Shown piece after piece: positions 1 to 64,000 of a stretch of DNA of 64,000 bases. The notes under the pieces are model-generated. The model was not told the DNA's origin. It saw only the letters and a program-made list of their open reading frames with translations, and searched no databases. The stretch is taken from contig DASVBS010000081.1 in NCBI GenBank assembly GCA_036375715.1, forward strand, positions 124,001 through 188,000. Direction: 5' to 3'. Positions within the stretch are counted from its first letter, which is position 1, and the number at the start of each line of letters is the position of its first letter. The DNA is from Longimicrobiaceae bacterium. GTDB lineage: Bacteria; Gemmatimonadota; Gemmatimonadetes; Longimicrobiales; Longimicrobiaceae. A program made the translations under genes and the position numbers.

Positions 1-2914
1 ACTCGCTGCGATCGTCGTAGGGGTCGGCCCGGTGCCAGCGGTCCACCAGCATCCACTCCGGCGAGTTGTGGTCCGCCTGGAAGGGATATTTCAGCTCGAG
101 GTTCTGGTTGAACGAGTACATGGTGCCGCCGGCGAGGTCCAAGCTCAGGCTCACGCCGCGGTAGCCGATGCTCGCACTGCCCCCGAAGGCGAGGAGGGGG
201 TTGGTGTTGACCGCGTACCCGATGGGCCGCTCGTCGAGCTCGTTGATGATCTTGTCGCCGTTGACGTCCTTGTAGATCAGGTCGCCGGGAAGCAGGGTGC
301 GGTTGCCCTGTCCGTCGATATCCACGTCGTGCTGGGCGATCTCCTCCATCGAACGAAATTGCCCGATCACCTCGTAGCCGAAGGCCACGTTCGCCCAACG
401 GTTCTCGGTGGCGTTCCGGTATTCGTCCCAGGAGTTGCCGTACCTCGGTTTGTACTGGTCGAGGATGCGACGTCGGGCGAAGGTGGCGTTCGCGCCGATG
501 GAGTAGTCGACGCCGCCGAAACGGTCGCTGAAGGTGATCATCCCCTCGAGCCCCCGCGTCGCCTCGCTCTCGAGGTTCTCTTCGGGCAGCTCGTATCCGA
601 CCTCGCTGGGGACCAGCACGTCGTAGCGGTTCTCGGGCAGCCCCGTGAGCTTCCGCTCGAACAGATCGAACTGCCCCGTCACCCGGTTGCCGAAGAGGGT
701 GAAATCCAGGCCGAGATTGCGCGAGGTGCTGGTCACCCAGGTCAGGTTGGTGACCGGCAGGCCGCGCGGGCGAGCGCCGGTCACCACCTGACCGTCGAAC
801 ATGTAGCCACCGCCAATCCCGTAGGTGGCGCCGCCGATGAAGTCCCAGGGCGCCACCCCCAGCTCCATCCCCGCCTGCCCCCACGAAGCCCGCAGCTTGA
901 GGTCGTCGAGGAAGGTCAGGCGGTCACGCAGGAAAGGCTCTTCGGAGACGCGCCACCCCAACGAGACCCCGGGGAAGAACCCCCACCGCTTTCCCGGCGC
1001 GTAGAGGTACGATCCGTCGTACCGGCCGAGCAGCTCGAGCAGGTAGCGCTGATTGTAGTCGTAGTTGAAGCGGCCGATGTACGAGGCCCGCGCGGTGGTG
1101 CTCCAGGTGTTGGTGAGATCGTTCTGCTCGACGAAGCTGATCAGGTGGCTGTAGTTCGATGGCGGGACCGATTGAATGCCGGTGAAGTCCGTCTCGCTCT
1201 TGGAGATCTCGAAGGCCGCCACCCCCGCCAGGTTGTGCTTGCCAATCGACAAGGAGTGGGTGACCCGCAGCTGCCCGAACCTCTCCTCGTCCTCGCGCCG
1301 GTTGGAGTTCCGTAGCGGGCTGTAGAAGCCCGCGCAGACTTTGTAGGTATTCGTTTCGGGATCGTAGCAGTACGCGTCGTAGCTGTACCGCTGTCGGTCG
1401 AAGGTGTTGAGGCTGAACCCACGCGAGTACGTCCCCTGGATCTGGGTTCCGAAGGGGAAGGTGTACTCGGCGAAGAAGTTCCCCGTCAGCCGCCGGGTGA
1501 CGTCCTCCTGCCATCCGGCGATCTCTCGGCGGTAGGTGGAGCCGAGGCGGGTCAGGTAGCGAACGTCGCCGTTGATGTAGTCCCGGTTCCCGTTGGCGTA
1601 CGGGTTGTCCATCGGCCAGGAGCTGTTGATGCCGAGGAAGCCGTTCCACATCGGGTCGTCGCGGCCAGGGATAGCGACGTTGTCCCGATTCTCGATGCGG
1701 GCGCTGAGCTGTGTGCCGACGACGATTCCGGCTCCGAGGTCTGCGCGCAGGTTCGTCTGCACGTTGGTGCGGTCGAAGCTGTGCCCCTGCATCACGTACT
1801 CCTGCTTCACGTGCCCGACGGAGAGGTAGTAGCTGCCCGCGGGACCGCCACCCGATGCGCTCGCGTTGATGTTGTACTGCGGCGCATTCGGGTTGTTGAT
1901 CACCACGTCGTACTGGTTGAAGCTCTCGTAGCCAGGCGCCTCCGTGCGCCATAGCTCCAGCTCTTCGGGCGTGATGCTACGCGGCTGACCTCGGTTCTGC
2001 TGTGACTCGACCCAGGCTCGTTGAAACTGGTAGGCATTGGCCGGCGGCGTGAACGGATAGCGGGTGAGGTTCTGGAAGCCGTAATAGCCGTCGACGCGGA
2101 TGCGCGGGGATCGAACGCGACTGCCGTCCTTGGTGGTCACGAGCACCACACCGTTGGCGGCCCGGAAGCCGTAGATCGATGCGGACGCGTCCTTCAGAAT
2201 CGAGATGCTCTCTATGTCGGCGATGTTCAGGTTGTTGAAGTACTCGGCACTTTGGGGCACGCCGTCGATCACGAAGAGGGGCTCGCCCATGTTGCGGATC
2301 TGCAGGATCGAGCTGTTGCCCGGGCGAGCGTCTGCGCTGGCGCCGAAGCGGGGGTCGCCGCCGTAAGCCGTGCGCACGGTGATCCCCTGAATCTTTCCCG
2401 CCAGCGCATCGGCACTCGTGGTGGCGGAGGTTCGGGTGATGTCTTCCGAGCCGATCGAGCTCACCGAGCCGGAGAGGCTGGCTCGCTCCTGCACGCCATA
2501 GCCCACCACCACCAATCCCTCCAGCGCCACCGCCTGCTCCCGCAGCACCACGTTGATCACCCCGCGGCCGTCGATTGGCACTTCGCTCGTGGCGTAGCCG
2601 ATGGACGTGACGACCAGGGTGTCGTTCGGGGTCGGAGCGGTAATGGTGAACCGGCCTTGGGCATCGGTCACCGTCTCGATCCCCATTCCCTTGACCTGCA
2701 CGGTGGCCGCAGCAACGGGACTCTGAACGCCGGTATCGGAGCCCGCGGTGACGGTTCCGGTCACCGAATGACCCTGCTGGGCGGACGCGGCGACCACAGC
2801 CGCCAGCAGCAGAACCGGTGCGACCAACGGTCCTGCCAGCCAGGGTGCCCGTAGCGAGCGGGGGGGGAGGAACCGAACTGGACTGGGAAATCCCCGACGG
2901 GAGATGTGGATCAT
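1..2914 (-). CDS. SusC/RagA family TonB-linked outer-membrane receptor (C-terminus cut by window edge)
   Basis: Outer-membrane active transporter of the SusC/RagA class, which works with a SusD lipoprotein to import oligosaccharides or peptides using TonB energy. About 971 codons are open from an ATG at 2914 to the window edge. Residues about 25-45 look like a signal peptide ending in ASAQQ. A carboxypeptidase-regulatory-like domain follows (about 48-127; NDTLVVTSIGYA), then the SusC hallmark VVGYGV near residue 136 and a plug domain with ILKDASASIYGFRAANGVV. Near the visible end the motif DVNGDKIIN, typical of the family, appears, so probably fewer than 100 residues are missing. A likely SD (AGGTG) sits 5 nt before the ATG. 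A SusD partner would be expected to the left of the window. Substrate cannot be deduced. Confidence 0.95.
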   Translation of the reverse strand, partial: MIHISRRGFPSPVRFLPPRSLRAPWLAGPLVAPVLLLAAVVAASAQQGHSVTGTVTAGSDTGVQSPVAAATVQVKGMGIETVTDAQGRFTITAPTPNDTLVVTSIGYATSEVPIDGRGVINVVLREQAVALEGLVVVGYGVQERASLSGSVSSIGSEDITRTSATTSADALAGKIQGITVRTAYGGDPRFGASADARPGNSSILQIRNMGEPLFVIDGVPQSAEYFNNLNIADIESISILKDASASIYGFRAANGVVLVTTKDGSRVRSPRIRVDGYYGFQNLTRYPFTPPANAYQFQRAWVESQQNRGQPRSITPEELELWRTEAPGYESFNQYDVVINNPNAPQYNINASASGGGPAGSYYLSVGHVKQEYVMQGHSFDRTNVQTNLRADLGAGIVVGTQLSARIENRDNVAIPGRDDPMWNGFLGINSSWPMDNPYANGNRDYINGDVRYLTRLGSTYRREIAGWQEDVTRRLTGNFFAEYTFPFGTQIQGTYSRGFSLNTFDRQRYSYDAYCYDPETNTYKVCAGFYSPLRNSNRREDEERFGQLRVTHSLSIGKHNLAGVAAFEISKSETDFTGIQSVPPSNYSHLISFVEQNDLTNTWSTTARASYIGRFNYDYNQRYLLELLGRYDGSYLYAPGKRWGFFPGVSLGWRVSEEPFLRDRLTFLDDLKLRASWGQAGMELGVAPWDFIGGATYGIGGGYMFDGQVVTGARPRGLPVTNLTWVTSTSRNLGLDFTLFGNRVTGQFDLFERKLTGLPENRYDVLVPSEVGYELPEENLESEATRGLEGMITFSDRFGGVDYSIGANATFARRRILDQYKPRYGNSWDEYRNATENRWANVAFGYEVIGQFRSMEEIAQHDVDIDGQGNRTLLPGDLIYKDVNGDKIINELDERPIGYAVNTNPLLAFGGSASIGYRGVSLSLDLAGGTMYSFNQNLELKYPFQADHNSPEWMLVDRWHRADPYDDRSE

Positions 2915-2985
2915 AATTCACCTGCGCTGGATCACGGTGGGAGGCAGCAGACCGCGCCATGTGCTCAGATTGGTCGGACCATTAC

Positions 2986-3014
2986 ACCGTAGGTGCAGGC
3001 CCGGGGTGTGTCAA
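2986..3014 (-). promoter_or_regulatory. Candidate sigma-70 promoter of the SusC gene
   Basis: On the minus strand a perfect -35 box TTGACA (3009-3014) is followed after exactly 17 nt by TACGGT (2986-2991), about 70 nt before the SusC ATG. The rest of the 343-nt gene-free stretch 2915-3257 shows no convincing gene. The -10 box is weak (TA...T only), so this is a candidate only. Confidence 0.5.
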
Positions 3015-3257
3015 GGATATTCGCTCCAGCCCGACGGCGAGCGGCAGCCGGGCGGGTTATGAAGTGTTCAGCTCCTCTAGGTAATTACTGGATGAACTGC
3101 GAACTTCAGGCGAGGGGAGCGACGGCAGAAGAACCTTTCAATGCGGACGGGCCGGGCGGCTCAGGCCAACGAGGAAGGAAGGAGAGACAATCGTTGATCG
3201 TACCAAGCGGTTCTAATGTCGCCAAGGATGGACGCGGTTGGTCCGACCGCTTTGGAT

Positions 3258-4268
3258 TCACAACTGCTCGACGCCGATCCAGCCCTCGGAAGGCGCCTGG
3301 AGCAGGCGGTTGCGGAGCGGGAGGAGGAAGGCGTCGGCCTCGATCTCGAACCGATCCCCGGGCAGGCAGCGGATCCCGTCGGTGAAGCTCAGGGTAGCGG
3401 TACCGAAGGTATGTACGTGGGCGTCGCCCGGTTGCCGGAAGAGCCGGTACTTGAAGTGGTGATGCTCCAGGTTGGAGATGGTGTGCGACATGTTCGCTTC
3501 GCCGGTGAGGAACTCCTTTTCCCAGACGAGCTCATCTCCGCGGTAGATGCGGCAGATTCCGCGCACGTCCGGCGGCAGCGGACCGACACGCAGCTCGGGG
3601 CCGACGGCGCAGGGGCGAAGCTTGGAATGGGCGAGGAGGAGGTAATTCTGCCGCTCCTGCACGTGGTCGGAGAACTCGTTCGCCAGGGCGAAGCCGAGGC
3701 GGTAGGGGCGGCCCTGGGGACCCACGACGTAGAGGCCCGCCACCTCGGGCTCGTCGCCGCCGTCGAGGGCGAAGCCGGGCATCTCCAGAGGCGCCTCGGG
3801 GCCGACCAGCGATGCACCGGTGCCCTTGAAGAACCATTCCGGCACGGCGCCGACCTCCCCCCGCGGCGCGCGCCCACCTTCCAGCCCAGCCTGAAACATC
3901 TTCATGCTGTCCGTCATCTCGGCGGGCTGCGCGGCGTGCATCCGGTTGCGGGCATCGGCGCTGCCGAGATGCGTGAGCCCGGTCCCGGTAATCAGCAGGT
4001 GCGCGGGGTCCGGATGATCCAGGGGCGGGAGCAGCGCCCCCCTCTCCACGATGCTCGCTACCGAGAGATCCGCATCCGTCTTTCGCGACGCAACTACCTC
4101 CGCGAGAGTCTTCCCCTGCCGGATCGCCTCCATGGCCAGCGCATAAGTCGTGGCGGGACCTTCGATCAGACGAACGCCCTCCGCGTCCTCGAGGATGCCG
4201 ACCCGCCGCACACCCTCGGGATCGAGGAGCTGGATCAGGCTGAGGGAGTCTTGCGCGCGCTCAGGCAT
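3258..4268 (-). CDS. AraD1/GguC-like fumarylacetoacetate hydrolase superfamily protein
   Basis: 336 residues starting at MPERAQDSLSLIQLLDP, which matches the usual start and length (about 330) of AraD1/GguC proteins. The family belongs to the FAH superfamily; members sit in pentose or sugar-acid catabolic loci and are thought to dehydrate or cleave 2-keto-3-deoxy sugar acids. Visible features are the N-terminal RLIEGPATTYALAMEAI segment, the conserved TGTGLTHLGSADARN stretch, the acidic EVAGLYVVGPQG region that in FAH proteins supplies metal ligands, and GTATLSFTDGIRCLPGDRFEIE near the end. It diverges from a GntR/FCD regulator, a usual arrangement for sugar-acid catabolism genes. The frame stays open upstream to 5000, but that extension is antisense to the regulator and not protein-like. 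Exact substrate is unknown. Confidence 0.85.
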   Translation of the reverse strand: MPERAQDSLSLIQLLDPEGVRRVGILEDAEGVRLIEGPATTYALAMEAIRQGKTLAEVVASRKTDADLSVASIVERGALLPPLDHPDPAHLLITGTGLTHLGSADARNRMHAAQPAEMTDSMKMFQAGLEGGRAPRGEVGAVPEWFFKGTGASLVGPEAPLEMPGFALDGGDEPEVAGLYVVGPQGRPYRLGFALANEFSDHVQERQNYLLLAHSKLRPCAVGPELRVGPLPPDVRGICRIYRGDELVWEKEFLTGEANMSHTISNLEHHHFKYRLFRQPGDAHVHTFGTATLSFTDGIRCLPGDRFEIEADAFLLPLRNRLLQAPSEGWIGVEQL

Positions 4269-4435
4269 GGAGACGAACGGGCACGGGGTGTGGAAGCGGA
4301 TCGCAATGTCCGCCGTAGGCAAGAAGCACCGACGGAACCGTCCGCAGCCGCCAGATCTACGAGGCGGTCCGGCCTCCGGGCGGCGCCATAGTAGCGCCCC
4401 GATGGACGCCTCAGCAAGACTCTCCAACCCATGAA

Positions 4436-4454
4436 AGGTAGGACCAAATCCTAC
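4436..4454. promoter_or_regulatory. Candidate GntR/FadR-type operator in the divergent intergenic region
   Basis: AGGTAGGACCA (4436-4446) matches five of six fixed bases of the TNGTNNNACNA operator pattern described for FCD-subfamily GntR regulators. It overlaps a second inverted repeat GTAGGA-N5-TCCTAC (4438-4454). The site lies between the AraD1-like gene (starts 4268) and the regulator (starts 4525), suiting control of both. No binding data; inferred from position and sequence. Confidence 0.45.
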
Positions 4455-4524
4455 TGGCGGCGATCGTGCCGAGAAGCTAACGTTTACGCGTTGCGCCGCG
4501 ATCGACCATTCACCGGAGGTCGTC

Positions 4525-5262
4525 TTGAAGCATCTGACCGGGTCGCTATTGCAGCTCTTCAAGCGGTTGATCGCCGAAGGGGTATTGAGCCCGGGAGACC
4601 GGCTGCCGCCGGAGAGGGAGCTGGCGGAGCTCCTGGGAGTGAGCCGCTCCTCCCTGCGTCCCGCGCTGAAGGTGTTGGAGAACATGGGGATCATCTCCCA
4701 GCGGGTAGGCAGCGGCACGCGGCTCAACCGCGCGGCAGCGTCCATCCTCGCTGAGCCGCTGCAGTACCTCATTCTCCTCGACGGCATCACCTTCCATGAA
4801 CTGATGGAGGCGAGGCTGATCGTCGAGCCGGAGCTCGCGGCGCGAGCGGCGGAAAGGGCGAGCCCCGACGATCTCGATGGGCTCGCGCGCGCGATCACCA
4901 GCATGGAGAGGAGCCAGGACGACCCGGCCGAGTTCGTGAAGTGCGACCTGGAGTTCCACCGGGCGGTCAACGAGGCCGCAGGGAACCGTGTGTGCGCCAC
5001 GCTGTTCAGCGTGGTTCACCAGTCCCTCGAGGAGCTCGTCCGCTTTACTTACGAGCTGGTGGAGCCCGAGCATACGATCCGCTTTCACCGGCGGATCTTC
5101 AATGCCATCCAGCGGGCGAAGCCGGATGCCGCTCGCCTGCAGATGCGAGAGCACCTCGAGGACGTTTGCACGCTGCTCGCTCGCGGAGCCGACGCTCAGG
5201 CCCGCGCGGCGCTGGAGGGAAAGCTCGGGGCTCTGGGAGGACTCGCGGGAGGGAAAGCATAA
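4525..5262 (+). CDS. GntR family transcriptional regulator, FCD (FadR) subfamily
   Basis: 245 residues. Residues about 1-70 form a winged helix-turn-helix (GDRLPPERELAELLGVSRSSLRPALKVLENMGII), followed by an all-helical FCD ligand-binding domain in which ELMEARLIVEPELAARAAERA, the D...FH pair in CDLEFHRAV and the late H residues (EPEHTIRFH, MREHLEDV) are the typical metal/effector ligands. The start is TTG, chosen because a strong SD GGAGGT lies 4 nt upstream (4515-4520) and the protein begins where FadR-type proteins do. It probably represses the divergent AraD1-like gene in response to a carboxylate from sugar-acid breakdown. The DUF1697 gene begins 2 nt after its stop. Confidence 0.93.
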   Translation: MKHLTGSLLQLFKRLIAEGVLSPGDRLPPERELAELLGVSRSSLRPALKVLENMGIISQRVGSGTRLNRAAASILAEPLQYLILLDGITFHELMEARLIVEPELAARAAERASPDDLDGLARAITSMERSQDDPAEFVKCDLEFHRAVNEAAGNRVCATLFSVVHQSLEELVRFTYELVEPEHTIRFHRRIFNAIQRAKPDAARLQMREHLEDVCTLLARGADAQARAALEGKLGALGGLAGGKA

Positions 5263-5264
5263 CG

Positions 5265-5819
5265 ATGCGATATATCGCGTTCCTGCGTGCGATCAATGTG
5301 GGGGGCCACACCGTCACGATGGATCGGTTGCGCGCCCTCCTGGAGGGGATCGGACTTCGCAACGTCAGCACGTTCATCGCCAGCGGCAATGTGCTCTTCG
5401 AGTCGTCGCTCCCCGCCGAGGAGCTCGAGCGGAAGATGGCCGAGCACCTGGAGCGATCCCTGGGCTACGAGGTGAGGGTGTTCCTGCGCACACCCGACGA
5501 GCTGAGATCGGTGCTGGAGCGCCTGCCCTTTTCGGAAGCTGAGGCCAGAGACGGGAAGGTTCACGTCTGCTTCCTGCCGGAGGCGCCGGGTCCGCAGGCG
5601 GCCTCCGAGGTAGCGGCGTTGAGCACGTCTCTGCACCGGCTCCAGGTACGGGGTCGGGAGCTCTACTGGCTGGCGTTCGGATCGATGGCCCGCACCGACG
5701 TGGACGAGCGAGCGCTCGGACGAGTCCTGGGCATGTCGATGACGATGCGGAACCTCAATACGGTGAGGCGCATCCTGGCGCGGCTGGAGGCGGATCGGAC
5801 ACCGGCCAAAGACGCTTGA
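5265..5819 (+). CDS. DUF1697 domain-containing protein
   Basis: 184 residues covering a whole DUF1697 protein: it starts with the hallmark MRYIAFLRAINVGG, followed by LRALLEGIGLRNVSTFIASGNVLFES and the late NTVRRILARLE. The family is widespread, small and cytoplasmic, with no established biochemical role. It starts 2 nt after the GntR stop and its SD (GGGAGGG) lies inside the end of that gene, so the two are probably co-transcribed, although no functional link is known. Confidence 0.92.
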   Translation: MRYIAFLRAINVGGHTVTMDRLRALLEGIGLRNVSTFIASGNVLFESSLPAEELERKMAEHLERSLGYEVRVFLRTPDELRSVLERLPFSEAEARDGKVHVCFLPEAPGPQAASEVAALSTSLHRLQVRGRELYWLAFGSMARTDVDERALGRVLGMSMTMRNLNTVRRILARLEADRTPAKDA

Positions 5820-5919
5820 CTCAATGCGGCGTTGCCCGGCACATTCGCCCATGCCGCCTCGCTTCCTTCCTTCCGGCGGCGTGAACATCTCCTCAACCCC
5901 ATCCACCTCCGGAGAACCC

Positions 5920-6588
5920 ATGAAGAGAGTCCTCGGAATCCTGTCGACCATTGCGCTGGCGTCGTGCACGCAGGCGGGCGGTGCCGCGGACGGCACAGCG
6001 GAAGGTGCAGCGCAGAACCAGATGAGCTTCTTCCTGACCAGCCATGGGCCGGGTGATGGTGCCAACCTGGGCGGGCTGGAGGGGGCGGATCAGCACTGCC
6101 AGGAGCTCGCGGCGGCGGTGGGCGCGGCGGAAGGTCGGACCTGGCGCGCCTACCTCAGTGCCGCCGCCACCGACGGTCAACCGGCAGTAAACGCCCGCGA
6201 CCGCATCGGACAGGGTCCCTGGTACAACGCGAAGGGCGCGCTCGTGGCGAATGATCTCGAGCAGCTCCACTCCGAGGAGAGCAACGCCGGGAAGGAAGTC
6301 TCGCTGAACGAGCGCGGCGAGATGGTGAACGGGCGGGGCGACGACCCGAACCGGCACGACATTCTCACCGGGTCGAATCCCGACGGGACCGTGGCAGGGG
6401 GCCTCGAGACCACCTGCAACAACTGGACGTCAAATGGTGAAGGGAGCGCCATGGTGGGGCACCACGACCGCCAGGGCGGCGGCGAGCGCCCCAACTCCTG
6501 GAACTCCGCTCACCTGACCCGAGGCTGCAGCCAGACCGACCTGCAGGGCACGGGCGGGGACGGATTGTTCTACTGCTTCGCGGTTTGA
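5920..6588 (+). CDS. Lipoprotein with a DUF1554/endostatin-like (lectin-like) domain
   Basis: 222 residues from ATG 5920 (SD GGAG at 5911). The start was chosen because MKRVLGILSTIALASC is a clean lipoprotein signal with lipobox LASC; the frame opens earlier at 5824 but that extension is not signal-like. After a short linker comes LGGLEGADQHCQELAAAVGAAEG and TWRAYLS, then RDRIGQGPWYNAKGALVANDLEQL, resembling DUF1554/endostatin-like extracellular domains. Paired cysteines (TTCNNW, TRGC, FYCFAV) are consistent with disulfides outside the cytoplasm. A cell-surface binding role is an inference. Confidence 0.75.
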   Translation: MKRVLGILSTIALASCTQAGGAADGTAEGAAQNQMSFFLTSHGPGDGANLGGLEGADQHCQELAAAVGAAEGRTWRAYLSAAATDGQPAVNARDRIGQGPWYNAKGALVANDLEQLHSEESNAGKEVSLNERGEMVNGRGDDPNRHDILTGSNPDGTVAGGLETTCNNWTSNGEGSAMVGHHDRQGGGERPNSWNSAHLTRGCSQTDLQGTGGDGLFYCFAV

Positions 6589-6623
6589 GGTCGTCACCCG
6601 GGGCATTCTGCAGGGGATAGCTT

Positions 6624-6663
6624 GTAGGGGCGCCACTTGTGGGACCACAAGTGGCGCCCCTAC
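6624..6663. repeat. Perfect 19-bp hairpin; part of a dispersed repeat
   Basis: GTAGGGGCGCCACTTGTGG (6624-6642) is repeated as its exact reverse complement at 6645-6663 with a 2-nt gap. It lies between the convergent lipoprotein gene and nosY, so it could end both transcripts. The right half plus adjacent bases to 6677 also match 56663-56687 in inverted orientation (24 of 25 bases), so this is a copy of a dispersed element rather than a simple terminator. Confidence 0.85.
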
Positions 6664-6715
6664 GGGCAATATCCAGCACGAGCCGGGTAAGCGCCGGCAT
6701 CACTAGCCATCTCCC

Positions 6716-7549
6716 TCAGAAATCCCTCCGCCCATACAGCCAGGTGGCCGCAGCCAGCGGCCCCACGACCCAGAGCAGCGCCGACGCTAGCACCCACCCC
6801 GCCCCTCCCCACAGACCCAACATCGCCCTCAGTGCCGCGCCAGTGGGCCCCAGCAGGATGTCCGCACCCAGCGTGACCAGGGCGATCGCCCGCACGCCGT
6901 CGAGAGGATTGAGGGCGAGAATAGCCACCAGCCACGGCCCCGGCTCGCCCGAACCGACCACCTGCAGCACACCGATCGCCGCCAGGTCGTAGAGCACCGC
7001 CGCCGCGAACCAGGTGGTGAGCGCCCATCCCACGGCGGCACCGCGCGTCCGCGCGGCGACGCCCAGCAGGATGCCAAGCGCGAGCCCCACGATGCCCACG
7101 ACCACCGCTCCGCCGACCACGACCAGGTATCCGCCCAACCCGGAACTCCCCGCGCCTATTGCGACGAGCGCTCCAGTCGCCCCGAATCCGACCAGCGCCG
7201 CGGCCGAGAGGGCCGCACTCAGACCCAGTGCACGCCCCAGCAGGACCTCCATCCGACCGAGAGGCTGGGCCAGCATCAGCTCGGCGCCTCCATCTTCACC
7301 GCCAAACGCTGAGGCACCCAGCAACAAGCCGAGCAGCGGCAACAGGTACACGGAGAGCGGCAGCATGGATACGCCCGTGCGCGTGAACCCTTGCACCAGG
7401 AGCTGTCCGGACCCACCCAGCCCGGCGAGCGCGACCCCCACGCTCAGGAGCGTGAACAGGATGCCGAAGCCGAGCAGCATCCGCCCGCGCAGGGCCGTCA
7501 GCACCTCCTGGCGGGCGACGGTCAGCATCGCTTCAGTGCGTGTGGGCAT
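6716..7549 (-). CDS. nosY: NosY-type ABC-2 permease of the nitrous oxide reductase maturation complex
   Basis: 277 residues with about six membrane segments (for example GILFTLLSVGVALAGLGG, SVYLLPLLGLLLGASAF, VVVGIVGLALGILLGVAA and a C-terminal GWVLASALLWVVGPLAA). In the family NosY is the membrane part of the NosDFY ABC complex that supports copper-site assembly on NosZ in the periplasm. Its start lies 17 nt inside the end of nosL, so it is translationally coupled and last in the operon. nosL preceding nosY is unlike the more usual nosD-F-Y-L order. The gene ends just before the hairpin repeat at 6624-6663. Confidence 0.9.
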   Translation of the reverse strand: MPTRTEAMLTVARQEVLTALRGRMLLGFGILFTLLSVGVALAGLGGSGQLLVQGFTRTGVSMLPLSVYLLPLLGLLLGASAFGGEDGGAELMLAQPLGRMEVLLGRALGLSAALSAAALVGFGATGALVAIGAGSSGLGGYLVVVGGAVVVGIVGLALGILLGVAARTRGAAVGWALTTWFAAAVLYDLAAIGVLQVVGSGEPGPWLVAILALNPLDGVRAIALVTLGADILLGPTGAALRAMLGLWGGAGWVLASALLWVVGPLAAATWLYGRRDF

Positions 7550-8033
7550 CGCGCACTCCCCTGGTCAGCAGCTCATCCCAGCGGAGGAGCTCCCCTCCGG
7601 CCGGCGGATCGGCTCCGTCCGCATAGCTCACGACGTCGAATCCCATCCCGGTGCGGGTGACGCCCACGTGGAAGACGGCGTCGTGCGCGGGAAGCCACTC
7701 CCCGGTCTCCGCGTCGGCCACGAACGCTCGACCCTCGGCATCAGGGTTCCGCTGCAGCCAGGCAACGAGGCATCCTGGCTCGTCGAAGGTGAGGATCCGA
7801 CCCTCCCGCGGAATCCACTGCGCGGCCCGAAGCGGGTCGTCCACCGTCATGTGGCAGTACTCACACGCATCGATTCCCAGTGCCAGCTCGCGAGGCCCCC
7901 GCTCAGCGCCGGCACCGGTGCATCCCATGGTCAGAAAAGCCAGCAAGATCACCACCCTCTGGAGGTGCCCTCGCCGTGCCCCGAGCCCGCACCCAAGCTG
8001 GGGCCGACCGATCGATGTGCCGATGGCGTTCAT
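7533..8033 (-). CDS. nosL: NosL copper-chaperone lipoprotein
   Basis: 166 residues with a lipoprotein signal (VVILLAFLTMGC, Cys38) and the NosL Cu(I)-binding motif CEYCHM (Cys57, Cys60, Met62) followed by TVDDPLRAAQW. NosL delivers copper for NosZ assembly at the outer face of the membrane. The ATG at 8033 overlaps the nosF stop by 4 nt (ATGA), which supports this start even though it gives a long N-region. The C-x-x-C-H string resembles a haem c motif but fits the NosL C-x-x-C-x-M pattern. It lies between nosF and nosY instead of at the end of the operon. Confidence 0.92.
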   Translation of the reverse strand: MNAIGTSIGRPQLGCGLGARRGHLQRVVILLAFLTMGCTGAGAERGPRELALGIDACEYCHMTVDDPLRAAQWIPREGRILTFDEPGCLVAWLQRNPDAEGRAFVADAETGEWLPAHDAVFHVGVTRTGMGFDVVSYADGADPPAGGELLRWDELLTRGVRDAHTH

Positions 8034-8770
8034 GCCGCGCGCCCCGCGCTCCCACCCGCGATGACCCGGTAGGCCTCCTCTAGGCGACGCTCTCGCAGGT
8101 CGCGGTGCGGGACATAGGTTTCCACCAGCTCATCCACTGTACCGAGCGCGACCAGCCTCCCGGCCACGAACACGGCCACGCGGTCGGCGAGCGCGGCGAC
8201 TTCGCCGAGGTCGTGGGAGGAGAGTAGGATAGTCGTCCCCTCCGCGCGGATCTCGCGCAGCAGGTCTCGCACGGCCAGGGCCCCGCTCGGATCGAGGGCC
8301 GCCGTGGGCTCGTCCAGGATCAGGGCCCGCGGGTTGCCGAGCAGCGCCACTGCCAGCCCCAGCCGCTGCTTCATCCCCCCGGAGAAGGTGGTCGCATGAC
8401 GATCTTCCGCGTCCTGCAACCCCACCCGGTCGAGTAGCTGGGCAGCGGAGCCGGGATCCGCCCCGCGGAGGCGAGCGAAGTAGCGCATCAGCTCGCCGGC
8501 CGTGAACCCTTGCGGGAAGGAGAGCCCCTGCGGGAGGTAACCGAGCCTGGCCCGCGCCTCCCGACCGTGCGTCGCCACGTCCACACCGTCCACGGTGACC
8601 CTGCCCCGGGTCGGCCGCACCAGCGCGAGTGCCGCCTTCAGGGTTGTGCTCTTCCCCGAGCCGTTCGGTCCGACTAGCGCAATGGTTTCCCCGGGCCTGA
8701 CCTCCAGGTCGAGGCCGGCCAGCGCGACCAGGCGGCCGAAATGCTTGGTGACGCCCTCGTAGCGGATCAT
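8030..8770 (-). CDS. nosF: NosF ABC transporter ATP-binding protein
   Basis: 246 residues, a complete ABC ATPase: Walker A GPNGSGKST (34-42), signature FSGGMKQRL (129-137), Walker B LILDEPTAALD (150-160) and the H-loop histidine in LLSSHDLGE. As NosF it would power the NosDFY complex needed to mature the CuZ site of NosZ. Start and stop overlap nosD and nosL by 4 nt each. Context, not sequence alone, decides NosF over a generic exporter ATPase. Confidence 0.93.
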   Translation of the reverse strand: MIRYEGVTKHFGRLVALAGLDLEVRPGETIALVGPNGSGKSTTLKAALALVRPTRGRVTVDGVDVATHGREARARLGYLPQGLSFPQGFTAGELMRYFARLRGADPGSAAQLLDRVGLQDAEDRHATTFSGGMKQRLGLAVALLGNPRALILDEPTAALDPSGALAVRDLLREIRAEGTTILLSSHDLGEVAALADRVAVFVAGRLVALGTVDELVETYVPHRDLRERRLEEAYRVIAGGSAGRAA

Positions 8771-10170
8771 GGTCCCCTCACCTGATGGATGCGCCTGCCG
8801 CCCCCGCCCACCACCAGGATCAACACCGCGATCGCGATCACCGACCCGGCGGGGCGAGCAGGATCATCGTGCCCTTGGCGTTCGTGGCCCACGTCTTCGG
8901 GGCCCGCCTGCTCGCGACCTGTCCGCAGCGGGTCCGGCACCTCCACCAGAGGGGCGGGATCCTCCACGCGCGGCAGGTCGAAGACGGGGAAGGCGCGCTC
9001 CGCCCAGGAGAGTGCCAGCGCCGCTGGAGTGCCGGCGAAGATTTCCAGCACGGGCCGATTGGCCGCCAGCACCGCGAACGGATCGCCGACCAGGTGCGGC
9101 CGGTCGCCGACGCCGTCGCCATCTAGGTCGTAGATGGAGCGGTCGCCCCAGTAATTCCCACGCCCGTCTTCGGCCCAGACGTTCCGCGCATCGCCGTTGG
9201 GCTTTCGCACCGCGGTCCGGTTCCGCGCGATGACGTTGCCAACGAAGGTGTTGTTCTCGGCGCTGGCGATCAGGTCGATCCCGATTCCGTTGTCGGCAAT
9301 CACGTTGTCCGCAAAGCGGTTGTTCTCCGCCATGTCCAGGAATACGCCGACGAGATTCTGCTCGATGCGGTTGCGCTCAGCGACCACCCCGTAGGACGTC
9401 TGCAGGAGGATGCCGTAGGCGCGGTAGCCGACGTGGCGAGCGAAGGTGTTCTCCCGGAAGAGGATGCGATTGGAGAACATGATCGCGGCGCCGGCGGCGT
9501 TGTGGCTGAACCGGTTCCGCTCGAAGCGGTTGTCGTCGGAGTACATGTAGTGCAGCCCGTAGCGCACTTCGGCCACGTCGTTTTCCCGGATGAGGCTGCC
9601 GCTCGAGAAGGAGAAGTAGATGCCGTCGCGAGTCCGGCGGATGACGTTACCCTCGATCACCGTAGCCCGCGAGTTGAAGAGGTGGATTCCGTTCCCCCGC
9701 CGGGCCTCGGGCAGGGTGGCGAGCCCTTCGATGCGGTTGTCACGCACCCGGACGCGGCTGGACTCGAGCAGGTAGACGCCGTGTAGGGCGTCGTGGATCC
9801 GGTTCCCGATCACCTCACAGCCGCTGCAGCGAATCAGCTTGACCGCCGCGTCGTCCCCCTCCAGCGACCGGCCGGAATTGCGCAGCTCCAGCCCGCGGAC
9901 CTGTACCGAATCCGCCTCCACCTGCACGACGCTGCCCTGCGCCCCTCCGTCGAGCACCGCCCCCGATTCACCGAGCAGCACGACCGGCAGGTCGATGAGC
10001 ACGGGACCGGAGTGCACCCCGCTCAACAGGCGAATGGTGTCTCCGGGTGCTGCCGAAGCAATTGCCTCACGCACACTGCTGAACTCCGCTCCAGGCCCCA
10101 CGTGGAGCGTGCGGGGTGCCGGGCCGAGCGCGCCCGGAAGGACCGAAGTGAGCAGCAGCAGCGCCAGCAT
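8767..10170 (-). CDS. nosD: NosD periplasmic copper-site assembly protein with C-terminal membrane anchor
   Basis: 467 residues. A signal peptide (MLALLLLTSVLPGALG) precedes a right-handed beta-helix of CASH/NosD repeats (NGIHLFNSRATVIEGNVI, YGLHYMYSDDNRFERN, GIGIDLIASAENNTFVGNVI), and the region GRGNYWGDRSIYDLDGDGVGD is characteristic of NosD. A C-terminal hydrophobic stretch (SVIAIAVLILVVGGGG, near 447-462) then basic residues suggests anchoring. NosD docks NosL/NosZ to the NosFY transporter during copper loading. The gene starts 6 nt after the lipoprotein gene's stop and overlaps nosF by 4 nt. Confidence 0.94.
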   Translation of the reverse strand: MLALLLLTSVLPGALGPAPRTLHVGPGAEFSSVREAIASAAPGDTIRLLSGVHSGPVLIDLPVVLLGESGAVLDGGAQGSVVQVEADSVQVRGLELRNSGRSLEGDDAAVKLIRCSGCEVIGNRIHDALHGVYLLESSRVRVRDNRIEGLATLPEARRGNGIHLFNSRATVIEGNVIRRTRDGIYFSFSSGSLIRENDVAEVRYGLHYMYSDDNRFERNRFSHNAAGAAIMFSNRILFRENTFARHVGYRAYGILLQTSYGVVAERNRIEQNLVGVFLDMAENNRFADNVIADNGIGIDLIASAENNTFVGNVIARNRTAVRKPNGDARNVWAEDGRGNYWGDRSIYDLDGDGVGDRPHLVGDPFAVLAANRPVLEIFAGTPAALALSWAERAFPVFDLPRVEDPAPLVEVPDPLRTGREQAGPEDVGHERQGHDDPARPAGSVIAIAVLILVVGGGGRRIHQVRGP

Positions 10171-10176
10171 GGCTCC

Positions 10177-10644
10177 TCAGCTTGCCACGATCTGGCCCGC
10201 CTGCACCGCGGCGGTCCCCGCCTTCACGAAGAACTGCACCGCCTCGTCCAGCGCCAGCGTGATATCGCCAGCGCACTCGCCCTGGGTGAGGCGGGGCTTC
10301 ACCTCCTCGATCTTCGCGGTTCCCAGGCCGAACCAGTAGCGCGCGTCCTCGATCTCGGCGGTGGCGCGGCCGCGAGGATCCTTCACGTTGTCCAGAGCAC
10401 CCTGAACGAGATCCCGGGTCCCCAGTGCCTCCCGGAGCGCCCTTCCGCACCCCTCCAACGCCTCCTCGCTCCAGGAGGCAGTGATCTGCGCGAACTCCAG
10501 GTCCCCTGCCGACGGACCGGTGTCCCCGGCGACCGCTGTAGCCGCCCCGCGCGCCGAATCCCCCGACGCGGGGGTGTCGCCGCCGCACGCCAAAAGCAGG
10601 ATGCAGAGCGGCAGTAGAAACGAACCCGGATACAGGCGTTTCAT
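10177..10644 (-). CDS. Unrecognised lipoprotein of the nos operon
   Basis: 155 residues. The N-terminus MKRLYPGSFLLPLCILLLACGG is a clear lipoprotein signal with lipobox LLAC. The mature part is helical-looking, with only two further cysteines (EGCGRALREAL, TQGECAGD), which could form a disulfide or hold a metal; there is no haem c, FeS or cupredoxin motif. The ATG overlaps the stop of the preceding membrane-protein gene by 4 nt (ATGA) and nosD follows after 6 nt, so it is firmly in the operon. I do not recognise the family; a role in NosZ maturation or electron supply is only inferred from position. Confidence 0.8.
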   Translation of the reverse strand: MKRLYPGSFLLPLCILLLACGGDTPASGDSARGAATAVAGDTGPSAGDLEFAQITASWSEEALEGCGRALREALGTRDLVQGALDNVKDPRGRATAEIEDARYWFGLGTAKIEEVKPRLTQGECAGDITLALDEAVQFFVKAGTAAVQAGQIVAS

Positions 10645-11339
10645 GGCAGCCTTCCTTGCGCGGTTGAGCCCGACGATCTGTCCTTCCGCAGATCGAGCCA
10701 GAGCGCGGCGCAGATGAGGGCGCCGGCGAGCACCGGGAGGAAGGTCCCCCAGGAGAAGTAGGCGTAGGTGGCGAACTGTGCGATCGTATGCGAGCCGATC
10801 ATCGCGGGGGTGAACGGCTCGATCTCGATTGGCGCCGTCGGGTCCAGCTCGTGGCCGAACTGGTAGAGGCGTGAATGCATGCTCCAGAAGCCGTAGACCG
10901 CGGTTGCCACCATCAGCCCGAGCGGCAACAGCGTGGCCCAGAATCGACGGACCAGTGCTGCCCCCAGCGCCGCGATGGCGATTGCCGCGAACAGCCCCGG
11001 AATCACCTTCAGCTCGTGGAAGTAGTCGTCCGAGATCTCCGCCATACCGATGTAGTGGTTCAGCAGGTTGATCTCGGTGATGTCGCCGCGGATGTGGTCA
11101 GGGTAGATCACCATCCGCAGCCCCTCCGGGTACTGCACGCTCACCAGCGTCATCCCCCAGAGCGGCAGGAAGGCCGCTGCGGCTACCAGCACCGCCGCGC
11201 CGACCAGCAGGGCGGTGCGCACGCCCGCCGCGTCGAATCTTCGCCACCGCCGTGTTGCGGGCGGCTCCTCCGTCGCTGGCTGGATGGGATTCAGCGGCGC
11301 GCGCGGCCTCTGACTCCGACGTCTGATTGCAGTTCTCAT
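10641..11339 (-). CDS. NosB-like integral membrane protein of the clade II nos cluster
   Basis: 232 residues with four predicted membrane helices (TALLVGAAVLVAAAAFLPLWGM; VIPGLFAAIAIAALGAALV; FWATLLPLGLMVATAVYGFWSM; TFLPVLAGALICAALWL) and several His residues in loops (DHIRGDITEINLLNHYIGM, YFHELK, SMHSRLYQFGHEL). Clade II nos clusters usually carry a membrane protein called NosB right after nosZ, and this gene is in that place; assignment rests on position and topology, not on a remembered sequence match. SD GGGGGA precedes the ATG. It might pass electrons or help assembly. Confidence 0.7.
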   Translation of the reverse strand: MRTAIRRRSQRPRAPLNPIQPATEEPPATRRWRRFDAAGVRTALLVGAAVLVAAAAFLPLWGMTLVSVQYPEGLRMVIYPDHIRGDITEINLLNHYIGMAEISDDYFHELKVIPGLFAAIAIAALGAALVRRFWATLLPLGLMVATAVYGFWSMHSRLYQFGHELDPTAPIEIEPFTPAMIGSHTIAQFATYAYFSWGTFLPVLAGALICAALWLDLRKDRSSGSTAQGRLP

Positions 11340-11357
11340 GATGTCGTCCCCCGACTG

Positions 11358-11390
11358 ACCGCCCGGGCGGAGGCATCTCGCCCGGGCGGT
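11358..11390. terminator. Stem-loop between nosZ and the NosB-like gene
   Basis: ACCGCCCGGGCG (11358-11369) pairs perfectly with CGCCCGGGCGGT (11379-11390) across a 9-nt loop, 7 nt after the nosZ stop on the minus strand. There is no T tract, and the operon continues, so it is more likely an attenuator or an mRNA end-protecting hairpin than a full terminator. Confidence 0.65.
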
Positions 11391-11397
11391 TGGCTGG

Positions 11398-13368
11398 TCA
11401 GTGGCCGGCGTGGCTACCCATTGCCAGTGCCGGGTCGCGCCGCTCCCAGATCATCTCACCCTGGCCGTTGCGGTACATCGCCAGCGGTTGGCCCCGGGGC
11501 ACCACCTCGATGTATCCCTGCATCTCCTGGTGGAGCGCAGAGCAGAAGTTCGTGCAGTAGTAGGGATAGACCCCCGGCTTGTCGGCGATGAACCTCACCG
11601 TCTTCGTCTCCCCAGGATCGACGATCACGTTGCGATTGTGGCCCACCACCGCGAAGCCGTGGATCTCGTCGCGCTGCTGCTCCGCGTTGGTGATGTGCAG
11701 CACGACCGTATCCCCTTCCTGCACCTGGATCCGATAGGGCTCGTAGTAGGTGCGAATCGCGTAGATCTTCCCTTCCACCCGAGTCCCGGTCCGCGTGACG
11801 CTCGCGTCCGCAGGCTGCCAGATCGCGTGCGGATGCTCGTTCTCCTCCATCGGGTAGAACTCGATGGGGTTGAGCACATCGCGATGGATGAGCTGGGCGA
11901 AGTGCGGTTCGGGCTCGGTGAACGCCTCGTACAGCATCGTCATCTTGCCGCCCTCGAGCCCGATCAGCTGCGAGCTCTCCGGGATCGACGGTCCCACGTT
12001 GAGGTGCCGACCCTTGGACAGCTTGTTCATGGCGACCAGGTAGTCCCCACGCGGGTTGCGGGTGTCCCCATGGCTCGTCACCAGGTGCCCGATGTTGAAG
12101 TGCACGGGGATCTTCTGCACCACCAGCGACTGCGGGTCGACCCCCTCCTCGTAGGGCGGGAGCTTCCACTTCGCCACCGCGCTCTCCACGAAGAGCGAGG
12201 TATAGGCGTAGCCCTTCCCGTCGAACTGGGTGTGCAGCGGGCCGAGGCCGACGGGCACCTCCAGCTCCACCACCTCGTCGTACTCGAGCACGTGGATGCC
12301 GTCCTCGGTGTCGTGGGCGAAGTCCTGCTCCTCAATGGCCCGCAGGATCTTCTCGAAGGAGTAGACCGTGGCGGTGGGTGACAGCTTACCCGAGCAGATG
12401 ATGTATTTCCCGTCCGGGGTCACATCCACGCCGTGCGGGCTCTTGGCGCAGGGGAGCAGAAACATCACCCCCTCCTCCTGGGCGGGATCGATCATGCGCA
12501 CGCCGTTGACCTCGATCCCCCGACCCGCCTCGGCTGCCGCGGCCGCGGCCTTCCAGTTCACCACCGCCACGTAGTCGCGGTCCCGCTGCGCGCTGGTGAC
12601 CTCGAGCTTTCCGGTGGCCCGCTCAGCGTTGTACGAAGTCCAGAAGGCCCAGTCCTCCGAGGGCCCCTTCCCGGTCGCGCCCAGGTCCCAGTTGAAGGGA
12701 GGGGTAAGGATCTGCCAGCCGAGCGACATCTCGCCCGTCTCCGGATCGACACGAATTCCGGTCACCGCCCCCTTGTACTTCTCGGCGTACTCTTCCAGCG
12801 GCACGTAGCGGTTCGGAACAGGCACCGAGAAGCGGGTGGCCACCAGCACGTATTCGGTGTTCTCGGTGACCATGGAGGAGCCGTGGTTCCCCATGGTGTT
12901 GGGGATCGGTCCCAGGATCTGCTTCGTCTTCAGGTCGCGCAGATCGATCCGGGCGACGCGGTTGTTGGCGTTGTCGTTGACGAACAGCCAGCGCCCGTCG
13001 TAGTCGCCGTTGGTCTTCGAGGCCGCGGGGTGGTGGACATCTCCCCAGGTGAACTCGCCGAGCATCGCTCTGGTCTTCTCGTCGTAGCCGTAGCCCGTGC
13101 CCGGATAGGGCGAGAAGACCGGAATGGTGGCGATGTGGCGCATCGAGGGGACGCCCGCCACGTAGACCTGTCCCGAATGGCCACCGGAATAGAAGAGGTA
13201 GTACTCGTCCAGATCGCCCGGCTTGACGTAGGTGGCGAGGGCGGCCGCCTGCACGTCCGCGGTCGAGAGTGCCTCCGAGCCGGGCACCGCGGGGGTGCGT
13301 TCACCGCAGGCCGAGAGGCCGATGACGGCCGCGACGCCAAGGAGCCAGCGGTTCGCGGGTGTGTCCAT
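11398..13368 (-). CDS. nosZ: Nitrous oxide reductase, clade II (Sec-type), lipoprotein form
   Basis: 656 residues. NosZ reduces N2O to N2 in the periplasm using the CuZ cluster and the CuA electron-entry site. The N-terminal propeller contains the CuZ His signature regions VHHPA (111-115), GNHGSSM, SPHGVDV, PLHTQFD, TSHGD, LIHRD and EHPHAIW. The C-terminal cupredoxin domain has the CuA motif YYCTNFCSALHQEM with Cys605, Cys609, His613 and Met616. The signal peptide lacks a twin arginine and ends in LSAC, so it is Sec-exported and probably lipid-anchored, as in clade II enzymes. The ATG at 13368 is preceded by SD GGAGAA. It lies between hairpins at 11358-11390 and 13390-13412. No nosR or cytochrome c gene is adjacent; the upstream cupredoxin is the plausible electron donor. 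Confidence 0.98.
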   Translation of the reverse strand: MDTPANRWLLGVAAVIGLSACGERTPAVPGSEALSTADVQAAALATYVKPGDLDEYYLFYSGGHSGQVYVAGVPSMRHIATIPVFSPYPGTGYGYDEKTRAMLGEFTWGDVHHPAASKTNGDYDGRWLFVNDNANNRVARIDLRDLKTKQILGPIPNTMGNHGSSMVTENTEYVLVATRFSVPVPNRYVPLEEYAEKYKGAVTGIRVDPETGEMSLGWQILTPPFNWDLGATGKGPSEDWAFWTSYNAERATGKLEVTSAQRDRDYVAVVNWKAAAAAAEAGRGIEVNGVRMIDPAQEEGVMFLLPCAKSPHGVDVTPDGKYIICSGKLSPTATVYSFEKILRAIEEQDFAHDTEDGIHVLEYDEVVELEVPVGLGPLHTQFDGKGYAYTSLFVESAVAKWKLPPYEEGVDPQSLVVQKIPVHFNIGHLVTSHGDTRNPRGDYLVAMNKLSKGRHLNVGPSIPESSQLIGLEGGKMTMLYEAFTEPEPHFAQLIHRDVLNPIEFYPMEENEHPHAIWQPADASVTRTGTRVEGKIYAIRTYYEPYRIQVQEGDTVVLHITNAEQQRDEIHGFAVVGHNRNVIVDPGETKTVRFIADKPGVYPYYCTNFCSALHQEMQGYIEVVPRGQPLAMYRNGQGEMIWERRDPALAMGSHAGH

Positions 13369-13389
13369 GTCCGTTCTCCAGATGTTGAG

Positions 13390-13412
13390 TCGGCCAGGCG
13401 AAGCCCGGCCGA
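13390..13412. other. Stem-loop between the cupredoxin gene and nosZ
   Basis: TCGGCCAGG (13390-13398) pairs with CCCGGCCGA (13404-13412), one G-T pair, around a 5-nt loop, in the 62-nt gap upstream of the nosZ SD. Together with the hairpin after nosZ it brackets the nosZ message. Confidence 0.5.
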
Positions 13413-13430
13413 GGCTTGCTGCGCGACCGT

Positions 13431-13862
13431 CTACTCGACGGTCAGGGTGCCGACCATGCCGAGCACGGCGTGCGGATCGCACTGGAACTCGTACTCGCCC
13501 GCGGGGAAGTCCACCGTTATCTCGTGGGTCTGTCCGGGGAGCTGCAGAAACGGCGACGCCTCGGGGAGCGAAGCGGCGCCTGGATTCTTGTCCGCCGGGA
13601 AGGAGACGTTGTGGACGCCGCTGACGAGCACGAAGCGCAATACGTCGCCGCGCTTCACCGTAATGGCGGCCGGATCGAAGTAGTTGCCGGCCCCGTCCGT
13701 AACCATCTTCACTTCCACCATGTTGCCGGTGGCGGGCGCGGCGGCCGGAGCCTCGCTCGCTGCCGACGATTCACCGGAGGCCTTCGCCTCCTGTGAGCCG
13801 CACGCGGCGAGACCGAGGGTCAGGCTCACGAGTGCCAGCGAGAACAGATGGGGAATTCGCAT
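13431..13862 (-). CDS. Cupredoxin (plastocyanin/azurin-like) lipoprotein, candidate NosZ electron donor
   Basis: 143 residues from ATG 13862 (SD GAGGAAAG). Lipobox LAAC puts Cys21 as the acylated residue, followed by a Ser/Ala-rich tether (about 22-47). The rest is a type-1 copper domain: FDPAAITVKRGDVLRFV, first ligand His84 in GVHNVSFP, and the C-terminal cluster Cys128, His131, Met136 in FQCDPHAVLGM, then VGTLTVE. It is the second gene of the nos operon and directly precedes nosZ, which makes it a likely periplasmic electron carrier to CuA, replacing the cytochromes or NosR found in other nos loci. The frame extends upstream to 14153, but that part is antisense to nothing protein-like. Confidence 0.9.
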   Translation of the reverse strand: MRIPHLFSLALVSLTLGLAACGSQEAKASGESSAASEAPAAAPATGNMVEVKMVTDGAGNYFDPAAITVKRGDVLRFVLVSGVHNVSFPADKNPGAASLPEASPFLQLPGQTHEITVDFPAGEYEFQCDPHAVLGMVGTLTVE

Positions 13863-13875
13863 CGTCGTTCTTTCC

Positions 13876-14331
13876 TCACGAGGTGGATTGAGCGTAGCAA
13901 GCGCGTCCGGACAGCCCGTCCGACATAGCCGGCGCATCGCTGAGCAGGTCGCCGAGGGTGGTCGTCTCCAGGGGCGCCATCGACTCGCGCCACATGGCAG
14001 TCCAGCGCGCGTGGGCGTCGCAGGGGCGGCGCGCGTCGCATCGCCGTCCGCCCAGCAAGCAGAGGGGTCGCTCGGGCGCGGGCTCGAAGAGCTCCATGAT
14101 CCGCGCGATCGGGAGGGAGGAGGGATCGACCTCCAGCATGAAACCTCCCCCACGTCCGCGCACCGCCGAGAGGAGACCGCGGTGCGCCAGGGCGTTCAGG
14201 GTCTTCGCCAGGTAGTTCCTCGGCGCCCCGATGGCGGTGGCGATCTCGTCTGCGGACACCGCTCCGCTGGCGGGCCGGCCGGCGAGGTACAGCAGCGCAC
14301 GGATGGCGTGTTCGGACGTCTGCGAAAGCAT
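13876..14331 (-). CDS. Rrf2 family Fe-S transcriptional regulator, first gene of the nos operon
   Basis: 151 residues starting MLSQTSEHAIRALLYLAG, the normal Rrf2 start, with GGGGG SD just upstream; an earlier start at 14361 adds ten unlikely residues. The winged helix contains ADEIATAIGAPRNYLAKTLNALAHRGLL and the wing RGRGGGFML. Cys91, Cys98 and Cys104 lie where IscR/NsrR bind an Fe-S cluster. In this family such clusters sense NO, iron or redox state. It is 13 nt upstream of the cupredoxin start, so it probably controls its own operon in response to NO or redox. NsrR versus IscR type cannot be told. Confidence 0.92.
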   Translation of the reverse strand: MLSQTSEHAIRALLYLAGRPASGAVSADEIATAIGAPRNYLAKTLNALAHRGLLSAVRGRGGGFMLEVDPSSLPIARIMELFEPAPERPLCLLGGRRCDARRPCDAHARWTAMWRESMAPLETTTLGDLLSDAPAMSDGLSGRACYAQSTS

Positions 14332-14359
14332 CCCCCGCTCCCGACTGCGATTTAAGACC

Positions 14360-14377
14360 ATATCTGCATGCGGTTAT
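14360..14377. promoter_or_regulatory. Candidate Rrf2 operator (imperfect palindrome)
   Basis: An 18-bp imperfect palindrome, ATAnCnGCATGCnGnTAT in consensus, lies about 29 nt upstream of the Rrf2 ATG in a locally AT-rich patch. Position and symmetry suit autoregulation of the nos operon; the sequence does not clearly match the known NsrR or IscR consensus. Confidence 0.4.
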
Positions 14378-14516
14378 CAGCTTACTTTCCGCCGAGATGG
14401 CCCGGAGTCGGGGAACGCCATTCTCTTTTCAGAGGAACAAGGAGGGCAGCGCTGTGGGGGATTCTCCGGCGGAGGACGCGGGAGATCCTGCTCCATGAGC
14501 GCCAAACGAAATCCCC

Positions 14517-14541
14517 CCGCGCGCTGTGCGCGGGGGGAGGT
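14517..14541 (-). terminator. Rho-independent-like terminator of the outer-membrane barrel gene
   Basis: CCCCCCGCGC and GCGCGGGGGG form a 10-bp GC stem with a 5-nt loop about 30 nt after the stop at 14571. On the minus strand it is followed by ATTTCGTTT, a weak T-rich tail. It separates the barrel gene from the nos operon. Confidence 0.65.
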
Positions 14542-14570
14542 GAGAGGCCGGGACTACCTGGAGAAGCGGC

Positions 14571-15926
14571 TCAGAAGGCGAGGGCCGCCTGGACCACGAA
14601 GCCACTGAACTTGGCTCCGTGCTGGATCTCGCTCGGAGCGAAGCCGTCGTAGCTCTGGGTTACGTACTCGACCTTGGTGAGCATCGTCGGGCTGATGAAC
14701 CAGCCGGCGGCGAGTGCGGCGCGATCGACCGTAATGTCGCGAACCGTCGAACTGAGGTCACCCTTGACCACATTGTATCGCCCGCCGACGTACAGCTTGT
14801 CGCCCAGGAAGCGATAGACCACATCACCCGCATACTGCCGCACGTCACGGGTATCGTCTTCCGTGGCTGCCTTGCCCTTTGCGTGCTCCAGCACTCCGAA
14901 GAGCTCCAGACCGCCGACTTTCACGAACGGGTTGACCTGGAAAGCCGACGTTTCGTTGCGGAAGTTCGGGTTGATGCGCCCGTTGGTGAAGCTGGCGGCA
15001 GCATCGTTGTCCACGACGCCCCAGTATGCCGAGCCCGCCCGATCGCCCGCATAGAGCGTCCCTGCCGGCGACGACGCGTTCGCGTACATCGATCCTGACA
15101 GTCGGACCCGGACGAGGTCGTTGATCTGACGATCGTAGCCCACCTTGGCCAGGTAGGCGGGGGTGGCGCCGACCGGGCCGTCCTTGATGTCACCCTTGTT
15201 CTGCCCGGTGGTAATCCCTCCCATCACGAAAGCATCACCGACCCGCACCATCACATCGGCACCGGGCTCCGTGGTGAAGGCATCCAGGATGTAATTCTCG
15301 GCGAAGGGATTGTTGATCGTGTGCCCGTTGTCCGAACGGCGGTAGATGGCATCACCGTAGTTCGGCTCGTACATCCCCGCCCGGATCGTCGTGTACCTCA
15401 TGATCCCGTTGAGGAGCGGGTGATCGATCGGCGAGGCGTCGATGGTCGCGTAACCGCCCTTCACCCAGAACTCGTTGTGATGCCGGCTCGACATGTAGCT
15501 CTCCAGGACCATGTTGATCCCAGGAGCGATCTGCACGCCGAGGTTCAGGTTGGCGGTGGGGAGGTTCACGCCAGGCCGGATGTCGGCGAGACGGTTCACA
15601 TCGACGTCGTCCACTATGCGCGGCTCGGCGGAGTTGCTATGGTCGAGCGCCTGGAACGCCAGGGTGAAGGCGCCTCCCAGCGTGACCTTGATGCCGTCGA
15701 AGGGGCCGGTGAACTTCGGCGGCTCGAAACGATTGAGACCTTGCAGACCCACCGGGCGCAGCACGAAGGTGCTCGCCGCTGCTTCCTTCTCGTCGTCCGC
15801 CGAGTCCGCCGCAGGCGCCTCGGTCGATCCTCCGCCGCCGGCGCTGACGGCGATCTGCTCCTGAGCCGTCGCGGCACCCGCCACGAGCAGCGCGAGCAGG
15901 ACCTGTCCAACAGCTATTTTCTTCAT
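14571..15926 (-). CDS. Outer-membrane beta-barrel (porin-like) protein
   Basis: 451 residues with a signal peptide (MKKIAVGQVLLALLVAGAATAQ), a short Gly/Ala/Glu-rich linker, then repeated amphipathic strands typical of a porin: VTLGGAFTLAFQALDHS, TANLNLGVQIAPGINMVLESY, FVKVGGLELFGVLEHAKG, KLYVGGRYNVVKGDL and a final AKFSGFVVQAALAF ending in phenylalanine, the usual outer-membrane barrel signature. SD AAAGGAA precedes the ATG. It resembles phosphate-selective-type porins in style, but no ligand can be assigned. It is upstream of the nos operon yet separated from it by a terminator, so a functional link is uncertain. Confidence 0.75.
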   Translation of the reverse strand: MKKIAVGQVLLALLVAGAATAQEQIAVSAGGGGSTEAPAADSADDEKEAAASTFVLRPVGLQGLNRFEPPKFTGPFDGIKVTLGGAFTLAFQALDHSNSAEPRIVDDVDVNRLADIRPGVNLPTANLNLGVQIAPGINMVLESYMSSRHHNEFWVKGGYATIDASPIDHPLLNGIMRYTTIRAGMYEPNYGDAIYRRSDNGHTINNPFAENYILDAFTTEPGADVMVRVGDAFVMGGITTGQNKGDIKDGPVGATPAYLAKVGYDRQINDLVRVRLSGSMYANASSPAGTLYAGDRAGSAYWGVVDNDAAASFTNGRINPNFRNETSAFQVNPFVKVGGLELFGVLEHAKGKAATEDDTRDVRQYAGDVVYRFLGDKLYVGGRYNVVKGDLSSTVRDITVDRAALAAGWFISPTMLTKVEYVTQSYDGFAPSEIQHGAKFSGFVVQAALAF

Positions 15927-16001
15927 TTCCTTTTCTCCACTCGGGGGGTGGGGTGGCGCCGGCCGCCTCTCAGCCGGATGCGACCCGGTTGATCACGACA
16001 C

Positions 16002-16598
16002 CTACGGCTTCAGCACCACGTCGAAGTTCAGCTTCACGGGGTCATGAACCTTCATCGTGCCCAGCATCAGCGAGGGCGGGCGGACGCCGTAGTCCGTCAT
16101 CTTGATCGTGTGCGTCCCCTTCACCCGGATCGCCCCGCCCCCCGCGGCGGCCGCCATCGCGTCCACCGTGATCGGCTGAGCAGTCCCCGCAATCTCGAGC
16201 GTTCCGTTCAGCTTCAGCTGCGTCTCGGCACCCGCCGGGATGGCCCGGTAATCGGAGAGGCGGAAGCTGATGGTCCCGTGCTCCGATACCTTGAGAGCCT
16301 TCCGCATATGGCCGTTCATCGTCCCATTGCCGCAGTCCAGAGCCGCGGCGTCGATCACCACCTCCGCCCTGGCGACGGCGCCCTCGAGGCGGGTCACGTC
16401 GAAGGCGGGAACCGTGCTCTCAACGGTGCCTTTGACTTCCGCCGCCTGGCAGGTGTAGCTGCGCACGGAGGAGGTGCCCTCCACCCAGACGCGGCTCTCG
16501 GGAGTGAAGCCGAAGTCGGGCTTGAGGGCAGCGGTGGAGATGGCAACGATTCCCAGCAGCCCCACGGCGAGTCCGACTTGTCTTAGATGTTTGTTCAT
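16002..16598 (-). CDS. YceI family periplasmic protein
   Basis: 198 residues from MNKHLRQVGLAVGLLGIVAIS, a signal peptide, with SD GGGAGAA. The YceI lipocalin-like beta-barrel is visible: ESRVWVEGTSSVRSYTC near the start, LEGAVARAEVVIDAAALDCGNGTMNGHMRKAL, GTISFRLSDYRAIP, LNGTLEIAGTAQPITVDA and the late YGVRPPSLMLGTMKVHDPVKLNFDVVL. YceI proteins bind polyisoprenoid-type lipids in the periplasm; their physiological role is poorly defined. It is on the same strand as the barrel gene 75 nt further on. Confidence 0.9.
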   Translation of the reverse strand: MNKHLRQVGLAVGLLGIVAISTAALKPDFGFTPESRVWVEGTSSVRSYTCQAAEVKGTVESTVPAFDVTRLEGAVARAEVVIDAAALDCGNGTMNGHMRKALKVSEHGTISFRLSDYRAIPAGAETQLKLNGTLEIAGTAQPITVDAMAAAAGGGAIRVKGTHTIKMTDYGVRPPSLMLGTMKVHDPVKLNFDVVLKP

Positions 16599-16804
16599 GG
16601 TCCGGTTCTCCCTCTTCCGGGAGGCGGCCTCGCGCCCTTGCTGGCGCTTACGGTCCGGCCTCCGTGCTTCCTTCGAGGGCCAAGCTACCGGCCGAGGTGC
16701 GGCGAATCTGTCGGGCGGTCCGGGAGATTGCTGTGCGGTTCCTGCTGCGTGTGATTGCCCGGAATCCGCTGACGTAGTTCTCGCCGCGCGGTGTGAACCT
16801 CCCC

Positions 16805-17572
16805 TCACTCCGTCCGAGGATCTGCTCCGTCCACGCCGATGAGCAGCAGGCGCGTGGAGCCGATCCAGGGGGCCGAGGACTCGATCCTCACCGGGATCCT
16901 GGAGGCATCATCGGTCAGGAAGAGGCGCATCGCCGACACGCGCTCGTCGCGGACCCGCATCTCGACCACGACGGTCTCGAATTCCCCCGCGGGGACGCGC
17001 GTGCGCTCTCTCCCGAGGACCTTCAGCGAGACCGGGTTTCGCCCGGGATCGAAGTGATGGACCAGCGTGTACTCCGCGCCGTTTGGAAGCGGGAGCGAGC
17101 GGACGTAGTAGAGGAAGGAGAGCTCGTCCAAGGGATGTTCGCAGTCCGTCTCCCCCGACTTGCCCTCGGCGTCCGTCCAGCGTCCCTCATCGGGATAGAT
17201 TTCCACCTCTTCCCGATGTGAACCCAGGGGCGACCGTTCCGCTTTGGCATAGCGGAGAGAGCGCAGGTGATCGACGCCGATCCACGAGCGCGTGCGGTCC
17301 TCCAGGCGGAAGACCCCCACCCGGCCGCGGAAATCGAAGGCGAGCTCCAGCGCGGGTTCTCCGCGGACCTCTACCGGACCGCTCACCCGCATCGCACCGG
17401 TGCCGAACGGGCCGAATCGCCCGCTGACCGCGCGGTAGGTGAGGACCTCCCCAGGAGCGAAGGGGGCTCGGGCGGCCATTTCCTGAGCGGCCAGCGCATC
17501 GGCCGCGAAGAGGAGGAGTCCCGGCAAGCTGGCAGCGACAGCGGCGAAGCGCCGGATCGAGAAGCTGTTCAT
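16805..17572 (-). CDS. DUF3108 domain-containing exported protein
   Basis: 255 residues. Signal peptide RRFAAVAASLPGLLLFAADALAAQ, then DUF3108 features: FAPGEVLTYRAVSGRFGPFGTG, DRTRSWIGVDHLRSLRYAKAE, EVEIYPDEGRW, PLDELSFLYYVRSLPL and RERTRVPAGEFETVVVEM. The ATG at 17572 is preferred because the SD GGGGGA is 6 nt upstream; an ATG at 17578 is also possible but sits against the SD. DUF3108 proteins are periplasmic and of unknown role. It is 206 nt upstream of the YceI gene, same strand. Confidence 0.85.
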   Translation of the reverse strand: MNSFSIRRFAAVAASLPGLLLFAADALAAQEMAARAPFAPGEVLTYRAVSGRFGPFGTGAMRVSGPVEVRGEPALELAFDFRGRVGVFRLEDRTRSWIGVDHLRSLRYAKAERSPLGSHREEVEIYPDEGRWTDAEGKSGETDCEHPLDELSFLYYVRSLPLPNGAEYTLVHHFDPGRNPVSLKVLGRERTRVPAGEFETVVVEMRVRDERVSAMRLFLTDDASRIPVRIESSAPWIGSTRLLLIGVDGADPRTE

Positions 17573-17578
17573 CTTCAT

Positions 17579-17903
17579 TCCCCCGATTGCGGAATCCACC
17601 TTTCCAGGTGCAAGCTATTCACGCCGGGGGAGCAGGCTGGCGGGAGAAGCACTCGTTCGTTGCGGGGGAGTCCCTGCCGCCGTGGACGGAAAGTGCTGAC
17701 GGAAAGTGCCTGACTCTGCCGGGGCAGGAGACCGAGGCTTCTGGCCACCCTGATCCTCGTGACATAGCTTTCGGCGATCCCTTCCCCGCTCGCCCTTCGA
17801 GCGACAGAATGCCGGCTTCCTGTTGCAGCGGAGCCGAGGGAGCTCCGCCTTTGTCGGGCGATGGGCGCCCGCGGGCGCGATTCACCGGCCGGTTATCACA
17901 CAC
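17579..17903. other. Divergent intergenic region with a 13-bp tandem repeat
   Basis: 325 nt between the DUF3108 gene and the histidine kinase, with no convincing gene. At 17685-17697 and 17698-17710 the unit GACGGAAAGTGC plus one variable base is repeated directly, possibly a double regulator site. No clear promoter boxes were identified. Confidence 0.55.
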
Positions 17904-19559
17904 ATGACCGATTCAGCTTCGAGCCGGCCCGCGCGGAAGCTGCCGATGCGTCCCGAGGTGGCAGCGCTCCCCGCGGACCTGCAGCACCTCCTTCACGTCG
18001 TGGCGATGGCCGCCAACGAGGCGCGCGCGACCCGCGACGCCGTGCAGAGTGCGCTCGACGCCGTATGCATCTTCACGGGTTGGCCGTTGGGCCACGCCTT
18101 TCTGCGGGAGCGTGAAGGCGATGCCTACCGATCCGCCGGGGTATGGCACGTCGAGCCGCCGGATGTCTTTGCCAGCTTCCGCCGAGCGTGCGCGGGGGTG
18201 GAGCTGCACCTGGGTGAAGGCCTGATCGGTCGGGTGGGTGAGAGCTCGACTCCGATCGTCGTGGACGACGTGGAGGCTGAGCCGGCCTACGCTCGGCAAA
18301 GGATCCCGGAGCTCAGAGGGTACGGCGCCGCCTTCATCCCGCTGATCTCCGGCCACGAGCCGGTGGGAGTGCTGGAGTTCTATTACCCCCACGCCGAGGC
18401 ACCGGATGCCGAGCTGCTGCGGGTTCTGGAGATGATCGGCACCCAGGTGGGGCGGGTGGTGGAGCGCGAGAGGGCCGAACAGGCGCTGCGGATCTCGGAG
18501 GCGATGTATGCGGGGATCATCAGCATCTCCTCGGACGCGGTGGTCTCGATCGACGAGGAACAGCGGATCATCACCTACAATCGCGGCGCCGAGGCCATCT
18601 TCGGGTGGTCGGCGGAGGAGGCCCTGGGTAAGCCGCTGGACATCCTCATCCCCGAGCAGTATCGGGAGATCCACCGGGCGCACGTGGAGGCGTTCGGTGC
18701 CGGGCCGGTCGTGGCGCGGCGCATGGGGGAGCGCGGGCAGATCGTCGGCCTCCGCAAGAGTGGCGAGGTCTTTCAGGCGGATGCGTCCATCTCCAAGCTG
18801 GAGGTGGGGGGTCGACGCATCTACACGGCGGTGTTGCGCGACGTCACCGAACGCGTGCGCGCCGAGCAGGAGCTGGCCCGCTCCAACGCCGAGCTGGAGC
18901 AGTTCGCCTATGTCGCCTCGCACGATCTGCAGGAGCCGCTACGGATGGTCGCGAGCTACACCCAGCTGCTGGAGCGCCGCTACGGTGACCAGCTGGATGA
19001 GGACGCCAGGGAGTTCATCGGGTTCGCCGTGGACGGCGTGACCCGCATGCAGATGCTCATCAACGACCTCCTCACCTTCTCCCGGGTCGGCACACGAGGC
19101 AGCATTCCCGAGGTGGTGGATACGAACGCAGTCGTGGACCGCGTCCTGGTCAACCTGAGACCCGCGATCGAGGAGACGGGCGCCACGGTCACGCGGGATG
19201 AGCTCCCCGAGATCCTTGCCGATCCCGGCCAGATGAGCCAGCTCTTCCAGAACCTGATCGCCAACGCTCTGAAGTTCCACCGACGGGATGAAGCCCCGCG
19301 GGTGCACGTCTCTGCTCGCCCCGGCAACAGAGAGTGGATCTTCTCCGTAGCGGACAATGGCATCGGAATTTCTCCGGAGTACGCCGATCGGATCTTCGTG
19401 CTCTTCCAACGACTTCACAGCCGGGCGGATTACCCCGGAACCGGAATCGGCCTGGCGATATGCAAGAAAGTGGTGGAGCGCCACGGCGGCCGGATCTGGT
19501 TCGAGTCCGAGCCCGGAGTCGGCACCACCTTCTATTTCACCATTCCCGTTCGATCGTGA
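17904..19559 (+). CDS. GAF-PAS sensor histidine kinase (phytochrome/Cph1-type kinase core)
   Basis: 551 residues, no membrane segment, so cytoplasmic. A GAF domain spans about 28-188 ([43 protein letters not shown]), a PAS domain about 200-318 ([45 protein letters not shown]). His340 in [14 protein letters not shown] is the phospho-acceptor; this box is typical of cyanobacterial-phytochrome-like kinases. The ATPase domain has [11 protein letters not shown] (N box), VADNGIGI and [14 protein letters not shown]. The GAF lacks an obvious bilin-binding Cys. ATG 17904 has no good SD. Two receiver genes follow at 7- and 3-nt spacing, the Cph1/Rcp1 pattern. Signal unknown. Confidence 0.93.
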
Positions 19560-19566
19560 GTGGCCG

Positions 19567-20013
19567 ATGAGCTCTACCACCTTCTCACGCCCGGTGGAGA
19601 TCCTGCTGGTCGAAGACAATCCTGGCGACGTCCGCCTGACTCGGGAGGCGCTCCGCGAGGGAAAGGTGCGCAACAACCTGCACGTGGCCTCGGATGGAGT
19701 GGAGGCGCTGAAGTTCCTGCGGCGAGAGGAGCCATATGCGGAGGCGGTCCGACCCGACCTCATCCTGCTCGACCTCAACCTGCCTCGGAAGGACGGCCGC
19801 GAGGTGCTGGAGGAGGTGAAGGCCGACCCCGCGCTGCGCCACATTCCCGTCGTGGTGCTCACCAGCTCCCAGGCCGAGCAGGACATCCTCCGGGCGTATG
19901 ACCTGCACGCCAACTGCTACGTGACGAAGCCGGTCGACCTGGACCAGTTCATCCATGTCGTGCGCTCGATCGAAGATTTCTGGTTCACCATCGTGAAGCT
20001 TCCCCCCGAGTAG
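19567..20013 (+). CDS. Single-domain response regulator, Rcp1-like
   Basis: 148 residues, a stand-alone receiver: acidic pocket in [12 protein letters not shown], phospho-acceptor Asp69 in [13 protein letters not shown], Thr99/Ser100 in VVLTSS and Lys121 in YVTKPVD. The long DLNLPRKDG loop and the C-terminal FWFTIVKLP helix are typical of Rcp1, partner of Cph1-type kinases. It starts 7 nt after the kinase stop, so phosphotransfer from that kinase is the natural expectation. No output domain. Confidence 0.94.
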
Positions 20014-20016
20014 AGG

Positions 20017-21177
20017 ATGGCTCACTCCCCCCTGCGAATTCTCCTGGTCGAGGACAATCCCGGGGACGCCCGCCTGCTGCGCGAGCACCTGCGCGAAGCG
20101 GGCTCGCTTCAGTTCGAGCTCACGCACGTGGAGCGACTCGCGGAGGCGCGCGAGAAGGTGCGGACCGAAAAGATCGACGTGGTCCTGCTCGACCTCTCCC
20201 TTCCCGACGCGCACGGACTCGAGACCGTTCGTTCGATGCTGGAGGCGGCCCCGGAAGCGCCGATCATCGTCCTGACCGGGTTGGACGACGACGCCACCGC
20301 CGTCCAGGCGGTGCAGGCAGGGGCGCAGGACTTCCTGGTGAAGGGGAAGGTTGATGGAGGGCTGCTGGTGCGTGCAGTGCGCTACGCACGAGAGCGAAAG
20401 CGACTCGAGCTGGAGCGGGCGCAGCTACTGGCCAGTGAAAGGGCGGCCCGGACGGAAGCGGAGGCGGCGGTGCGCGGCCGCGACGAGATTCTGAGGGTGG
20501 TGGCCCACGACCTGGGGAATTCGCTGAGCGCCGTGATGGTTACCGCGCGGGTGCTGGAGCGGATCGTCCCGGAGGAGCTCTCCGGGGGTAAGGCGCACCG
20601 GAAGGTCGCGAACATCATCGCCCTTGTGGAGCAGATGCAGCGGCTCCGCCAGGATCTGATGGACGTTGCCATGCTGGAGGCAGGGCAGCTATCGATCGAA
20701 CGAGGCCCGCTCGGTGCCGCCACGCTGATCGAGCAGACCGTGGAGCGCTACGGCCCCGTGGCGGAGGAGAAGTCGATCACCTTCGAGGTGCAGGTGGAGC
20801 CGGACCTGCCGCTCCTGCTCGCGGACGAGTCGCGCCTGCTCCAGGTGCTCGCAAACCTGGTCACCAATGCCCTCAAGTTCACGCCGCCCGGCGGGCGCAT
20901 CGAGATCGGCGCCCGAGGTCAGGGCGAGGAGGTCCTTTTCCACGTGCGCGACAACGGCATCGGTATCCCGGCCGAGAACCTCGACCGGCTGTTCGACCGC
21001 TTCTGGACCACCAAGCAAGGCAACCCGCACGGCGCCGGGCTCGGCCTCGCCATTGCACGGGGAATCGTCGAAGCTCACGGCGGACGTATCTGGGCGGAGA
21101 GTGTGGAGGGAGAAGGGAGCGGGTTGTTTTTTACGGTGCCGCTGGAAGTGGAGGGAGGGAAGGGAGTTAGGAGTTAG
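20017..21177 (+). CDS. Receiver-histidine kinase hybrid
   Basis: 386 residues. N-terminal receiver (about 5-125; [13 protein letters not shown], Asp59 in VVLLDLSLPDAHG, Lys109 in FLVKG), a coiled linker about 126-155, HisKA with His164 in VVAHDLGNSL, and an ATPase domain (NLVTNALKFTPPGG, RDNGIGIP, GAGLGLAIARGIVE). It begins 3 nt after the Rcp1-like gene. The architecture suits relay of phosphate from the upstream kinase into a second kinase. The last codons (GKGVRS and stop) are written by a 7-bp tandem repeat, so the native end may have been replaced. Confidence 0.92.
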   Translation: MAHSPLRILLVEDNPGDARLLREHLREAGSLQFELTHVERLAEAREKVRTEKIDVVLLDLSLPDAHGLETVRSMLEAAPEAPIIVLTGLDDDATAVQAVQAGAQDFLVKGKVDGGLLVRAVRYARERKRLELERAQLLASERAARTEAEAAVRGRDEILRVVAHDLGNSLSAVMVTARVLERIVPEELSGGKAHRKVANIIALVEQMQRLRQDLMDVAMLEAGQLSIERGPLGAATLIEQTVERYGPVAEEKSITFEVQVEPDLPLLLADESRLLQVLANLVTNALKFTPPGGRIEIGARGQGEEVLFHVRDNGIGIPAENLDRLFDRFWTTKQGNPHGAGLGLAIARGIVEAHGGRIWAESVEGEGSGLFFTVPLEVEGGKGVRS

Positions 21178-21211
21178 GAGTTAGAAGTCAACTCCCAACT
21201 CCTAACTCCTC
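21163..21211. repeat. 7-bp tandem repeats forming a hairpin (STRR-like)
   Basis: Three units of GGAGTTA (21163-21183), a degenerate unit, then ACTCCCA, ACTCCTA, ACTCCTC (21191-21211). The unit blocks are mutually inverted: AGGAGTTAGGAGTT (21169-21182) pairs perfectly with 21197-21210. The repeat overlaps the stop codon of the receiver-kinase gene and lies between convergent genes, where it could serve as a two-way terminator. Its low GC and heptamer unit resemble the short tandemly repeated repetitive sequences known from cyanobacteria. Confidence 0.85.
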
Positions 21212-21237
21212 AAATTCTGACTTCCTCACCTTCCGAC

Positions 21238-21885
21238 TCATTCCGCCTTCAACATTCCCGTCTTGAGTGCCAATTTCACCAGCTCTGAGCGGTGGGTGAG
21301 CCCGAGCTTGTGCATCAGGCGAGCGCGGTAGGTGTCGACGGTCTTGGGGGAGAGGAAGAGCTTCTTGCCGACCTCGCTCGAGCTGAACCCTTCGGCGGTG
21401 AGGGCGAGCACCTCGCGTTCGCGTTCGCTGAGCTCCTCCAGCGGGTTGGCCTCGCCTTTCTCTTCGGCCATGCGGTAGCCTTTGAGCAGGAGCTTGGTGG
21501 CGCTCGGGTAGAGGAAGACCTCGTCGCGCGCAACCACACGGATCGCGGCAATGAGATCCTCGTCGGCTTTCGTCTTCTGTACGTACCCGCTGCCCCCCGC
21601 CTCGAGCACTGGCAGTAAATAGTCCGCCTCGGCGTGCGAGGTCAGGACGAGCACGCGGCTGCCGAGGTTCAGTTCGTGGATCTGCTTCGTGGCCTCGAGG
21701 CCGCCCATCCCGGGCATGTCGAGGTCCATCACCACCACGTCGGGCCGGAGGGCCTTCACCCGCTCGATGGCCTCCTCCCCGGTCCCCACCTCTCCCACCA
21801 CTTCCATGTCCTCCTCGAGCTCCAGCAGCGCCGACAGCCCCGAACGCAGGATTGCGTGGTCATCCACCAGCAGAATGCGGATCAT
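21238..21885 (-). CDS. NarL/FixJ family response regulator
   Basis: 215 residues from MIRILLVDDHAILRSGL. Receiver domain about 1-120 with Asp in DVVVMDLDMPGMGG and Lys in GYVQKTKAD, and a LuxR-type HTH about 148-210 (LSEREREVLALTAEGFSSSEVGKKLFLSPKTVDTYRARLMHKL). DNA-binding regulator acting on an unknown regulon. No kinase is directly joined to it; the convergent kinases at 17.9-21.2 kb are candidate partners. The frame runs upstream to 21978 but only this start fits the receiver family. Confidence 0.94.
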   Translation of the reverse strand: MIRILLVDDHAILRSGLSALLELEEDMEVVGEVGTGEEAIERVKALRPDVVVMDLDMPGMGGLEATKQIHELNLGSRVLVLTSHAEADYLLPVLEAGGSGYVQKTKADEDLIAAIRVVARDEVFLYPSATKLLLKGYRMAEEKGEANPLEELSEREREVLALTAEGFSSSEVGKKLFLSPKTVDTYRARLMHKLGLTHRSELVKLALKTGMLKAE

Positions 21886-22044
21886 GCGAGTTGCGCAGAG
21901 TGAACGTAGGAGGAAATATGAGGCCAACCCTGACCGGAGTCGTCTACCTGAATTTGCCAGCCCCCGTCGCCAGAACAAGATCGACGAATCTCGGCGGCCC
22001 GAGTGCCTTCGCGGCCATCGCCCACGGCGACCACCAGGCGCACC

Positions 22045-22503
22045 TCATTCCGAGGGTTCGGCGGCTCTGCCGCTGACTTCCTGCACGGCGATGCGGAAAA
22101 GGATGTTCCGGAACGGGACCGGGTCCTTGTCGGTGAAGGTCTCGGGGATCAGCGTGCGCAGCAGCTCGACCGCCTTCTGGGCTTCCTCCCTCTCCCAGGC
22201 GGCCCCCTCGGGATCGAGGGTATAGAAGCCTCCGTGAACGACCGCACTGCGCCAGTGGAAGAGGTCGTAGATCTCGTCCACCTCGAAGGCGATCGGCCAC
22301 CACTCACGGGCGGTGAAGTCCACCTTGCGCCCGGGGGAGGTGCGGCCGTAGAGCCAGCCATTGGCGTAGACGTAGTGGATCGGCTCGATGTCGATATCGT
22401 TGCCGCGCACGAAGGCCATGCGGCCCACGTGGTTGCGCGCCAGCAATGCATCGATCTCGGCGCGGGTGAGTTCTCTGAAGCGTGGGATTGCGGTGCTCTT
22501 CAT
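22045..22503 (-). CDS. Pyridoxamine 5'-phosphate oxidase-like flavin-binding protein
   Basis: 152 residues. The segment IDALLARNHVGRMAFVRGNDIDIEPIHYVYANGWLYGRTSPGRK is typical of the split-barrel PNPOx-like family that binds FMN or F420, often in stress-response proteins. The later EVDEIYDLFHWRSAVVHGGFYTLD matches the second half of the barrel. SD GGAGTC precedes the ATG at 22503. Substrate unknown; a true vitamin B6 oxidase role is unlikely given size. Confidence 0.85.
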   Translation of the reverse strand: MKSTAIPRFRELTRAEIDALLARNHVGRMAFVRGNDIDIEPIHYVYANGWLYGRTSPGRKVDFTAREWWPIAFEVDEIYDLFHWRSAVVHGGFYTLDPEGAAWEREEAQKAVELLRTLIPETFTDKDPVPFRNILFRIAVQEVSGRAAEPSE

Positions 22504-22619
22504 GTTGACTCCAGGGGTCACTCCCGGCCTGCCTCGCCGGGGTCGCCACTCTGGATCAACAGTAGCGCATCGGAAAGCCCCCCTCTGTCGGGAGGAAGCA
22601 CCCGATGCTGTGGGGAGGA

Positions 22620-22649
22620 TTGCTACTGAGAATAGCTATTGACTATATC
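22620..22649 (+). promoter_or_regulatory. Candidate sigma-70 promoter of the 22.7-kb hypothetical gene
   Basis: TTGCTA (22620-22625) and TATATC (22644-22649) are separated by 18 nt in an AT-rich patch about 70 nt before ATG 22722. Moderate match only. Confidence 0.4.
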
Positions 22650-22721
22650 ACTAGCTGAATGGCGGCTTCGACCCACTGCTGCTGCGGTTCCCCACCCAAC
22701 TCTCACCTACGACCGCCACCC

Positions 22722-23885
22722 ATGAAGCTCGCCCCGCGCGAGACCAGACCGACAGCGCCCACTCCGGCAGAGGTCGACGAGATCGTCGCCATCACCGACC
22801 CGGTGCTTCGCAATCTGCGCATCACGGAGGCCTACCACCGGCTGGCCATGGCGTTTCCAGGTCCCCGGCCGGGCGCCAACTGGTGCGCTTTCGCCGTATG
22901 GGCCTCGAAGCAGGCCGGTCAGACGATCCGTGGCGAGGACCTGCTGCGCGCCCTCGAGCGCGCCCTCGGCGAGGGCCGTACCCTGGCTTCGATTGCCGGC
23001 GGAGTGGTGCGCCTGGCTCTCCGGAATGCGCTCGCTCATCCCGGCACGCGGCGGTGGCGCGTTGTGAAGGTACTGGGGCAGGAGGCGTTCGATCGGGCGG
23101 CCGACGCCCTCGCTCGTGGAAACCGAAAAGTCTTCGGCGAGATCGGCCGGGAGTTCGCCCGCTTTCTTCAGATCTGCGGGATGATTCCGATCCCCGAGAC
23201 AGAGCTCTCGAGGTTCCTCTCCGCCGTTCCCGTGGGTGGCGAGCCCAGCCGTGCCGATTACCTGCATCGCGCATTCCGACACCTGGCTCAGGCACTCGAG
23301 ACCGAGGATCACGGCGCCCGCGCGGAGTTGATGCTGCTGAGTAACCTGGAGATCGCCTACTTCGAGCAGGCCCGCGTGCAGCCGGAGATCCTCGCTGCGC
23401 TCGAAGCTCCCTACACGAGCACCCGCCAGCTCGGCCGGGCGCTGCTCGCCGCGATCTCGCCCGGCGCCGCCGACTGGCCTCCCCTGGTGCGCACGCCGTT
23501 GGCGTTCGCAGTCGGGCTGGGTGGCCGGGTTGCCGAAGCCGCGCTTCGGTCGCTGCTGCGGCGCCTGATCACTGAGGAGCTGATCACCCTCACTTTACCC
23601 GGCGAAGTCCTGCGCCTGGGGCGGAACCTCGCCGGCGAACCTCCCGCATGCCTGCGCAACCCCCGCAATCCGGAGCTACGCGACCTGCTCGCGCTCCTCG
23701 CGCCGCCTCCGGACGACCTCGACGGCAGCGGCGCCGACGACTGGTCGCGCCTGGAGGACCGAATGATCACCATCGGCCGCTTCTTCCTCTTACGGCACGA
23801 GGAGCCGAAGCTCTACGAACCTCCCTTCACCGAGGCGCAGCTCCGCGAGCTGCGGGCGGGGAGGATTCCAGGCGGGGTGTTGTAG
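22722..23885 (+). CDS. Hypothetical cytoplasmic protein
   Basis: 387 residues from ATG 22722; a longer start at 22659 would add a Cys/Pro-rich unlikely leader. No signal peptide or membrane segment. The segment EIVAITDPVLRNLRITEAYHRLAMAF, then GANWCAFAVWASKQAGQTIRGEDLLRALE, looks like a conserved family block; the rest is helical (DYLHRAFRHLAQALETED, RAELMLLSNLEIAYFEQARVQPEI). I do not recognise a named domain and no catalytic motif is evident. It is single, flanked by a divergent PNPOx-like gene and a convergent propeller protein. Confidence 0.85.
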   Translation: MKLAPRETRPTAPTPAEVDEIVAITDPVLRNLRITEAYHRLAMAFPGPRPGANWCAFAVWASKQAGQTIRGEDLLRALERALGEGRTLASIAGGVVRLALRNALAHPGTRRWRVVKVLGQEAFDRAADALARGNRKVFGEIGREFARFLQICGMIPIPETELSRFLSAVPVGGEPSRADYLHRAFRHLAQALETEDHGARAELMLLSNLEIAYFEQARVQPEILAALEAPYTSTRQLGRALLAAISPGAADWPPLVRTPLAFAVGLGGRVAEAALRSLLRRLITEELITLTLPGEVLRLGRNLAGEPPACLRNPRNPELRDLLALLAPPPDDLDGSGADDWSRLEDRMITIGRFFLLRHEEPKLYEPPFTEAQLRELRAGRIPGGVL

Positions 23886-23925
23886 CGGTGCGAGCCGGCC
23901 TCTTACCCCCGGCGTCCTCCCGCCA

Positions 23926-26637
23926 TCACGAGCCCGCCGCCGTATAGGCCTGCAGCTGGGAGCTGTACTGATCCTCCAACCTCATCAGCGAGATCGCCGC
24001 GACGAGGTGGGGCGCAGCCTGGGGATCCGTCCAGGCGGCCTCGATCACCGGAGCCACTTGGTTCCGAACCTGCTCAGGGGTGCGGCTGCTGCGAATGGAC
24101 TGCGCGAGCACCGCGTAAGCGAAGGTTCGCTCGGCATCGCTCCCGCTCTGCGCCAGGGCTACGAAGCGGTTGATCTGCTGCAGCCGCGCGCGATTGCCCA
24201 CGAACCGCCGCCAGGCCATCTCGACCGGACCGGGCGCCGCGGAGGGCTCGGTCGGGTTCGCCCGGGCAAAGAGCTCGATTGCCACCTCCAGCCCCTCGTC
24301 GCCGGGCAGGTCGGCGGCCGCATTGAGTAGCGCAGCGCGCACCTCTTCGTCGAGCTGCGGATCCACAGCCGCGGAACGTAGCAGCGGCAGCAGTGCCGGA
24401 TCCAGCTCCCGCTCACCCGCAACCAGCTGCGCGACCGCGGCGTGCAGCGCACCCCCACGCTGATCCAGCCGGGTGAGCAGCGGCACCGCCTCGGAGCCGA
24501 GCTCGGCACTGCCGACCAGCGCGTCGATCACCGCCTCACGCTCGTCGCTCGCCGCGCCCTGCACGGCCGCGAGCAGCGGAGCAGCACCCCGGGGAAGGAC
24601 TCGGTTGCGCACGTACTCGGCGACCAACTCGTCGTATTCCTGCCCCGAAGCCTGCTCGAGGGCATCCCTCAGGATCGGCTGGATCGTGGGGGTCGCCTCC
24701 CAGGCGACCGGCTCGTAGTAGGGACCCGTGAAATCCGGCTTCGTCCCCCACCAACCACCGTTCCAGGGGCCTTCCCACTCCGCTTCGCGGTTGGCCAGCC
24801 GCGCTAGCGCGAGGACGATGTCCTGCCGGACCGTGGCATCCTCCGACTGCTCCAGGCGGGTCACCAGGCCCTGTACAACCGCGGGATCGTGCATCAGCCG
24901 CAACGCTCGTAGTGCCGCCGACCTCACCTCTGGCGTACCTTCGTCGAACGCCCGGAACGCCGCCTCGTAGGCGTTGAGGTGAACGAGCGCCCTCGTCGCC
25001 ACGTGCGATAGCGCCGGATCCTGACTCGCCGCCAGCGGCACGACCGCGTCGGCCTGCTCACGGGCGCCGAGCCGGACCAACCCGTTCAGAGCCTCCATCT
25101 GGACGAACGGATCCGGATCCCGCAGCGCCTGCACGAACAGCTTTACCGGCACCCCGCGGGAGTGCGCACGATCGTCCGCCAGCGCGCGAAGGGCCAGCGC
25201 CCGTAGCGCGGGATCCGCCGCCGCCCGCCGGAGCACGCCGTGCGACCGCTCACCGACCATCTGCTTCAGCGTGAACATCGCCGCCACCCGCGCTTCCAAC
25301 GGTCGCTCGGGGTCCAGGGTGATCCGCTGGAGCTGCCGCACCACGCCGCGATCGCTCCCTCGCCGCAGCAGCTCCCGCTGCGCATTCAGGCGGTGGGTGG
25401 CGTTGTCGGAGACGAGCACTCCGAGCAGCTCCTGCGAAGTCATCGCGTCGAGCTGCGGGGCCTCGTCACCCGGTTCGGCCATGTGCCGCACCTGGATCAC
25501 GTAGCCGACCGTGTCACCGGCGTAGGTGAAGGACCCGCCGGAGAGGCTGGCCACGTACAGGTTTGAACGGGAATCGACCGCCAGGTCCGAAGGCCGCGGC
25601 AGCTCGAGGAAGTCCTCCTGCTCAACCTCGAAGCTGGCACCCTGACGCCGCAGCGGATGGCGGAGAACCTTGTTGACCGTCCAGTCCGCCGTGTACAGCG
25701 TGTTGTCGAACCCCTCCGGGAAACCGGGGTCCTGGATCCACAGCCCACCCGTCCCTGAGCCACCCCCGTAGTCCGCGAGCGACGGCATCGCTTCGTCCGC
25801 GAAGTTCTTGTAGAGGGTCGGATACCCCATGTTGGCCAGCGGGGGCAGGTAGTGCAGCCGCGTGTTCCAGCCGTCTCCGTCGTTGGTGTTGTCCCGGGCG
25901 AAGACACGCAGCAGCGGGCTCACCGCCACGTCGTAGATGTTGCGGGTGCCCACGGCGTAGAGTTCGAGCCCGGTCCCATCCGGCCGCACCCTGACCACGC
26001 TCCCTCCGCGATGGGCGATGCGCGTTCCATCGTTCCCGACCGCCTCCAGGATCCCGTAGTCGCCAACGGCTACGTAGATCCAGCCGTCGATCCCCAGGGT
26101 GATGCCGTTGGTCGTGTGGTCCGCGCCGCGAAAGTCGAGACCGAATCCGAGGCCGGTGACCAGATCCTCCGACTCGTCCGCGATACCGTCGCCGTCGGTG
26201 TCACGGTAAGCGGTGAGCGTAGGCGGATGCATTACGTAGAGGGTGTTGCCGTCGACGATGGCCCCGCGAGGGCTGTCCATCTCGGCGAAGACCGTGTACT
26301 CGTCGGCCAAGCCGTCGTTGTCGTTGTCGACCAGACGCACCACGCGACCACGCCCGGGATCTGCCGAAAGGGAAAGGTTCCCGTCCACGCACACGAAGAC
26401 CGCTCCATCCGCGGCGGTGGTGACGCAGGTGGGATACATCGCCACCGGGGGTCCCGCGAAGAGCGTCTTGCTGAAGTTCTCGGGAACCTGGACCTGCTGG
26501 AGGAGGCGTTGCTCTCGCGCGGCGTTGTGTGGGACGGAGCCGCGCGGGGCGAGGGTCTGCGCCAGGGCCGGCGCCGCTGGCAGGGCAGCGGACAGCGCCG
26601 CCACGACGGCGGATCTGAGCGTACGCTTTAGGGACAT
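23926..26637 (-). CDS. Exported beta-propeller plus HEAT-repeat protein (PVC-type membrane-bound dehydrogenase-like)
   Basis: 903 residues. Signal peptide RSAVVAALSAALPAAPALAQ. Residues about 45-420 are a sugar-dehydrogenase-like propeller (CVTTAADGAVFVCVDGN, GFGLDFRGADHTTNGITLGIDGWIYVAVGDYG, VRPDGTGLELYAVGTRNIYDVAV, DLAVDSRSNLYVASLSGG) with two calcium-type loops (DNDNDGLADEY, DTDGDGIADESED). Residues about 440-900 are alpha-helical HEAT-like repeats. Related PVC-type proteins often end in a haem-binding CxxCH domain; none is present here. Probably periplasmic; a redox or scaffold role is unproven. The start was set at the signal peptide, not the longer open frame to 26724. Confidence 0.82.
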   Translation of the reverse strand: MSLKRTLRSAVVAALSAALPAAPALAQTLAPRGSVPHNAAREQRLLQQVQVPENFSKTLFAGPPVAMYPTCVTTAADGAVFVCVDGNLSLSADPGRGRVVRLVDNDNDGLADEYTVFAEMDSPRGAIVDGNTLYVMHPPTLTAYRDTDGDGIADESEDLVTGLGFGLDFRGADHTTNGITLGIDGWIYVAVGDYGILEAVGNDGTRIAHRGGSVVRVRPDGTGLELYAVGTRNIYDVAVSPLLRVFARDNTNDGDGWNTRLHYLPPLANMGYPTLYKNFADEAMPSLADYGGGSGTGGLWIQDPGFPEGFDNTLYTADWTVNKVLRHPLRRQGASFEVEQEDFLELPRPSDLAVDSRSNLYVASLSGGSFTYAGDTVGYVIQVRHMAEPGDEAPQLDAMTSQELLGVLVSDNATHRLNAQRELLRRGSDRGVVRQLQRITLDPERPLEARVAAMFTLKQMVGERSHGVLRRAAADPALRALALRALADDRAHSRGVPVKLFVQALRDPDPFVQMEALNGLVRLGAREQADAVVPLAASQDPALSHVATRALVHLNAYEAAFRAFDEGTPEVRSAALRALRLMHDPAVVQGLVTRLEQSEDATVRQDIVLALARLANREAEWEGPWNGGWWGTKPDFTGPYYEPVAWEATPTIQPILRDALEQASGQEYDELVAEYVRNRVLPRGAAPLLAAVQGAASDEREAVIDALVGSAELGSEAVPLLTRLDQRGGALHAAVAQLVAGERELDPALLPLLRSAAVDPQLDEEVRAALLNAAADLPGDEGLEVAIELFARANPTEPSAAPGPVEMAWRRFVGNRARLQQINRFVALAQSGSDAERTFAYAVLAQSIRSSRTPEQVRNQVAPVIEAAWTDPQAAPHLVAAISLMRLEDQYSSQLQAYTAAGS

Positions 26638-26942
26638 CGGGGTCGTGACAAGGAGGGTGAGGGACCGACAACCCGGCGTGGTAGGCCGCGGCCGGGAGAA
26701 CAACAATATGGATCGAAATGCCAAATATAGGTCCGCTGCCGGCTGGCGAAAGGATTGCCCGGCGGCCGATCACCCTGCCCCGCGCGCGCGGCGAGCCGCG
26801 TCCGTCCGGGTGTCCTGCCACAGTGTTTGTTAGCGATCGGGCTACTACAGGCCCGCTCGGGATCGACCGATTCTAGCTTCAGGTAGGTGCATCCCGCGGC
26901 ACTTGAGCGGGAAGTGTTCATTGGCTTCGATCATCGCCCCGA
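26638..26942. other. Divergent intergenic region, no gene seen
   Basis: 305 nt between the propeller/HEAT gene and the M23 peptidase. An AT-richer patch near 26700-26735 may hold the promoter of the minus-strand gene, but no boxes with good spacing were found. No RNA gene or repeat seen. Confidence 0.5.
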
Positions 26943-27941
26943 ATGGCCCGAGTGGGTCGGCTCGCCGAGCACAAGCTCGAGCTGCTAGTGGTTGGCATCC
27001 TCACCATGGCCGCCTCCGGGCTCGCGTTTGCAGGCGCGCGTCCGGACGTGCCGATGACTCCCCCGCTGCTGGAGCCCGCGGTGGCCGTGGGGATCCGCGT
27101 GGATACCGTGCTCGTCGGCGGCTATGCACGGGGCAGTTTCACCGAGGCGATGCATGTGCTCGCCTCCGGAGTCGGCCGGGACGAGCGTGAGCTGGTTGGC
27201 CAGCACCTGGACAAGATCTTCGCGGGTGTGCTCCAGGCGGACGGGCTGGGCTCGGCCGGGCGTCTGCGGGTCGCCTTCGAGCGAACGCTTCGGCCCGACG
27301 GGAGCGTCCGCGCGGTGCGTGTGCTCGCCGCCGAGGCCGCGGTGGGCGGGGAGCTGCACACCGCCTTCTACTTCGAGCACGAAGGCAGGCCCGGCTACTA
27401 CGATCCCTTTGGCCGCTCGCTCGAGCCCCAGCCGTGGGCCGGCCCGCTGGAGCACCTGCGCGTTTCCTCTCCGTACGGTCTCAGAAGGATGCACCCGATT
27501 CTCGGCAGGGTGCTTCCCCACACCGGAGTCGACTACGTCGCGCCGCGCGGAACGCCCGTCCACGCCACCGCTGACGGCATCGTGGCGGTGGCCGGAGAAC
27601 GCGGCGGTTACGGACAGATGGTGGAGATCCGTCACCCCAACGGCTACTCGACCCGCTACGCGCACCTTTCCCGATTGCCCGCCGGCCTCCGCATAGGCAC
27701 GCCCGTATCGCAGGGCGACGTGATCGGCTACGTGGGGATGACGGGGCTCGCCACCGGACCACATCTCCATTACGAGTTGCGCCGTGGAGGGAGACCGATC
27801 GACCCTGCCAGACTGAGCCTCGACGCCGCACTCTCGCGAAGCCTTGCCGGCGGCTCGAGCTGGGCGGCCGAGCGAGCGCGCCTCTACCGCTTGCTGGCGC
27901 GCACGCCGACCCTGCTGCGGGTAGCCAGCACCTCCCGCTGA
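26943..27941 (+). CDS. M23 family (LytM/MepM-type) zinc peptidase
   Basis: 332 residues. A hydrophobic N-terminal stretch (ELLVVGILTMAASGLAFAG, 13-31) gives export or anchoring. Residues about 50-165 resemble the OapA/SPASM-free N-domain seen in MepM-like proteins (LRVAFERTLRPDGSVRAVRVLAAEA, TAFYFEHEGRPGYYDPFGRSLE). The LytM domain follows, with zinc ligands His193 and Asp197 (HTGVDY) and His276, with catalytic His274 (GPHLHYELR). It would cut peptidoglycan cross-links during wall growth. Complete motif set, so active. Single gene. Confidence 0.93.
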   Translation: MARVGRLAEHKLELLVVGILTMAASGLAFAGARPDVPMTPPLLEPAVAVGIRVDTVLVGGYARGSFTEAMHVLASGVGRDERELVGQHLDKIFAGVLQADGLGSAGRLRVAFERTLRPDGSVRAVRVLAAEAAVGGELHTAFYFEHEGRPGYYDPFGRSLEPQPWAGPLEHLRVSSPYGLRRMHPILGRVLPHTGVDYVAPRGTPVHATADGIVAVAGERGGYGQMVEIRHPNGYSTRYAHLSRLPAGLRIGTPVSQGDVIGYVGMTGLATGPHLHYELRRGGRPIDPARLSLDAALSRSLAGGSSWAAERARLYRLLARTPTLLRVASTSR

Positions 27942-28110
27942 CCTTGCGCGCGCCGCGCCGCCGCCCCGGACTGTACGCCGCCCAACCGTCGGTCGTTTGA
28001 TGCCGGAGGCCTGTGCAGGGTAACGATTTCCGGGCTCATGGAATGCTGCTTGCCGCGTCGGTTCCGGCCGGATACCTTTCGGCCCTTTCGCCGTTACGCC
28101 GTGCCGAGCC

Positions 28111-28680
28111 ATGTCCGATAGACCTGAACCAGCTTCATCCTCCGCTCTCGCCCGATTCGGCGTCCTCGCTGGCCCGCGTGCCGGTGAGGAGCTAGCGATT
28201 CACGCACCCACCGTCACGATCGGCCAGGGCCCCCAGAACGACGTGGTCCTCACCGACGACTCGGTCTCTCGCACACACGCCCGACTCGAGTACCGCCTAG
28301 GCTCCTGGTTGCTGACCGACCTGGAGTCGACCAACGGAACCGCCATCGACGGGACCAAGCTCGCCCCCGGCGTGCCCACCCCACTCGCCGACGGGGTGGA
28401 AGTGAGGTTCGGCGGGGTGCGCCTGGAGTTCAGGGAAGCTCCCGGCGTCGACCCCGAGGCGGCGCGGGCCTCGTTCCGCGAGCCGACCGCGCCCGCCGAG
28501 CAGCGTGCGCGGCATTTCCGCCTTCCCCTGTGGCTCTTTCTGGTCATCCTGATCGTGGTAGCCGTCGCCGTTTTCCTGCTGGCGGGTGGGCTTTCGGCCA
28601 CCGAGCTGAGCGGGTCGGTGCACCAGATGCTCAGCGGTCCGTGGGAACGGCCGCCGGTGCAGCCGGCGACGCCACGATGA
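28111..28680 (+). CDS. FHA domain protein with C-terminal membrane anchor
   Basis: 189 residues. FHA domain about 12-112: VTIGQGPQNDVVLTDDSVSRTHARLEY and LTDLESTNGTAIDG carry the phosphothreonine-binding Ser/Arg-His and Asn residues. A Pro/Ala/Arg linker leads to one membrane helix (LPLWLFLVILIVVAVAVFLLAGG, about 145-168), with a short tail outside. It reads phosphothreonine on partner proteins. The stop overlaps the start of the PP2C phosphatase gene, so the pair likely acts together in Ser/Thr signalling; no kinase gene is nearby. Confidence 0.92.
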   Translation: MSDRPEPASSSALARFGVLAGPRAGEELAIHAPTVTIGQGPQNDVVLTDDSVSRTHARLEYRLGSWLLTDLESTNGTAIDGTKLAPGVPTPLADGVEVRFGGVRLEFREAPGVDPEAARASFREPTAPAEQRARHFRLPLWLFLVILIVVAVAVFLLAGGLSATELSGSVHQMLSGPWERPPVQPATPR

Positions 28681-29444
28681 CGATCGCCTGGGAGTCGGCC
28701 GGCGGCTCCGACGTGGGCAGGTTGCGGAAAGGCAACGAGGACACGTTGAGGATGGATCCCGAACGCGGGATCTTCCTCGTCGCCGATGGAATGGGAGGAC
28801 ACGCCGCGGGCGAGGTGGCTAGCGAAATCGCCGCCTCCACCGCAGAAGGGATCCTGGGCGATGCCCTCGCCGCGGGGGTCGCGGGCGAAGGCATCGACCG
28901 CGCGCTCGTGCTGGCCTTCCAGCAAGCCTACGAAGCCATCGTCCAGTACTGCCGCGCGAACCCCCATACGCGAGGGATGGGTACCACCCTCACGGTGTGC
29001 GTGATCGACCCTTCGGGCACTGCCCGCATCGGACACATCGGGGACAGCCGCGTGTACCGGCTCCGCGACGGCACGCTCCACCAACTCACCCACGACCACA
29101 CCTGGGTGCAGCGCGAAGTGGAGGCCGGGCGCCTCTCGCTCGAAGCCGCGCGCGCGCACCCGCTGTCACACATCCTCACCCGCGTCCTGAGCGAAGACGT
29201 GGAGCCGACGGTCGATCTGCACACCATCGACCTGCGTCCGGGAGACCTTCTGCTTCTCGCGACCGACGGGCTCTACAACATGATCGACGACGACGCCATC
29301 GAGGCGATGCTGGGGTCCGGCCAACCGCTCACACAGCTCACCCACCAGCTCATCGACGCCGCCAACGCGGCGGGCGGGTCCGATAACGTCACGGTCGTTC
29401 TCGTGGGGATCACTCCCGCGCCGGTCAAACGCGCGGCGGAATAG
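28677..29444 (+). CDS. PP2C-type serine/threonine phosphatase (Stp1/PppC-like)
   Basis: 255 residues. Metal-binding PP2C motifs: RKGNEDTLRM, FLVADGMGGHAAGEVAS, GMGTTLTVCVI, HIGDSRVYRLRDG, LLLATDGLYNMIDDDAI and GGSDNVTVVLV. It reverses Ser/Thr phosphorylation in the cytoplasm. Its ATG overlaps the FHA stop by 4 nt; its 3' end overlaps the convergent receiver-kinase gene by 20 nt. Confidence 0.95.
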   Translation: MTIAWESAGGSDVGRLRKGNEDTLRMDPERGIFLVADGMGGHAAGEVASEIAASTAEGILGDALAAGVAGEGIDRALVLAFQQAYEAIVQYCRANPHTRGMGTTLTVCVIDPSGTARIGHIGDSRVYRLRDGTLHQLTHDHTWVQREVEAGRLSLEAARAHPLSHILTRVLSEDVEPTVDLHTIDLRPGDLLLLATDGLYNMIDDDAIEAMLGSGQPLTQLTHQLIDAANAAGGSDNVTVVLVGITPAPVKRAAE

Positions 29445-30609
29445 CGGTCTCTTCGACGGCCGGCAGGAATATCCGGAAGGTGGTGCCGTCGGACCCGCTC
29501 TCCACGTCCATCTCCCCACCGTGCTCACGCACGATTCGCTGACAGATCGCGAGACCCAGACCGGTACCCTCGTCTTCCGCCTTGGTGGTGAAGAAGGGTT
29601 GAAAAATCCTCGGCAGCACTTCCGGTGGGATGGGCGGGCCGTCGTTGTAGAAAGTGAGCACCACCCACTCGATGCTGTCTGAACGGCCGGTGGAGGAAAC
29701 CGCCCGACCGGCGGTGATCTGCAGGCTTTCACCACTGTGGAGCAACGCGTGCTCCGCGTTGATCACGATGTTGAGGAAGACCTGCTGCAGCTGATGCGGA
29801 TCCCCGCTCACCAGCGGGAGATCCTCGGCAATATCCAGCCGCGTACGGAGGCCGAAGCTCTGGAGCTGCCGCTCGCGGAGCTCCAGTGTTCGGCGGAGCA
29901 CCTCCCCCACATCCAGGTTGATCCGCTGGGGTGGATGCCGCCGGGCGAAGGAGAGAAGATCACCGACGATCCGGTCGCAACGCTGCACCTCCTCCATGAT
30001 CCGCCTGAGCGACTCCTGCCTGACCGGATCGGTCTCCTCCTCGAGAAGGAGCTGGGTGTAACCGGAGATCCCGCCCAAGGGGTTCTTGAGGTCGTGTGCA
30101 ACCCCGCTGACGAGCAGCCCCAGCGCAGAGAGCTTCTCGCGCTCCATCAGGTGTTCGTCGATCCGGGCGCGCTCTTCGATCAGTTGCTTCACACGCAGGT
30201 GTGCAGCGACGCGCGCTCGCAGCTCGACGCCGAGAAAGGGCTTGGTGATGTAGTCACTGGCTCCCGCCGCGAACGCTTCCGATATGCTCTCGGCGTCGGT
30301 CTTGGCGGTGACCATCAGAACCGGCATCTCCAGTTCATTCCAGCGCTCGCGCACTCGGCGGCAGATCTCCACACCGCTGGTCTCCGGGAGCATCCAATCC
30401 AGCAGCAGGATATCGGGCATCGGAGACTGCTCGAGCCGCCGAAGAGCCTCCGCGCCGTCGCGGGCCAGGAAGACCTGGTAGCCGACACGGGCGAGGAGTG
30501 TCTCCAGGAGACCCGCGGCGGAAGCGTCGTCTTCCACGACGAGGACACGTGGCTGGCGAGGAGGGTGGGAAGGAGGAGATTCGAGGTCGAGCCCTGCGAT
30601 GCGGTGCAT
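29425..30609 (-). CDS. Receiver-histidine kinase
   Basis: 394 residues. Receiver about 18-140 (VLVVEDDASAAGLLE, Asp in DILLLDWMLPETSG, Lys in YITKPF), then HisKA with His in LVSGVAHDLKNPLGGISGYTQLLL and an NtrB-like ATPase domain (QQVFLNIVINAEHALL, FYNDGPPIP, EGTGLGLAICQRIV). The ATG at 30609 overlaps the HD gene's stop (TGATG); a GTG one codon earlier is also possible. Likely a cytoplasmic relay kinase without its own sensor. It is translationally coupled to the HD hydrolase upstream. Confidence 0.93.
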   Translation of the reverse strand: MHRIAGLDLESPPSHPPRQPRVLVVEDDASAAGLLETLLARVGYQVFLARDGAEALRRLEQSPMPDILLLDWMLPETSGVEICRRVRERWNELEMPVLMVTAKTDAESISEAFAAGASDYITKPFLGVELRARVAAHLRVKQLIEERARIDEHLMEREKLSALGLLVSGVAHDLKNPLGGISGYTQLLLEEETDPVRQESLRRIMEEVQRCDRIVGDLLSFARRHPPQRINLDVGEVLRRTLELRERQLQSFGLRTRLDIAEDLPLVSGDPHQLQQVFLNIVINAEHALLHSGESLQITAGRAVSSTGRSDSIEWVVLTFYNDGPPIPPEVLPRIFQPFFTTKAEDEGTGLGLAICQRIVREHGGEMDVESGSDGTTFRIFLPAVEETAIPPRV

Positions 30610-31952
30610 CACGTCAGCGGTTCGGGTTCGGCGAGGCGGCGCTCGAGGGAATGACGGTCCAGTCGCAAGAGGGAAACGAGCACGCCCGGCGCGAGCTCGC
30701 GGCGCTCGGTGGTGAAGACGCGGAAAACGCGGGCGGAATGGTACAGCTCATCCGAAACCCGCGGTAGGTCGATCCGTCCGGCACGGCCACTCTCCGTCAA
30801 CCGTTGCGGCTCGGAACCCGGCTCGAGCAGCAGCAGGTCCAGCCCCATCATGCGCGGCTTTTCCGGGTAGTCGAGGAACACCTCGTCCGGCTGGAGCCCC
30901 AACTCACCCGCGAGACGATCCTCCAGCCGCCGGCGCAGCGCATCGTCATCATACCACCACCGCTGGAAGGGAAGATCGCGCAGCACGTCTCCCGAGATCT
31001 CCAGCGCACGCTTGGGAAGGCGTCGGTACCGGACAGCGGGTAGCCACTGGCTGGCAACGCGCGCCCCGCGCTCGCCCGCCGCCTGTGCCCGCATCTCGAT
31101 CAGCGTGAGCAACCCTTCGTCCGTTCGGCCCACCAGGTCTTCGGCCGTCAGAATGCCCGCGTCCACCGACTCCCGCACCAACCGCAGGTAGAGTGCAGTC
31201 GCCGCCCGCACCGCGTGGTGCCAGTAGACGTTCCGGAACATCTGGTACTTGGCGAAGAGCAGCGACTCAAGCGCCGCCAGGCCCTTAGCGTGCACGCCAA
31301 CCTCGAGCCGTCCGGTCTCGGGGTCACGTAACAGGGTGAGCGCGTGCAGGAGTCGGTCTACATCCACCACCCCGTAGGGCACGCCGCAGAACATGGCGTC
31401 GCGATTGAGGTACTCGATCTTGTCCAGATCGAGGCTCCCCGAGACCAGACCCTGCAGCGGAGAGTCCGACTCGCCCCGGATCAGGAGCTCAATCCGCTCA
31501 ACTGCGCCTTCGCCCAGCTCCGCGAGAGCGTCCGCCAGCGCGGGGGCGCGCAGGAAGCGCCCGGAAAGCTGCTCGTGATGTTCCGGCACACGCTCAGGAT
31601 CGAGCTCCTCGACCGCGTGAGAGAAGGGGTAGTGACCGATATCGTGGAGAAGCGCGGCATAGGGAACTAGCCGGAGGTCGTCCGCGGAGACCTGCTCGAG
31701 CTCACCACGCTCCGCGAGGATGCGAAGGGTGCGACGTGCGAGGTGATACACGCCCAGCGCGTGATCGAACCTCGTGTGGGTTGCCCCAGGATAGACCAGA
31801 TGCGCCAGGCCAAGCTGGCGGATCTGGCGAAGCCGCTGGAACTCCGGGGTGTCGATGATCCGCACGGCCGTTCGGTCCACCCGGATCGTGTTCCAGAGCG
31901 GATCCCGAACGACCTCGAATTCGTCCGCGGAGGGCGGCAGGGCGCGATGCAT
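30609..31952 (-). CDS. HD superfamily phosphohydrolase (dGTPase-like)
   Basis: 447 residues. HD motifs: GATHTRFDHALGVYHLARRTL, LLHDIGHYPFSHAVEE and SLDLDKIEYLNRDAMFCGVPYG, the pattern of the YdhJ/SAMHD1-like hydrolases acting on nucleotides. The N-terminal VRDPLWNTIRVD is typical of that group. Substrate (dNTP or another nucleotide) cannot be fixed. It precedes and overlaps the receiver-kinase gene by 1 nt, so they form an operon. Confidence 0.92.
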   Translation of the reverse strand: MHRALPPSADEFEVVRDPLWNTIRVDRTAVRIIDTPEFQRLRQIRQLGLAHLVYPGATHTRFDHALGVYHLARRTLRILAERGELEQVSADDLRLVPYAALLHDIGHYPFSHAVEELDPERVPEHHEQLSGRFLRAPALADALAELGEGAVERIELLIRGESDSPLQGLVSGSLDLDKIEYLNRDAMFCGVPYGVVDVDRLLHALTLLRDPETGRLEVGVHAKGLAALESLLFAKYQMFRNVYWHHAVRAATALYLRLVRESVDAGILTAEDLVGRTDEGLLTLIEMRAQAAGERGARVASQWLPAVRYRRLPKRALEISGDVLRDLPFQRWWYDDDALRRRLEDRLAGELGLQPDEVFLDYPEKPRMMGLDLLLLEPGSEPQRLTESGRAGRIDLPRVSDELYHSARVFRVFTTERRELAPGVLVSLLRLDRHSLERRLAEPEPLT

Positions 31953-32040
31953 GAATGGCCGGAGTCTAGGCGGGCTTCAGGAAGGTGTCAAGCAGCGGGG
32001 CGGGGAAACCGCGCCCAGGGACGGTTAGGACGTCAGCGGG

Positions 32041-33393
32041 TCAACTCTCAGCCGAGCTGTCGGCGGTCCGCTCCAGCACAAGCTCCAGCCATTCGATTCG
32101 CCTACCCGACATCGAGAGCACCTCCATGGAGCCGCCGGCGAACTCGATCCGGTCCCCTTCCTCAGCGATCCGCCCCAACATTCCCATCAGCATCCCTGCG
32201 GCCGTGGTGTATTCCTCCTGGGGAAGCTGCAGGCCGAACCGTTCGTTCAGGTCGCTGACCAGTGCCCGGCCGGAGACGATGATCCTCCCGTCCTCCTCCC
32301 GGATCTCCGCGAACAGCTCCTCGTGCTCGTCGGCAATCTCCCCCACGATCTGCTCGATCACGTCCTCGACCGTTACCACCCCCGCCGTACCGCCGTACTC
32401 GTCCAGGACGACCACGATGTGGGTTCCCTCGCGCTGCATTTCCCGCAGAAGATCTTCCAGGTCCTTGGTCTCGGGGACAAAGGGAACCGGACGGAGGATC
32501 TGACGTAATCCCGCGTCTCTCCGATCGCGCCGGGAGCGCCAGAAATCGCGGGCCAGCACCACGCCGATGATATGATCGACGGTCTGCTCGTACACCGGAA
32601 GCCGGGAATGTCCGGAGTCCAGGAAGGTGTCGGCAACCTCATCCATGGTCGCGGTGATGGGGACGGCGACCACCTCGGTCCGCGGCGTCATCACCTCGGC
32701 AGCCGTCGTCTCCGAAAGGTCGAACACCCCCCGGATCATCTCCGCCGGCTCCTCCGCCATGAGGCCGTGCTCCTGGGTCTTGCGAAGCAGCATCTCGATC
32801 TCCTCGGGCCGGTGCACACGCTCCGCCTCGTGGGGGGCACGCAGGCCCAGCATGCGGAGGAGCAGGTTCGCCGAGCCGTTGAGCACCACGATGAAGGGCG
32901 AGAAGATGCGCGAGAAGGCGATCAGCGGCCCCGCCGTCCAGATGCTCACGCGCTCCGGGAAGAGAATCGCCAATGACTTGGGCGCCAGCTCCCCCAGGAC
33001 GATGTGCATGAAGGTGATGAGGGCGAACGCGATCGTCCCCGCCACGGTGTGCGTCGCCACCACGTCCCAAGGCTGCGGCAGTGGCGTGAAAGCCTGGATG
33101 AGCAGGCTGGCGATGGTGCTCTCCCCCACCCAGCCGAGGCCGAGGGAGGCGAGCGTGATACCTAGCTGTGTGCCGGATATGTAGTGATCGAGGTGACGAA
33201 TGGCTCGCAGCGCCATCCGCGCGCCGGCGTTCCCCTTCGACGCCATCGCCTCGATTCGAGTCGTTCGGGCGCCAACCAGCGCGAACTCCGCCGCCACGAA
33301 AAAGCCGTTGGCGAGAACCAGGAAGACCGCAATGCCGAGACGGAGGAGAACCTCTTCGGTCGTAATGCCGGCACTTTCAGACTGTAAGGGCAC
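32041..33393 (-). CDS. HlyC/CorC (CNNM) family transporter
   Basis: 450 residues: an N-terminal DUF21 membrane domain with four helices (about 15-210; LRLGIAVFLVLANGFFVAAEFALVGARTTRIE, GLGWVGESTIASLL), two CBS domains (about 225-345; EVMTPRTEVVAVPITATMDEVADTFLDSGHSRLPVYE, DLEDLLREMQREGTHIVVVLDEYGGTAGVVTVEDVIEQIVGEI) and a CorC_HlyC domain (about 365-440). Family members export Mg2+ or Co2+, with nucleotide sensed by the CBS pair. Often misnamed hemolysin. Single gene. Confidence 0.94.
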   Translation of the reverse strand: MPLQSESAGITTEEVLLRLGIAVFLVLANGFFVAAEFALVGARTTRIEAMASKGNAGARMALRAIRHLDHYISGTQLGITLASLGLGWVGESTIASLLIQAFTPLPQPWDVVATHTVAGTIAFALITFMHIVLGELAPKSLAILFPERVSIWTAGPLIAFSRIFSPFIVVLNGSANLLLRMLGLRAPHEAERVHRPEEIEMLLRKTQEHGLMAEEPAEMIRGVFDLSETTAAEVMTPRTEVVAVPITATMDEVADTFLDSGHSRLPVYEQTVDHIIGVVLARDFWRSRRDRRDAGLRQILRPVPFVPETKDLEDLLREMQREGTHIVVVLDEYGGTAGVVTVEDVIEQIVGEIADEHEELFAEIREEDGRIIVSGRALVSDLNERFGLQLPQEEYTTAAGMLMGMLGRIAEEGDRIEFAGGSMEVLSMSGRRIEWLELVLERTADSSAES

Positions 33394-33549
33394 GTCCGCT
33401 TCCGGTGGGAGCCCGAGTGGATCGAGGCCGGCCTGGACGCCTCCGGCGCCTGTCCGGCGGGACGTTCAACGTCTCAAATTCACGGATTGTGCCAATTACC
33501 GCCAGAACGGCAGTACTCTGACCCTCGTCATAGCCTCCTGCCAACCCCC

Positions 33550-34062
33550 TCACCGCCCCACCTCCCAGGCGACGTGCTCCAGCTCGGGAAGGATGAGTCG
33601 CTCCCAGGCAAGCCGCACGGCGCCCGGAGATCCTGGCACCGAGAAGACCACCACGCCACGATAGGTACCGGCCACCGCGCGCGATAGCATTGCGGCCGCA
33701 CCCACCTGCTCGTAGCTGAGCATCCGGAAGAGCTCGCCGAACCCGGGCAGACTCTTCTCCAGCAAGGCGGACACCGCGTCGTAGGTGTTGTCGCGAGAGG
33801 AGATCCCGGTGCCTCCGTTCAGCACCACGACGCGCGAACGGCCGGCCAGCTCCTCCAATGCGGCGACCACCGCGGCAGGCTCGTCCGGGATTACCCGGTA
33901 GTCCGCGACGGAGTGTCCTGTGGCCTCGATCGAGGCGCGCAGGTACTGACCGTTCACGTCGGTGGACTCCGTGCGCGTGTCGCTGACCGTGATCACCGCG
34001 ATGGGTACCGGCCCGCGAGCATGCGCCTTGCTCCTGTGGTCTTCGCTGCTGGTCGTCGTCAT
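33550..34062 (-). CDS. moaB: MoaB/Mog family molybdenum cofactor biosynthesis protein
   Basis: 170 residues. [21 protein letters not shown], the [40 protein letters not shown] block and [16 protein letters not shown] are the family's molybdopterin-binding signatures. MoaB adenylylates molybdopterin before molybdate insertion. Single gene divergent from the 34.2-kb pair; no other Moco genes are in the window. Length fits MoaB. Confidence 0.93.
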
Positions 34063-34195
34063 CTCGGTACGTGCCGCCCCGCGGTCTCAGGGTCCACCGG
34101 GACGATATCACTCCAGCGCTCGAGTCGCACGCGAAAGGAGCCGACTCTCCACTTCGGGAGTGCGCGATTTCGCGGGCGGCACAAGCAGAGCCGCC

Positions 34196-34612
34196 ATGAG
34201 CTTCGACGCACTGATCCTCGAATCCGTAGTGTGGGTGTTGTCGCGCGAGCACCCGGCTCCGCCCTGGCACCTGCTGGTCTACGCCCAGCGAAACGCACCT
34301 CACAACGAGCTACACGTGTGGCTACACCGCCGCGCGCCTGGGCACGGTGCGCGCGGTGTCTTCCGGCGCTTCTGGAAGGTGGGGTCGGTGCGCTGGTGTG
34401 TCGAGGTCGACAGCGGAGAGGGTTTTCCCCGCGCCGCATCCCGGGCGACGCGCATCCGCTTCAGCTCGCCCCATGGCACGGTGCTCTGGGCGGAGGACCC
34501 TGAAGGTCGAGGCCTCGGCGACCTTTCCGATGCGGACCTCCACCGGCTGCTGAGGACGGGCAGGCCGGACCAGGCCGCCGGGCCGCGTGCCCATCCCAGG
34601 AGGCTCTCATGA
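34196..34612 (+). CDS. Hypothetical protein coupled to the Tyr/Gly-rich lipoprotein gene
   Basis: 138 residues with no signal peptide or membrane helix; a Trp/His/Arg-rich N-half (WHLLVYAQRNAPHNELHVWLHRRAPG, RRFWKVGSVRWCVEVDSGEGF) and a helical tail. Not recognised. Its stop overlaps the next gene's ATG (ATGA), which argues that it is real and co-translated. Start ATG 34196 was taken as the first in-frame Met near the coding-like sequence; a start at 33962 would run far into the divergent promoter region. Confidence 0.65.
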   Translation: MSFDALILESVVWVLSREHPAPPWHLLVYAQRNAPHNELHVWLHRRAPGHGARGVFRRFWKVGSVRWCVEVDSGEGFPRAASRATRIRFSSPHGTVLWAEDPEGRGLGDLSDADLHRLLRTGRPDQAAGPRAHPRRLS

Positions 34613-35784
34613 TGCTCATGACCACGCGAGGTCGCCTTCCCTGGCGCGCCAGCGCAAAGTGCTGGCCCACACTCCTGCTCCTGGCGGCGCTGGCCGCGTG
34701 CGAGGACGGGGCAGGGGCCGTGGAGGTGGTGCGCGAGCTGGAGGCGGCACGCGGCGGCTGCACCCTCGAGGGCCTCCGCGCCAGCAACGAGGAGTGTGTG
34801 CAGGCGATGGAGCGCTACGCCGGCATGACCGCCGACCTCATCGACACTTACATCGGCGGCGTGCGCACGCTGGACATGGCGCTCGAGCGCATGCCACCGA
34901 TGCACTTCGACACCGCCGGTCTGGGATATGCGCTCAGCCCGGAATACCGGCTCGGCGATCCGGCCGGAGTGGGCGCGAACCCGCGGCTGGAGTGGCGGAG
35001 CACCAGCCTGAATCGCTCGAGCGCACGACAGTCGACACTCCGTCCGGGAGAGGCTCGGGCTTCGCACAGCCGCCCCCCGCGCTCGCGGCGGGGGCCGTTC
35101 GGGTTCGACGCCTACCGGGGGTGGCCGCTGTCCGGCTCGCGCTTCGAGCGGGGCTTCCGCGGAGAGCACGGGTGGCGCGGCCGGCCTGGCAGGGATGCAT
35201 TCGGGCCGGGGTACTACGGAAGGGGGTGGCTCCCGGCGTATGACTTCGATCGTCATCTCGATCGCTACAGCGACCGGTACGATCCCCATTGGTTCGAATG
35301 GCGAGCGTCCCCGTATGCCCTCAACGGGTACGGAGCTTTCGACGGCTGGTATGGGTACGGGGGATTCGGCGGGGACCGCTACGGTTGGTTCGGATACGAT
35401 CCGTACGACTACGGCATATATCCGCCTGACCCGTACGGCTATGGCCCATATGGCTATGCGCCCTATGGCTATGCCCCGTACGGGTATGCCGAGCCGGGGT
35501 ACGACCCGCGCCCGGGGGCGGATCCCTACGACGATGGATTTGGCTACCGGGAGGACTACGCTGAGAGCTACGACCGGAGGTACGATGATATCACCGGGGA
35601 GGAGGTGCGGACGCCCGCGGAAGACTGGGGATATCTTCCGGAAGGCCGCGGAACCGACACCTCCACCCCGCAGGATGAGCGTGTCTCAGCACCGGCCGCT
35701 GCTCCGGGCCGCCCGGCACCGCATCGTCCCGGGTTCCTCCTCCCGCCCGAGGAGAGGCTCCGCCGTCCCTGGATCGAGGACTGA
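34609..35784 (+). CDS. Tyrosine/glycine-rich lipoprotein
   Basis: 391 residues. Lipoprotein signal with WPTLLLLAALAAC (Cys31). Residues about 33-110 form a helical head with two Cys (GGCTLEGL, NEECVQAM). From about 150 on it is strongly Tyr/Gly/Asp/Arg-rich (DRHLDRYSDRYDPHW, GYGGFGGDRYGWFGYDPYDYG) and contains four tandem P-Y-G-Y-G/A units written by a 15-nt repeat (35431-35490). A Pro-rich tail follows. Such low-complexity Tyr-rich exported proteins can be adhesive or cross-linkable, but the role here is unknown. Coupled to the 34.2-kb gene by ATGA. Confidence 0.85.
   Translation: MMLMTTRGRLPWRASAKCWPTLLLLAALAACEDGAGAVEVVRELEAARGGCTLEGLRASNEECVQAMERYAGMTADLIDTYIGGVRTLDMALERMPPMHFDTAGLGYALSPEYRLGDPAGVGANPRLEWRSTSLNRSSARQSTLRPGEARASHSRPPRSRRGPFGFDAYRGWPLSGSRFERGFRGEHGWRGRPGRDAFGPGYYGRGWLPAYDFDRHLDRYSDRYDPHWFEWRASPYALNGYGAFDGWYGYGGFGGDRYGWFGYDPYDYGIYPPDPYGYGPYGYAPYGYAPYGYAEPGYDPRPGADPYDDGFGYREDYAESYDRRYDDITGEEVRTPAEDWGYLPEGRGTDTSTPQDERVSAPAAAPGRPAPHRPGFLLPPEERLRRPWIED
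35431..35490 (+). repeat. 15-nt tandem repeat coding PYGY(G/A) units
   Basis: Four consecutive 15-nt units within the Tyr-rich lipoprotein gene, differing mainly at third codon positions (tac/tat, ggc/ggg), so the amino-acid repeat is kept while the DNA diverges. Confidence 0.85.
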
Positions 35785-35814
35785 GGCCGATACGCCTCCG
35801 GGGGGACGAGGACG

Positions 35815-36588
35815 ATGTGCCTGATCGTCTTCGCCCTGGAGGCGCGCGCGGACCTGCCGCTGGTGATCGCCGCCAATCGGGACGAGTACTATACCCGGCC
35901 GACCGCCCCGGCGGCGCCGTGGCCGGACGCTCCCCACGTGATCGCCGGCCGCGACCTGCAGGCCGGCGGAACGTGGCTGGGGATCACCACCCGTGGGCGC
36001 TGGGCAGCCGTCACCAACTTCCGGGAGCCCCAGCAGCAGCGGCGCGACGCCCCGTCACGTGGGCGCCTGGTCGCCGACTTCCTGCTCGGCGATCTCTCCC
36101 CCGCCGAATACCTGGAAGCTATTCGGCCGCGGGCCCACGAATACGTCGGCTTCAACCTGCTGGTGGGCGAGCTCGCCTCCGTCCGCTGGTTCTCCAACCG
36201 GGGTGAAGGGCATCCCCTGAACGGCGCCGAGCTACCCCCCGGCGTCTACGGCCTGAGCAATCATCTGCTCGACACCCCCTGGCCCAAGGTCGTGGAGGGA
36301 AAGCGCGACCTGGAGGAAGCGCTGGCCGCCGGCGCCGGCCCCGACGAGCTCATGCAGATCCTGCTCGACCGCACGCTTGCCGCGGAAGCTGACCTCCCGC
36401 AGACCGGAGTTCCCCGTGACCTGGAGCGCGCACTCTCCGCCCGATTCATCGCCGGCGTGGACTACGGAACCCGTTGCTCCACGGTGATCCGTGTAGATCG
36501 CGACGGCCACGTTCTCCTGCTGGAACGCTCGTTTTTGCCTCCCGATGAGCTCGAGCTGGTCCGCCACGAATTCGAGCTCACCGCCTGA
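35815..36588 (+). CDS. NRDE family (TANGO2-like) protein
   Basis: 257 residues. MCLIVFAL with Cys2, the hallmark AANRDEYYTRPTAPA (NRDE motif), DLQAGGTWLGITTRGRWAAVTNFRE, GLSNHLLDTPWPKV and the C-terminal GTRCSTVIRVDRDGHVLLLERSF are all as in the TANGO2/NRDE family, which is built like an N-terminal-nucleophile hydrolase; in bacteria its role is unclear (haem handling has been proposed for animal TANGO2). Full-length. Starts 30 nt after the lipoprotein gene. Confidence 0.94.
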   Translation: MCLIVFALEARADLPLVIAANRDEYYTRPTAPAAPWPDAPHVIAGRDLQAGGTWLGITTRGRWAAVTNFREPQQQRRDAPSRGRLVADFLLGDLSPAEYLEAIRPRAHEYVGFNLLVGELASVRWFSNRGEGHPLNGAELPPGVYGLSNHLLDTPWPKVVEGKRDLEEALAAGAGPDELMQILLDRTLAAEADLPQTGVPRDLERALSARFIAGVDYGTRCSTVIRVDRDGHVLLLERSFLPPDELELVRHEFELTA

Positions 36589-36980
36589 CCACATATTTCG
36601 CGTCCATCCCTTGTGCCCCACAACAATGTCCCGCAACTGGGACATAATGTCTCATTGCGGAGCGCCGTCGGGACGCATCCCTGCCTCTTGTAGATCAGCT
36701 AAGTGCTTTCGCATCAAGATGTTGCCGCACATGGTCGCCAAGCGCTCCGAAAGCGGCATGCTTCCCGCTTAGATCCGCGTGCAGGATACAGAGCGCTCCC
36801 GCCTGCGGCGGGGCGCGGGTGATCCGGAGATCGCCCCCCGAGTCCGAGAATGCCGACGCGACCCCTGTCAATCGGAGGAGTGGCAGGCACGGCTGAGGAC
36901 GAGGGGGGCGAATCTCTTTCTGGCGTAGCATCTGCGTTGGGAGCGGGGATCCGCGTCGATTCACCCGCGCCCGAGCATAG
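36589..36980. other. 392-nt gene-free region with palindromes
   Basis: No convincing gene in either strand. Near the left end are two palindromes in series: TTGTG-N3-CACAA (36611-36623) and TGTCCC-N6-GGGACA (36627-36644). The second has the size and symmetry of a transcription-factor site. No sigma-54 -24/-12 pair or clear sigma-70 boxes could be paired with it. The region precedes the HD-GYP gene. Confidence 0.5.
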
Positions 36981-37799
36981 ATGCGCCGCTCACGACCTTC
37001 CGGCGGCCTGGTCGCCGCCGTGATCACCTTCGGCCTGACGGGAGCGGCCTGGGGATTGGACGGACGCCGACGATCCAGGCGGGCCGCCCTGGTCCACCGG
37101 ACCATGGTTGAGCTGCTGCTCAACACCCTCTGCGCCGGTGATTCCGATACCGCCCATCATTCCCGCCGCGTCGCTGATCTCACCGACGTCCTCGCCCGCA
37201 CCTTCCGCCTGAACCGCGAAGCCCGGGCTCGGTTACGCGTCGGCGCGCTGCTCCACGACCTCGGCAAACTGGACGGCGAGGTCGCTCCTCTGGTGCAGAG
37301 CGATCAGCGGCTGGACGATCGCGAACGGAGGGTGGTGCGGCGCCACACCCTCGAGAGTGCCGACATCCTGCAGCCGCTCGAGTCGATCCACCCGGGCATC
37401 TCCCTGATCGTCGAATCCCACCACGAACACTGGGACGGCTCGGGCTATCCCCAGGGACTGGCCAGCGCGCAGATCCCGCTCGAGAGCCGCATCATCAGTG
37501 TCGCAGACGTATTCGACGCGCTGACGCAGTCGCGGAGCTACCATGCGCCCGTGCAGGCCGATGAGGCGCTGGCGAAGCTCCGTGCGGAAGCCGGCACCAC
37601 CTTCGACCCGCAGGTGGTCGCCCGCCTGCATCGGCCCGAAGTCTGGAAGGCGTGGCTGGAAATCGCCCACGAGGGGCGGGCAGAGGAACAGCTAGTGGCG
37701 ACGGGTAGCTATCGGATCACTCGGCCGATCCGATCCCAGCGCGCGGCGGTGATGAAGCGCGGGAAAGGCCGATCGAGCGAGCGATCCACCGAGAAGTAG
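36981..37799 (+). CDS. HD-GYP domain protein (putative cyclic-di-GMP phosphodiesterase)
   Basis: 272 residues. One N-terminal hydrophobic segment (GLVAAVITFGLTGAAWGL) anchors it to the membrane; HD-GYP domain about 40-215 has HSRRVADLTDVLA, LLHDLGK and the full HHEHWDGSGYP signature, then RIISVADVFDALTQSRSYH. The family hydrolyses cyclic di-GMP. No receiver or sensor domain, so input is unclear. The last 30 or so codons overlap the convergent lepB gene by 91 nt, an unusually long overlap; the tail there (RSQRAAVMKRGKGRSSERSTEK) is not conserved-looking. Confidence 0.92.
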   Translation: MRRSRPSGGLVAAVITFGLTGAAWGLDGRRRSRRAALVHRTMVELLLNTLCAGDSDTAHHSRRVADLTDVLARTFRLNREARARLRVGALLHDLGKLDGEVAPLVQSDQRLDDRERRVVRRHTLESADILQPLESIHPGISLIVESHHEHWDGSGYPQGLASAQIPLESRIISVADVFDALTQSRSYHAPVQADEALAKLRAEAGTTFDPQVVARLHRPEVWKAWLEIAHEGRAEEQLVATGSYRITRPIRSQRAAVMKRGKGRSSERSTEK

Positions 37800-38482
37800 A
37801 TGAACATCGCCTTACCCCGGATCACGTCGCGCGGAATGAAGCCGACGTAGCGCGAGTCCAGCGACTCGTCCCGGTTGTCGCCCAGCAGCAGAAAGGAGTC
37901 CGGAGGGACAATCAGCGGTCCCCAGTTGTCTCGGGTCGGGCGATAGGTTTCCGGATCAACCGTATCCGGCAGGTACTTCAGGTGCCAGGCGTACCCCGTA
38001 GGCCCACTGCGATCGATCGGCTGATCGGGTAGGTAGGTCGGTTCGATGTAGGGCTCCTCCAGCGGCTCCCCGTTACGGTAGACGACTCGATCAATCATCT
38101 GAATCGTATCGCCCGGCTCCCCGATCACCCTCTTCACCACGTCGATGACCGGGTCGTTGTAGTCCGGTCGAAAGACCACGACGTCCCCGTGCTGGGGTTC
38201 GCGAATAGCCGGTATTCTCAGGGAGGTGAAGGGAATGTGCGCACCGTAGATGGCGTTGTTTGCCATCAGGTAGTCGCCGATCAGGAGAGTGTCCTCCATG
38301 CTCCCCGACGGGATGGTATATGCCTGAATGAGGAAGGTACGGATGAAGAGGAAGAGAACGACGGCGATGAGCAAGGACTTCGCCCACTCGAGCAGCTCGT
38401 TCTTGCTCTTAGCAGCTTCGGCGTTGCGGCCGTTGCGCGCTTCCTCTCGTGTGTCCGCTTTCCGTACGGCGGATTCCTTCAC
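37709..38482 (-). CDS. lepB: Signal peptidase I
   Basis: 257 residues. Basic N-tail, one membrane helix (SLLIAVVLFLFIRTFLI, 36-52), catalytic Ser61 in IPSGSMEDTLLIGD, catalytic Lys117 in DVVKRVIGEPGD and the box GDNRDESLDSRYVGFIP. It removes Sec signal peptides outside the membrane, fitting the many exported proteins here. The start is GTG with SD GAGGAG about 8 nt upstream. The C-terminal end overlaps the convergent HD-GYP gene by 91 nt. Confidence 0.96.
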   Translation of the reverse strand: MKESAVRKADTREEARNGRNAEAAKSKNELLEWAKSLLIAVVLFLFIRTFLIQAYTIPSGSMEDTLLIGDYLMANNAIYGAHIPFTSLRIPAIREPQHGDVVVFRPDYNDPVIDVVKRVIGEPGDTIQMIDRVVYRNGEPLEEPYIEPTYLPDQPIDRSGPTGYAWHLKYLPDTVDPETYRPTRDNWGPLIVPPDSFLLLGDNRDESLDSRYVGFIPRDVIRGKAMFIYFSVDRSLDRPFPRFITAARWDRIGRVIR

Positions 38483-38505
38483 TCGTCATCTCCTCGATGA
38501 GGCCC

Positions 38506-38530
38506 GCCGCTCCGGAACACCCGGAGCGGC
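38506..38530. terminator. Stem-loop between the thioredoxin-like gene and lepB
   Basis: GCCGCTCCGG (38506-38515) pairs perfectly with CCGGAGCGGC (38521-38530) around a 5-nt loop. No T tract follows on either strand, so it may terminate weakly or protect the 3' end of the long minus-strand cluster. Confidence 0.5.
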
Positions 38531-38654
38531 CCTCGCCTCCCTCCCGTAGTCTCTTGCGGCGCCGATTCAGGCCGTGGCGGCAGGCGCATCGACGGTACCC
38601 TCGAATGCCGTCGTGGGTCCCGCTCCCTGCTGAGAGGTCATGAAGCCGGTCTCG

Positions 38655-39233
38655 TCAGCCGAAATAGTCAGGCTCGTTACCGGGTTTCCACTTGATGTTG
38701 CAGCCGATGGACGGGATCTGCTCGGTCGGGACGGGCTCCCCTGCCAGTGCGGCTTCAATCGCGGCGCGGAGGTCGCTCCCGGTGACGGGGATGTCGTTGC
38801 CCGGCCGGCTGGAGTCGAGCTGACCTCGGTAGATCAGCTTACGCTCCTGATCGAACAGGAAGAAGTCGGGCGTGCATGCGGCGCGATACGAGCGCGCCAC
38901 CGACTGAGTTGCATCCAGCAGATACGGGAAGGTGTATCCAGCCTCCTCGGCTTCCTTTCGCATCCCCTCCGGTCCGTCCTGCGGATACCGCTCCAGATCG
39001 TTCGGCATGATGCCGACCATCGCCAGCCCACGATCGGCGTAATCGCGTCCGATACGCGCGATCTCGCCGCGCACGTGACGCACGAACGGGCAATGGGGGC
39101 AGATGAACGCCACGAGGAGCAGCGGACTCTGCCAGAAATCGTCGATACACACGAGTTTGCCCTCCAGGTCGGGGAGGGCAAAGTGGGGAGCCGGAGTACC
39201 CAGCTCCAGCATGGTAGACTCGGTAGCAGCCAT
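38655..39233 (-). CDS. Thioredoxin-like (AhpC/TSA-redoxin) protein
   Basis: 192 residues, no signal peptide from the ATG chosen (MAATESTMLELGTPAPHFALPDLEGK). Redox motif CPHC (Cys45, Cys48) in FICPHCPFVRHVRGEIAR, followed by VGIMPNDLERYPQDGPEGMRKEAEEAGYTFPYLLDATQSVARSY broken across the usual redoxin fold, and ACTPDFFLFD with the cis-Pro. A soluble thiol peroxidase or disulfide reductase. It is the last gene of the MoxR/DUF4159 cluster, 66 nt after DUF4175. An alternative start at 39287 would add 18 residues without making a signal peptide. Confidence 0.88.
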   Translation of the reverse strand: MAATESTMLELGTPAPHFALPDLEGKLVCIDDFWQSPLLLVAFICPHCPFVRHVRGEIARIGRDYADRGLAMVGIMPNDLERYPQDGPEGMRKEAEEAGYTFPYLLDATQSVARSYRAACTPDFFLFDQERKLIYRGQLDSSRPGNDIPVTGSDLRAAIEAALAGEPVPTEQIPSIGCNIKWKPGNEPDYFG

Positions 39234-39299
39234 GTCTCGTTCGCTGGTTAGCGTTGCACCGGCGGCCAGACCCAACCGCCGGTGCACGCCCTCCCGGGC

Positions 39300-42200
39300 T
39301 CAGCGGCCCGTCTCGGACAGCTCGCGGTAGTAGCGCTCGACCAACTCCCGGTATGCTGGAGGCACCTCTCCGGAGCCGGAGAGGAAGAGCTTGCGGGTCT
39401 CCTCCCCCTCGATCGTCTGCCGCAGCTCGAACTCGAACTCCTTCACCCGCTCGACGATGGCGGCCTGGATGTGCTCCAGCTCCTCCCAGTCGGCGTACAC
39501 CCGCTGGTCATCCAGACGGGCAAGCTCGGCGATAGCGCGATCCAGATCTTCGGTACTCACGCCCAGTTCCGCAAGCTCTCGCCGCAGCTCGCGAGCTTCC
39601 TGCAGGCGCTGTGCGGTCTCGGCGCGAAGCTGACGAATTGCCTCCGGATCGGGCGAACCGGGCCGCGGGCCCCCGTTGGACCAACCGGTGCCGGGACTGC
39701 CGAACCCCAACCCGCTGGGACCCTCGCCGAGGCGCCGCCCGGCTTCGCCGTACTCGTCTCCCTCCCCCGCTCCCTGCCCAGCGCGCCCGCCCTGGCCCTC
39801 CTCACCGGCCTGTCCCTGACCCTGCTGGCCCTGACCCCGCGCCTGAGCATCTCCCGGCTGGCCCTGCTGATCACCCTGTCCTTGCTGGCCCGCCTCTCCC
39901 TGCTGTCCACCCTGTCCCTGCTGACCCTCGCGTCCCTGCCCGGGCTGACCCTGCTGTCCCCCCTGGCCCGACGGGTCCGTCTGACCGTTCTGAGCCTGAG
40001 CACCCTCCCCTTGGCCCGGCTGCCGGCCTCCTGGCCGGTCACCGAGCCGCCCGCTGGGCTGGGTTCCGCCCTGCTCACCGCCCTGCTCACCTCCTGCCTG
40101 AGGCTGGCCGCTCTGGCCGTCCTGACCGCCCTGGCGATTCGACATCTGTGTGCCCATCGCCTGCCGCGTCCGCTCCCGCATCGATTGCAGGCCGCGCACG
40201 AGGTCGCGGGCACGATCCAGGGACTCCTGAGCCCGCGAATCCTCCGGGGTGCGGAAGGAGCGACTCGCTTCCTCCGTGAGACGTTGCAGCTCTTCGAGGC
40301 CCTCGCCGATGTGCTCCTCGAGCTGGCGCACGTACTCAGATGGGGCGTTCGGCTGGGTGGCCGCCCGCGAAGCACGGATGGCCTCCGAAAGCCGGTTCCG
40401 CCGGGCCGATTCGGCGGCCGCCTGCAGGCGCCGCGAAGCGTCCGGCTGGTCGCTGCGTGTCTCGGCCGCCAGCGCCTCCAGATCTCGCTGGAGATCGTCC
40501 ACCGCCTGCGCCTGCTGCTCCTTCCGCTCCGCGAGACGCCGGCCCTCGTTCAGCCGGTCAGGGGAGTCGGGAAGGTTCTGCATCTGCTCGCGGATCTCGC
40601 GCCCTTCCTCCGCAAGGCGACGCGCCTCCTCGGCAATCTGCTCCGCTTCGCTCCTCGCTCCCTCGACCTGGCTACGGTTGAGCCTGCGGGTGGCCTCGCG
40701 CAGGCGATCTAGCGCCTCACGGCTCGCCCCGGCGTTGCCACTCCGCCCATCGGCAGCGGCCCGACGCATCGCCTCGGCGGCCTGACGGAGCTGGCGTGCT
40801 GTCTCGGCCAGATCCGGCCGGGACTGTTCGCGGGAGAGGCGCTCCAGCCTGCGCGCCGCCTCTTCCGTTTCGTCAGCCAGAGCGCGCTGATTTGCGGCCG
40901 CGTTGCCGTTGCGGATCTGGTTCGTCATCGCCTGCCGAAGCCGCTCGTTCTCGCGCTCCAGCCTGCGGGCGAGCTCACGCACCCTCGCCGCCGTCTCGTC
41001 GATCTCGGCGCGCGCGGCCGAGCTCTGGTCCCCGCCACGGCGCACGGTCTCGTACTGGTTCTGCAGCTGGTCCAGCTCGAGCCCGAAGAGGTCGGCGAGA
41101 TCTTGTGCGGTGGCGCCGCCGCCACCACCACCGCCACCCTGCGCCCCCATACGCACCTGCACCTCCCGGTAAGCCGCCTCGGCACGCTGCAGGTGCAGTA
41201 ACGCCCGCTGCTCCGGCGGCAACGCATCCGGCGCCGAAAGGTCACGCAGCCGATCGACTGCTTCCGCCATCTCGGCCGCGGCCATCGGCAACGCGCGGGT
41301 GATCACCTGGAAGGCGGTATCTCGTGCCACCCCCCGGTTGGCGAGGCGCTGAGCCAGGGTGAGCGCCTGCTCCTGCAGCTTCTCCTGCGCAAGAGAGAGC
41401 GTCACCAGGTTTTCGCGGTACTCCTCGTCGCTGTATCGCTCGCGATCCCGCACCATGTTGAAGGTCGCCGCGATCAGCTCGCGCTGCCGTTGGGAGAGCT
41501 CTCCGCCGGCGTCCGGATCGCCCTGCCCGCTCCCACCGCCTCCACCGCCGCCCGAGTCGGCCTGACGATAGTTCCGGCTAAACGGCCGCACCTCCACGAA
41601 GTAGATATCGCTGGTGACCGCTTCACGCTGGCCGGGGCCGACGTCCGTAGCGCGGGCGTAGTAGGAGATGAAGTCGCCCGGCTGCAGATCCATCTCCTCG
41701 AGGTAGATGGTGTGACCGGCGATCACCTCGGAGAGCGTACCGCCCCCGTACAGCGGCACCTTCTGCTCCGGTCCACCGTTGACGGAGTAGACGAGCTCCA
41801 GCGAGCGGATCCCGTAGTCGTCCTGCGCCCGAGCCTCCAGGAAGACCTCATCGACGGAGGTCACGTGCGTGTCGCGCCCTGGCTTCGAGAACTCCACGGT
41901 CGGAGCGAGATCGTCCAGGACGTCGATCAGGTACTGTGGCGATCCGGGAGTGGCACCGGTCGCGGCGGTCTGCAGCTCGAGGTGGTAGAGGCCGGACTCG
42001 CTCACCCGGAACGCCCCCGTGAGGACGCCCGCGCTGTCTCGCTGCAATTGAACGGACCGCCCGTCGCTCAACACCACCCGCCCGCTGTCGACCGGCAGGG
42101 TGGGAGTGGCGCGCAACCTCACCGTCGTTCCCGCGGGGGCCGCAATGTCGCCACCGTCCTGAATGATGCGGGGCTCGAGGCCGGTGTACTCGGGGAAATG

Positions 42201-43091
42201 AAGCTCCAGATCGATCCGCTCCACGTAGGGCAGATCCAGGACGGAGACGCGGAATGCGGGTGAGCGGACCGCGCCCGCCTGCACGTAGTACTCGGCGGCG
42301 CCCTCCAGGTCGAACAGACGAACCTCGTACCCGGTCCCCTCCGGAGACGGCAGCATGGGGACGCGGCGAAGGATGGAATCTCCCTCAAACCGCACCACAA
42401 CGTCCACCTGCTCCGAGGTGAAGCCGGACAGGACAGCCGAAATTGGCAGATCCGCCCCGCGGGCGACGCTGGTATCCCCGGGCTGGACGAGCACCCGGTA
42501 GGAGGTCGCGGCCGCTTCGGCGCTCCGCAGCGGCAGAAAGATCGCCCGGGCTCCGAAGCGCACGAAATCGGGGCCCAGCAGGAAGAGGATGAGTCCGGCG
42601 ACGACCACGCCACCCAGCGCTCCCGACGCGCGGCGCAGCGCCCTACTTTCGATCCTCACACCTCCCTGTACCTGTCGGCACCGCTGCAGCGCCGTCTCGA
42701 TGGTGCGACGGGCCAGGGCCGGAGACAGAGCGGACTCCGGCTCGCTCGCGCTCAGCGCGCTGATCAGCGACGACCGCAGCGAGGGCTCGTGCTCTTCGAT
42801 GTACAGCGCCACCTGCTCGTCGCTGACCCGACGACGGAGCGGGAGGAGGAGGAAGCGGAACAGCAGCGCCACCACAGCCACCGCCAGGACGATTCGCGCA
42901 GTCAGCACCGCGGCGGGCGAGAAGCCCATGCGGTCGACCATGAACGCGCTGATGAGGAAGATCCCCAGCGCGGCGGCCAGCATGATCGCCGCGCCGCGCA
43001 GGGCGATCTTCATCCGCCAGCGGCGCCGGACCTGATGGACGATGCGGACCAGCTCCGCGTGGCCCGACCATTCTGTAGCTCGACGATCCAT
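39300..43091 (-). CDS. DUF4175-like giant membrane protein with coiled coil and Gln/Gly-rich domain
   Basis: 1263 residues. Two hydrophobic segments near the N-terminus (ALRGAAIMLAAALGIFLISAFMV; TARIVLAVAVVALLFRFLLLPL), a third near 155-175 (GALGGVVVAGLILFLLGPDF), then beta-rich Ig-like regions (about 190-510; DDLAPTVEFSKPGRDTHVTSVDEVFLEARAQDDYGIRSLELVYSVNGG broken over several strands), and a long helical coiled-coil section (about 540-975). Residues about 980-1124 are nearly all Gln, Gly and charged residues, and about 1125-1263 form a helical end domain. DUF4175 proteins occur next to MoxR, DUF58 and BatA genes in several phyla; their role is unknown. It starts 9 nt after the BatA gene's stop. 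Confidence 0.88.
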   Translation of the reverse strand: MDRRATEWSGHAELVRIVHQVRRRWRMKIALRGAAIMLAAALGIFLISAFMVDRMGFSPAAVLTARIVLAVAVVALLFRFLLLPLRRRVSDEQVALYIEEHEPSLRSSLISALSASEPESALSPALARRTIETALQRCRQVQGGVRIESRALRRASGALGGVVVAGLILFLLGPDFVRFGARAIFLPLRSAEAAATSYRVLVQPGDTSVARGADLPISAVLSGFTSEQVDVVVRFEGDSILRRVPMLPSPEGTGYEVRLFDLEGAAEYYVQAGAVRSPAFRVSVLDLPYVERIDLELHFPEYTGLEPRIIQDGGDIAAPAGTTVRLRATPTLPVDSGRVVLSDGRSVQLQRDSAGVLTGAFRVSESGLYHLELQTAATGATPGSPQYLIDVLDDLAPTVEFSKPGRDTHVTSVDEVFLEARAQDDYGIRSLELVYSVNGGPEQKVPLYGGGTLSEVIAGHTIYLEEMDLQPGDFISYYARATDVGPGQREAVTSDIYFVEVRPFSRNYRQADSGGGGGGGSGQGDPDAGGELSQRQRELIAATFNMVRDRERYSDEEYRENLVTLSLAQEKLQEQALTLAQRLANRGVARDTAFQVITRALPMAAAEMAEAVDRLRDLSAPDALPPEQRALLHLQRAEAAYREVQVRMGAQGGGGGGGGATAQDLADLFGLELDQLQNQYETVRRGGDQSSAARAEIDETAARVRELARRLERENERLRQAMTNQIRNGNAAANQRALADETEEAARRLERLSREQSRPDLAETARQLRQAAEAMRRAAADGRSGNAGASREALDRLREATRRLNRSQVEGARSEAEQIAEEARRLAEEGREIREQMQNLPDSPDRLNEGRRLAERKEQQAQAVDDLQRDLEALAAETRSDQPDASRRLQAAAESARRNRLSEAIRASRAATQPNAPSEYVRQLEEHIGEGLEELQRLTEEASRSFRTPEDSRAQESLDRARDLVRGLQSMRERTRQAMGTQMSNRQGGQDGQSGQPQAGGEQGGEQGGTQPSGRLGDRPGGRQPGQGEGAQAQNGQTDPSGQGGQQGQPGQGREGQQGQGGQQGEAGQQGQGDQQGQPGDAQARGQGQQGQGQAGEEGQGGRAGQGAGEGDEYGEAGRRLGEGPSGLGFGSPGTGWSNGGPRPGSPDPEAIRQLRAETAQRLQEARELRRELAELGVSTEDLDRAIAELARLDDQRVYADWEELEHIQAAIVERVKEFEFELRQTIEGEETRKLFLSGSGEVPPAYRELVERYYRELSETGR

Positions 43092-43100
43092 GAGGACCCC

Positions 43101-45155
43101 CTATCCCCTCGTTGGGGTAGCGCCGCGGTAGAACCGGTTCGAGACGACCGACTCGGCCGCGAGGATCAAGAAGGCAATCACCAGGAGGTACCACCAGGCG
43201 CTCTGCTGGCGCTCGCGCTCCTGCAGCGTCAGCGGTACCGCATCGGAGGTGGCCAGCGGATCGACCGCCTCCCCGGCCACGGCGGCGACCAGCTCTTTCG
43301 GGTCGAAGGATTCCATCCCTGCCTCTGCCGGGTCAACGTTGACGCCGACCACGGCATTGCGGTCTCCCGTGCGCTGATCGCGCAACTCATAGAACCCGGG
43401 CTGCTCGAGGGCGAGGGGGCGCGAGCCGTCGATCGGGAGGCGCTCGCCACCCGGGGTGAGCGCCAGCGTGTACGGCTCGGCTTGCGGATCCATCGCACCC
43501 GGATCGAACGGGTCGCCCACCATCTGCCAGGCCGCCGCGGGTGAGTAGCCGGCGGCGTACTTCACCAACTGATGAACGAACGGCAAGAACACCGGCTGTA
43601 GCGCCAGGTTGTTCCACCGGCTGTCCATCGTGCTGCTCCAGACCAACACGCGGCCCTTGCCCACCCGCTGCTCGGTGAGCGCCGCTCCGCCATCGCCGAA
43701 GCGCGCGAGAACACGAGCCCCTTCGGGAAGGGCCCGGTACTGGAAGACTCGCGCCGCGGTGAAGTCGCCGCTGCGGGGGGCGCTGAACGGCTCGAAGACC
43801 GGGTGCCCGAGATCGACGAAGCCGAGCGTCGTCCCGCCCTCTCCGGAGTGATCCACCGTTCGCCCCAGGCTGGGAATCACCCCATCCCACTGGCCCAGGC
43901 TGTTGTCGCCGGCGATGGAGATCAGCCCAGCACCACCTTCGACGCGCGCGCGCAACCGGCGTCCGACCTCTCCGTCCGGCAGAGCGGTCTGGTTGAAGAT
44001 CATCACCGGGAACTCTTCCAGGTCGGCGGCAGAGAGGCGCGCCACGTTGCGGGTTTCCACGCGGAAACCCGGAGAGTCGCCCTGCTGGAGTGCGCGCTCG
44101 AGGTAGAAGCTCGCCCGAGGAGGCGTCCCCGGTCCCTCCACGATAAGCGCTCCCACCCGCTGGTCCGCGGCGAGCACGAAATGGAAGGTGTTATCCACCG
44201 CCAGATCGTCCTCGGCGAGGCGCACGCGACCCCGTATCGGGCGGTCGGCGGGCAGCGTCAGCGGGTCGAACGTGACGCTGGCGCTCGACCCCGAGAAGGA
44301 GACCTGTCGCGTCTCGACGGGCCGTCCGTCCACCTCCATGACCACCGGAACCGGGCCCGTAGGCGCCTCTCCGTGCGACACCAGCCGAGCGGTGATGGCG
44401 GCGCGCTCGTGGCCTTCCGTGTTCATCCGCTCGATTGACGCCCCTGCCACCGACAGGTTCTCACCCTCTCCTTCGGCCACGCTGACGGGAGTCACCCGGG
44501 TCCCCGGCGGCAACTGGATCGATCCGATCTCCGCCGCGTCCGCATCCCAGCCACGGCGCTGGAAATCGGAAATCAGCACCACCTCGCGCCGGGGCAGGGG
44601 CGATCCCGCGAGAATGCGCTGGGCATAGCGCAGTCCGGGTGCGTAGCGCGTGCTCCGTGGGCCGGGTTCGACCCCTCGCAACGCCGCGAGCAGCTCCCCC
44701 CGCTCCATCGTGGTGGGGCTCCCCGCCTCGGCCTGCGTATCGAAAAAGAGCAGTGTGCCGCGATCGCTCGATCCCAACCCGCCGATTGCCTCCTCAGCCG
44801 CGTCGATGGCGCGTTGCCAGCGATCGCCGAAGCCCATGCTGTAGGAGCGGTCCAGCAGGATCACGAGCTCCCTGCCACCGGTGGCCCTCGGCAGGAACCC
44901 CGCGCCGTCGCGGTGCACGAAGGGGCGCGAGAAGGCGAAGACGAGCAGCGCCAGCCCCAACAGGCGGAGAAGCAGGAGCGGCCAGCGATGAATCGTGCGG
45001 CGCGAGGTCGAGCGATGCGGTACCTGGCGAATGAACATCAACGACGGGAAGGCGATGGCCGTCCGCGTCTGCTTCCTGGTCAGGTGCAGCAGCACGGGGA
45101 TCGCGAGAGCCGCAAGCCCCGCCAGAAAGGCCGGTACGAGAAAGGTCAGGGACAT
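43101..45155 (-). CDS. BatA-type VWA domain membrane protein
   Basis: 684 residues. N-terminal BatA block with membrane helices (TFLVPAFLAGLAALAIPVLLHLTRK; WPLLLLRLLGLALLVFAFSRPF), a VWA domain with the MIDAS motif DRSYS in LVILLDRSYSMGFGDRW, a long periplasmic beta-rich and GATase-like middle (MIFNQTALPDGEVGRRL, RVLVWSSTMDSRWNNL), and a C-terminal helix (WWYLLVIAFLILAAESVVS). The ATG overlaps the DUF58 stop by 1 nt. In other bacteria BatA proteins with MoxR/DUF58 are tied to stress tolerance or envelope function. Confidence 0.9.
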   Translation of the reverse strand: MSLTFLVPAFLAGLAALAIPVLLHLTRKQTRTAIAFPSLMFIRQVPHRSTSRRTIHRWPLLLLRLLGLALLVFAFSRPFVHRDGAGFLPRATGGRELVILLDRSYSMGFGDRWQRAIDAAEEAIGGLGSSDRGTLLFFDTQAEAGSPTTMERGELLAALRGVEPGPRSTRYAPGLRYAQRILAGSPLPRREVVLISDFQRRGWDADAAEIGSIQLPPGTRVTPVSVAEGEGENLSVAGASIERMNTEGHERAAITARLVSHGEAPTGPVPVVMEVDGRPVETRQVSFSGSSASVTFDPLTLPADRPIRGRVRLAEDDLAVDNTFHFVLAADQRVGALIVEGPGTPPRASFYLERALQQGDSPGFRVETRNVARLSAADLEEFPVMIFNQTALPDGEVGRRLRARVEGGAGLISIAGDNSLGQWDGVIPSLGRTVDHSGEGGTTLGFVDLGHPVFEPFSAPRSGDFTAARVFQYRALPEGARVLARFGDGGAALTEQRVGKGRVLVWSSTMDSRWNNLALQPVFLPFVHQLVKYAAGYSPAAAWQMVGDPFDPGAMDPQAEPYTLALTPGGERLPIDGSRPLALEQPGFYELRDQRTGDRNAVVGVNVDPAEAGMESFDPKELVAAVAGEAVDPLATSDAVPLTLQERERQQSAWWYLLVIAFLILAAESVVSNRFYRGATPTRG

Positions 45156-46060
45156 CAGCGAACCCGATTCAAGCGCTCACGCGCCGAGAGGAAGGCAAAC
45201 AGCGCGTGGTCCAGCGGCATTCCGGTGTTGAACATGGCGTAATCCACACGGCTCTCCGTGAACTTGCGAGAGAGCGTCGCGATGTGGTCGCGGACCAGCT
45301 GCCGGTAGCGATCGCGCAGCGCCTGCGGAACGACGGGGATCCGCTCTCCCGTCTCAATCTCCTCGAAGTTCGTGGCCTCGTCGAAGGGGAAGTCGAGCTC
45401 GGTCGGGTCCAGCAGGTGAAACACGATGAGGTCGTGGCCGCGCCCACGCAGCGGCTTCACCGCGTCGAGCACCGCTTCGGGAGGCTCGTACAGATCGGAG
45501 ATCAGAACCGTGAGACCGCGCCGCCGCAGCCGATCGGCGATCCGCAGCAGGGGCGGAGCGAGCTTGCCGCGGCCCGTTCCCGGCTTCAGCCGGTCGAGCG
45601 TATGCAGGATGACGTCGCGGTGACGCGCCGAGGGCGGCACGTACTCCACCACGTCTTCATCGAAGACCGCCAGACCCACCCGGTCGCGCTGCTCACGGGC
45701 GAAATAGGTCAGGCAGGCCGCGAGGTACCGCGCGTAGTCGAACTTCGGCACACCCGTCCCGACGTAGCTCATCGAACGGGAGCCGTCGAGCAGAACCACG
45801 AAGTTGGAGTTCGTGTCCGCCTCGAACTCCTTGACGAAGTAGCGATCGGTCCGCGCGTACAGCCGCCAGTCCACGCGGCGAATGTCGTCCCCCGGCATGT
45901 ACGCCCGATGCTCCGCGAAATCGAGCGACAACCCCAGATACGGCGACCGATGCAGCCCGTTGATGAAGCCATCCACCACCGTCCGGGCCAGCAACTCGAG
46001 GTTGCTGATCCGGGCGAGAACCTTGGGATCGAGGAAGGCGCTGGGGGCAGTTGCGGGCAT
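45155..46060 (-). CDS. DUF58 (VWA-like) protein, MoxR partner
   Basis: 301 residues without membrane helices: HRSPYLGLSLDFAEHRAYMPGDDIRRVDWRLYARTDRYFVKEFEAD is the DUF58 hallmark and VVLLDGSRSMSY carries the MIDAS-type DxSxS. MoxR ATPases are thought to act on DUF58/VWA proteins to load metal ions. The ATG has no SD, only AT-rich repeat DNA upstream (46072-46241), so the original upstream region may have been displaced by a repeat insertion. Overlaps the BatA start by 1 nt. Confidence 0.93.
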   Translation of the reverse strand: MPATAPSAFLDPKVLARISNLELLARTVVDGFINGLHRSPYLGLSLDFAEHRAYMPGDDIRRVDWRLYARTDRYFVKEFEADTNSNFVVLLDGSRSMSYVGTGVPKFDYARYLAACLTYFAREQRDRVGLAVFDEDVVEYVPPSARHRDVILHTLDRLKPGTGRGKLAPPLLRIADRLRRRGLTVLISDLYEPPEAVLDAVKPLRGRGHDLIVFHLLDPTELDFPFDEATNFEEIETGERIPVVPQALRDRYRQLVRDHIATLSRKFTESRVDYAMFNTGMPLDHALFAFLSARERLNRVR

Positions 46061-46071
46061 CGACGCGTATA

Positions 46072-46241
46072 AATTCTGAATTCTGAATTCTGAATTTTGA
46101 ATTGCTCCAATTACGAATTACGAATTACCAACGGCGCACAACATGAAAATTCAACCCAGGGCGGCAGGGCGCGCTACCCAATTCAAAATTCATAATTCAA
46201 AATTCAAAATTGACGCTCGTGATTCGCAATTCGTAATTCGA
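46072..46241. repeat. Compound 7-bp tandem-repeat element inside the MoxR-DUF58 operon
   Basis: Left block: AATTCTG units and an AATTTTG variant (46072-46103), then AATTACG units (about 46109-46129). Right block (46178-46241): AATTCAA-type units, then GATTCGC and AATTCGT units, that is, the same two heptamer types in inverse order and orientation. A GC-rich core of about 48 nt lies between. Very low GC compared with the surroundings. Resembles STRR-type repeats; it occupies nearly all of the 184-nt gap between MoxR and DUF58. Confidence 0.85.
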
Positions 46242-46244
46242 GGG

Positions 46245-47291
46245 TCACTGCATGCCCGATTTCGGCGTGGGCACCGCTTCCAGTAGTTGGTCGATGATCT
46301 GGTCGCGGGTGATGCGTTCCGATTCAGCGTGGAAGTTCGTCAGTATGCGGTGGCGCAGGACGGGGTGCGCCAGGGCGCGGATGTCGTTGAACTCCACGTG
46401 CGGGCGGCCGTCGGTCAGGGCCCGGGCCTTGGATCCCAGGATGAGGTACTGGGCGGCGCGGACCGAAGCCCCGAACTGCACCCACTCCTTGATGAAGGGG
46501 TACGTGGCCCCGTCTCCCTCCGGCCGGGTCGCCCGCACCAGCGACAGCGCGTAGCGCAGCACCGCGTCCGGCACCGGCACCTTCCGCACGAGCCGCTGGA
46601 AGGCCACGATGTCGGGCCCGGTGATGACGTGCTCAAAACGGTAGTCCTGCACCGCCGTGGTCGAGCGCACGACCTCCAGCTCGTCCTGCACTGGCGGGTG
46701 CTCGATCACGATCATGAACATGAAGCGGTCGAGCTGCGCCTCGGGCAGCGGGTAGGTGCCCTCGAGCTCGATCGGGTTCTGCGTGGCAAACACGAAGAAG
46801 GGCTCCTCGAGCTCGTAGGTCCGGCCCTGAATCGTGACCCGGTGCTCCTGCATTGCCTCCAGCAGCGCTGATTGCGTCTTCGGCGGGGTCCTGTTGATCT
46901 CGTCCGCCAGCACGATGTTGGCGAAGATGGGCCCCGGGGCGAAGACCATCTGGCGGTACCCTGTCGACGGGTCCTCCTGGATGATGTCGGTGCCCGTGAT
47001 GTCCGAAGGCATCAGGTCGGGCGTGAACTGGATCCGGGAGAACTTCAGGTTCAGCACCTGGGCCAGTGAATGCACCAGGAGCGTCTTGGCGAGCCCCGGC
47101 ACACCCAGGAGCAGGGAGTTCCCGCCCACGAAGAGCGTGAGCAGCAACTGATCGATGACTTCTTCCTGGCCGACGATCACCTTGCGCAGCTCTCCCAGGA
47201 TTCGGTCCCGCCCCTCTTTCAGCCGCTCGGCTAGCTGGAGATCGTCCTCGTTCTCGTCGCGAACGACTGCCGTGTGAATCGTAGACGCCAA
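46245..47291 (-). CDS. MoxR family AAA+ ATPase
   Basis: 348 residues. Walker A GVPGLAKT (63-70), Walker [25 protein letters not shown], sensor region [26 protein letters not shown] and C-terminal lid [28 protein letters not shown] split as in the MoxR/RavA clan. A chaperone-type ATPase expected to remodel the DUF58 and VWA proteins encoded beside it. Start is TTG at 47291 (SD GAGG 5 nt upstream); no later in-frame start would keep the N-terminal helix. 43 nt after the DUF4159 stop. Confidence 0.95.
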
Positions 47292-47334
47292 AATGCCTCG
47301 CTCGTTGAATGCCCAGTGAGAGTGGAATCCGGCT

Positions 47335-48114
47335 TCAGTGCGTCATCGCGTACATGATGTAGTTCACACCCAGCTTGTAGGCTTCGTTCGAGACGTCCAC
47401 CGGAAGCCAGCCGGTGTCGGAGAACTCCCAGTAGTCGCCGATGTCGTTGTTGTAGTTCACCACCACGAGCAGCCGCCCTCGGGGGTCGTTGTCCTCGAAG
47501 ATGCCGTAGTACACGGGGGTGAAGCGGCGGTACGTCGGGGGCGCCAGGTCAAGCGCCTCGATCGTGAAAAACGAGTTGAAGATCGGGTGACTGACCTCGA
47601 GCTCGATCAGTTGAGCGCCGGGAAGCACACGCCGGATCTCCCGCTCGAAATTGTAGATGTCCCCGCCGCGGAAATCGTCGACGATCAGGAAACCGCCCTT
47701 CAATAGCCACGCCCGCAGGGCAGCGGCCTGCTCATCCGACTGCGTCCAGAATCCTGCCTCACACAGGTAGGCCAGCGGATACTTGGTGAGCTCCGGGTCG
47801 TCGACCGCGAAGATGTTGCTGCCATCGGTGCGCGGCGCGAGCAGCGTGGCGAATTCCAGGATGCGCATCAGGTTGCGCTCGGCGCGGGGATAGTCGTGCG
47901 CCCACGGCGGCGTGTATCCCATCCCCGGTCCGGCTGCGTCGAAGCGGAGGCGGACGAAAGTGAAGCGGCCGTCGTAAGGCGTCTGGCGCTCCTGCAACGC
48001 CTCGCCCTCCGCGCTCGAGCCGGGTTCGGCCGGCGCGCCCTCACCTCGCACGGCGCCCCCTCCGAAGAGAGCCGCACTCGCGAGGAGCAACCCCAGCCGA
48101 CCGAGGCCGGGCAT
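47335..48114 (-). CDS. DUF4159 domain protein (copy 1)
   Basis: 259 residues with an N-terminal signal-like stretch (LGLLLASAALFGGGAVRG). Core: FTFVRLRFDAAGPG, WAHDYPRAERNLMRILEFATLL, LCEAGFWTQSDEQAAALRAWLLKGGFLIVDDF, NFEREIRRVLPGAQLIELEVSHPIFNSFFTIEAL, LLVVVNYNNDIGDYWE and the terminal NYIMYAMTH. DUF4159 has a GATase-like fold without known catalysis. The ATG overlaps the stop of the TPR-gluzincin gene (TGATG). A paralogue lies at 53999-54829. Confidence 0.9.
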   Translation of the reverse strand: MPGLGRLGLLLASAALFGGGAVRGEGAPAEPGSSAEGEALQERQTPYDGRFTFVRLRFDAAGPGMGYTPPWAHDYPRAERNLMRILEFATLLAPRTDGSNIFAVDDPELTKYPLAYLCEAGFWTQSDEQAAALRAWLLKGGFLIVDDFRGGDIYNFEREIRRVLPGAQLIELEVSHPIFNSFFTIEALDLAPPTYRRFTPVYYGIFEDNDPRGRLLVVVNYNNDIGDYWEFSDTGWLPVDVSNEAYKLGVNYIMYAMTH

Positions 48115-50648
48115 CAGGTGCCTCCCGGCTGACTGAGCTCCAGCAGGAGCTCCTGGGCACGCTCGAAAGCAGGCGCCGCCTCCAGTGCGCGGAGTACCTG
48201 CCTCCGCGCCTCCTGTCGGTCTCCGGCATCGCGCAACCCCACGGCGAGCTGGTAGAGCGCCTCGGCGCGATCCACCGGGTTCAGCGCCACCACCGCTCTA
48301 CGCTCCCGCACGACGCCCTCCGCCTCACCCGCCCGAGCGTAGGCCTCCGCCAGGCGACGGTGATGCTCGATCTCGTAGGGGAAGATGTACATGACCCGCT
48401 CGAGAGCGGCCGTCAGCACTGCGTCTTCTCCCCGCGCCTCGGCCAGCTCGGCGAGCTTCAGGTTCGCCTCGTAGGCGTTCTCGTCGATCGCGGCCACCCG
48501 CTCGAGCGACTCGATCGCGGCCGCGGTGTCGCCTCGCTCGAGCTGTGTCGCGGCGAGAACGGAGTAGGCTGCCGCGTCCGCGCCGTCGAAGAGCCCGATG
48601 ACCTGGGTGAGCCGCCGCTCCGCCTCATCGTACTTCTTTTCGCTGGCCAGTCGCCGCGCCTCTCCCATCGCCGTGCGATACTCCTGGACCCGCGCCGGGG
48701 GGTACTTGGCGCGCAGCCACTGGTCGAACTGTCTGTCGATCTGCTCCGGCTCGGCCCCCAGCACCCGCCGTAGCACCTCGGCGTTGCCGCGCCCCTCGCC
48801 GTATTCTCGCAGCATCCGCTGGACCGCCGGGAATCCTTGCGTCTCCACGATCCACTCGATGGCCAACGACGCGGCGTGATAGGCGAGGCCCAGGTGCTGC
48901 GGCGTGGGCGGACGGGTGAAGCCTTCGTTCAGGCGGCTCAGCGGCGGGATGTCGCCCGCGTCGTAGGCCATCAGGAACTCCGCCGTGGTCTCGCTCCCCC
49001 ACCCCCGCCTGGCGCGACGCTCCTCGAATACGGAGAGCCCCTCCGTGAACCAGCGCGGAACCCGGTTGTTGCTGAGCCCGAGAGCGATCGTGTGCGCGAG
49101 CTCGTGCCAGAGCGTGGAGCCCCAGTTGAGCTGCCCGGCTGGCCGCGCCGCGGGCGAGTTCAGCGCGAGCACATTTCCGAACGCGACGCCGAGCGCCCCC
49201 AACCCCGTGAGGCCCACCGTGCGTACGGAGAAGTCCGCGTGGCGCGGATAGACCTCAACTCGCACGGGGGTCGGCGGCTCATAGCCGTACCGCCGCGCCA
49301 GCGAATCGTAGGCCTCTTCCGCCAACTCCGAGAAATAGGGGAAGAGCAGCCCCGCCTCGTCGCCGTGCAGCATGTAGACGAAGCGCGGCGAGGTGCGCAG
49401 CTCGTAGTTGGAGTAGGTATCGAGCAGGTCGAGGGTGTTGTAGATCCAGACGTTGTACGGGTCGCCCGCGAAGGATCGCTCCAGGCTTGCCTTCGCCTCT
49501 TCGACCCGGCCGAGGCGAAGCTGGTTCAGCCCCAGCGCGCCATAGCCTGCCCACGATTCGGAATCGGTCTCGACCGCGAGCTGCGCCAGCCGTTCGGCCT
49601 CCGCGTACCGCCGCACCTGGGCTGCGACCTCCGCCACGGTCACGTAGAAATCGCCGTAGGTCGGGTTCAGCCCGAGCACGCGATCGCGCACCTCGTTGAA
49701 CCCCCTTTCATCACCCTGCAGAAAACGGATGGTCCCGAGCAGGGAAAGCGCGTCGAGCGAGTTGCGGTTGACCGCCAGCGCCTGCTGGAGCTCCGCCTCC
49801 GCCTCCGGCATGTTCTCCGCTTCCAGCTTCAGGCGGGCGAGCAGGATCCGCGCGGGCACGTACTGGTAGTTGATCTCGAGGCTCTTGCTGGCCAGCTCGA
49901 AAGCTTCCGCCTGATCCCCGTCGAAGTGCTTCGCCCGGGCCAATCCGACCAGCGCGCGCGGGTGCACGGGGTTGATGGCGAGGACCTCCTGGAAAGCCTC
50001 GTGCGCCTGCGGGCTGTCGTACTTGTCGATGAACATTTCGCCCATCAGCAGGCGCGGCTCGAGCGCGTTCGGCTCCAGCGCGATCGCTTCGTCGTAGGCC
50101 TTGACCGCATCCTGGAAGAGCTCGGGGTTGCGCAGGCCCAGGTAACGCACCGCCGTGCCCACCGCCGTCAGGTCCGCGGGGGAGAGGTTGTCGGACTGGT
50201 TGTAGACGTCGATGAAGCGGTCAAAGCGGCGCATCGCCTCTTCCCGCTGGCCGCTGTCGAACTGCAGGATGGCGAGGTTGAGCTCCGCGGTGAGGGAGTC
50301 CGGGTCCCCCGTCTGCATCGCCCGCTCGAACTCCGCCCGCGCCTCGTCGCGGCGGCCGAGCTCGAGCAGGATGCGGCCGCGGTGCACGGGCAGCCCTTCC
50401 GCCGCGGCCAGCGCCTCGTCGTAGTGACCGATCGAGGCGAGGGACTCGACCAGCAGGATCCGCGTGTCCCGATCGTTCGGGGTCGCCTGGAGGACTCTGC
50501 GGCCGAGCTCGATAGCCTCGGCGTAGCGGCCGGCCAGGAACGAGGAGCGCACGTCGTCCGGAATGACGTCGTCCTGCGCGCAGGCGAGCTGCGGCAAGGC
50601 GAGAGCGAGGATCATCAACCCCGCCCAGAAGATGGCAGGTCGTCTCAT
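48114..50648 (-). CDS. TPR protein with a gluzincin (peptidase MA-like) domain
   Basis: 844 residues. Signal peptide (FWAGLMILALALPQLACA; Cys23 might be a lipobox). About eleven TPR-like repeats (about 30-410), a metallopeptidase domain with HELAH at 515-519 and third ligand Glu536 in WFTEGLSVFEE, then more TPRs to the end (about 640-844). Active-site residues are complete, so it may cut or bind an envelope partner. ATG overlaps the C13-like gene's stop by 4 nt. Confidence 0.9.
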   Translation of the reverse strand: MRRPAIFWAGLMILALALPQLACAQDDVIPDDVRSSFLAGRYAEAIELGRRVLQATPNDRDTRILLVESLASIGHYDEALAAAEGLPVHRGRILLELGRRDEARAEFERAMQTGDPDSLTAELNLAILQFDSGQREEAMRRFDRFIDVYNQSDNLSPADLTAVGTAVRYLGLRNPELFQDAVKAYDEAIALEPNALEPRLLMGEMFIDKYDSPQAHEAFQEVLAINPVHPRALVGLARAKHFDGDQAEAFELASKSLEINYQYVPARILLARLKLEAENMPEAEAELQQALAVNRNSLDALSLLGTIRFLQGDERGFNEVRDRVLGLNPTYGDFYVTVAEVAAQVRRYAEAERLAQLAVETDSESWAGYGALGLNQLRLGRVEEAKASLERSFAGDPYNVWIYNTLDLLDTYSNYELRTSPRFVYMLHGDEAGLLFPYFSELAEEAYDSLARRYGYEPPTPVRVEVYPRHADFSVRTVGLTGLGALGVAFGNVLALNSPAARPAGQLNWGSTLWHELAHTIALGLSNNRVPRWFTEGLSVFEERRARRGWGSETTAEFLMAYDAGDIPPLSRLNEGFTRPPTPQHLGLAYHAASLAIEWIVETQGFPAVQRMLREYGEGRGNAEVLRRVLGAEPEQIDRQFDQWLRAKYPPARVQEYRTAMGEARRLASEKKYDEAERRLTQVIGLFDGADAAAYSVLAATQLERGDTAAAIESLERVAAIDENAYEANLKLAELAEARGEDAVLTAALERVMYIFPYEIEHHRRLAEAYARAGEAEGVVRERRAVVALNPVDRAEALYQLAVGLRDAGDRQEARRQVLRALEAAPAFERAQELLLELSQPGGT

Positions 50649-51595
50649 TTGGTCCCCTCCCTCTCGCGGATCTCCCGGTTGGTCCGGGCGAGCTCGAGGA
50701 GGAGCCGCTCCAGCTCCCGCTGGTACTCCGCCTCCTCCATCTGGTCCTTGCGGGCCGTGAGCGCCTGGACCTGGGCCTCCAGCGCCTCCCGCTGCTCGAC
50801 CAGCCCGCGCAGCTCCGGCGATGCGGGGGTTTCGGCAGCAGCGCGCGCGGCGCCTCCGCCGAGGCTGAAGGCCCGAGCCAGCTCACGATCGCCTCCCAGG
50901 ACGGAATGCTCGGTCTGCAGGCGACTGTCGGAATCGTAGAAGCGTTCGACTTCGGCGGTGGCAAAGTCGTACGCTTCCAGGATGGTCACCTGTCCGTCCT
51001 TGTTGGTGTCCGCACCGTCCCCCGTGAAGGCCTCCACGAAGAAGCGCGCGAAGACCGTCTCGTTCTGCTCCAGGCCGGACTTCGTCGCCGTGATGACGGT
51101 GCGGTTCTTTCCCGCGAGCGCCTCCTGGAAAGCGCCGCTGGCGCTGGTCGTGTTCACCACCACCACCTGCTGGGTCGGGAAGCGATCCAGCATGGTCGCG
51201 AGCTCGCTCGCAGTGAGGTCAGGTCCGGGAAGGTTGATCCGACCCTCCTCCCCGTTGGCGCTACCATGGCCGAAGAACAGCACTAGCACCCGATCGTTCG
51301 GGCCCGCCTCCGAGGCGATGCGCTTGAGCTCGGCGTCGATGTTCTCCTTGGTGGACTTCCCCGCAATGCGGCTCGGATCGCGGGACTGGTCCTCGGCTAG
51401 ATAGGTGATCCGCTCGCGTGGCATCCCGAAACGCTCGACGGCTGCGTCGGCCATGCCGGTAGACCAGGCGTGGAACTGGTCCGCGAGTCGCGGCTCCCCT
51501 GCCAGCCCGCTGATGATAAGGAGGTGGCTCTGCGCGGCGGCCGGTGCGGTCGAGAGCGCCAGCATCCAGGCCACCGTCATCGCGATCCTTCTCAT
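50645..51595 (-). CDS. C13/caspase-like protein with the nucleophile Cys replaced (pseudo-peptidase)
   Basis: 316 residues from MRRIAMTVAWMLALSTAPAAAQ (signal peptide). The clan CD core is recognisable: LVLFFGHGSANGEEG with His110, and after a strand QQVVVVNTT the motif SASGAF, where catalytic Cys of the usual DACxSG box is Ser151 (T-T-S-A-S-G). An EF-hand-like calcium loop follows (DTNKDGQVTILE, 196-207) and a coiled coil (about 245-316). So it is probably inactive or altered, acting as a binding partner. Start overlaps the VWA stop by 4 nt. The frame extends to 51676 but without a signal. Confidence 0.8.
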   Translation of the reverse strand: MRRIAMTVAWMLALSTAPAAAQSHLLIISGLAGEPRLADQFHAWSTGMADAAVERFGMPRERITYLAEDQSRDPSRIAGKSTKENIDAELKRIASEAGPNDRVLVLFFGHGSANGEEGRINLPGPDLTASELATMLDRFPTQQVVVVNTTSASGAFQEALAGKNRTVITATKSGLEQNETVFARFFVEAFTGDGADTNKDGQVTILEAYDFATAEVERFYDSDSRLQTEHSVLGGDRELARAFSLGGGAARAAAETPASPELRGLVEQREALEAQVQALTARKDQMEEAEYQRELERLLLELARTNREIREREGTK

Positions 51596-53871
51596 GGCAA
51601 CCCCCGCTTGCGGCGGTACCCCCATTCTCCCATCACCAGACCGATCATCAGAAAGAAGAGAATGGGCATATCCCACAGGTCGTACCGCTCCATCTCCGTC
51701 ACACCTTGCCCCGAATACCGGATTTCCTCGGGAAGGCGCGCGAGCTCATCGATTCCGTAGAACCTGCCGCCGGTCTCCTCCGCGATCCGTCGGAGCAGGG
51801 GCGCGCGCATCTGCGCAGCGAAGTACTCCCCGTCGTCCTCCACGGCCTGGAGCCCTAGCTCCCCCGTGGCCACCACCGAATCGCCCCGCGACGCGTCGAC
51901 GGCGATCCGGTGGAGGCCGAGAGCGTGGGGAGTGAAGGCGGCGCGGTACTCCCCGTCGCGCTGCCCCGTCCACGTCATCGTGAACTCCTGTGCCGTTCCG
52001 TCCGGCGCCTCCACCAGGGCGGTGACGTTGGCATCATTGATCGGGTGGAACTCCCGATCTCTCAGCTCCACACTGAACGTCACCGGTTGACCGACCGCCG
52101 CCGGTTCCTGTGAGGCGCTGAAGGAGATCTGCCCGGGCACCTCGTTCACCAGCCACCGCAACATCTGACCCCAGAAGGTCTCGTGGGTCTGGTCCTCCAG
52201 CGGGATGTCTGCGTGCATCTGCCAGATCCAGCTGTCCTGCACCGGGAAGGCCAGCGACATCCCCTTCCCGTAGCGCTGGTAGGCGAGCACGATCTGCCCC
52301 GCCGGAACACCCGGCCCCGAACCGACCAGCAGGGCGGTGGCACCCGGCTTCAGGCGGGTGACGCGATTGAATGTCGTAAGCGGTGGTAGGGTAGCCCACC
52401 GGGACCGCGAAGAATCGGGGTCTTCCGAGAGCTGGAGCAGCGGGTGCTCGAGCCCGATCCGGGTGGGCTGGACCTTCAGCTCGGTGAAGAACGACTCTCC
52501 CGACCGGCCGTCCAGCTCCACTGGTAGCACGTCCTCGAGCACGGTGCCCGCGTAGCCGCCTTCCGAAAACGACCGGCGACCCCCGAGCATCAGGAGACTG
52601 CCGCCCCGCTCGGAAACGAAGTCGGAGATGAGTTGCAGCTGATCTCGGGTGAAGTAGCCGGCTTCGACACTCCCCAGGATGAGAGCACGGTAGCTGAAGA
52701 GCTCCTCGCGCGTGCGGGGGAAGCCAGCGGCCAGCTCGGAGGCGCTGTCGACCCCGAGGCGGTAGAACTTGTTCTCCGCGCTGCGCTGCAGCAGGACGAG
52801 CTGGAGCTGCGGATCGTCCTGGATCGCGCGGCGCATGAACTTCACCTCCCAGCGCGGCTCCCCCTCGAAGTAGAGGATCTTGTGCGGCTCCGGGCGAACC
52901 TCCAGTAGCGCCTCCTGGGTGTTGTTCTCGCGGACCAGCTCGCCCTCCTGCACCGGCACGCGGAAGGTGAAGCGCCGCCAACCCGGCTCCGACGCGGTGA
53001 AGTGGACCCGCACCGCGGCGGGAGTGCCATCCAGAGGCAGATCGACATTCTGCTCGGCGACGATCCTCCCTTCGTCCTCCACCACCAGCGGTACGGTCCG
53101 TCCCCCGAAGCCGTTCTGCGCCACCACCACGTCGACCACGAGCGAGGTCCCCTGCAGCACCGAGCGCGGGGTGGCGGCCCGACGCACTTCGATGTCGCGG
53201 CGGAACTCCTCCTCACCCACGCCCACGGTGTACACCGGGATCGAGGAGGCGCGCAGGTCCAGCAGCGAGGCATTGAGCTCCGCCTCCGCGCGGTCGGCCC
53301 CGTCGGAGATCACCACCAGCCCCGACAGCGGGACTCCGGCCAGCTCGGCCCTCGCCTGGTTGAGCGCCTGACCGATCCGACTCTGCCCTCCGAGGAAGGT
53401 GAGATCTCCCACGTCGGAGATGCGTTCCGCCGTGCTCGAGAAGCGGAACAGTCGCAGTCGGAAGCGCTCGCTGAGGGCCTCGATCAGGCGGCTCTGCTCG
53501 GGGTTGAGGCCGCGTTGCACGACGGCCCCGCGCGCCCCCGCGTCGCTGTCGGCGATGCGCATGCTGCGCGAATCGTCGATGAGAATCCCGAGGTAATTCT
53601 CCTGGGGAACGGCGACGGGGATCTGCAGGACCGGACGGAAGAGCAACAGTACGAGCAGAGCCAGGGCCGCCGTGCGCAGCGCGACCAGCACGGCGCGATC
53701 GCGCAGCAGGAGCCCGCGCCGGCCTCGCATGTACGACCAGGCCGCGAAGGCGGCGAGTGCGACCGCCGTCGCCAGTAGCCACCACGGAAGCGGGGTCGCG
53801 AAGAGCAGGCGGCCCTTCTCGAACACCAGTGGTGGGTACTTGAAGAGGAACTCCCAGATGGCGAGCAGCAT
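51592..53871 (-). CDS. VWA/GATase-like membrane protein
   Basis: 759 residues. Two membrane helices near the start (WWLLATAVALAAFAAWSYM; VALRTAALALLVLLLFRPVL), a VWA domain with DDSRS in GILIDDSRSMRIAD (MIDAS), an Ig-like segment, a glutamine-amidotransferase-like fold (LILGSVEAGYFTRDQLQLISDFVSERGGSLLMLGGRRSF over several strands; no catalytic triad seen) and a C-terminal helix (ILFFLMIGLVMGEW). Third VWA-type protein of the cluster. It overlaps the C13-like gene by 4 nt and lies 127 nt after the upstream DUF4159. Confidence 0.88.
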   Translation of the reverse strand: MLLAIWEFLFKYPPLVFEKGRLLFATPLPWWLLATAVALAAFAAWSYMRGRRGLLLRDRAVLVALRTAALALLVLLLFRPVLQIPVAVPQENYLGILIDDSRSMRIADSDAGARGAVVQRGLNPEQSRLIEALSERFRLRLFRFSSTAERISDVGDLTFLGGQSRIGQALNQARAELAGVPLSGLVVISDGADRAEAELNASLLDLRASSIPVYTVGVGEEEFRRDIEVRRAATPRSVLQGTSLVVDVVVAQNGFGGRTVPLVVEDEGRIVAEQNVDLPLDGTPAAVRVHFTASEPGWRRFTFRVPVQEGELVRENNTQEALLEVRPEPHKILYFEGEPRWEVKFMRRAIQDDPQLQLVLLQRSAENKFYRLGVDSASELAAGFPRTREELFSYRALILGSVEAGYFTRDQLQLISDFVSERGGSLLMLGGRRSFSEGGYAGTVLEDVLPVELDGRSGESFFTELKVQPTRIGLEHPLLQLSEDPDSSRSRWATLPPLTTFNRVTRLKPGATALLVGSGPGVPAGQIVLAYQRYGKGMSLAFPVQDSWIWQMHADIPLEDQTHETFWGQMLRWLVNEVPGQISFSASQEPAAVGQPVTFSVELRDREFHPINDANVTALVEAPDGTAQEFTMTWTGQRDGEYRAAFTPHALGLHRIAVDASRGDSVVATGELGLQAVEDDGEYFAAQMRAPLLRRIAEETGGRFYGIDELARLPEEIRYSGQGVTEMERYDLWDMPILFFLMIGLVMGEWGYRRKRGLP

Positions 53872-53998
53872 GCCGGACCTGGTCGATCGGGTCGAGAATG
53901 GACCGCCACCGCCCGAAGTGGGCAGCGGCGGGAAGCGGAAACCGCAGCGGCGTGTGGGGGGCGGGGGCCTGGCCGCGCCCGAACCAACTGGCCGCGTC

Positions 53999-54829
53999 TC
54001 AGTGCGTCATCGCGTAGATGATCGCGTTGGTCCCCATCTCGAAGGCGTACGTCGAAAACTTCAGGGGATACAACGGGTGCTCGGCGTGCTCCCAGGCATC
54101 GCCGATGTCCGTGTTCCAGTTGATCATCACCATCAGCCGCCCGTGCTCGTCGAAGATGCCACGGGCATAGGGGACGTACCCGTCCTGCTCAAAGGTCGGA
54201 GCACCACTGATACCGCGGTCGACCGTGGGCACCTGAATGATCTCGTCTACGGTGTACATGGCCGAGAAGATGGGATGATCCATCGGTAGCTCGACGATCG
54301 GGTACTCCGGCAGGACCCGCTTGATCTCCCGCTCGAAGTTCTGCCACTGGTACGTCCCCCAGAAGTCGTCGATCATCAGGAAGCCGCCGGCGAGCAGGTA
54401 ATTCCGCAGGCCCTGCACTTCCTCGTCCGTGAGCGACATGAAGCCGACCTCGAGGGCGTAGAGGAAGGGGTAGCGCCGCAGGTCCGGATCGTCGAGACGA
54501 ACCGCGTTGTCCTCGGGGTACGCGTCGATATTGGAGAGGCGGGTCAGAACGGTCAGGAACTGAATGTCCGCCTTGGGATAGTCGGTTGCCCAGCTATTGT
54601 AGCCGCTGCGCCAACCGCGCGCGCCCCCAGTGTACCGCGCCCGGGTGAAGTAGAAGCTGTGCGGAGGCAGCTCGGAGGCGGGGCGAGCATCGGCGGAACT
54701 CCAACGCTCCCGCTCCACTCTCTCCTCGCGGGCTGAAGAGCCGAGGTACATCTGAGCCCCGGCAGTCGCAGCCAGGGCGGTGAGAACCGCGACCGACAAC
54801 AGGGCGCGCTTGGAGACGAAAGGCCGCAT
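53999..54829 (-). CDS. DUF4159 domain protein (copy 2, first gene of the cluster)
   Basis: 276 residues from MRPFVSKRALLSVAVLTALAATAGAQ (signal peptide; SD GGAGGG). Same order of blocks as the 47.3-kb copy: YFTRARYTGG, WATDYPKADIQFLTVLTRLS, ALEVGFMSLTDEEVQGLRNYLLAGGFLMIDDFWG, NFEREIKRVLPEYPIVELPMDHPIFSAMYTVDEI, LMVMINWNTDIGDAWEH and the ending TNAIIYAMTH. The two copies are clearly paralogous though divergent in the N-terminal part. Function unknown; expected outside the cytoplasm. Confidence 0.9.
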   Translation of the reverse strand: MRPFVSKRALLSVAVLTALAATAGAQMYLGSSAREERVERERWSSADARPASELPPHSFYFTRARYTGGARGWRSGYNSWATDYPKADIQFLTVLTRLSNIDAYPEDNAVRLDDPDLRRYPFLYALEVGFMSLTDEEVQGLRNYLLAGGFLMIDDFWGTYQWQNFEREIKRVLPEYPIVELPMDHPIFSAMYTVDEIIQVPTVDRGISGAPTFEQDGYVPYARGIFDEHGRLMVMINWNTDIGDAWEHAEHPLYPLKFSTYAFEMGTNAIIYAMTH

Positions 54830-55060
54830 CTTCTGGCCCTCCTGGCTGGTCCGCCGGAGCGAACGAGGGGTGAGGGACGACCGCTGCACACCGATCCTCC
54901 TCACCGTATGCGGGTGGAGAAAACGGGGCTGGAGGGCGGGTTTACAGCGCCATCAGGAAGCTTTCAACGCGGTCGGCTCGACCTGCAAAGGCCGGACCGG
55001 AGCTGGAGCCACCTCCCGGAAACATACAGTTCCAGCAGTGGGCTCGTTGGTGCTGGAACC

Positions 55061-56458
55061 CTACTCGGTCGTGCTCGCCTCGAGGTGGGAGTCGCTGCCA
55101 ACCCACACCGTCTTGACGTTCACGAACTCGCGGATTCCGATGGCCCCGAGCTCGCGCCCGTAGCCGGACTCCTTGACTCCACCGAAAGGAAGCCGTGGAT
55201 CGGACGCCACCATTCCGTTCACGAACACCAACCCCGCTTCGATCCCGGCAATGAAGTAATCGCGCTCCTCCGGATCACGCGTCCAGACCGCGCTACCCAG
55301 CCCGAAACGCGTGGCGTTCGCTATCCTCAGGGCATCTTCCCGATCCTCCACCCGGAAGAGGGCCGCCACCGGACCGAAGACCTCGTCTCGCGCAGCCGGC
55401 GACTCCGCGGGTACATCCGCGATCACGGTGGGAGGATAGAAGTTACCCGCTCCCTCGGGGATGCTTCCCCCCAGCAGGAGCCGTCCCCCCGCCGCGAGCG
55501 TCTCCTCCACCTGGACATGGACCTCGTCGCGGATCTGCCGCGTAGCCAGCGGCCCCACCTGCGTCTCGGGATCCAGCGGGTCACCCACCCGGAGCGCCGC
55601 CATGCGAGCCACGAACCGCTCTTCGAAGCGGTCGTAGACGTCTCGATGGACGATGAAGCGCTTCGCCGCGATACACGACTGTCCACTGTTGACCGTGCGC
55701 GCGGACACGGCCGTCTCCACGGCAGCCTCCAGGTCCGCACTCGGCATGACGATGAAGGGATCGCTACCCCCCAGCTCGAGGACTGTCTTCTTGATTCGCT
55801 TACCGGCGGTAGAGGCTACAGCAGCGCCCGCCGGCGTGCTCCCGGTCAGCGTCGCCGCGCGTACGCGAGGGTCGTCCAGGATCGTGCTCACCAGGTCCGA
55901 CCCGATCAGCAGCGTCTGGAATTCGTCGCTCTCGAAACCGGCTTCGCGGAGGAGCTCCTCGATGGCGAGCGCGCACTGCGGAACGTTGGAGGCATGCTTG
56001 AGGAGACCGACGTTGCCCGCGACCAGGGCCGGGGCGGCAAAGCGGAATACCTGCCAGAAGGGGAAGTTCCAGGGCATCACGGCGAGGACCGGCCCGAGGG
56101 GCTCGTAACGGATCCAGCTCTGCCGGGCGTCGGTCTCGACGCGCTCGTCGGCCAGGAAGCGAGCGCCGTTCTCGGCGTAGTAGCGGCAGGCCAGCGCGCA
56201 CTTGCGCGCTTCCGCCACAGCCGCACCGATCGGCTTGCCCATTTCCAGCGTCATCAGCCGTCCGAGCTCTTCGGCGCGCTCCTCGAGCAACTCCGCCGCG
56301 CGGGCGACACGCTCCGCCCGCTGCCCGATCGACCGACTCCGCTGGAGCTCGAAGGCGACAGCCGCCCGCCCGATCCGCTCCTTTACCTCAGCTTCGCTCA
56401 GTGCTTCGAACTCAGCGAGAACCTCTCCGGTTGCGGGATTCCTGCTGGCGATTGCCAT
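55061..56458 (-). CDS. NAD(P)-dependent aldehyde dehydrogenase, succinate-semialdehyde (Sad/YneI) type
   Basis: 465 residues from MAIASRNPATGEVLAEFEAL (SD GAGAGAGG). ALDH hallmarks: PLGPVLAVMPWNFPFWQV, cofactor-binding TLTGSTPAGAAVA, catalytic Glu in LELGGSDPF, catalytic Cys in TVNSGQSCIAAKR, and EVFGPVAALFRVED. Length and the N-terminal motif match the short Sad-type enzymes that oxidise succinate semialdehyde to succinate. A long open leader upstream to 56545 is non-homologous. It starts its own unit; the DUF4159 cluster lies downstream 231 nt away. Confidence 0.92.
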   Translation of the reverse strand: MAIASRNPATGEVLAEFEALSEAEVKERIGRAAVAFELQRSRSIGQRAERVARAAELLEERAEELGRLMTLEMGKPIGAAVAEARKCALACRYYAENGARFLADERVETDARQSWIRYEPLGPVLAVMPWNFPFWQVFRFAAPALVAGNVGLLKHASNVPQCALAIEELLREAGFESDEFQTLLIGSDLVSTILDDPRVRAATLTGSTPAGAAVASTAGKRIKKTVLELGGSDPFIVMPSADLEAAVETAVSARTVNSGQSCIAAKRFIVHRDVYDRFEERFVARMAALRVGDPLDPETQVGPLATRQIRDEVHVQVEETLAAGGRLLLGGSIPEGAGNFYPPTVIADVPAESPAARDEVFGPVAALFRVEDREDALRIANATRFGLGSAVWTRDPEERDYFIAGIEAGLVFVNGMVASDPRLPFGGVKESGYGRELGAIGIREFVNVKTVWVGSDSHLEASTTE

Positions 56459-56916
56459 GCTGCTGCCTCTCTCGGTGGCCGCGGTGATGGCCCGAGGTCC
56501 CGCTTCGAGCCGGGCGTCCTCCGAGCCCTCGATAAGAACTAACACCGGCAGGCGGCGAGGGGCAAGTCGGGGAGTAGGCTAGCGGCTATCGGCGCACGCG
56601 CACCTCCCTCGTGTTGCTCGGGATGACAATGCTCGGGAGGCCGGGGTCACCCACCGCAGCATGCTGGATATTGCCCGGAGGGGCGCCCCTGTGGGCGCCC
56701 GCACGAGGAATTGGCAGTAGCGAGGGGTGGAAATGCGGATTTTGTCGTGCGGTTGGCGGAAGGGGAAACGCAGACTACGTCGTGCGGGCGCCCACAACGG
56801 ACGCCCCTACAGGCGACTCACCTGCCTGAACAAGAGATGGCAGCCCTACATCGCCCGGCCGCATAGCCGATAGCTGGTAGCCGCTATCTCACAACAGATA
56901 CCCTCAGCCGCACAGC
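56459..56916. other. 458-nt gene-free region holding a repeat element
   Basis: Between the aldehyde dehydrogenase and TorF-like genes. No convincing gene. It holds the MITE-like repeat 56682-56813 with the shared flank 56663-56687, and, just before, CGGGATGACAATG-type sequence (about 56619-56633) often found in bacterial dispersed repeats. Confidence 0.6.
56682..56813. mobile_element. MITE-like element with about 30-bp terminal inverted repeats
   Basis: The left end (56682-56711) and right end (56781-56813) are near-perfect inverted repeats: both read AGGGGCG, a variable 6-8 nt, then TGGGCGCCCGCACGA inward. About 70 nt of unrelated sequence lies between; no transposase. The outer AGGGGCG part and the 15 nt before it are shared with the hairpin at 6624-6677, so the family is dispersed. 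No target duplication was identified. Confidence 0.65.
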
Positions 56917-57654
56917 TTACATCCCCCGCGAGATGCTGAAGATCGCCCGCCCCCCGCAGAGCTCGCCGCCCCCGAAGCACTCGGCGTCCTCGAGGTCGGT
57001 GTCGACGTACTGCCCCAGCAGCTCGAAGCCGGCGACAGGCACGCCGACGCCGAGCGACCAGGTGGTGTAATCCGGCGTGCCGAAGGTTTCGTTGTCCTCG
57101 ATGAGCTGACGACCGACGGTGCCGTAGAGGTTCAGCAGCGAGAGCGGAATCCCCAGGTCCAGAGCATAGTACCAGGCCTCCCCGGATCCGCCGAAATAGT
57201 CCGGCGAGTAAGAGGCCGACACACCCCCGTCCAGGAGGGAGAAGCTGCGGCTCGCACCCAGGTTGAACTCCAGGAAATCGTACCCCCGCTCATCCGATCC
57301 AGGATAGCCGTAGTAGATCGCCCCCAGATCCAGGTCGAACAGCCCGCCAGGGCTGAAGGCGAAGCCGCCATAAACATCCATCTCCACCTGCGCCCGAGGG
57401 TTAGCCGCCTCGCCGAAGTTGAGGCTCGACGCCCACGTCCCGAGGTACAGGCCACTCGGATGCTCGAGGTCGATCCCTCCCTGGATCGCCGGCTCCTCCA
57501 GGGTCTGCGAGATCCCCCGGAATGCATAATCGCTGGTCACCGCAACGTTGCCGGACAACCAGCCCGCCCACGCCTCCCCTTCCTCCTGCGCCGACGCTCC
57601 GCTCGCGCCCAGCCACAGGGCGAGTCCGAGACCCATTACCATGCTTCGCTTCAT
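56917..57654 (-). CDS. TorF family putative porin
   Basis: 245 residues from MKRSMVMGLGLALWLGASGASAQ (signal peptide, SD GGAGG). The start of the mature protein, LSGNVAVTSDYAFRGISQTLEEPAIQGGIDLEHPSGLYLGTWASSLNF, is the characteristic TorF/TIGR02001 block; later strands (VEMDVYGGFAF, LEFNLGASRSF, YYALDLGIPLSLLNLYGTVG) form the barrel. An outer-membrane channel of unknown substrate. The frame opens 10 codons earlier, but the SD favours this ATG. A direct repeat upstream (57735 and 57766) may control it. Confidence 0.88.
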   Translation of the reverse strand: MKRSMVMGLGLALWLGASGASAQEEGEAWAGWLSGNVAVTSDYAFRGISQTLEEPAIQGGIDLEHPSGLYLGTWASSLNFGEAANPRAQVEMDVYGGFAFSPGGLFDLDLGAIYYGYPGSDERGYDFLEFNLGASRSFSLLDGGVSASYSPDYFGGSGEAWYYALDLGIPLSLLNLYGTVGRQLIEDNETFGTPDYTTWSLGVGVPVAGFELLGQYVDTDLEDAECFGGGELCGGRAIFSISRGM

Positions 57655-57734
57655 CTGTCCTCCAATGGCCCTTGGGATATTCACCTGCGAGGAGCAGGCA
57701 AACTGTGGATTGTTTCCTAACAGGCGGCAGCAAT

Positions 57735-57775
57735 CTAATTTTGTAAGGATGGAATGCGCAATAGCCTAATTTTGT
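57735..57775. promoter_or_regulatory. Direct repeat CTAATTTTGT upstream of the TorF-like gene
   Basis: CTAATTTTGT occurs at 57735-57744 and again at 57766-57775, exactly 31 bp apart (three helical turns), in an AT-rich island 80-120 nt before the porin ATG. Spacing suggests a regulator binding the same helix face or an activator upstream of the promoter. Confidence 0.45.
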
Positions 57776-57820
57776 TATGGAGAAGGAAGCCAGTGGTATC
57801 GTGGCTTCATATCCTGGCAA

Positions 57821-57858
57821 ACGACGAGGGCCCGGGAGATCACTCCCGGGCCCTCGTC
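57821..57858 (-). terminator. Intrinsic terminator of the GDH gene
   Basis: A perfect 17-bp GC-rich stem (57821-57837 with 57842-57858) with a 4-nt loop, 27 nt after the GDH stop. On the minus strand it is followed by a short TTTG tract. The strongest terminator in the window. Confidence 0.85.
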
Positions 57859-57885
57859 GCAGAACTGTAGTGGAGGGGATGACGG

Positions 57886-60800
57886 CTAGCGTGCGATCGC
57901 CAGGTTGGTGAGTGCCCGCACGGCCACGGCGTATCCGGCCAGCGGTACCTGCTCGGCTCCGCGCAGCTCGTCGAGCAGCTCCAGGTAGTGCTCCGTCTGG
58001 CGGGAGTGGTGGCTCTCGTAGTCGCGGATGCAGCGCACCATGTCGCCCTCGTGCACCTCGCATTCGAGCACCCGCCGGGTGACCGCGCGATGCGCGCGCC
58101 CGACGTCGGCGAGGAGGGCCTGCGACAGGCGCTTCTCCCAGACCTGGTCGTGCACGGCGCTGCGTACTGCCTGCTGCAGCCAGGGAACGGCCAGGTGCTC
58201 GGCCACGAGGTAATACGCCCGGGCGGCCTCCACTTCGTCCACGCGGGATTCCCGCGCGATCCGCAGGATGTCCAGCAGCTCGGGCAGGAAGCGCAGGGTG
58301 ATCAGGCGCGCCCCCAGCGTCTCGTCGACGCCGAGCCCCTGCAGCTCCGCCATCCGGTCCAGAAAGATCTCCCGGTGCTCACCCGCCACGATGGCGGGAA
58401 ATTCTTCGCGGAGGCGGGAGAGGGCGGGTAGGTGCTCTTCCACCACCGTAGCCGTCGATGCATCCGCATCCACGTTGCTAAGCACCCAGCGAGTGGTCCG
58501 CTCCAGCACCCTGGCCATGGCGAAGAGCCAGCGGTAGACCGTCTTCGCCGGAAACGCGTGCTCGAGCTCGAGCAGGTCGTCGCGGATCGCGCGCGCCCCC
58601 GCCAGTCGACTGGCGATATCCCACGCCCACACCACCTGCTCGATCTCCTGCCCTGCGTCACGGGCCACCCGGAAGAGGAAGCTCGCCCCCATCAGGTTGA
58701 CGAGGTCGCTCACCAGGGTGGTGGCGATGATCTCCCGACGAAGGCGGTGCTGACGCAAGCCCTCCATCCCCACCGCCTGCACCGCCGCGCTGGGGAAGTA
58801 GTTGACGAGATAGTCCTCCAGCGCGGTCTCGTCGGGCAGACGGGAGTCGAGCACGCGAGCGCTGGCGTGCAGCTTGGCGTAGGCGAGCAGCACGCACAGG
58901 GTGGGGCGCGTCAGCCCGATACCCTGACCGGCACGATCCGCGATCTCTTCGCGGCCGGGAATTCCCTCTCTGCCGCGCTCCAGCAGGTTCTCGCGCTCGA
59001 AGGAGGAGATCAGCGCCTCGAAGTCCGCGAGGGCCTCGCGGCTTCGCGCCTCGTCGAGAGAGATGGCCAGCGATTGCTCGATGTTGTTGCGCAGCACGAG
59101 GCGGGACACCTCGCTCGTCATCTCGTCGAGCAGGCGGTTCCGCTGCTCCGGCGTCATGTCTCCCGCGGCGACCCGTGCGCCGAGCAGGATCTTGAGGTTG
59201 ACCTCGTGGTCGGACATGTCTACGCCGCCGGAGTTGTCCAGCGCGTCGGTGTTGATCCTCCCCCCGCGCAGAGCGTAGCTCACCCTCGCCCGCTGGGTGA
59301 AGCCGAGGTTGCCCCCTTCTCCAACCACCTTGCAGCGCAGGTCCTCGGCGTTCACCCGCACAGCGTCGTTCGCCGAGTCCCCCACTTCCGCGTGGGTCTC
59401 GGAGGCGGCCTTCACGTAGGTCCCGATCCCGCCGTTCCACAGCAGCTCTACGGGCGCGCAGAGCACCGCCCGCACCAGACCCTCGCCATCCAGCCGGTCC
59501 ACTCCCACCTCCAGCCCGAGTGCCTCGCGGGCCTCGGGGGTGAGTTCGACCTCCTTGCTCGCCCGCGGAACGATCATCCCGCCGCGGGAGAGGACCGAGC
59601 GATCGTAGTCGTCCCAGCTCGATCGAGGCAGCTTGAACAGGCGCTGCCGCTCACGGTACGAGGCTTCGGGGTCCGGATCTGGATCGATGAAGACGTGGCG
59701 GTGGTCAAAGGCGGCGATCAGGCGGATCTGCCGAGAGAGCAGCATGCCGTTGCCGAACACATCGCCGCTCATGTCGCCGATCCCCGCAACCGTGAAGGGC
59801 TCCCGCTGCACGTCCTTCCCCATCTCGCGGAAGTGGCGGCGCACGCTCTCCCACGCCCCGCGCGCGGTGATCCCTTCCTTCTTGTGGTCGTAACCGTGGC
59901 TGCCACCGGAAGCGAAGGCATCACCCAGCCAGAAGCCGTACTCCGCGGAGATCTCGTTGGCGACATCCGAGAGGTGTGCGGTACCCTTGTCCGCCGCCAC
60001 CACGAGGTAGGGATCGTCCTCGTCGTGGCGCACGACGCGCTCCGGGGGCACGACGGCGCCGTTGACGATGTTGTCGGTGATGTCCAGCAGGCCGCGAATC
60101 AGAGTGCGGTACTGCTCCGCCGCTTCCTGCAGCGCCGCCTCACGGTCCGCGAAGCTGCGTTTGATGATGAAGCCGCCCTTCGATCCGCTGGGGATGATCA
60201 CCGCGTTCTTGACGATCTGCGTCTGCACCAACCCCATGATCTCGGTGCGGAAATCGTCCGGTCTATCGGACCAGCGGATCCCACCGCGCGAGACGGGTGC
60301 TGCGCGCAGGTGGATGCCCTCCATTCGCGCCGAGAAGACGAAGACCTCGTACAGCAGACGAGACCGGCGCAGCTCCTCGACGTCGGCACAGCGGAACTTG
60401 AGGGAGATGTAGGGTACCCCGCCGCTGGTGAAGGTCGGATCGGCCCCTCCGTGCCGGAAATAGTTCGTGCGGGTCGTCCCCTGAATGAGTTCGATCAGCC
60501 GCCGGATGGCCCTGTCGTCCGCCAGCGTGACCACCTGCTCGAGCGCCCGATAGAGCACCTCTGGGGAGGGGGCCGAGCCTGCGGCAGCGTCGGGGTCGAA
60601 ACGCGCCTTGAAGAGGTCGATGAGGAGGCGAGGGAGCTCCGGGTAGCGCGCGAGCGCCCGGGCCACTCCGTGCCGCGTGGGGATGGCGTTGATCTGGAAG
60701 GCGTAGTTCGCGTATGCGCGAATCACATCCACCTCGCGCCAGCGGAGCCCCGCGGGGAGCACAAGCGCATTGAACGGGTCGTCCGCGGCGACGCCGTCGC

Positions 60801-62751
60801 GCACCGCCAGCAGCATCTCCGCAAGAGGTTCCGCCCGATCGAGCGGCAACGCACCTCCTTCCGGGCGCTGCACCACGAAGGTGTAGATGGTCGCGTCCGG
60901 TAGCCCGGCGGCCGCGAGGGTGAACGGGGTGACTTCCACCACCCGCAGCCCTGCGTGATCCAGGGTCGGCATGAAGTCGCTCAGGACGAGGCGCTCGCCG
61001 ATCAGGTATAGGTTCAGCAGGGTAACGTCGGGGGGAGTCTGCCCCCGATCCCGGGGATGAGGAGGGCGCAGGGCGATCCCGACCGAGCGGCCCGAGCGGC
61101 GCAGGTTCTCCAGCTCCGCCACGTCGGCCACCGCCACCTCCGGCGTGTTGACGGCACGGTATTCCTCGTTGAACGCCGGAGCGTACAGGTCCCCGAGCCG
61201 CTGCGCTTCCGCGGTCTCGAAGGTATTGGCGAGCTCGTCCCGCAGGCGATCCTCCCAGGAGCGGATGATCTGCCGGATGTCCGCCTCCAGCTCTTCCGCA
61301 CGGACCTGCCGCACCCGCTCGGGGCTCGCGGAGATGTAGAAGTGCAGACGGGCCTGATCCCCCGCGCTCATGGCGAGGTGATAGTTCAGAACGGTCCCTT
61401 CGAAGCGGCGGGCGATCGCATCCTGAATACGGTGCCGTACCTCGCCACTGAAGCGCCCGCGCGGCAGGATCACCATCGTGCTGACACCCCGTCCCAGGGG
61501 ATCCGGCCGAAGGGAGACCAGCACCTGATCCGCGAAGAGGAGGTTGAGAACGGTCTGGACCTCCTCCAGGAGCTCGTCGACCGATGCCTGGAACAGCTCC
61601 TCCTTCGGCATCGAATTGAAGATCGTGATGATCTCCTTGTAGTCGTGCGAGCCCGGCGGAGCGCCGGAGCGGCGCAGGATGGCCTCGAGCTTGTCGCGCA
61701 GGATGGGGATGATTTCGGCGTTCTCGGCGTAAGCCTTGGAGGTGAAGAGCCCGAGGAATCGCCGCTCGCCGATCACCTGACCGGAATCGTCCAGCCTCTT
61801 CACCCCGATGTAGTCCATCCGCGCTCGGCGGTGGACGGTCGATTCCGCGTTCGTCTTGCTGATGATCAGCATGGGGCCGCCACGGACCCGGCGCCGCAGC
61901 TCCTCCGAGATGCTGGAGAGCAGCACCGGGCGGGTCCACTGCGAACGCTCCTCCGCGCGAAGGATCCCCAGACCGCTGCCGGACTCGACCTGTAGCGCGG
62001 CTTCGGGTCCGCTGCCCACGATCTCGTAGGCGCGGTAGCCCAGGAACACGAAGTGCCCGTCGCGCAGCCAGCGGAGGAACTCCTCGATCTCCCGGAATTC
62101 CGCCTGCCGCTCCGAGAACCTCCTGCCGTACTCGCGCACCATCTCCACGCAGTCCTTCAACTCGCCGAGCATGGCCTGGAAATCGTCGGTGGCCGCCACC
62201 ACGTCGGCGAGACGGGAAGAGACCTCGGCTCGGACCGCCTGCCGGCGCTCCGGCTCGTGCAGGCGGGAGAGCTCGCAGTGCACGAAGGCCTCAGCCGGAC
62301 CCACGTCCGGTGGGCCGACGCGCACCACGCTCCCGGAGGCATCGCGCTGCACGCCGAGCACCGGGTGGATGAAGCGGTGAATCGACAGGTTTTCAGCGGC
62401 GAGGTACTCGCGGATGGTGTCGACCACAAACGGGCGGTCTGCCAGGGCGACACGGAGCACGGTGACGGGTGCGGTCCAGCCCTCTTCCTCCGGGTTGAGC
62501 ACCTCCACGTTCACCTGTTCCGGTCGCGAGCGCTGGAGGAAGCGGAAGGCTCCCAGCACCAGCGCCGTCCGCTCGTCCAGAGAGCGCTCCGGGCCGAGTT
62601 GACGCGTGGCCCGACCCACGAATTCGCGCGCGAAGTCGCACACGACTGGTCCGTCGGGTCCGGCGAGACTGTTCAGGTGCTCACAGAGTTGCTCGAGAAG
62701 GGCGTCGGGGAGCTGCGGCGAGAGGGGCGGCGATTGAACCTCGGTATCCAT
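57886..62751 (-). CDS. gdhB: Large NAD-specific glutamate dehydrogenase (GDH-1600 type)
   Basis: 1621 residues, the size of the L_180-type NAD-GDH that deaminates glutamate to 2-oxoglutarate for carbon and energy. The long N-terminal part (about 1-690) carries ACT-like regulatory modules (TVLRVALADRPFVVDTIREYLAAENLSIHRFIHPVLGVQRD; LRPDPLGRGVSTMVILPRGRF), then the catalytic domain (about 720-1250) with YEVFVFSARMEGIHLRAAPVSRGGIRWSDR, IPSGSKGGFIIKR, VAADKGTAHLSDVANEIS, GDMSGDVFGNGML and the Rossmann part, and a helical C-terminus. Motifs are intact. Single gene ending in a strong terminator. Confidence 0.97.
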   Translation of the reverse strand: MDTEVQSPPLSPQLPDALLEQLCEHLNSLAGPDGPVVCDFAREFVGRATRQLGPERSLDERTALVLGAFRFLQRSRPEQVNVEVLNPEEEGWTAPVTVLRVALADRPFVVDTIREYLAAENLSIHRFIHPVLGVQRDASGSVVRVGPPDVGPAEAFVHCELSRLHEPERRQAVRAEVSSRLADVVAATDDFQAMLGELKDCVEMVREYGRRFSERQAEFREIEEFLRWLRDGHFVFLGYRAYEIVGSGPEAALQVESGSGLGILRAEERSQWTRPVLLSSISEELRRRVRGGPMLIISKTNAESTVHRRARMDYIGVKRLDDSGQVIGERRFLGLFTSKAYAENAEIIPILRDKLEAILRRSGAPPGSHDYKEIITIFNSMPKEELFQASVDELLEEVQTVLNLLFADQVLVSLRPDPLGRGVSTMVILPRGRFSGEVRHRIQDAIARRFEGTVLNYHLAMSAGDQARLHFYISASPERVRQVRAEELEADIRQIIRSWEDRLRDELANTFETAEAQRLGDLYAPAFNEEYRAVNTPEVAVADVAELENLRRSGRSVGIALRPPHPRDRGQTPPDVTLLNLYLIGERLVLSDFMPTLDHAGLRVVEVTPFTLAAAGLPDATIYTFVVQRPEGGALPLDRAEPLAEMLLAVRDGVAADDPFNALVLPAGLRWREVDVIRAYANYAFQINAIPTRHGVARALARYPELPRLLIDLFKARFDPDAAAGSAPSPEVLYRALEQVVTLADDRAIRRLIELIQGTTRTNYFRHGGADPTFTSGGVPYISLKFRCADVEELRRSRLLYEVFVFSARMEGIHLRAAPVSRGGIRWSDRPDDFRTEIMGLVQTQIVKNAVIIPSGSKGGFIIKRSFADREAALQEAAEQYRTLIRGLLDITDNIVNGAVVPPERVVRHDEDDPYLVVAADKGTAHLSDVANEISAEYGFWLGDAFASGGSHGYDHKKEGITARGAWESVRRHFREMGKDVQREPFTVAGIGDMSGDVFGNGMLLSRQIRLIAAFDHRHVFIDPDPDPEASYRERQRLFKLPRSSWDDYDRSVLSRGGMIVPRASKEVELTPEAREALGLEVGVDRLDGEGLVRAVLCAPVELLWNGGIGTYVKAASETHAEVGDSANDAVRVNAEDLRCKVVGEGGNLGFTQRARVSYALRGGRINTDALDNSGGVDMSDHEVNLKILLGARVAAGDMTPEQRNRLLDEMTSEVSRLVLRNNIEQSLAISLDEARSREALADFEALISSFERENLLERGREGIPGREEIADRAGQGIGLTRPTLCVLLAYAKLHASARVLDSRLPDETALEDYLVNYFPSAAVQAVGMEGLRQHRLRREIIATTLVSDLVNLMGASFLFRVARDAGQEIEQVVWAWDIASRLAGARAIRDDLLELEHAFPAKTVYRWLFAMARVLERTTRWVLSNVDADASTATVVEEHLPALSRLREEFPAIVAGEHREIFLDRMAELQGLGVDETLGARLITLRFLPELLDILRIARESRVDEVEAARAYYLVAEHLAVPWLQQAVRSAVHDQVWEKRLSQALLADVGRAHRAVTRRVLECEVHEGDMVRCIRDYESHHSRQTEHYLELLDELRGAEQVPLAGYAVAVRALTNLAIAR

Positions 62752-62839
62752 GGTTGCCGTTCGGGTGCGTCGGGTCAGGCGGGTCGCCTGAACGAACCTG
62801 GCTCCGGTGGACGCAGGAAGGGGGCCGGGCGGCGGCGCC

Positions 62840-63874
62840 TCAGCGCCAGCGGAAAAGCCGCAGGGCCAGCAAGGCGCTGAGAAGCGTCCACGCGGCGAGG
62901 TTCAGCAGCTCCCCCGGCACCTCCGTCAGGGGTCGCCCCTCGTTGTAGATGGCCCGCAGGGCGTCGTTCAACGCGGTGAGCGGAAGGAGCTGGATGAACG
63001 GCTGGAGCAGGTCCGGGAAGCGACGCGCCGAGAAGAAGACCCCCGACAGGATGAACATCGGCAACATCACCACGTTCATGATGCCGCTGACCCCCTCAAC
63101 CGTACGCGCGCGCGAGGAGGAAAGCAGCCCCAGACCGGCAAAGGTCATTGTGCCGAGGAGCACGACGATCGCGAGATCGAGCCACGAACCCGCGATCTCC
63201 ACGTCGAACACGAGCCAGGCGAAGAGCACCAGCGGCGGAACCTCGAGGACGAGGAAGGCCAGGCGAGCCAGGATTTGCGAGACCAGGAAGTCCCCGCGAC
63301 GCATGGGGGTGGCGACCAGCCGCTTGAGCTGCTTCTTCTGCCGCATGTTGACGATGCCGAACCCGATCCCCCACATGCCGGTGCTCATCAGGTTGAGCCC
63401 GATCAAGCCCGGAATCACCCAGTCGATGTAGCGGGAGCCCGGCTGGCGCTGAGGGTCGGTCGCGACGGGCACGGGGCGCTTCGCCCCGGCATGTTCCTGG
63501 ATCGCGGCGTCGACGAGTAGTCGAGCTGTGCGGCTCTCGGCCCGGGTCGGATCGAAGCGGAAGACGATCGAGTCGTCTCCCGTCACCAACAGATCGACCT
63601 CGCCGCGCCTCAGCGCGTCGGCCGCGGCGTCTTCCGTCAGGCGCTGCACATCGATCTGGTCGGAAGCCTCGAGGGCTGGCAGGTGAGCCTCGGCGGCCGA
63701 GCCCTGCACGACCGCGACGGGAACTGGCGAAGCACCTTCACCCCCGAAGGCGATCCCCAGCCCGATCGCCATCAGGATCGGGAAGAAGAAGGTCCAGAAG
63801 AGCGCCTCCGGCTCACGCAGGAAGGTGCGGATGCGCATCAGCGCCAGCTCGCGGACGGCAGCGGCCCTACTCAT
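62840..63874 (-). CDS. ABC-2 type exporter permease
   Basis: 344 residues: one N-terminal helix (FWTFFFPILMAIGLGIAFGG), a large outside loop (about 45-170), then five helices (YIDWVIPGLIGLNLMSTGMWGIGFGIV; ILARLAFLVLEVPPLVLFAWLV; LDLAIVVLLGTMTFAGLGLLS; IMNVVMLPMFILSGVFFSA; the end LLNLAAWTLLSALLALRLF). The layout is that of DrrB/YhhJ-type exporters. The ATP-binding partner overlaps its start by 8 nt. Substrate unknown. Confidence 0.92.
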   Translation of the reverse strand: MSRAAAVRELALMRIRTFLREPEALFWTFFFPILMAIGLGIAFGGEGASPVPVAVVQGSAAEAHLPALEASDQIDVQRLTEDAAADALRRGEVDLLVTGDDSIVFRFDPTRAESRTARLLVDAAIQEHAGAKRPVPVATDPQRQPGSRYIDWVIPGLIGLNLMSTGMWGIGFGIVNMRQKKQLKRLVATPMRRGDFLVSQILARLAFLVLEVPPLVLFAWLVFDVEIAGSWLDLAIVVLLGTMTFAGLGLLSSSRARTVEGVSGIMNVVMLPMFILSGVFFSARRFPDLLQPFIQLLPLTALNDALRAIYNEGRPLTEVPGELLNLAAWTLLSALLALRLFRWR

Positions 63875-64000
63875 CGCGGAGTTGCCTTCCAGTCTGGGCC
63901 AGGAACACGTCGTCGAGCGTCGCCTGGTGCGTGCTCAGGGCGGTGAGCTCGCCCTGCCGCTCCTGGATGATGCTGAAGACCGCCGAGACGGCCCGATGAG
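63867..64000 (-). CDS. ABC transporter ATP-binding protein (C-terminal fragment, cut by window edge)
   Basis: Only the last 43 codons are visible, ending TLDDVFLAQTGRQLRDE and stop at 63867. The ATLDDVFL string is the usual C-terminal tail of DrrA-type ATPases. Its stop lies inside the permease gene's start region, so the two are coupled and make one exporter. Confidence 0.85.
   Translation of the reverse strand, partial: HRAVSAVFSIIQERQGELTALSTHQATLDDVFLAQTGRQLRDE

Follow-up and report, generated by a model that had tools for sequence, protein, structure and literature searches.

In the clade II nos operon described here, the carrier slot appears to be occupied by a dedicated cupredoxin, plastocyanin-like and with a lipid anchor, which is most likely the electron donor of the N2O reductase NosZ. 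We assign a probability of about 0.8 to the reading that the cupredoxin in this slot is a dedicated NosZ donor fed by alternative complex III, and that the slot is interchangeable with a cytochrome. The cupredoxin would take single electrons from a membrane quinol-oxidising complex, here most likely alternative complex III, and would pass them to the CuA of a lipid-anchored NosZ, from where they would move to CuZ and N2O. In Gemmatimonadota as a whole, this slot holds either a cupredoxin or a small c-type cytochrome and never both, with repeated replacement of one by the other in place.

The operon was found at positions 6716–14331 of the window, the whole 64 kb stretch of DNA that was analysed. 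All nine genes were on the minus strand, in the order rrf2, cupredoxin, nosZ, nosB, LipX, nosD, nosF, nosL and nosY (Table 1). Families were assigned by profile matches, in bits against curated cut-offs (Pfam, NCBIfam). The tight packing seen in the initial annotation was confirmed: overlaps of 4 bp were found for nosB/LipX, nosD/nosF and nosF/nosL, and of 17 bp for nosL/nosY, and the remaining gaps were at most about 62 bp. No c-type haem protein was present among the gene calls of the whole window, and its sole CXXCH match was CEYCH, the putative copper motif of NosL.

Table 1 Features of the nos operon and its upstream region, in window coordinates.
Feature	Position	Strand	Evidence
rrf2, Fe-S type Rrf2 regulator	13876..14331	-	PF02082 1.5e-23; rrf2_super 89 bits vs cut-off 73
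cupredoxin lipoprotein, putative electron donor	13431..13862	-	PF00127 1.7e-14, 54.5 bits vs cut-off 21.2
nosZ, clade II N2O reductase	11398..13368	-	TIGR04246 837 bits vs cut-off 625
nosB, four-TM protein	10641..11339	-	LNHYIGM and YGHN-like (FGHE) signatures; alignment of 24 NosB
LipX, small helical lipoprotein	10177..10644	-	no family; homologues in few loci
nosD, periplasmic beta-helix maturation protein	8767..10170	-	TIGR04247 411 bits vs cut-off 300
nosF, ABC transporter ATPase	8030..8770	-	PF00005 8e-33; 114 bits vs cut-off 25
nosL, copper chaperone lipoprotein, CEYCHM motif	7533..8033	-	PF05573 25.8 bits vs cut-off 24
nosY, ABC-2 type permease	6716..7549	-	PF12679 2.9e-21; ABC-2 permease 76 bits vs cut-off 27
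imperfect palindrome, candidate regulator site	14353..14384	.	TAAGACCATATCTGCATGCGGTTATCAGCTTA, arms 74% complementary; just upstream of rrf2

From its sequence, the NosZ of the window is recognized as a clade II enzyme of the Sec/lipoprotein type, in which no CuZ or CuA ligand is missing. It scored 467 bits with the TAT-dependent model, under the cut-off of 625, and had the lipobox LSAC. Alignment with solved N2O reductases located the CuZ ligands (H112, H113, H162, H312, H379, H428, H489) and the CuA ligands (H570, C605, C609, H613, M616). As in other clade II clusters, nosB lay directly downstream of nosZ, and profile searches of the operon genes found no nosR, in agreement with the initial annotation. 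We rejected the lipid anchor of NosZ as a peculiarity of this locus, because NosZ lipoboxes were common in all groups compared.

By its lipobox (LAAC) and its predicted copper site, the cupredoxin was classified as a plastocyanin-like protein of the type 1 copper kind with a lipid anchor. The copper site comprised H84, C128, H131 and M136, a complete ligand set that aligned with plastocyanin (3bqv, 6e-14). The protein remained under the plastocyanin equivalog cut-off (TIGR02656, 61.6 vs 87.85 bits), and is thus plastocyanin-like rather than filed as plastocyanin; it was also under that for pseudoazurin (TIGR02375, 38.4 vs 109.85 bits). In a tree, nos cupredoxins from both operon positions grouped together in a single clade (99/100), and 31 of 33 lone cupredoxins fell outside it. 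They were acidic, with a mean net charge of -8.9 in the upstream type and -3.4 in the downstream type. An argument from net charge was dropped, because the charges of the cytochromes varied too widely.

To place the cupredoxin among other carriers, 95 Gemmatimonadota nos loci were compared, including the window; 72 were complete. The slots scanned were those immediately upstream of nosZ and immediately downstream of nosY. Among the complete loci, 28 had a cupredoxin, 37 a c-type cytochrome, seven neither and none both. A second cytochrome family, recognized in a refined scan, accounted for the carrier in 16 of the 23 loci first scored as having neither. One of the seven complete loci without a slot carrier had a set of Rieske protein, cytochrome b and pentahaem protein, and two had a haem ORF on the opposite strand; some NosZ must therefore use donors encoded elsewhere. 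The cytochromes first called in L151–L153 were rejected as monohaem carriers, being pentahaem proteins beside a Rieske protein and cytochrome b. Among 80 nos loci from outside Gemmatimonadota, none was found to have a cupredoxin. The cupredoxin of the window was present in all eight of the closest orthologous loci with sequence upstream of nosZ; its absence from orthologous loci, named in the initial annotation as a refutation, was thus not observed.

The carrier state changed nine times on the NosZ tree, and at least eight of these changes were forced by supported branches. Within one genus, a single chromosomal locus with conserved flanks carried a cupredoxin in one species and a cytochrome in its congeners. 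Genome-wide, the nos-type cytochrome scored 161–323 bits in seven cytochrome-type genomes; in G019, a cupredoxin-type congener with a single-contig genome, it reached only 29. This one-for-one exchange, in which a slot holds a small c-type cytochrome or a cupredoxin but the two never occur together, argues for the cupredoxin as NosZ donor, because blue copper and haem proteins share the function of electron transfer. The swap of the carrier presumably preserves function. We consider it probable that the slot in Gemmatimonadota has undergone at least eight in-place replacements between the dedicated cupredoxin and small c-type cytochromes; clade II NosZ would then accept copper and haem donors interchangeably, with lineages choosing by metal supply or redox conditions.

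In the genome to which the window belongs, we recognized a complete alternative complex III (L239), with a pentahaem ActA, ActB, an NrfD-type ActC, ActD, a monohaem ActE and ActF. ActC was assigned by its NrfD match, the others by gene order, size and haem motifs. A family-by-family search of this genome found no cytochrome b, and a bc1-type donor complex was therefore rejected. The copper-only electron path proposed in the initial annotation was overstated: alternative complex III, as the likely quinol oxidase, contains haem and Fe-S centres, and only the last steps would run on copper. Similarly, the lack of a cytochrome holds for the locus and not for the genome, which had about 26 Cytochrom_C domains. 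No nos-type cytochrome was found in this genome, in which all but seven of these domains were examined, and another cytochrome c of this genome could also donate to NosZ.

These domains, together with NirK and several oxidases encoded in the same genome, would fit a general periplasmic carrier that also serves the oxidases and NirK and is encoded here by chance, the true NosZ donor being a cytochrome elsewhere. A nos-type cupredoxin in a single genome where no nosZ was found (L281) points in the same direction. We regard this general role as unlikely, given that 40 of the 42 members of the nos-cupredoxin clade were in a nos operon, at either of two positions and alongside two NosZ lineages distant from each other, that the cupredoxin was exchanged one for one with the operon cytochrome, and that this genome had no second cupredoxin copy. 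NirK is a possible second client of the cupredoxin. Being a copper protein encoded among copper-maturation genes, the cupredoxin might alternatively load NosZ with copper, as a carrier or reservoir acting with NosL and NosD, rather than donate electrons. Such a role is quite improbable: close relatives had in the same slot a monohaem cytochrome c, unable to deliver copper, nosL, nosD, nosF and nosY were already in the operon, and the four ligands (His, Cys, His, Met) make up a complete type 1 site, which is a site of electron transfer.

The apparent swaps could also be artefacts of operon transfer, misassembly or binning. Many of the genomes were draft assemblies, and nos operons have moved, because the NosZ lineage of the window grouped with Acidobacteriota and was scattered over several families. 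However, both flanks and the other nos genes were conserved between L052 (cupredoxin) and L082 and L122 (cytochrome), as well as between L067 and L107, and the carrier alone differed. L052 came from a single-contig genome, and the absence of the partner was checked genome-wide, for the cytochrome in 28 genomes and for the cupredoxin in 395. An artefact is therefore very improbable, and exchange of the carrier within the operon is the preferred reading.

Other traits of the locus were less unusual than first thought. The gene order D-F-L-Y had been described as a departure from a usual D-F-Y-L, but the latter was ruled out as the norm, being absent from all 175 nos loci examined (some incomplete). 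D-F-L-Y was shared by the operons most closely related to that of the window, which belong to Acidobacteriota, Myxococcota and Sericytochromatia, and B-L-D-F-Y was the commonest order elsewhere in the set, among loci with nosL detected. Nor is the built-in regulator a peculiarity, a local rrf2 gene being widespread among the loci compared. The Rrf2 of the window had the cluster cysteines C91, C98 and C104 (C-x6-C-x5-C, followed by H), and was below the strict equivalog cut-offs for NsrR (46.5 of 182) and IscR (51 of 208). NosB and LipX matched no curated family (Pfam/NCBIfam). NosB aligned with those from other loci, its structure model had a pLDDT of 89, and LNHYIGM is a published NosB signature (PMC9697520). 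LipX, nearly confined to the family of the window, had homologues in L035 (fused to NosB), L056 and L084. It was predicted to form a helical bundle (pLDDT > 90 over about residues 50–155), and comparison of its model with the PDB gave no match at E up to 0.001.

As N2O consumers, Gemmatimonadota are abundant in soil, and a likely donor gene is now indicated in about nine out of ten of their complete operons. The literature searched, with subscription reviews outside its scope, contained no description of a clade II nos operon with a cupredoxin and did not name the electron donor of Gemmatimonadota NosZ. Copper and haem carriers are exchanged while the remaining operon stays, and one genus, of which a member is in culture, provides a natural experiment. 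Carrier exchange makes the donor directly testable, as well as whether Cu or Fe supply shapes carrier choice in N2O-reducing soil bacteria.

The exchange resembles that between plastocyanin and cytochrome c6 in the photosynthesis of cyanobacteria and algae, which are copper and haem carriers of similar size with the same job; in those organisms the two genes are often present together and copper-switched, whereas the nos operons had one or the other each. Pseudoazurin is a biochemically established NosZ donor. In Paracoccus denitrificans it is encoded beside clade I nos genes (PMC9409073), so that a cupredoxin gene is clustered with nos genes, as in the window. That system has a Tat-exported clade I NosZ and NosR, in contrast to the Sec-type clade II NosZ and the operon without NosR found here, and its pseudoazurin is soluble, of a different cupredoxin subfamily, and accompanies cytochrome c550 without taking its place. 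In haloarchaea, halocyanin/azurin are postulated NosZ donors (PMC11218638) and NosZ has a lipobox (PMC8301774), thus sharing with the window a copper protein proposed in place of cytochrome c and a membrane-anchored NosZ. These archaeal enzymes are Tat-exported, the halocyanin genes are reported by nirK/nor, outside the nos operon, and no swap is described for them. In Chloroflexus (PMC3150298), alternative complex III passes electrons to auracyanin, a pairing with a blue copper carrier like the one proposed here; the acceptor there is the photosynthetic reaction centre rather than N2O reductase. A likeness in gene content is seen with Sec-dependent clade II operons carrying nosB and a c-type cytochrome, e.g., in Pontibacter, Capnocytophaga and Ignavibacteria (PMC9697520). 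They share with the window the NosZ type, nosB, nosD, nosF, nosY, nosL, often a local rrf2, and a single small carrier gene adjoining nosZ, which encodes a haem cytochrome there and a cupredoxin here. The Gemmatimonas/Gemmatirosa-type operons (L052, L053) have a cupredoxin of the same dedicated clade, placed after nosY, with nosL before nosD and a NosZ only about 46–47% identical to that of the window.

The nos operon of the window has the gene order rrf2, cupredoxin, nosZ, nosB, lipX (a small helical lipoprotein), nosD, nosF, nosL and nosY. Its gene set, strand and extent, as described in the initial annotation, were confirmed by gene calls (simple ORF caller) and profiles. Several neighbouring genes overlap by 4–17 bp, so that the nine genes are likely read as a single transcript. 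A candidate self-regulation site is an imperfect palindrome located 22 bp before the rrf2 start. Clade II loci from many phyla often had an rrf2 gene of their own, and NosZ lipoboxes were common.

The cupredoxin carries an LAAC lipobox and all ligands of a type 1 copper site. Its nearest solved structures are plastocyanins (6e-14), and it scores under the plastocyanin equivalog cut-off. No c-type haem protein was found among the gene calls of the 64 kb window, the sole CXXCH match being the NosL motif.

Coordinates of the nos operon and of other features discussed in the text
Feature	Location	Coordinates	Strand
nos operon	window	6716-14331	minus
LipX	window	10177-10644	
NosB	window	10641-11339	
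Imperfect palindrome TAAGACCATATCTGCATGCGGTTATCAGCTTA	window	14353-14384	
NosB-LipX fusion	L035 (genome G379)	9623-10792	minus
Rieske, cytochrome b and pentahaem cytochrome genes	L043	9000-19700	
Rieske, cytochrome b and pentahaem cytochrome genes	L151	5589-8880	
Likely NO-response cluster	L238 (own genome)	5397-8243	
Two adjacent paralogues	L237 (own genome)	13375-16891	
NirK	C28 (own genome)	89774-90658	

A NosZ search of 395 Gemmatimonadota genomes gave a close group (71–76% identity), an intermediate group (62–66%) and a large distant group (mostly 43–51%). We fetched and oriented 94 loci, many from draft genomes, and labelled their genes by profiles; genus and family codes are those of the tool. 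A homologous cupredoxin stood just upstream of nosZ in all eight closest relatives with sequence there, so that the absence from orthologous loci which would have refuted the initial annotation was not observed. Where the distant group had the cupredoxin, it belonged to the same clade but lay just after nosY, L285 (upstream) being the sole exception.

Where a carrier was found at these two positions, it was either the cupredoxin or a small c-type cytochrome. By profiles, the 72 loci with enough flanking sequence comprised 28 with the cupredoxin, 21 whose small lipoprotein cytochromes belonged to a single family, and 23 others. Of these 23, 16 carried a different single-haem ORF at one of the two positions, usually directly behind nosY. 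This second cytochrome class was recognized by its single haem motif, size and position, and two examples were confirmed by Pfam. With it included, the 72 complete loci had 28 cupredoxins, 37 cytochromes and 7 without carrier, and all 95 loci, including the window and truncated ones, had 34, 47 and 14, respectively. No locus had both, against about 14 expected under independence; because the loci are related, our argument rests on the tree and not on this count.

On the maximum-likelihood NosZ tree, nine changes between cupredoxin and cytochrome were required. The count was also nine on another tree, built under a mixture model, where supported branches forced at least eight of the changes. 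The exchange was also visible in place. In genus g59, nosY of L052 (genome a single contig of 4,636,964 bp) was followed after 12 bp by the cupredoxin gene, and nosY of the congeners L082 and L122 was followed after 4–45 bp by a gene for a monohaem lipoprotein cytochrome. Both flanks (51–90% identical) and the other nos genes matched, the carrier alone differing. The same switch was found between L067 and L107, with both flanks conserved, and in two further pairs (L105/L047 and L045/L070), where the conserved neighbour was the downstream one. In the genome of G019, the cupredoxin-type congener, the nos-type cytochrome was absent (best 29 bits), and the cytochrome-type congeners of G019 gave only weak cupredoxin matches, comparable in strength to those of lone cupredoxins.

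In a tree of 73 cupredoxins, 40 nos-linked proteins and two others formed one clade (99/100), and 31 lone Gemmatimonadota cupredoxins fell outside it. This clade spans both operon positions and both NosZ lineages (only about 47% identical), so that one carrier has travelled with nosZ throughout. An exception was L281, a lone nos-type cupredoxin whose sister is the one in the nos operon of G379; nosZ was not found in its genome (G311).

What plastocyanin-like proteins and monohaem cytochromes c have in common is the transfer of single electrons, and a copper chaperone is not replaceable by a haem protein. Electron donation to the CuA of NosZ is therefore the best explanation for the role of the cupredoxin, judging from sequence comparison. 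Lipid anchors on both proteins, as predicted from their lipoboxes, would hold donor and enzyme at a membrane surface.

The genome of the window (4.37 Mb, 87 contigs) has about 26 cytochrome c domains, so that the absence of cytochromes first noted holds for the locus but not for the genome. The upstream nos cytochrome family was absent among the 20 of 27 cytochrome c loci examined (best 24 bits), and the downstream family gave only a weak match (70 bits, vs 161–323 in genomes that have this family). The genome had no cytochrome b, a full set of alternative complex III genes (L239) and oxidases including a ba3-like one; no NorB was recognized among its COX1-family matches. A second copy of the cupredoxin was not found. 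NirK (363 bits, above the family cut-off) could be a further client of the cupredoxin. About 80 kb from the window, on the same contig, there is a likely NO-response cluster: a cupin, a small RIC/ScdA-like N-terminal protein, a Crp/Fnr regulator and a small COX1-like protein, followed by small ORFs (named by eye, COX1 alone by match). About 8 kb before the left edge of the window lie two adjacent paralogues, each of about 575 aa and closely similar in sequence at the N-terminus.

The D-F-L-Y order had been read as a departure from the usual D-F-Y-L. We found D-F-Y-L in none of the examined loci, and D-F-L-Y also in L032, L035 and L043, as well as in related loci from Acidobacteriota (L151, L152), an unclassified bacterium (L153), Myxococcota (L156) and Sericytochromatia (L157). 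Elsewhere nosL, where detected, was mostly between nosB and nosD. In L043, L151 and L152, just outside the group of the window, nosZ was immediately preceded by genes for Rieske, cytochrome b and pentahaem cytochrome proteins, a whole module versus one cupredoxin gene.

LipX was confidently modelled as a helical bundle, for which no PDB match was found. Its few relatives, with a common KAGTAA signature, were in G379 and, more distant, in L056 and L084, where the gene separates nosZ from nosB. In G379, a genome of the same family, NosB and LipX form one open frame, similar to the fusions of NosB with NosL described in other bacteria (PMC9697520). In a Foldseek search, the AlphaFold model for NosB (pLDDT 89) weakly but consistently resembled the claudin/TARP four-helix fold (TM about 0.4–0.5, best E 0.002, probability near 1).

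Electrons would probably reach the cupredoxin from alternative complex III, by analogy with the complex paired with auracyanin in Chloroflexus (PMC3150298). The haems and Fe-S clusters of this proposed quinol oxidase speak against the copper-only path of the initial annotation. Our literature search, which did not cover subscription reviews, found no report of cupredoxins in clade II operons or of their exchange with cytochromes. In principle, a cupredoxin as NosZ donor is not new: in Paracoccus a pseudoazurin gene is clustered with the nos genes (PMC9409073), and for haloarchaea halocyanins are postulated as NosZ donors (PMC11218638) and NosZ also carries a lipobox (PMC8301774).
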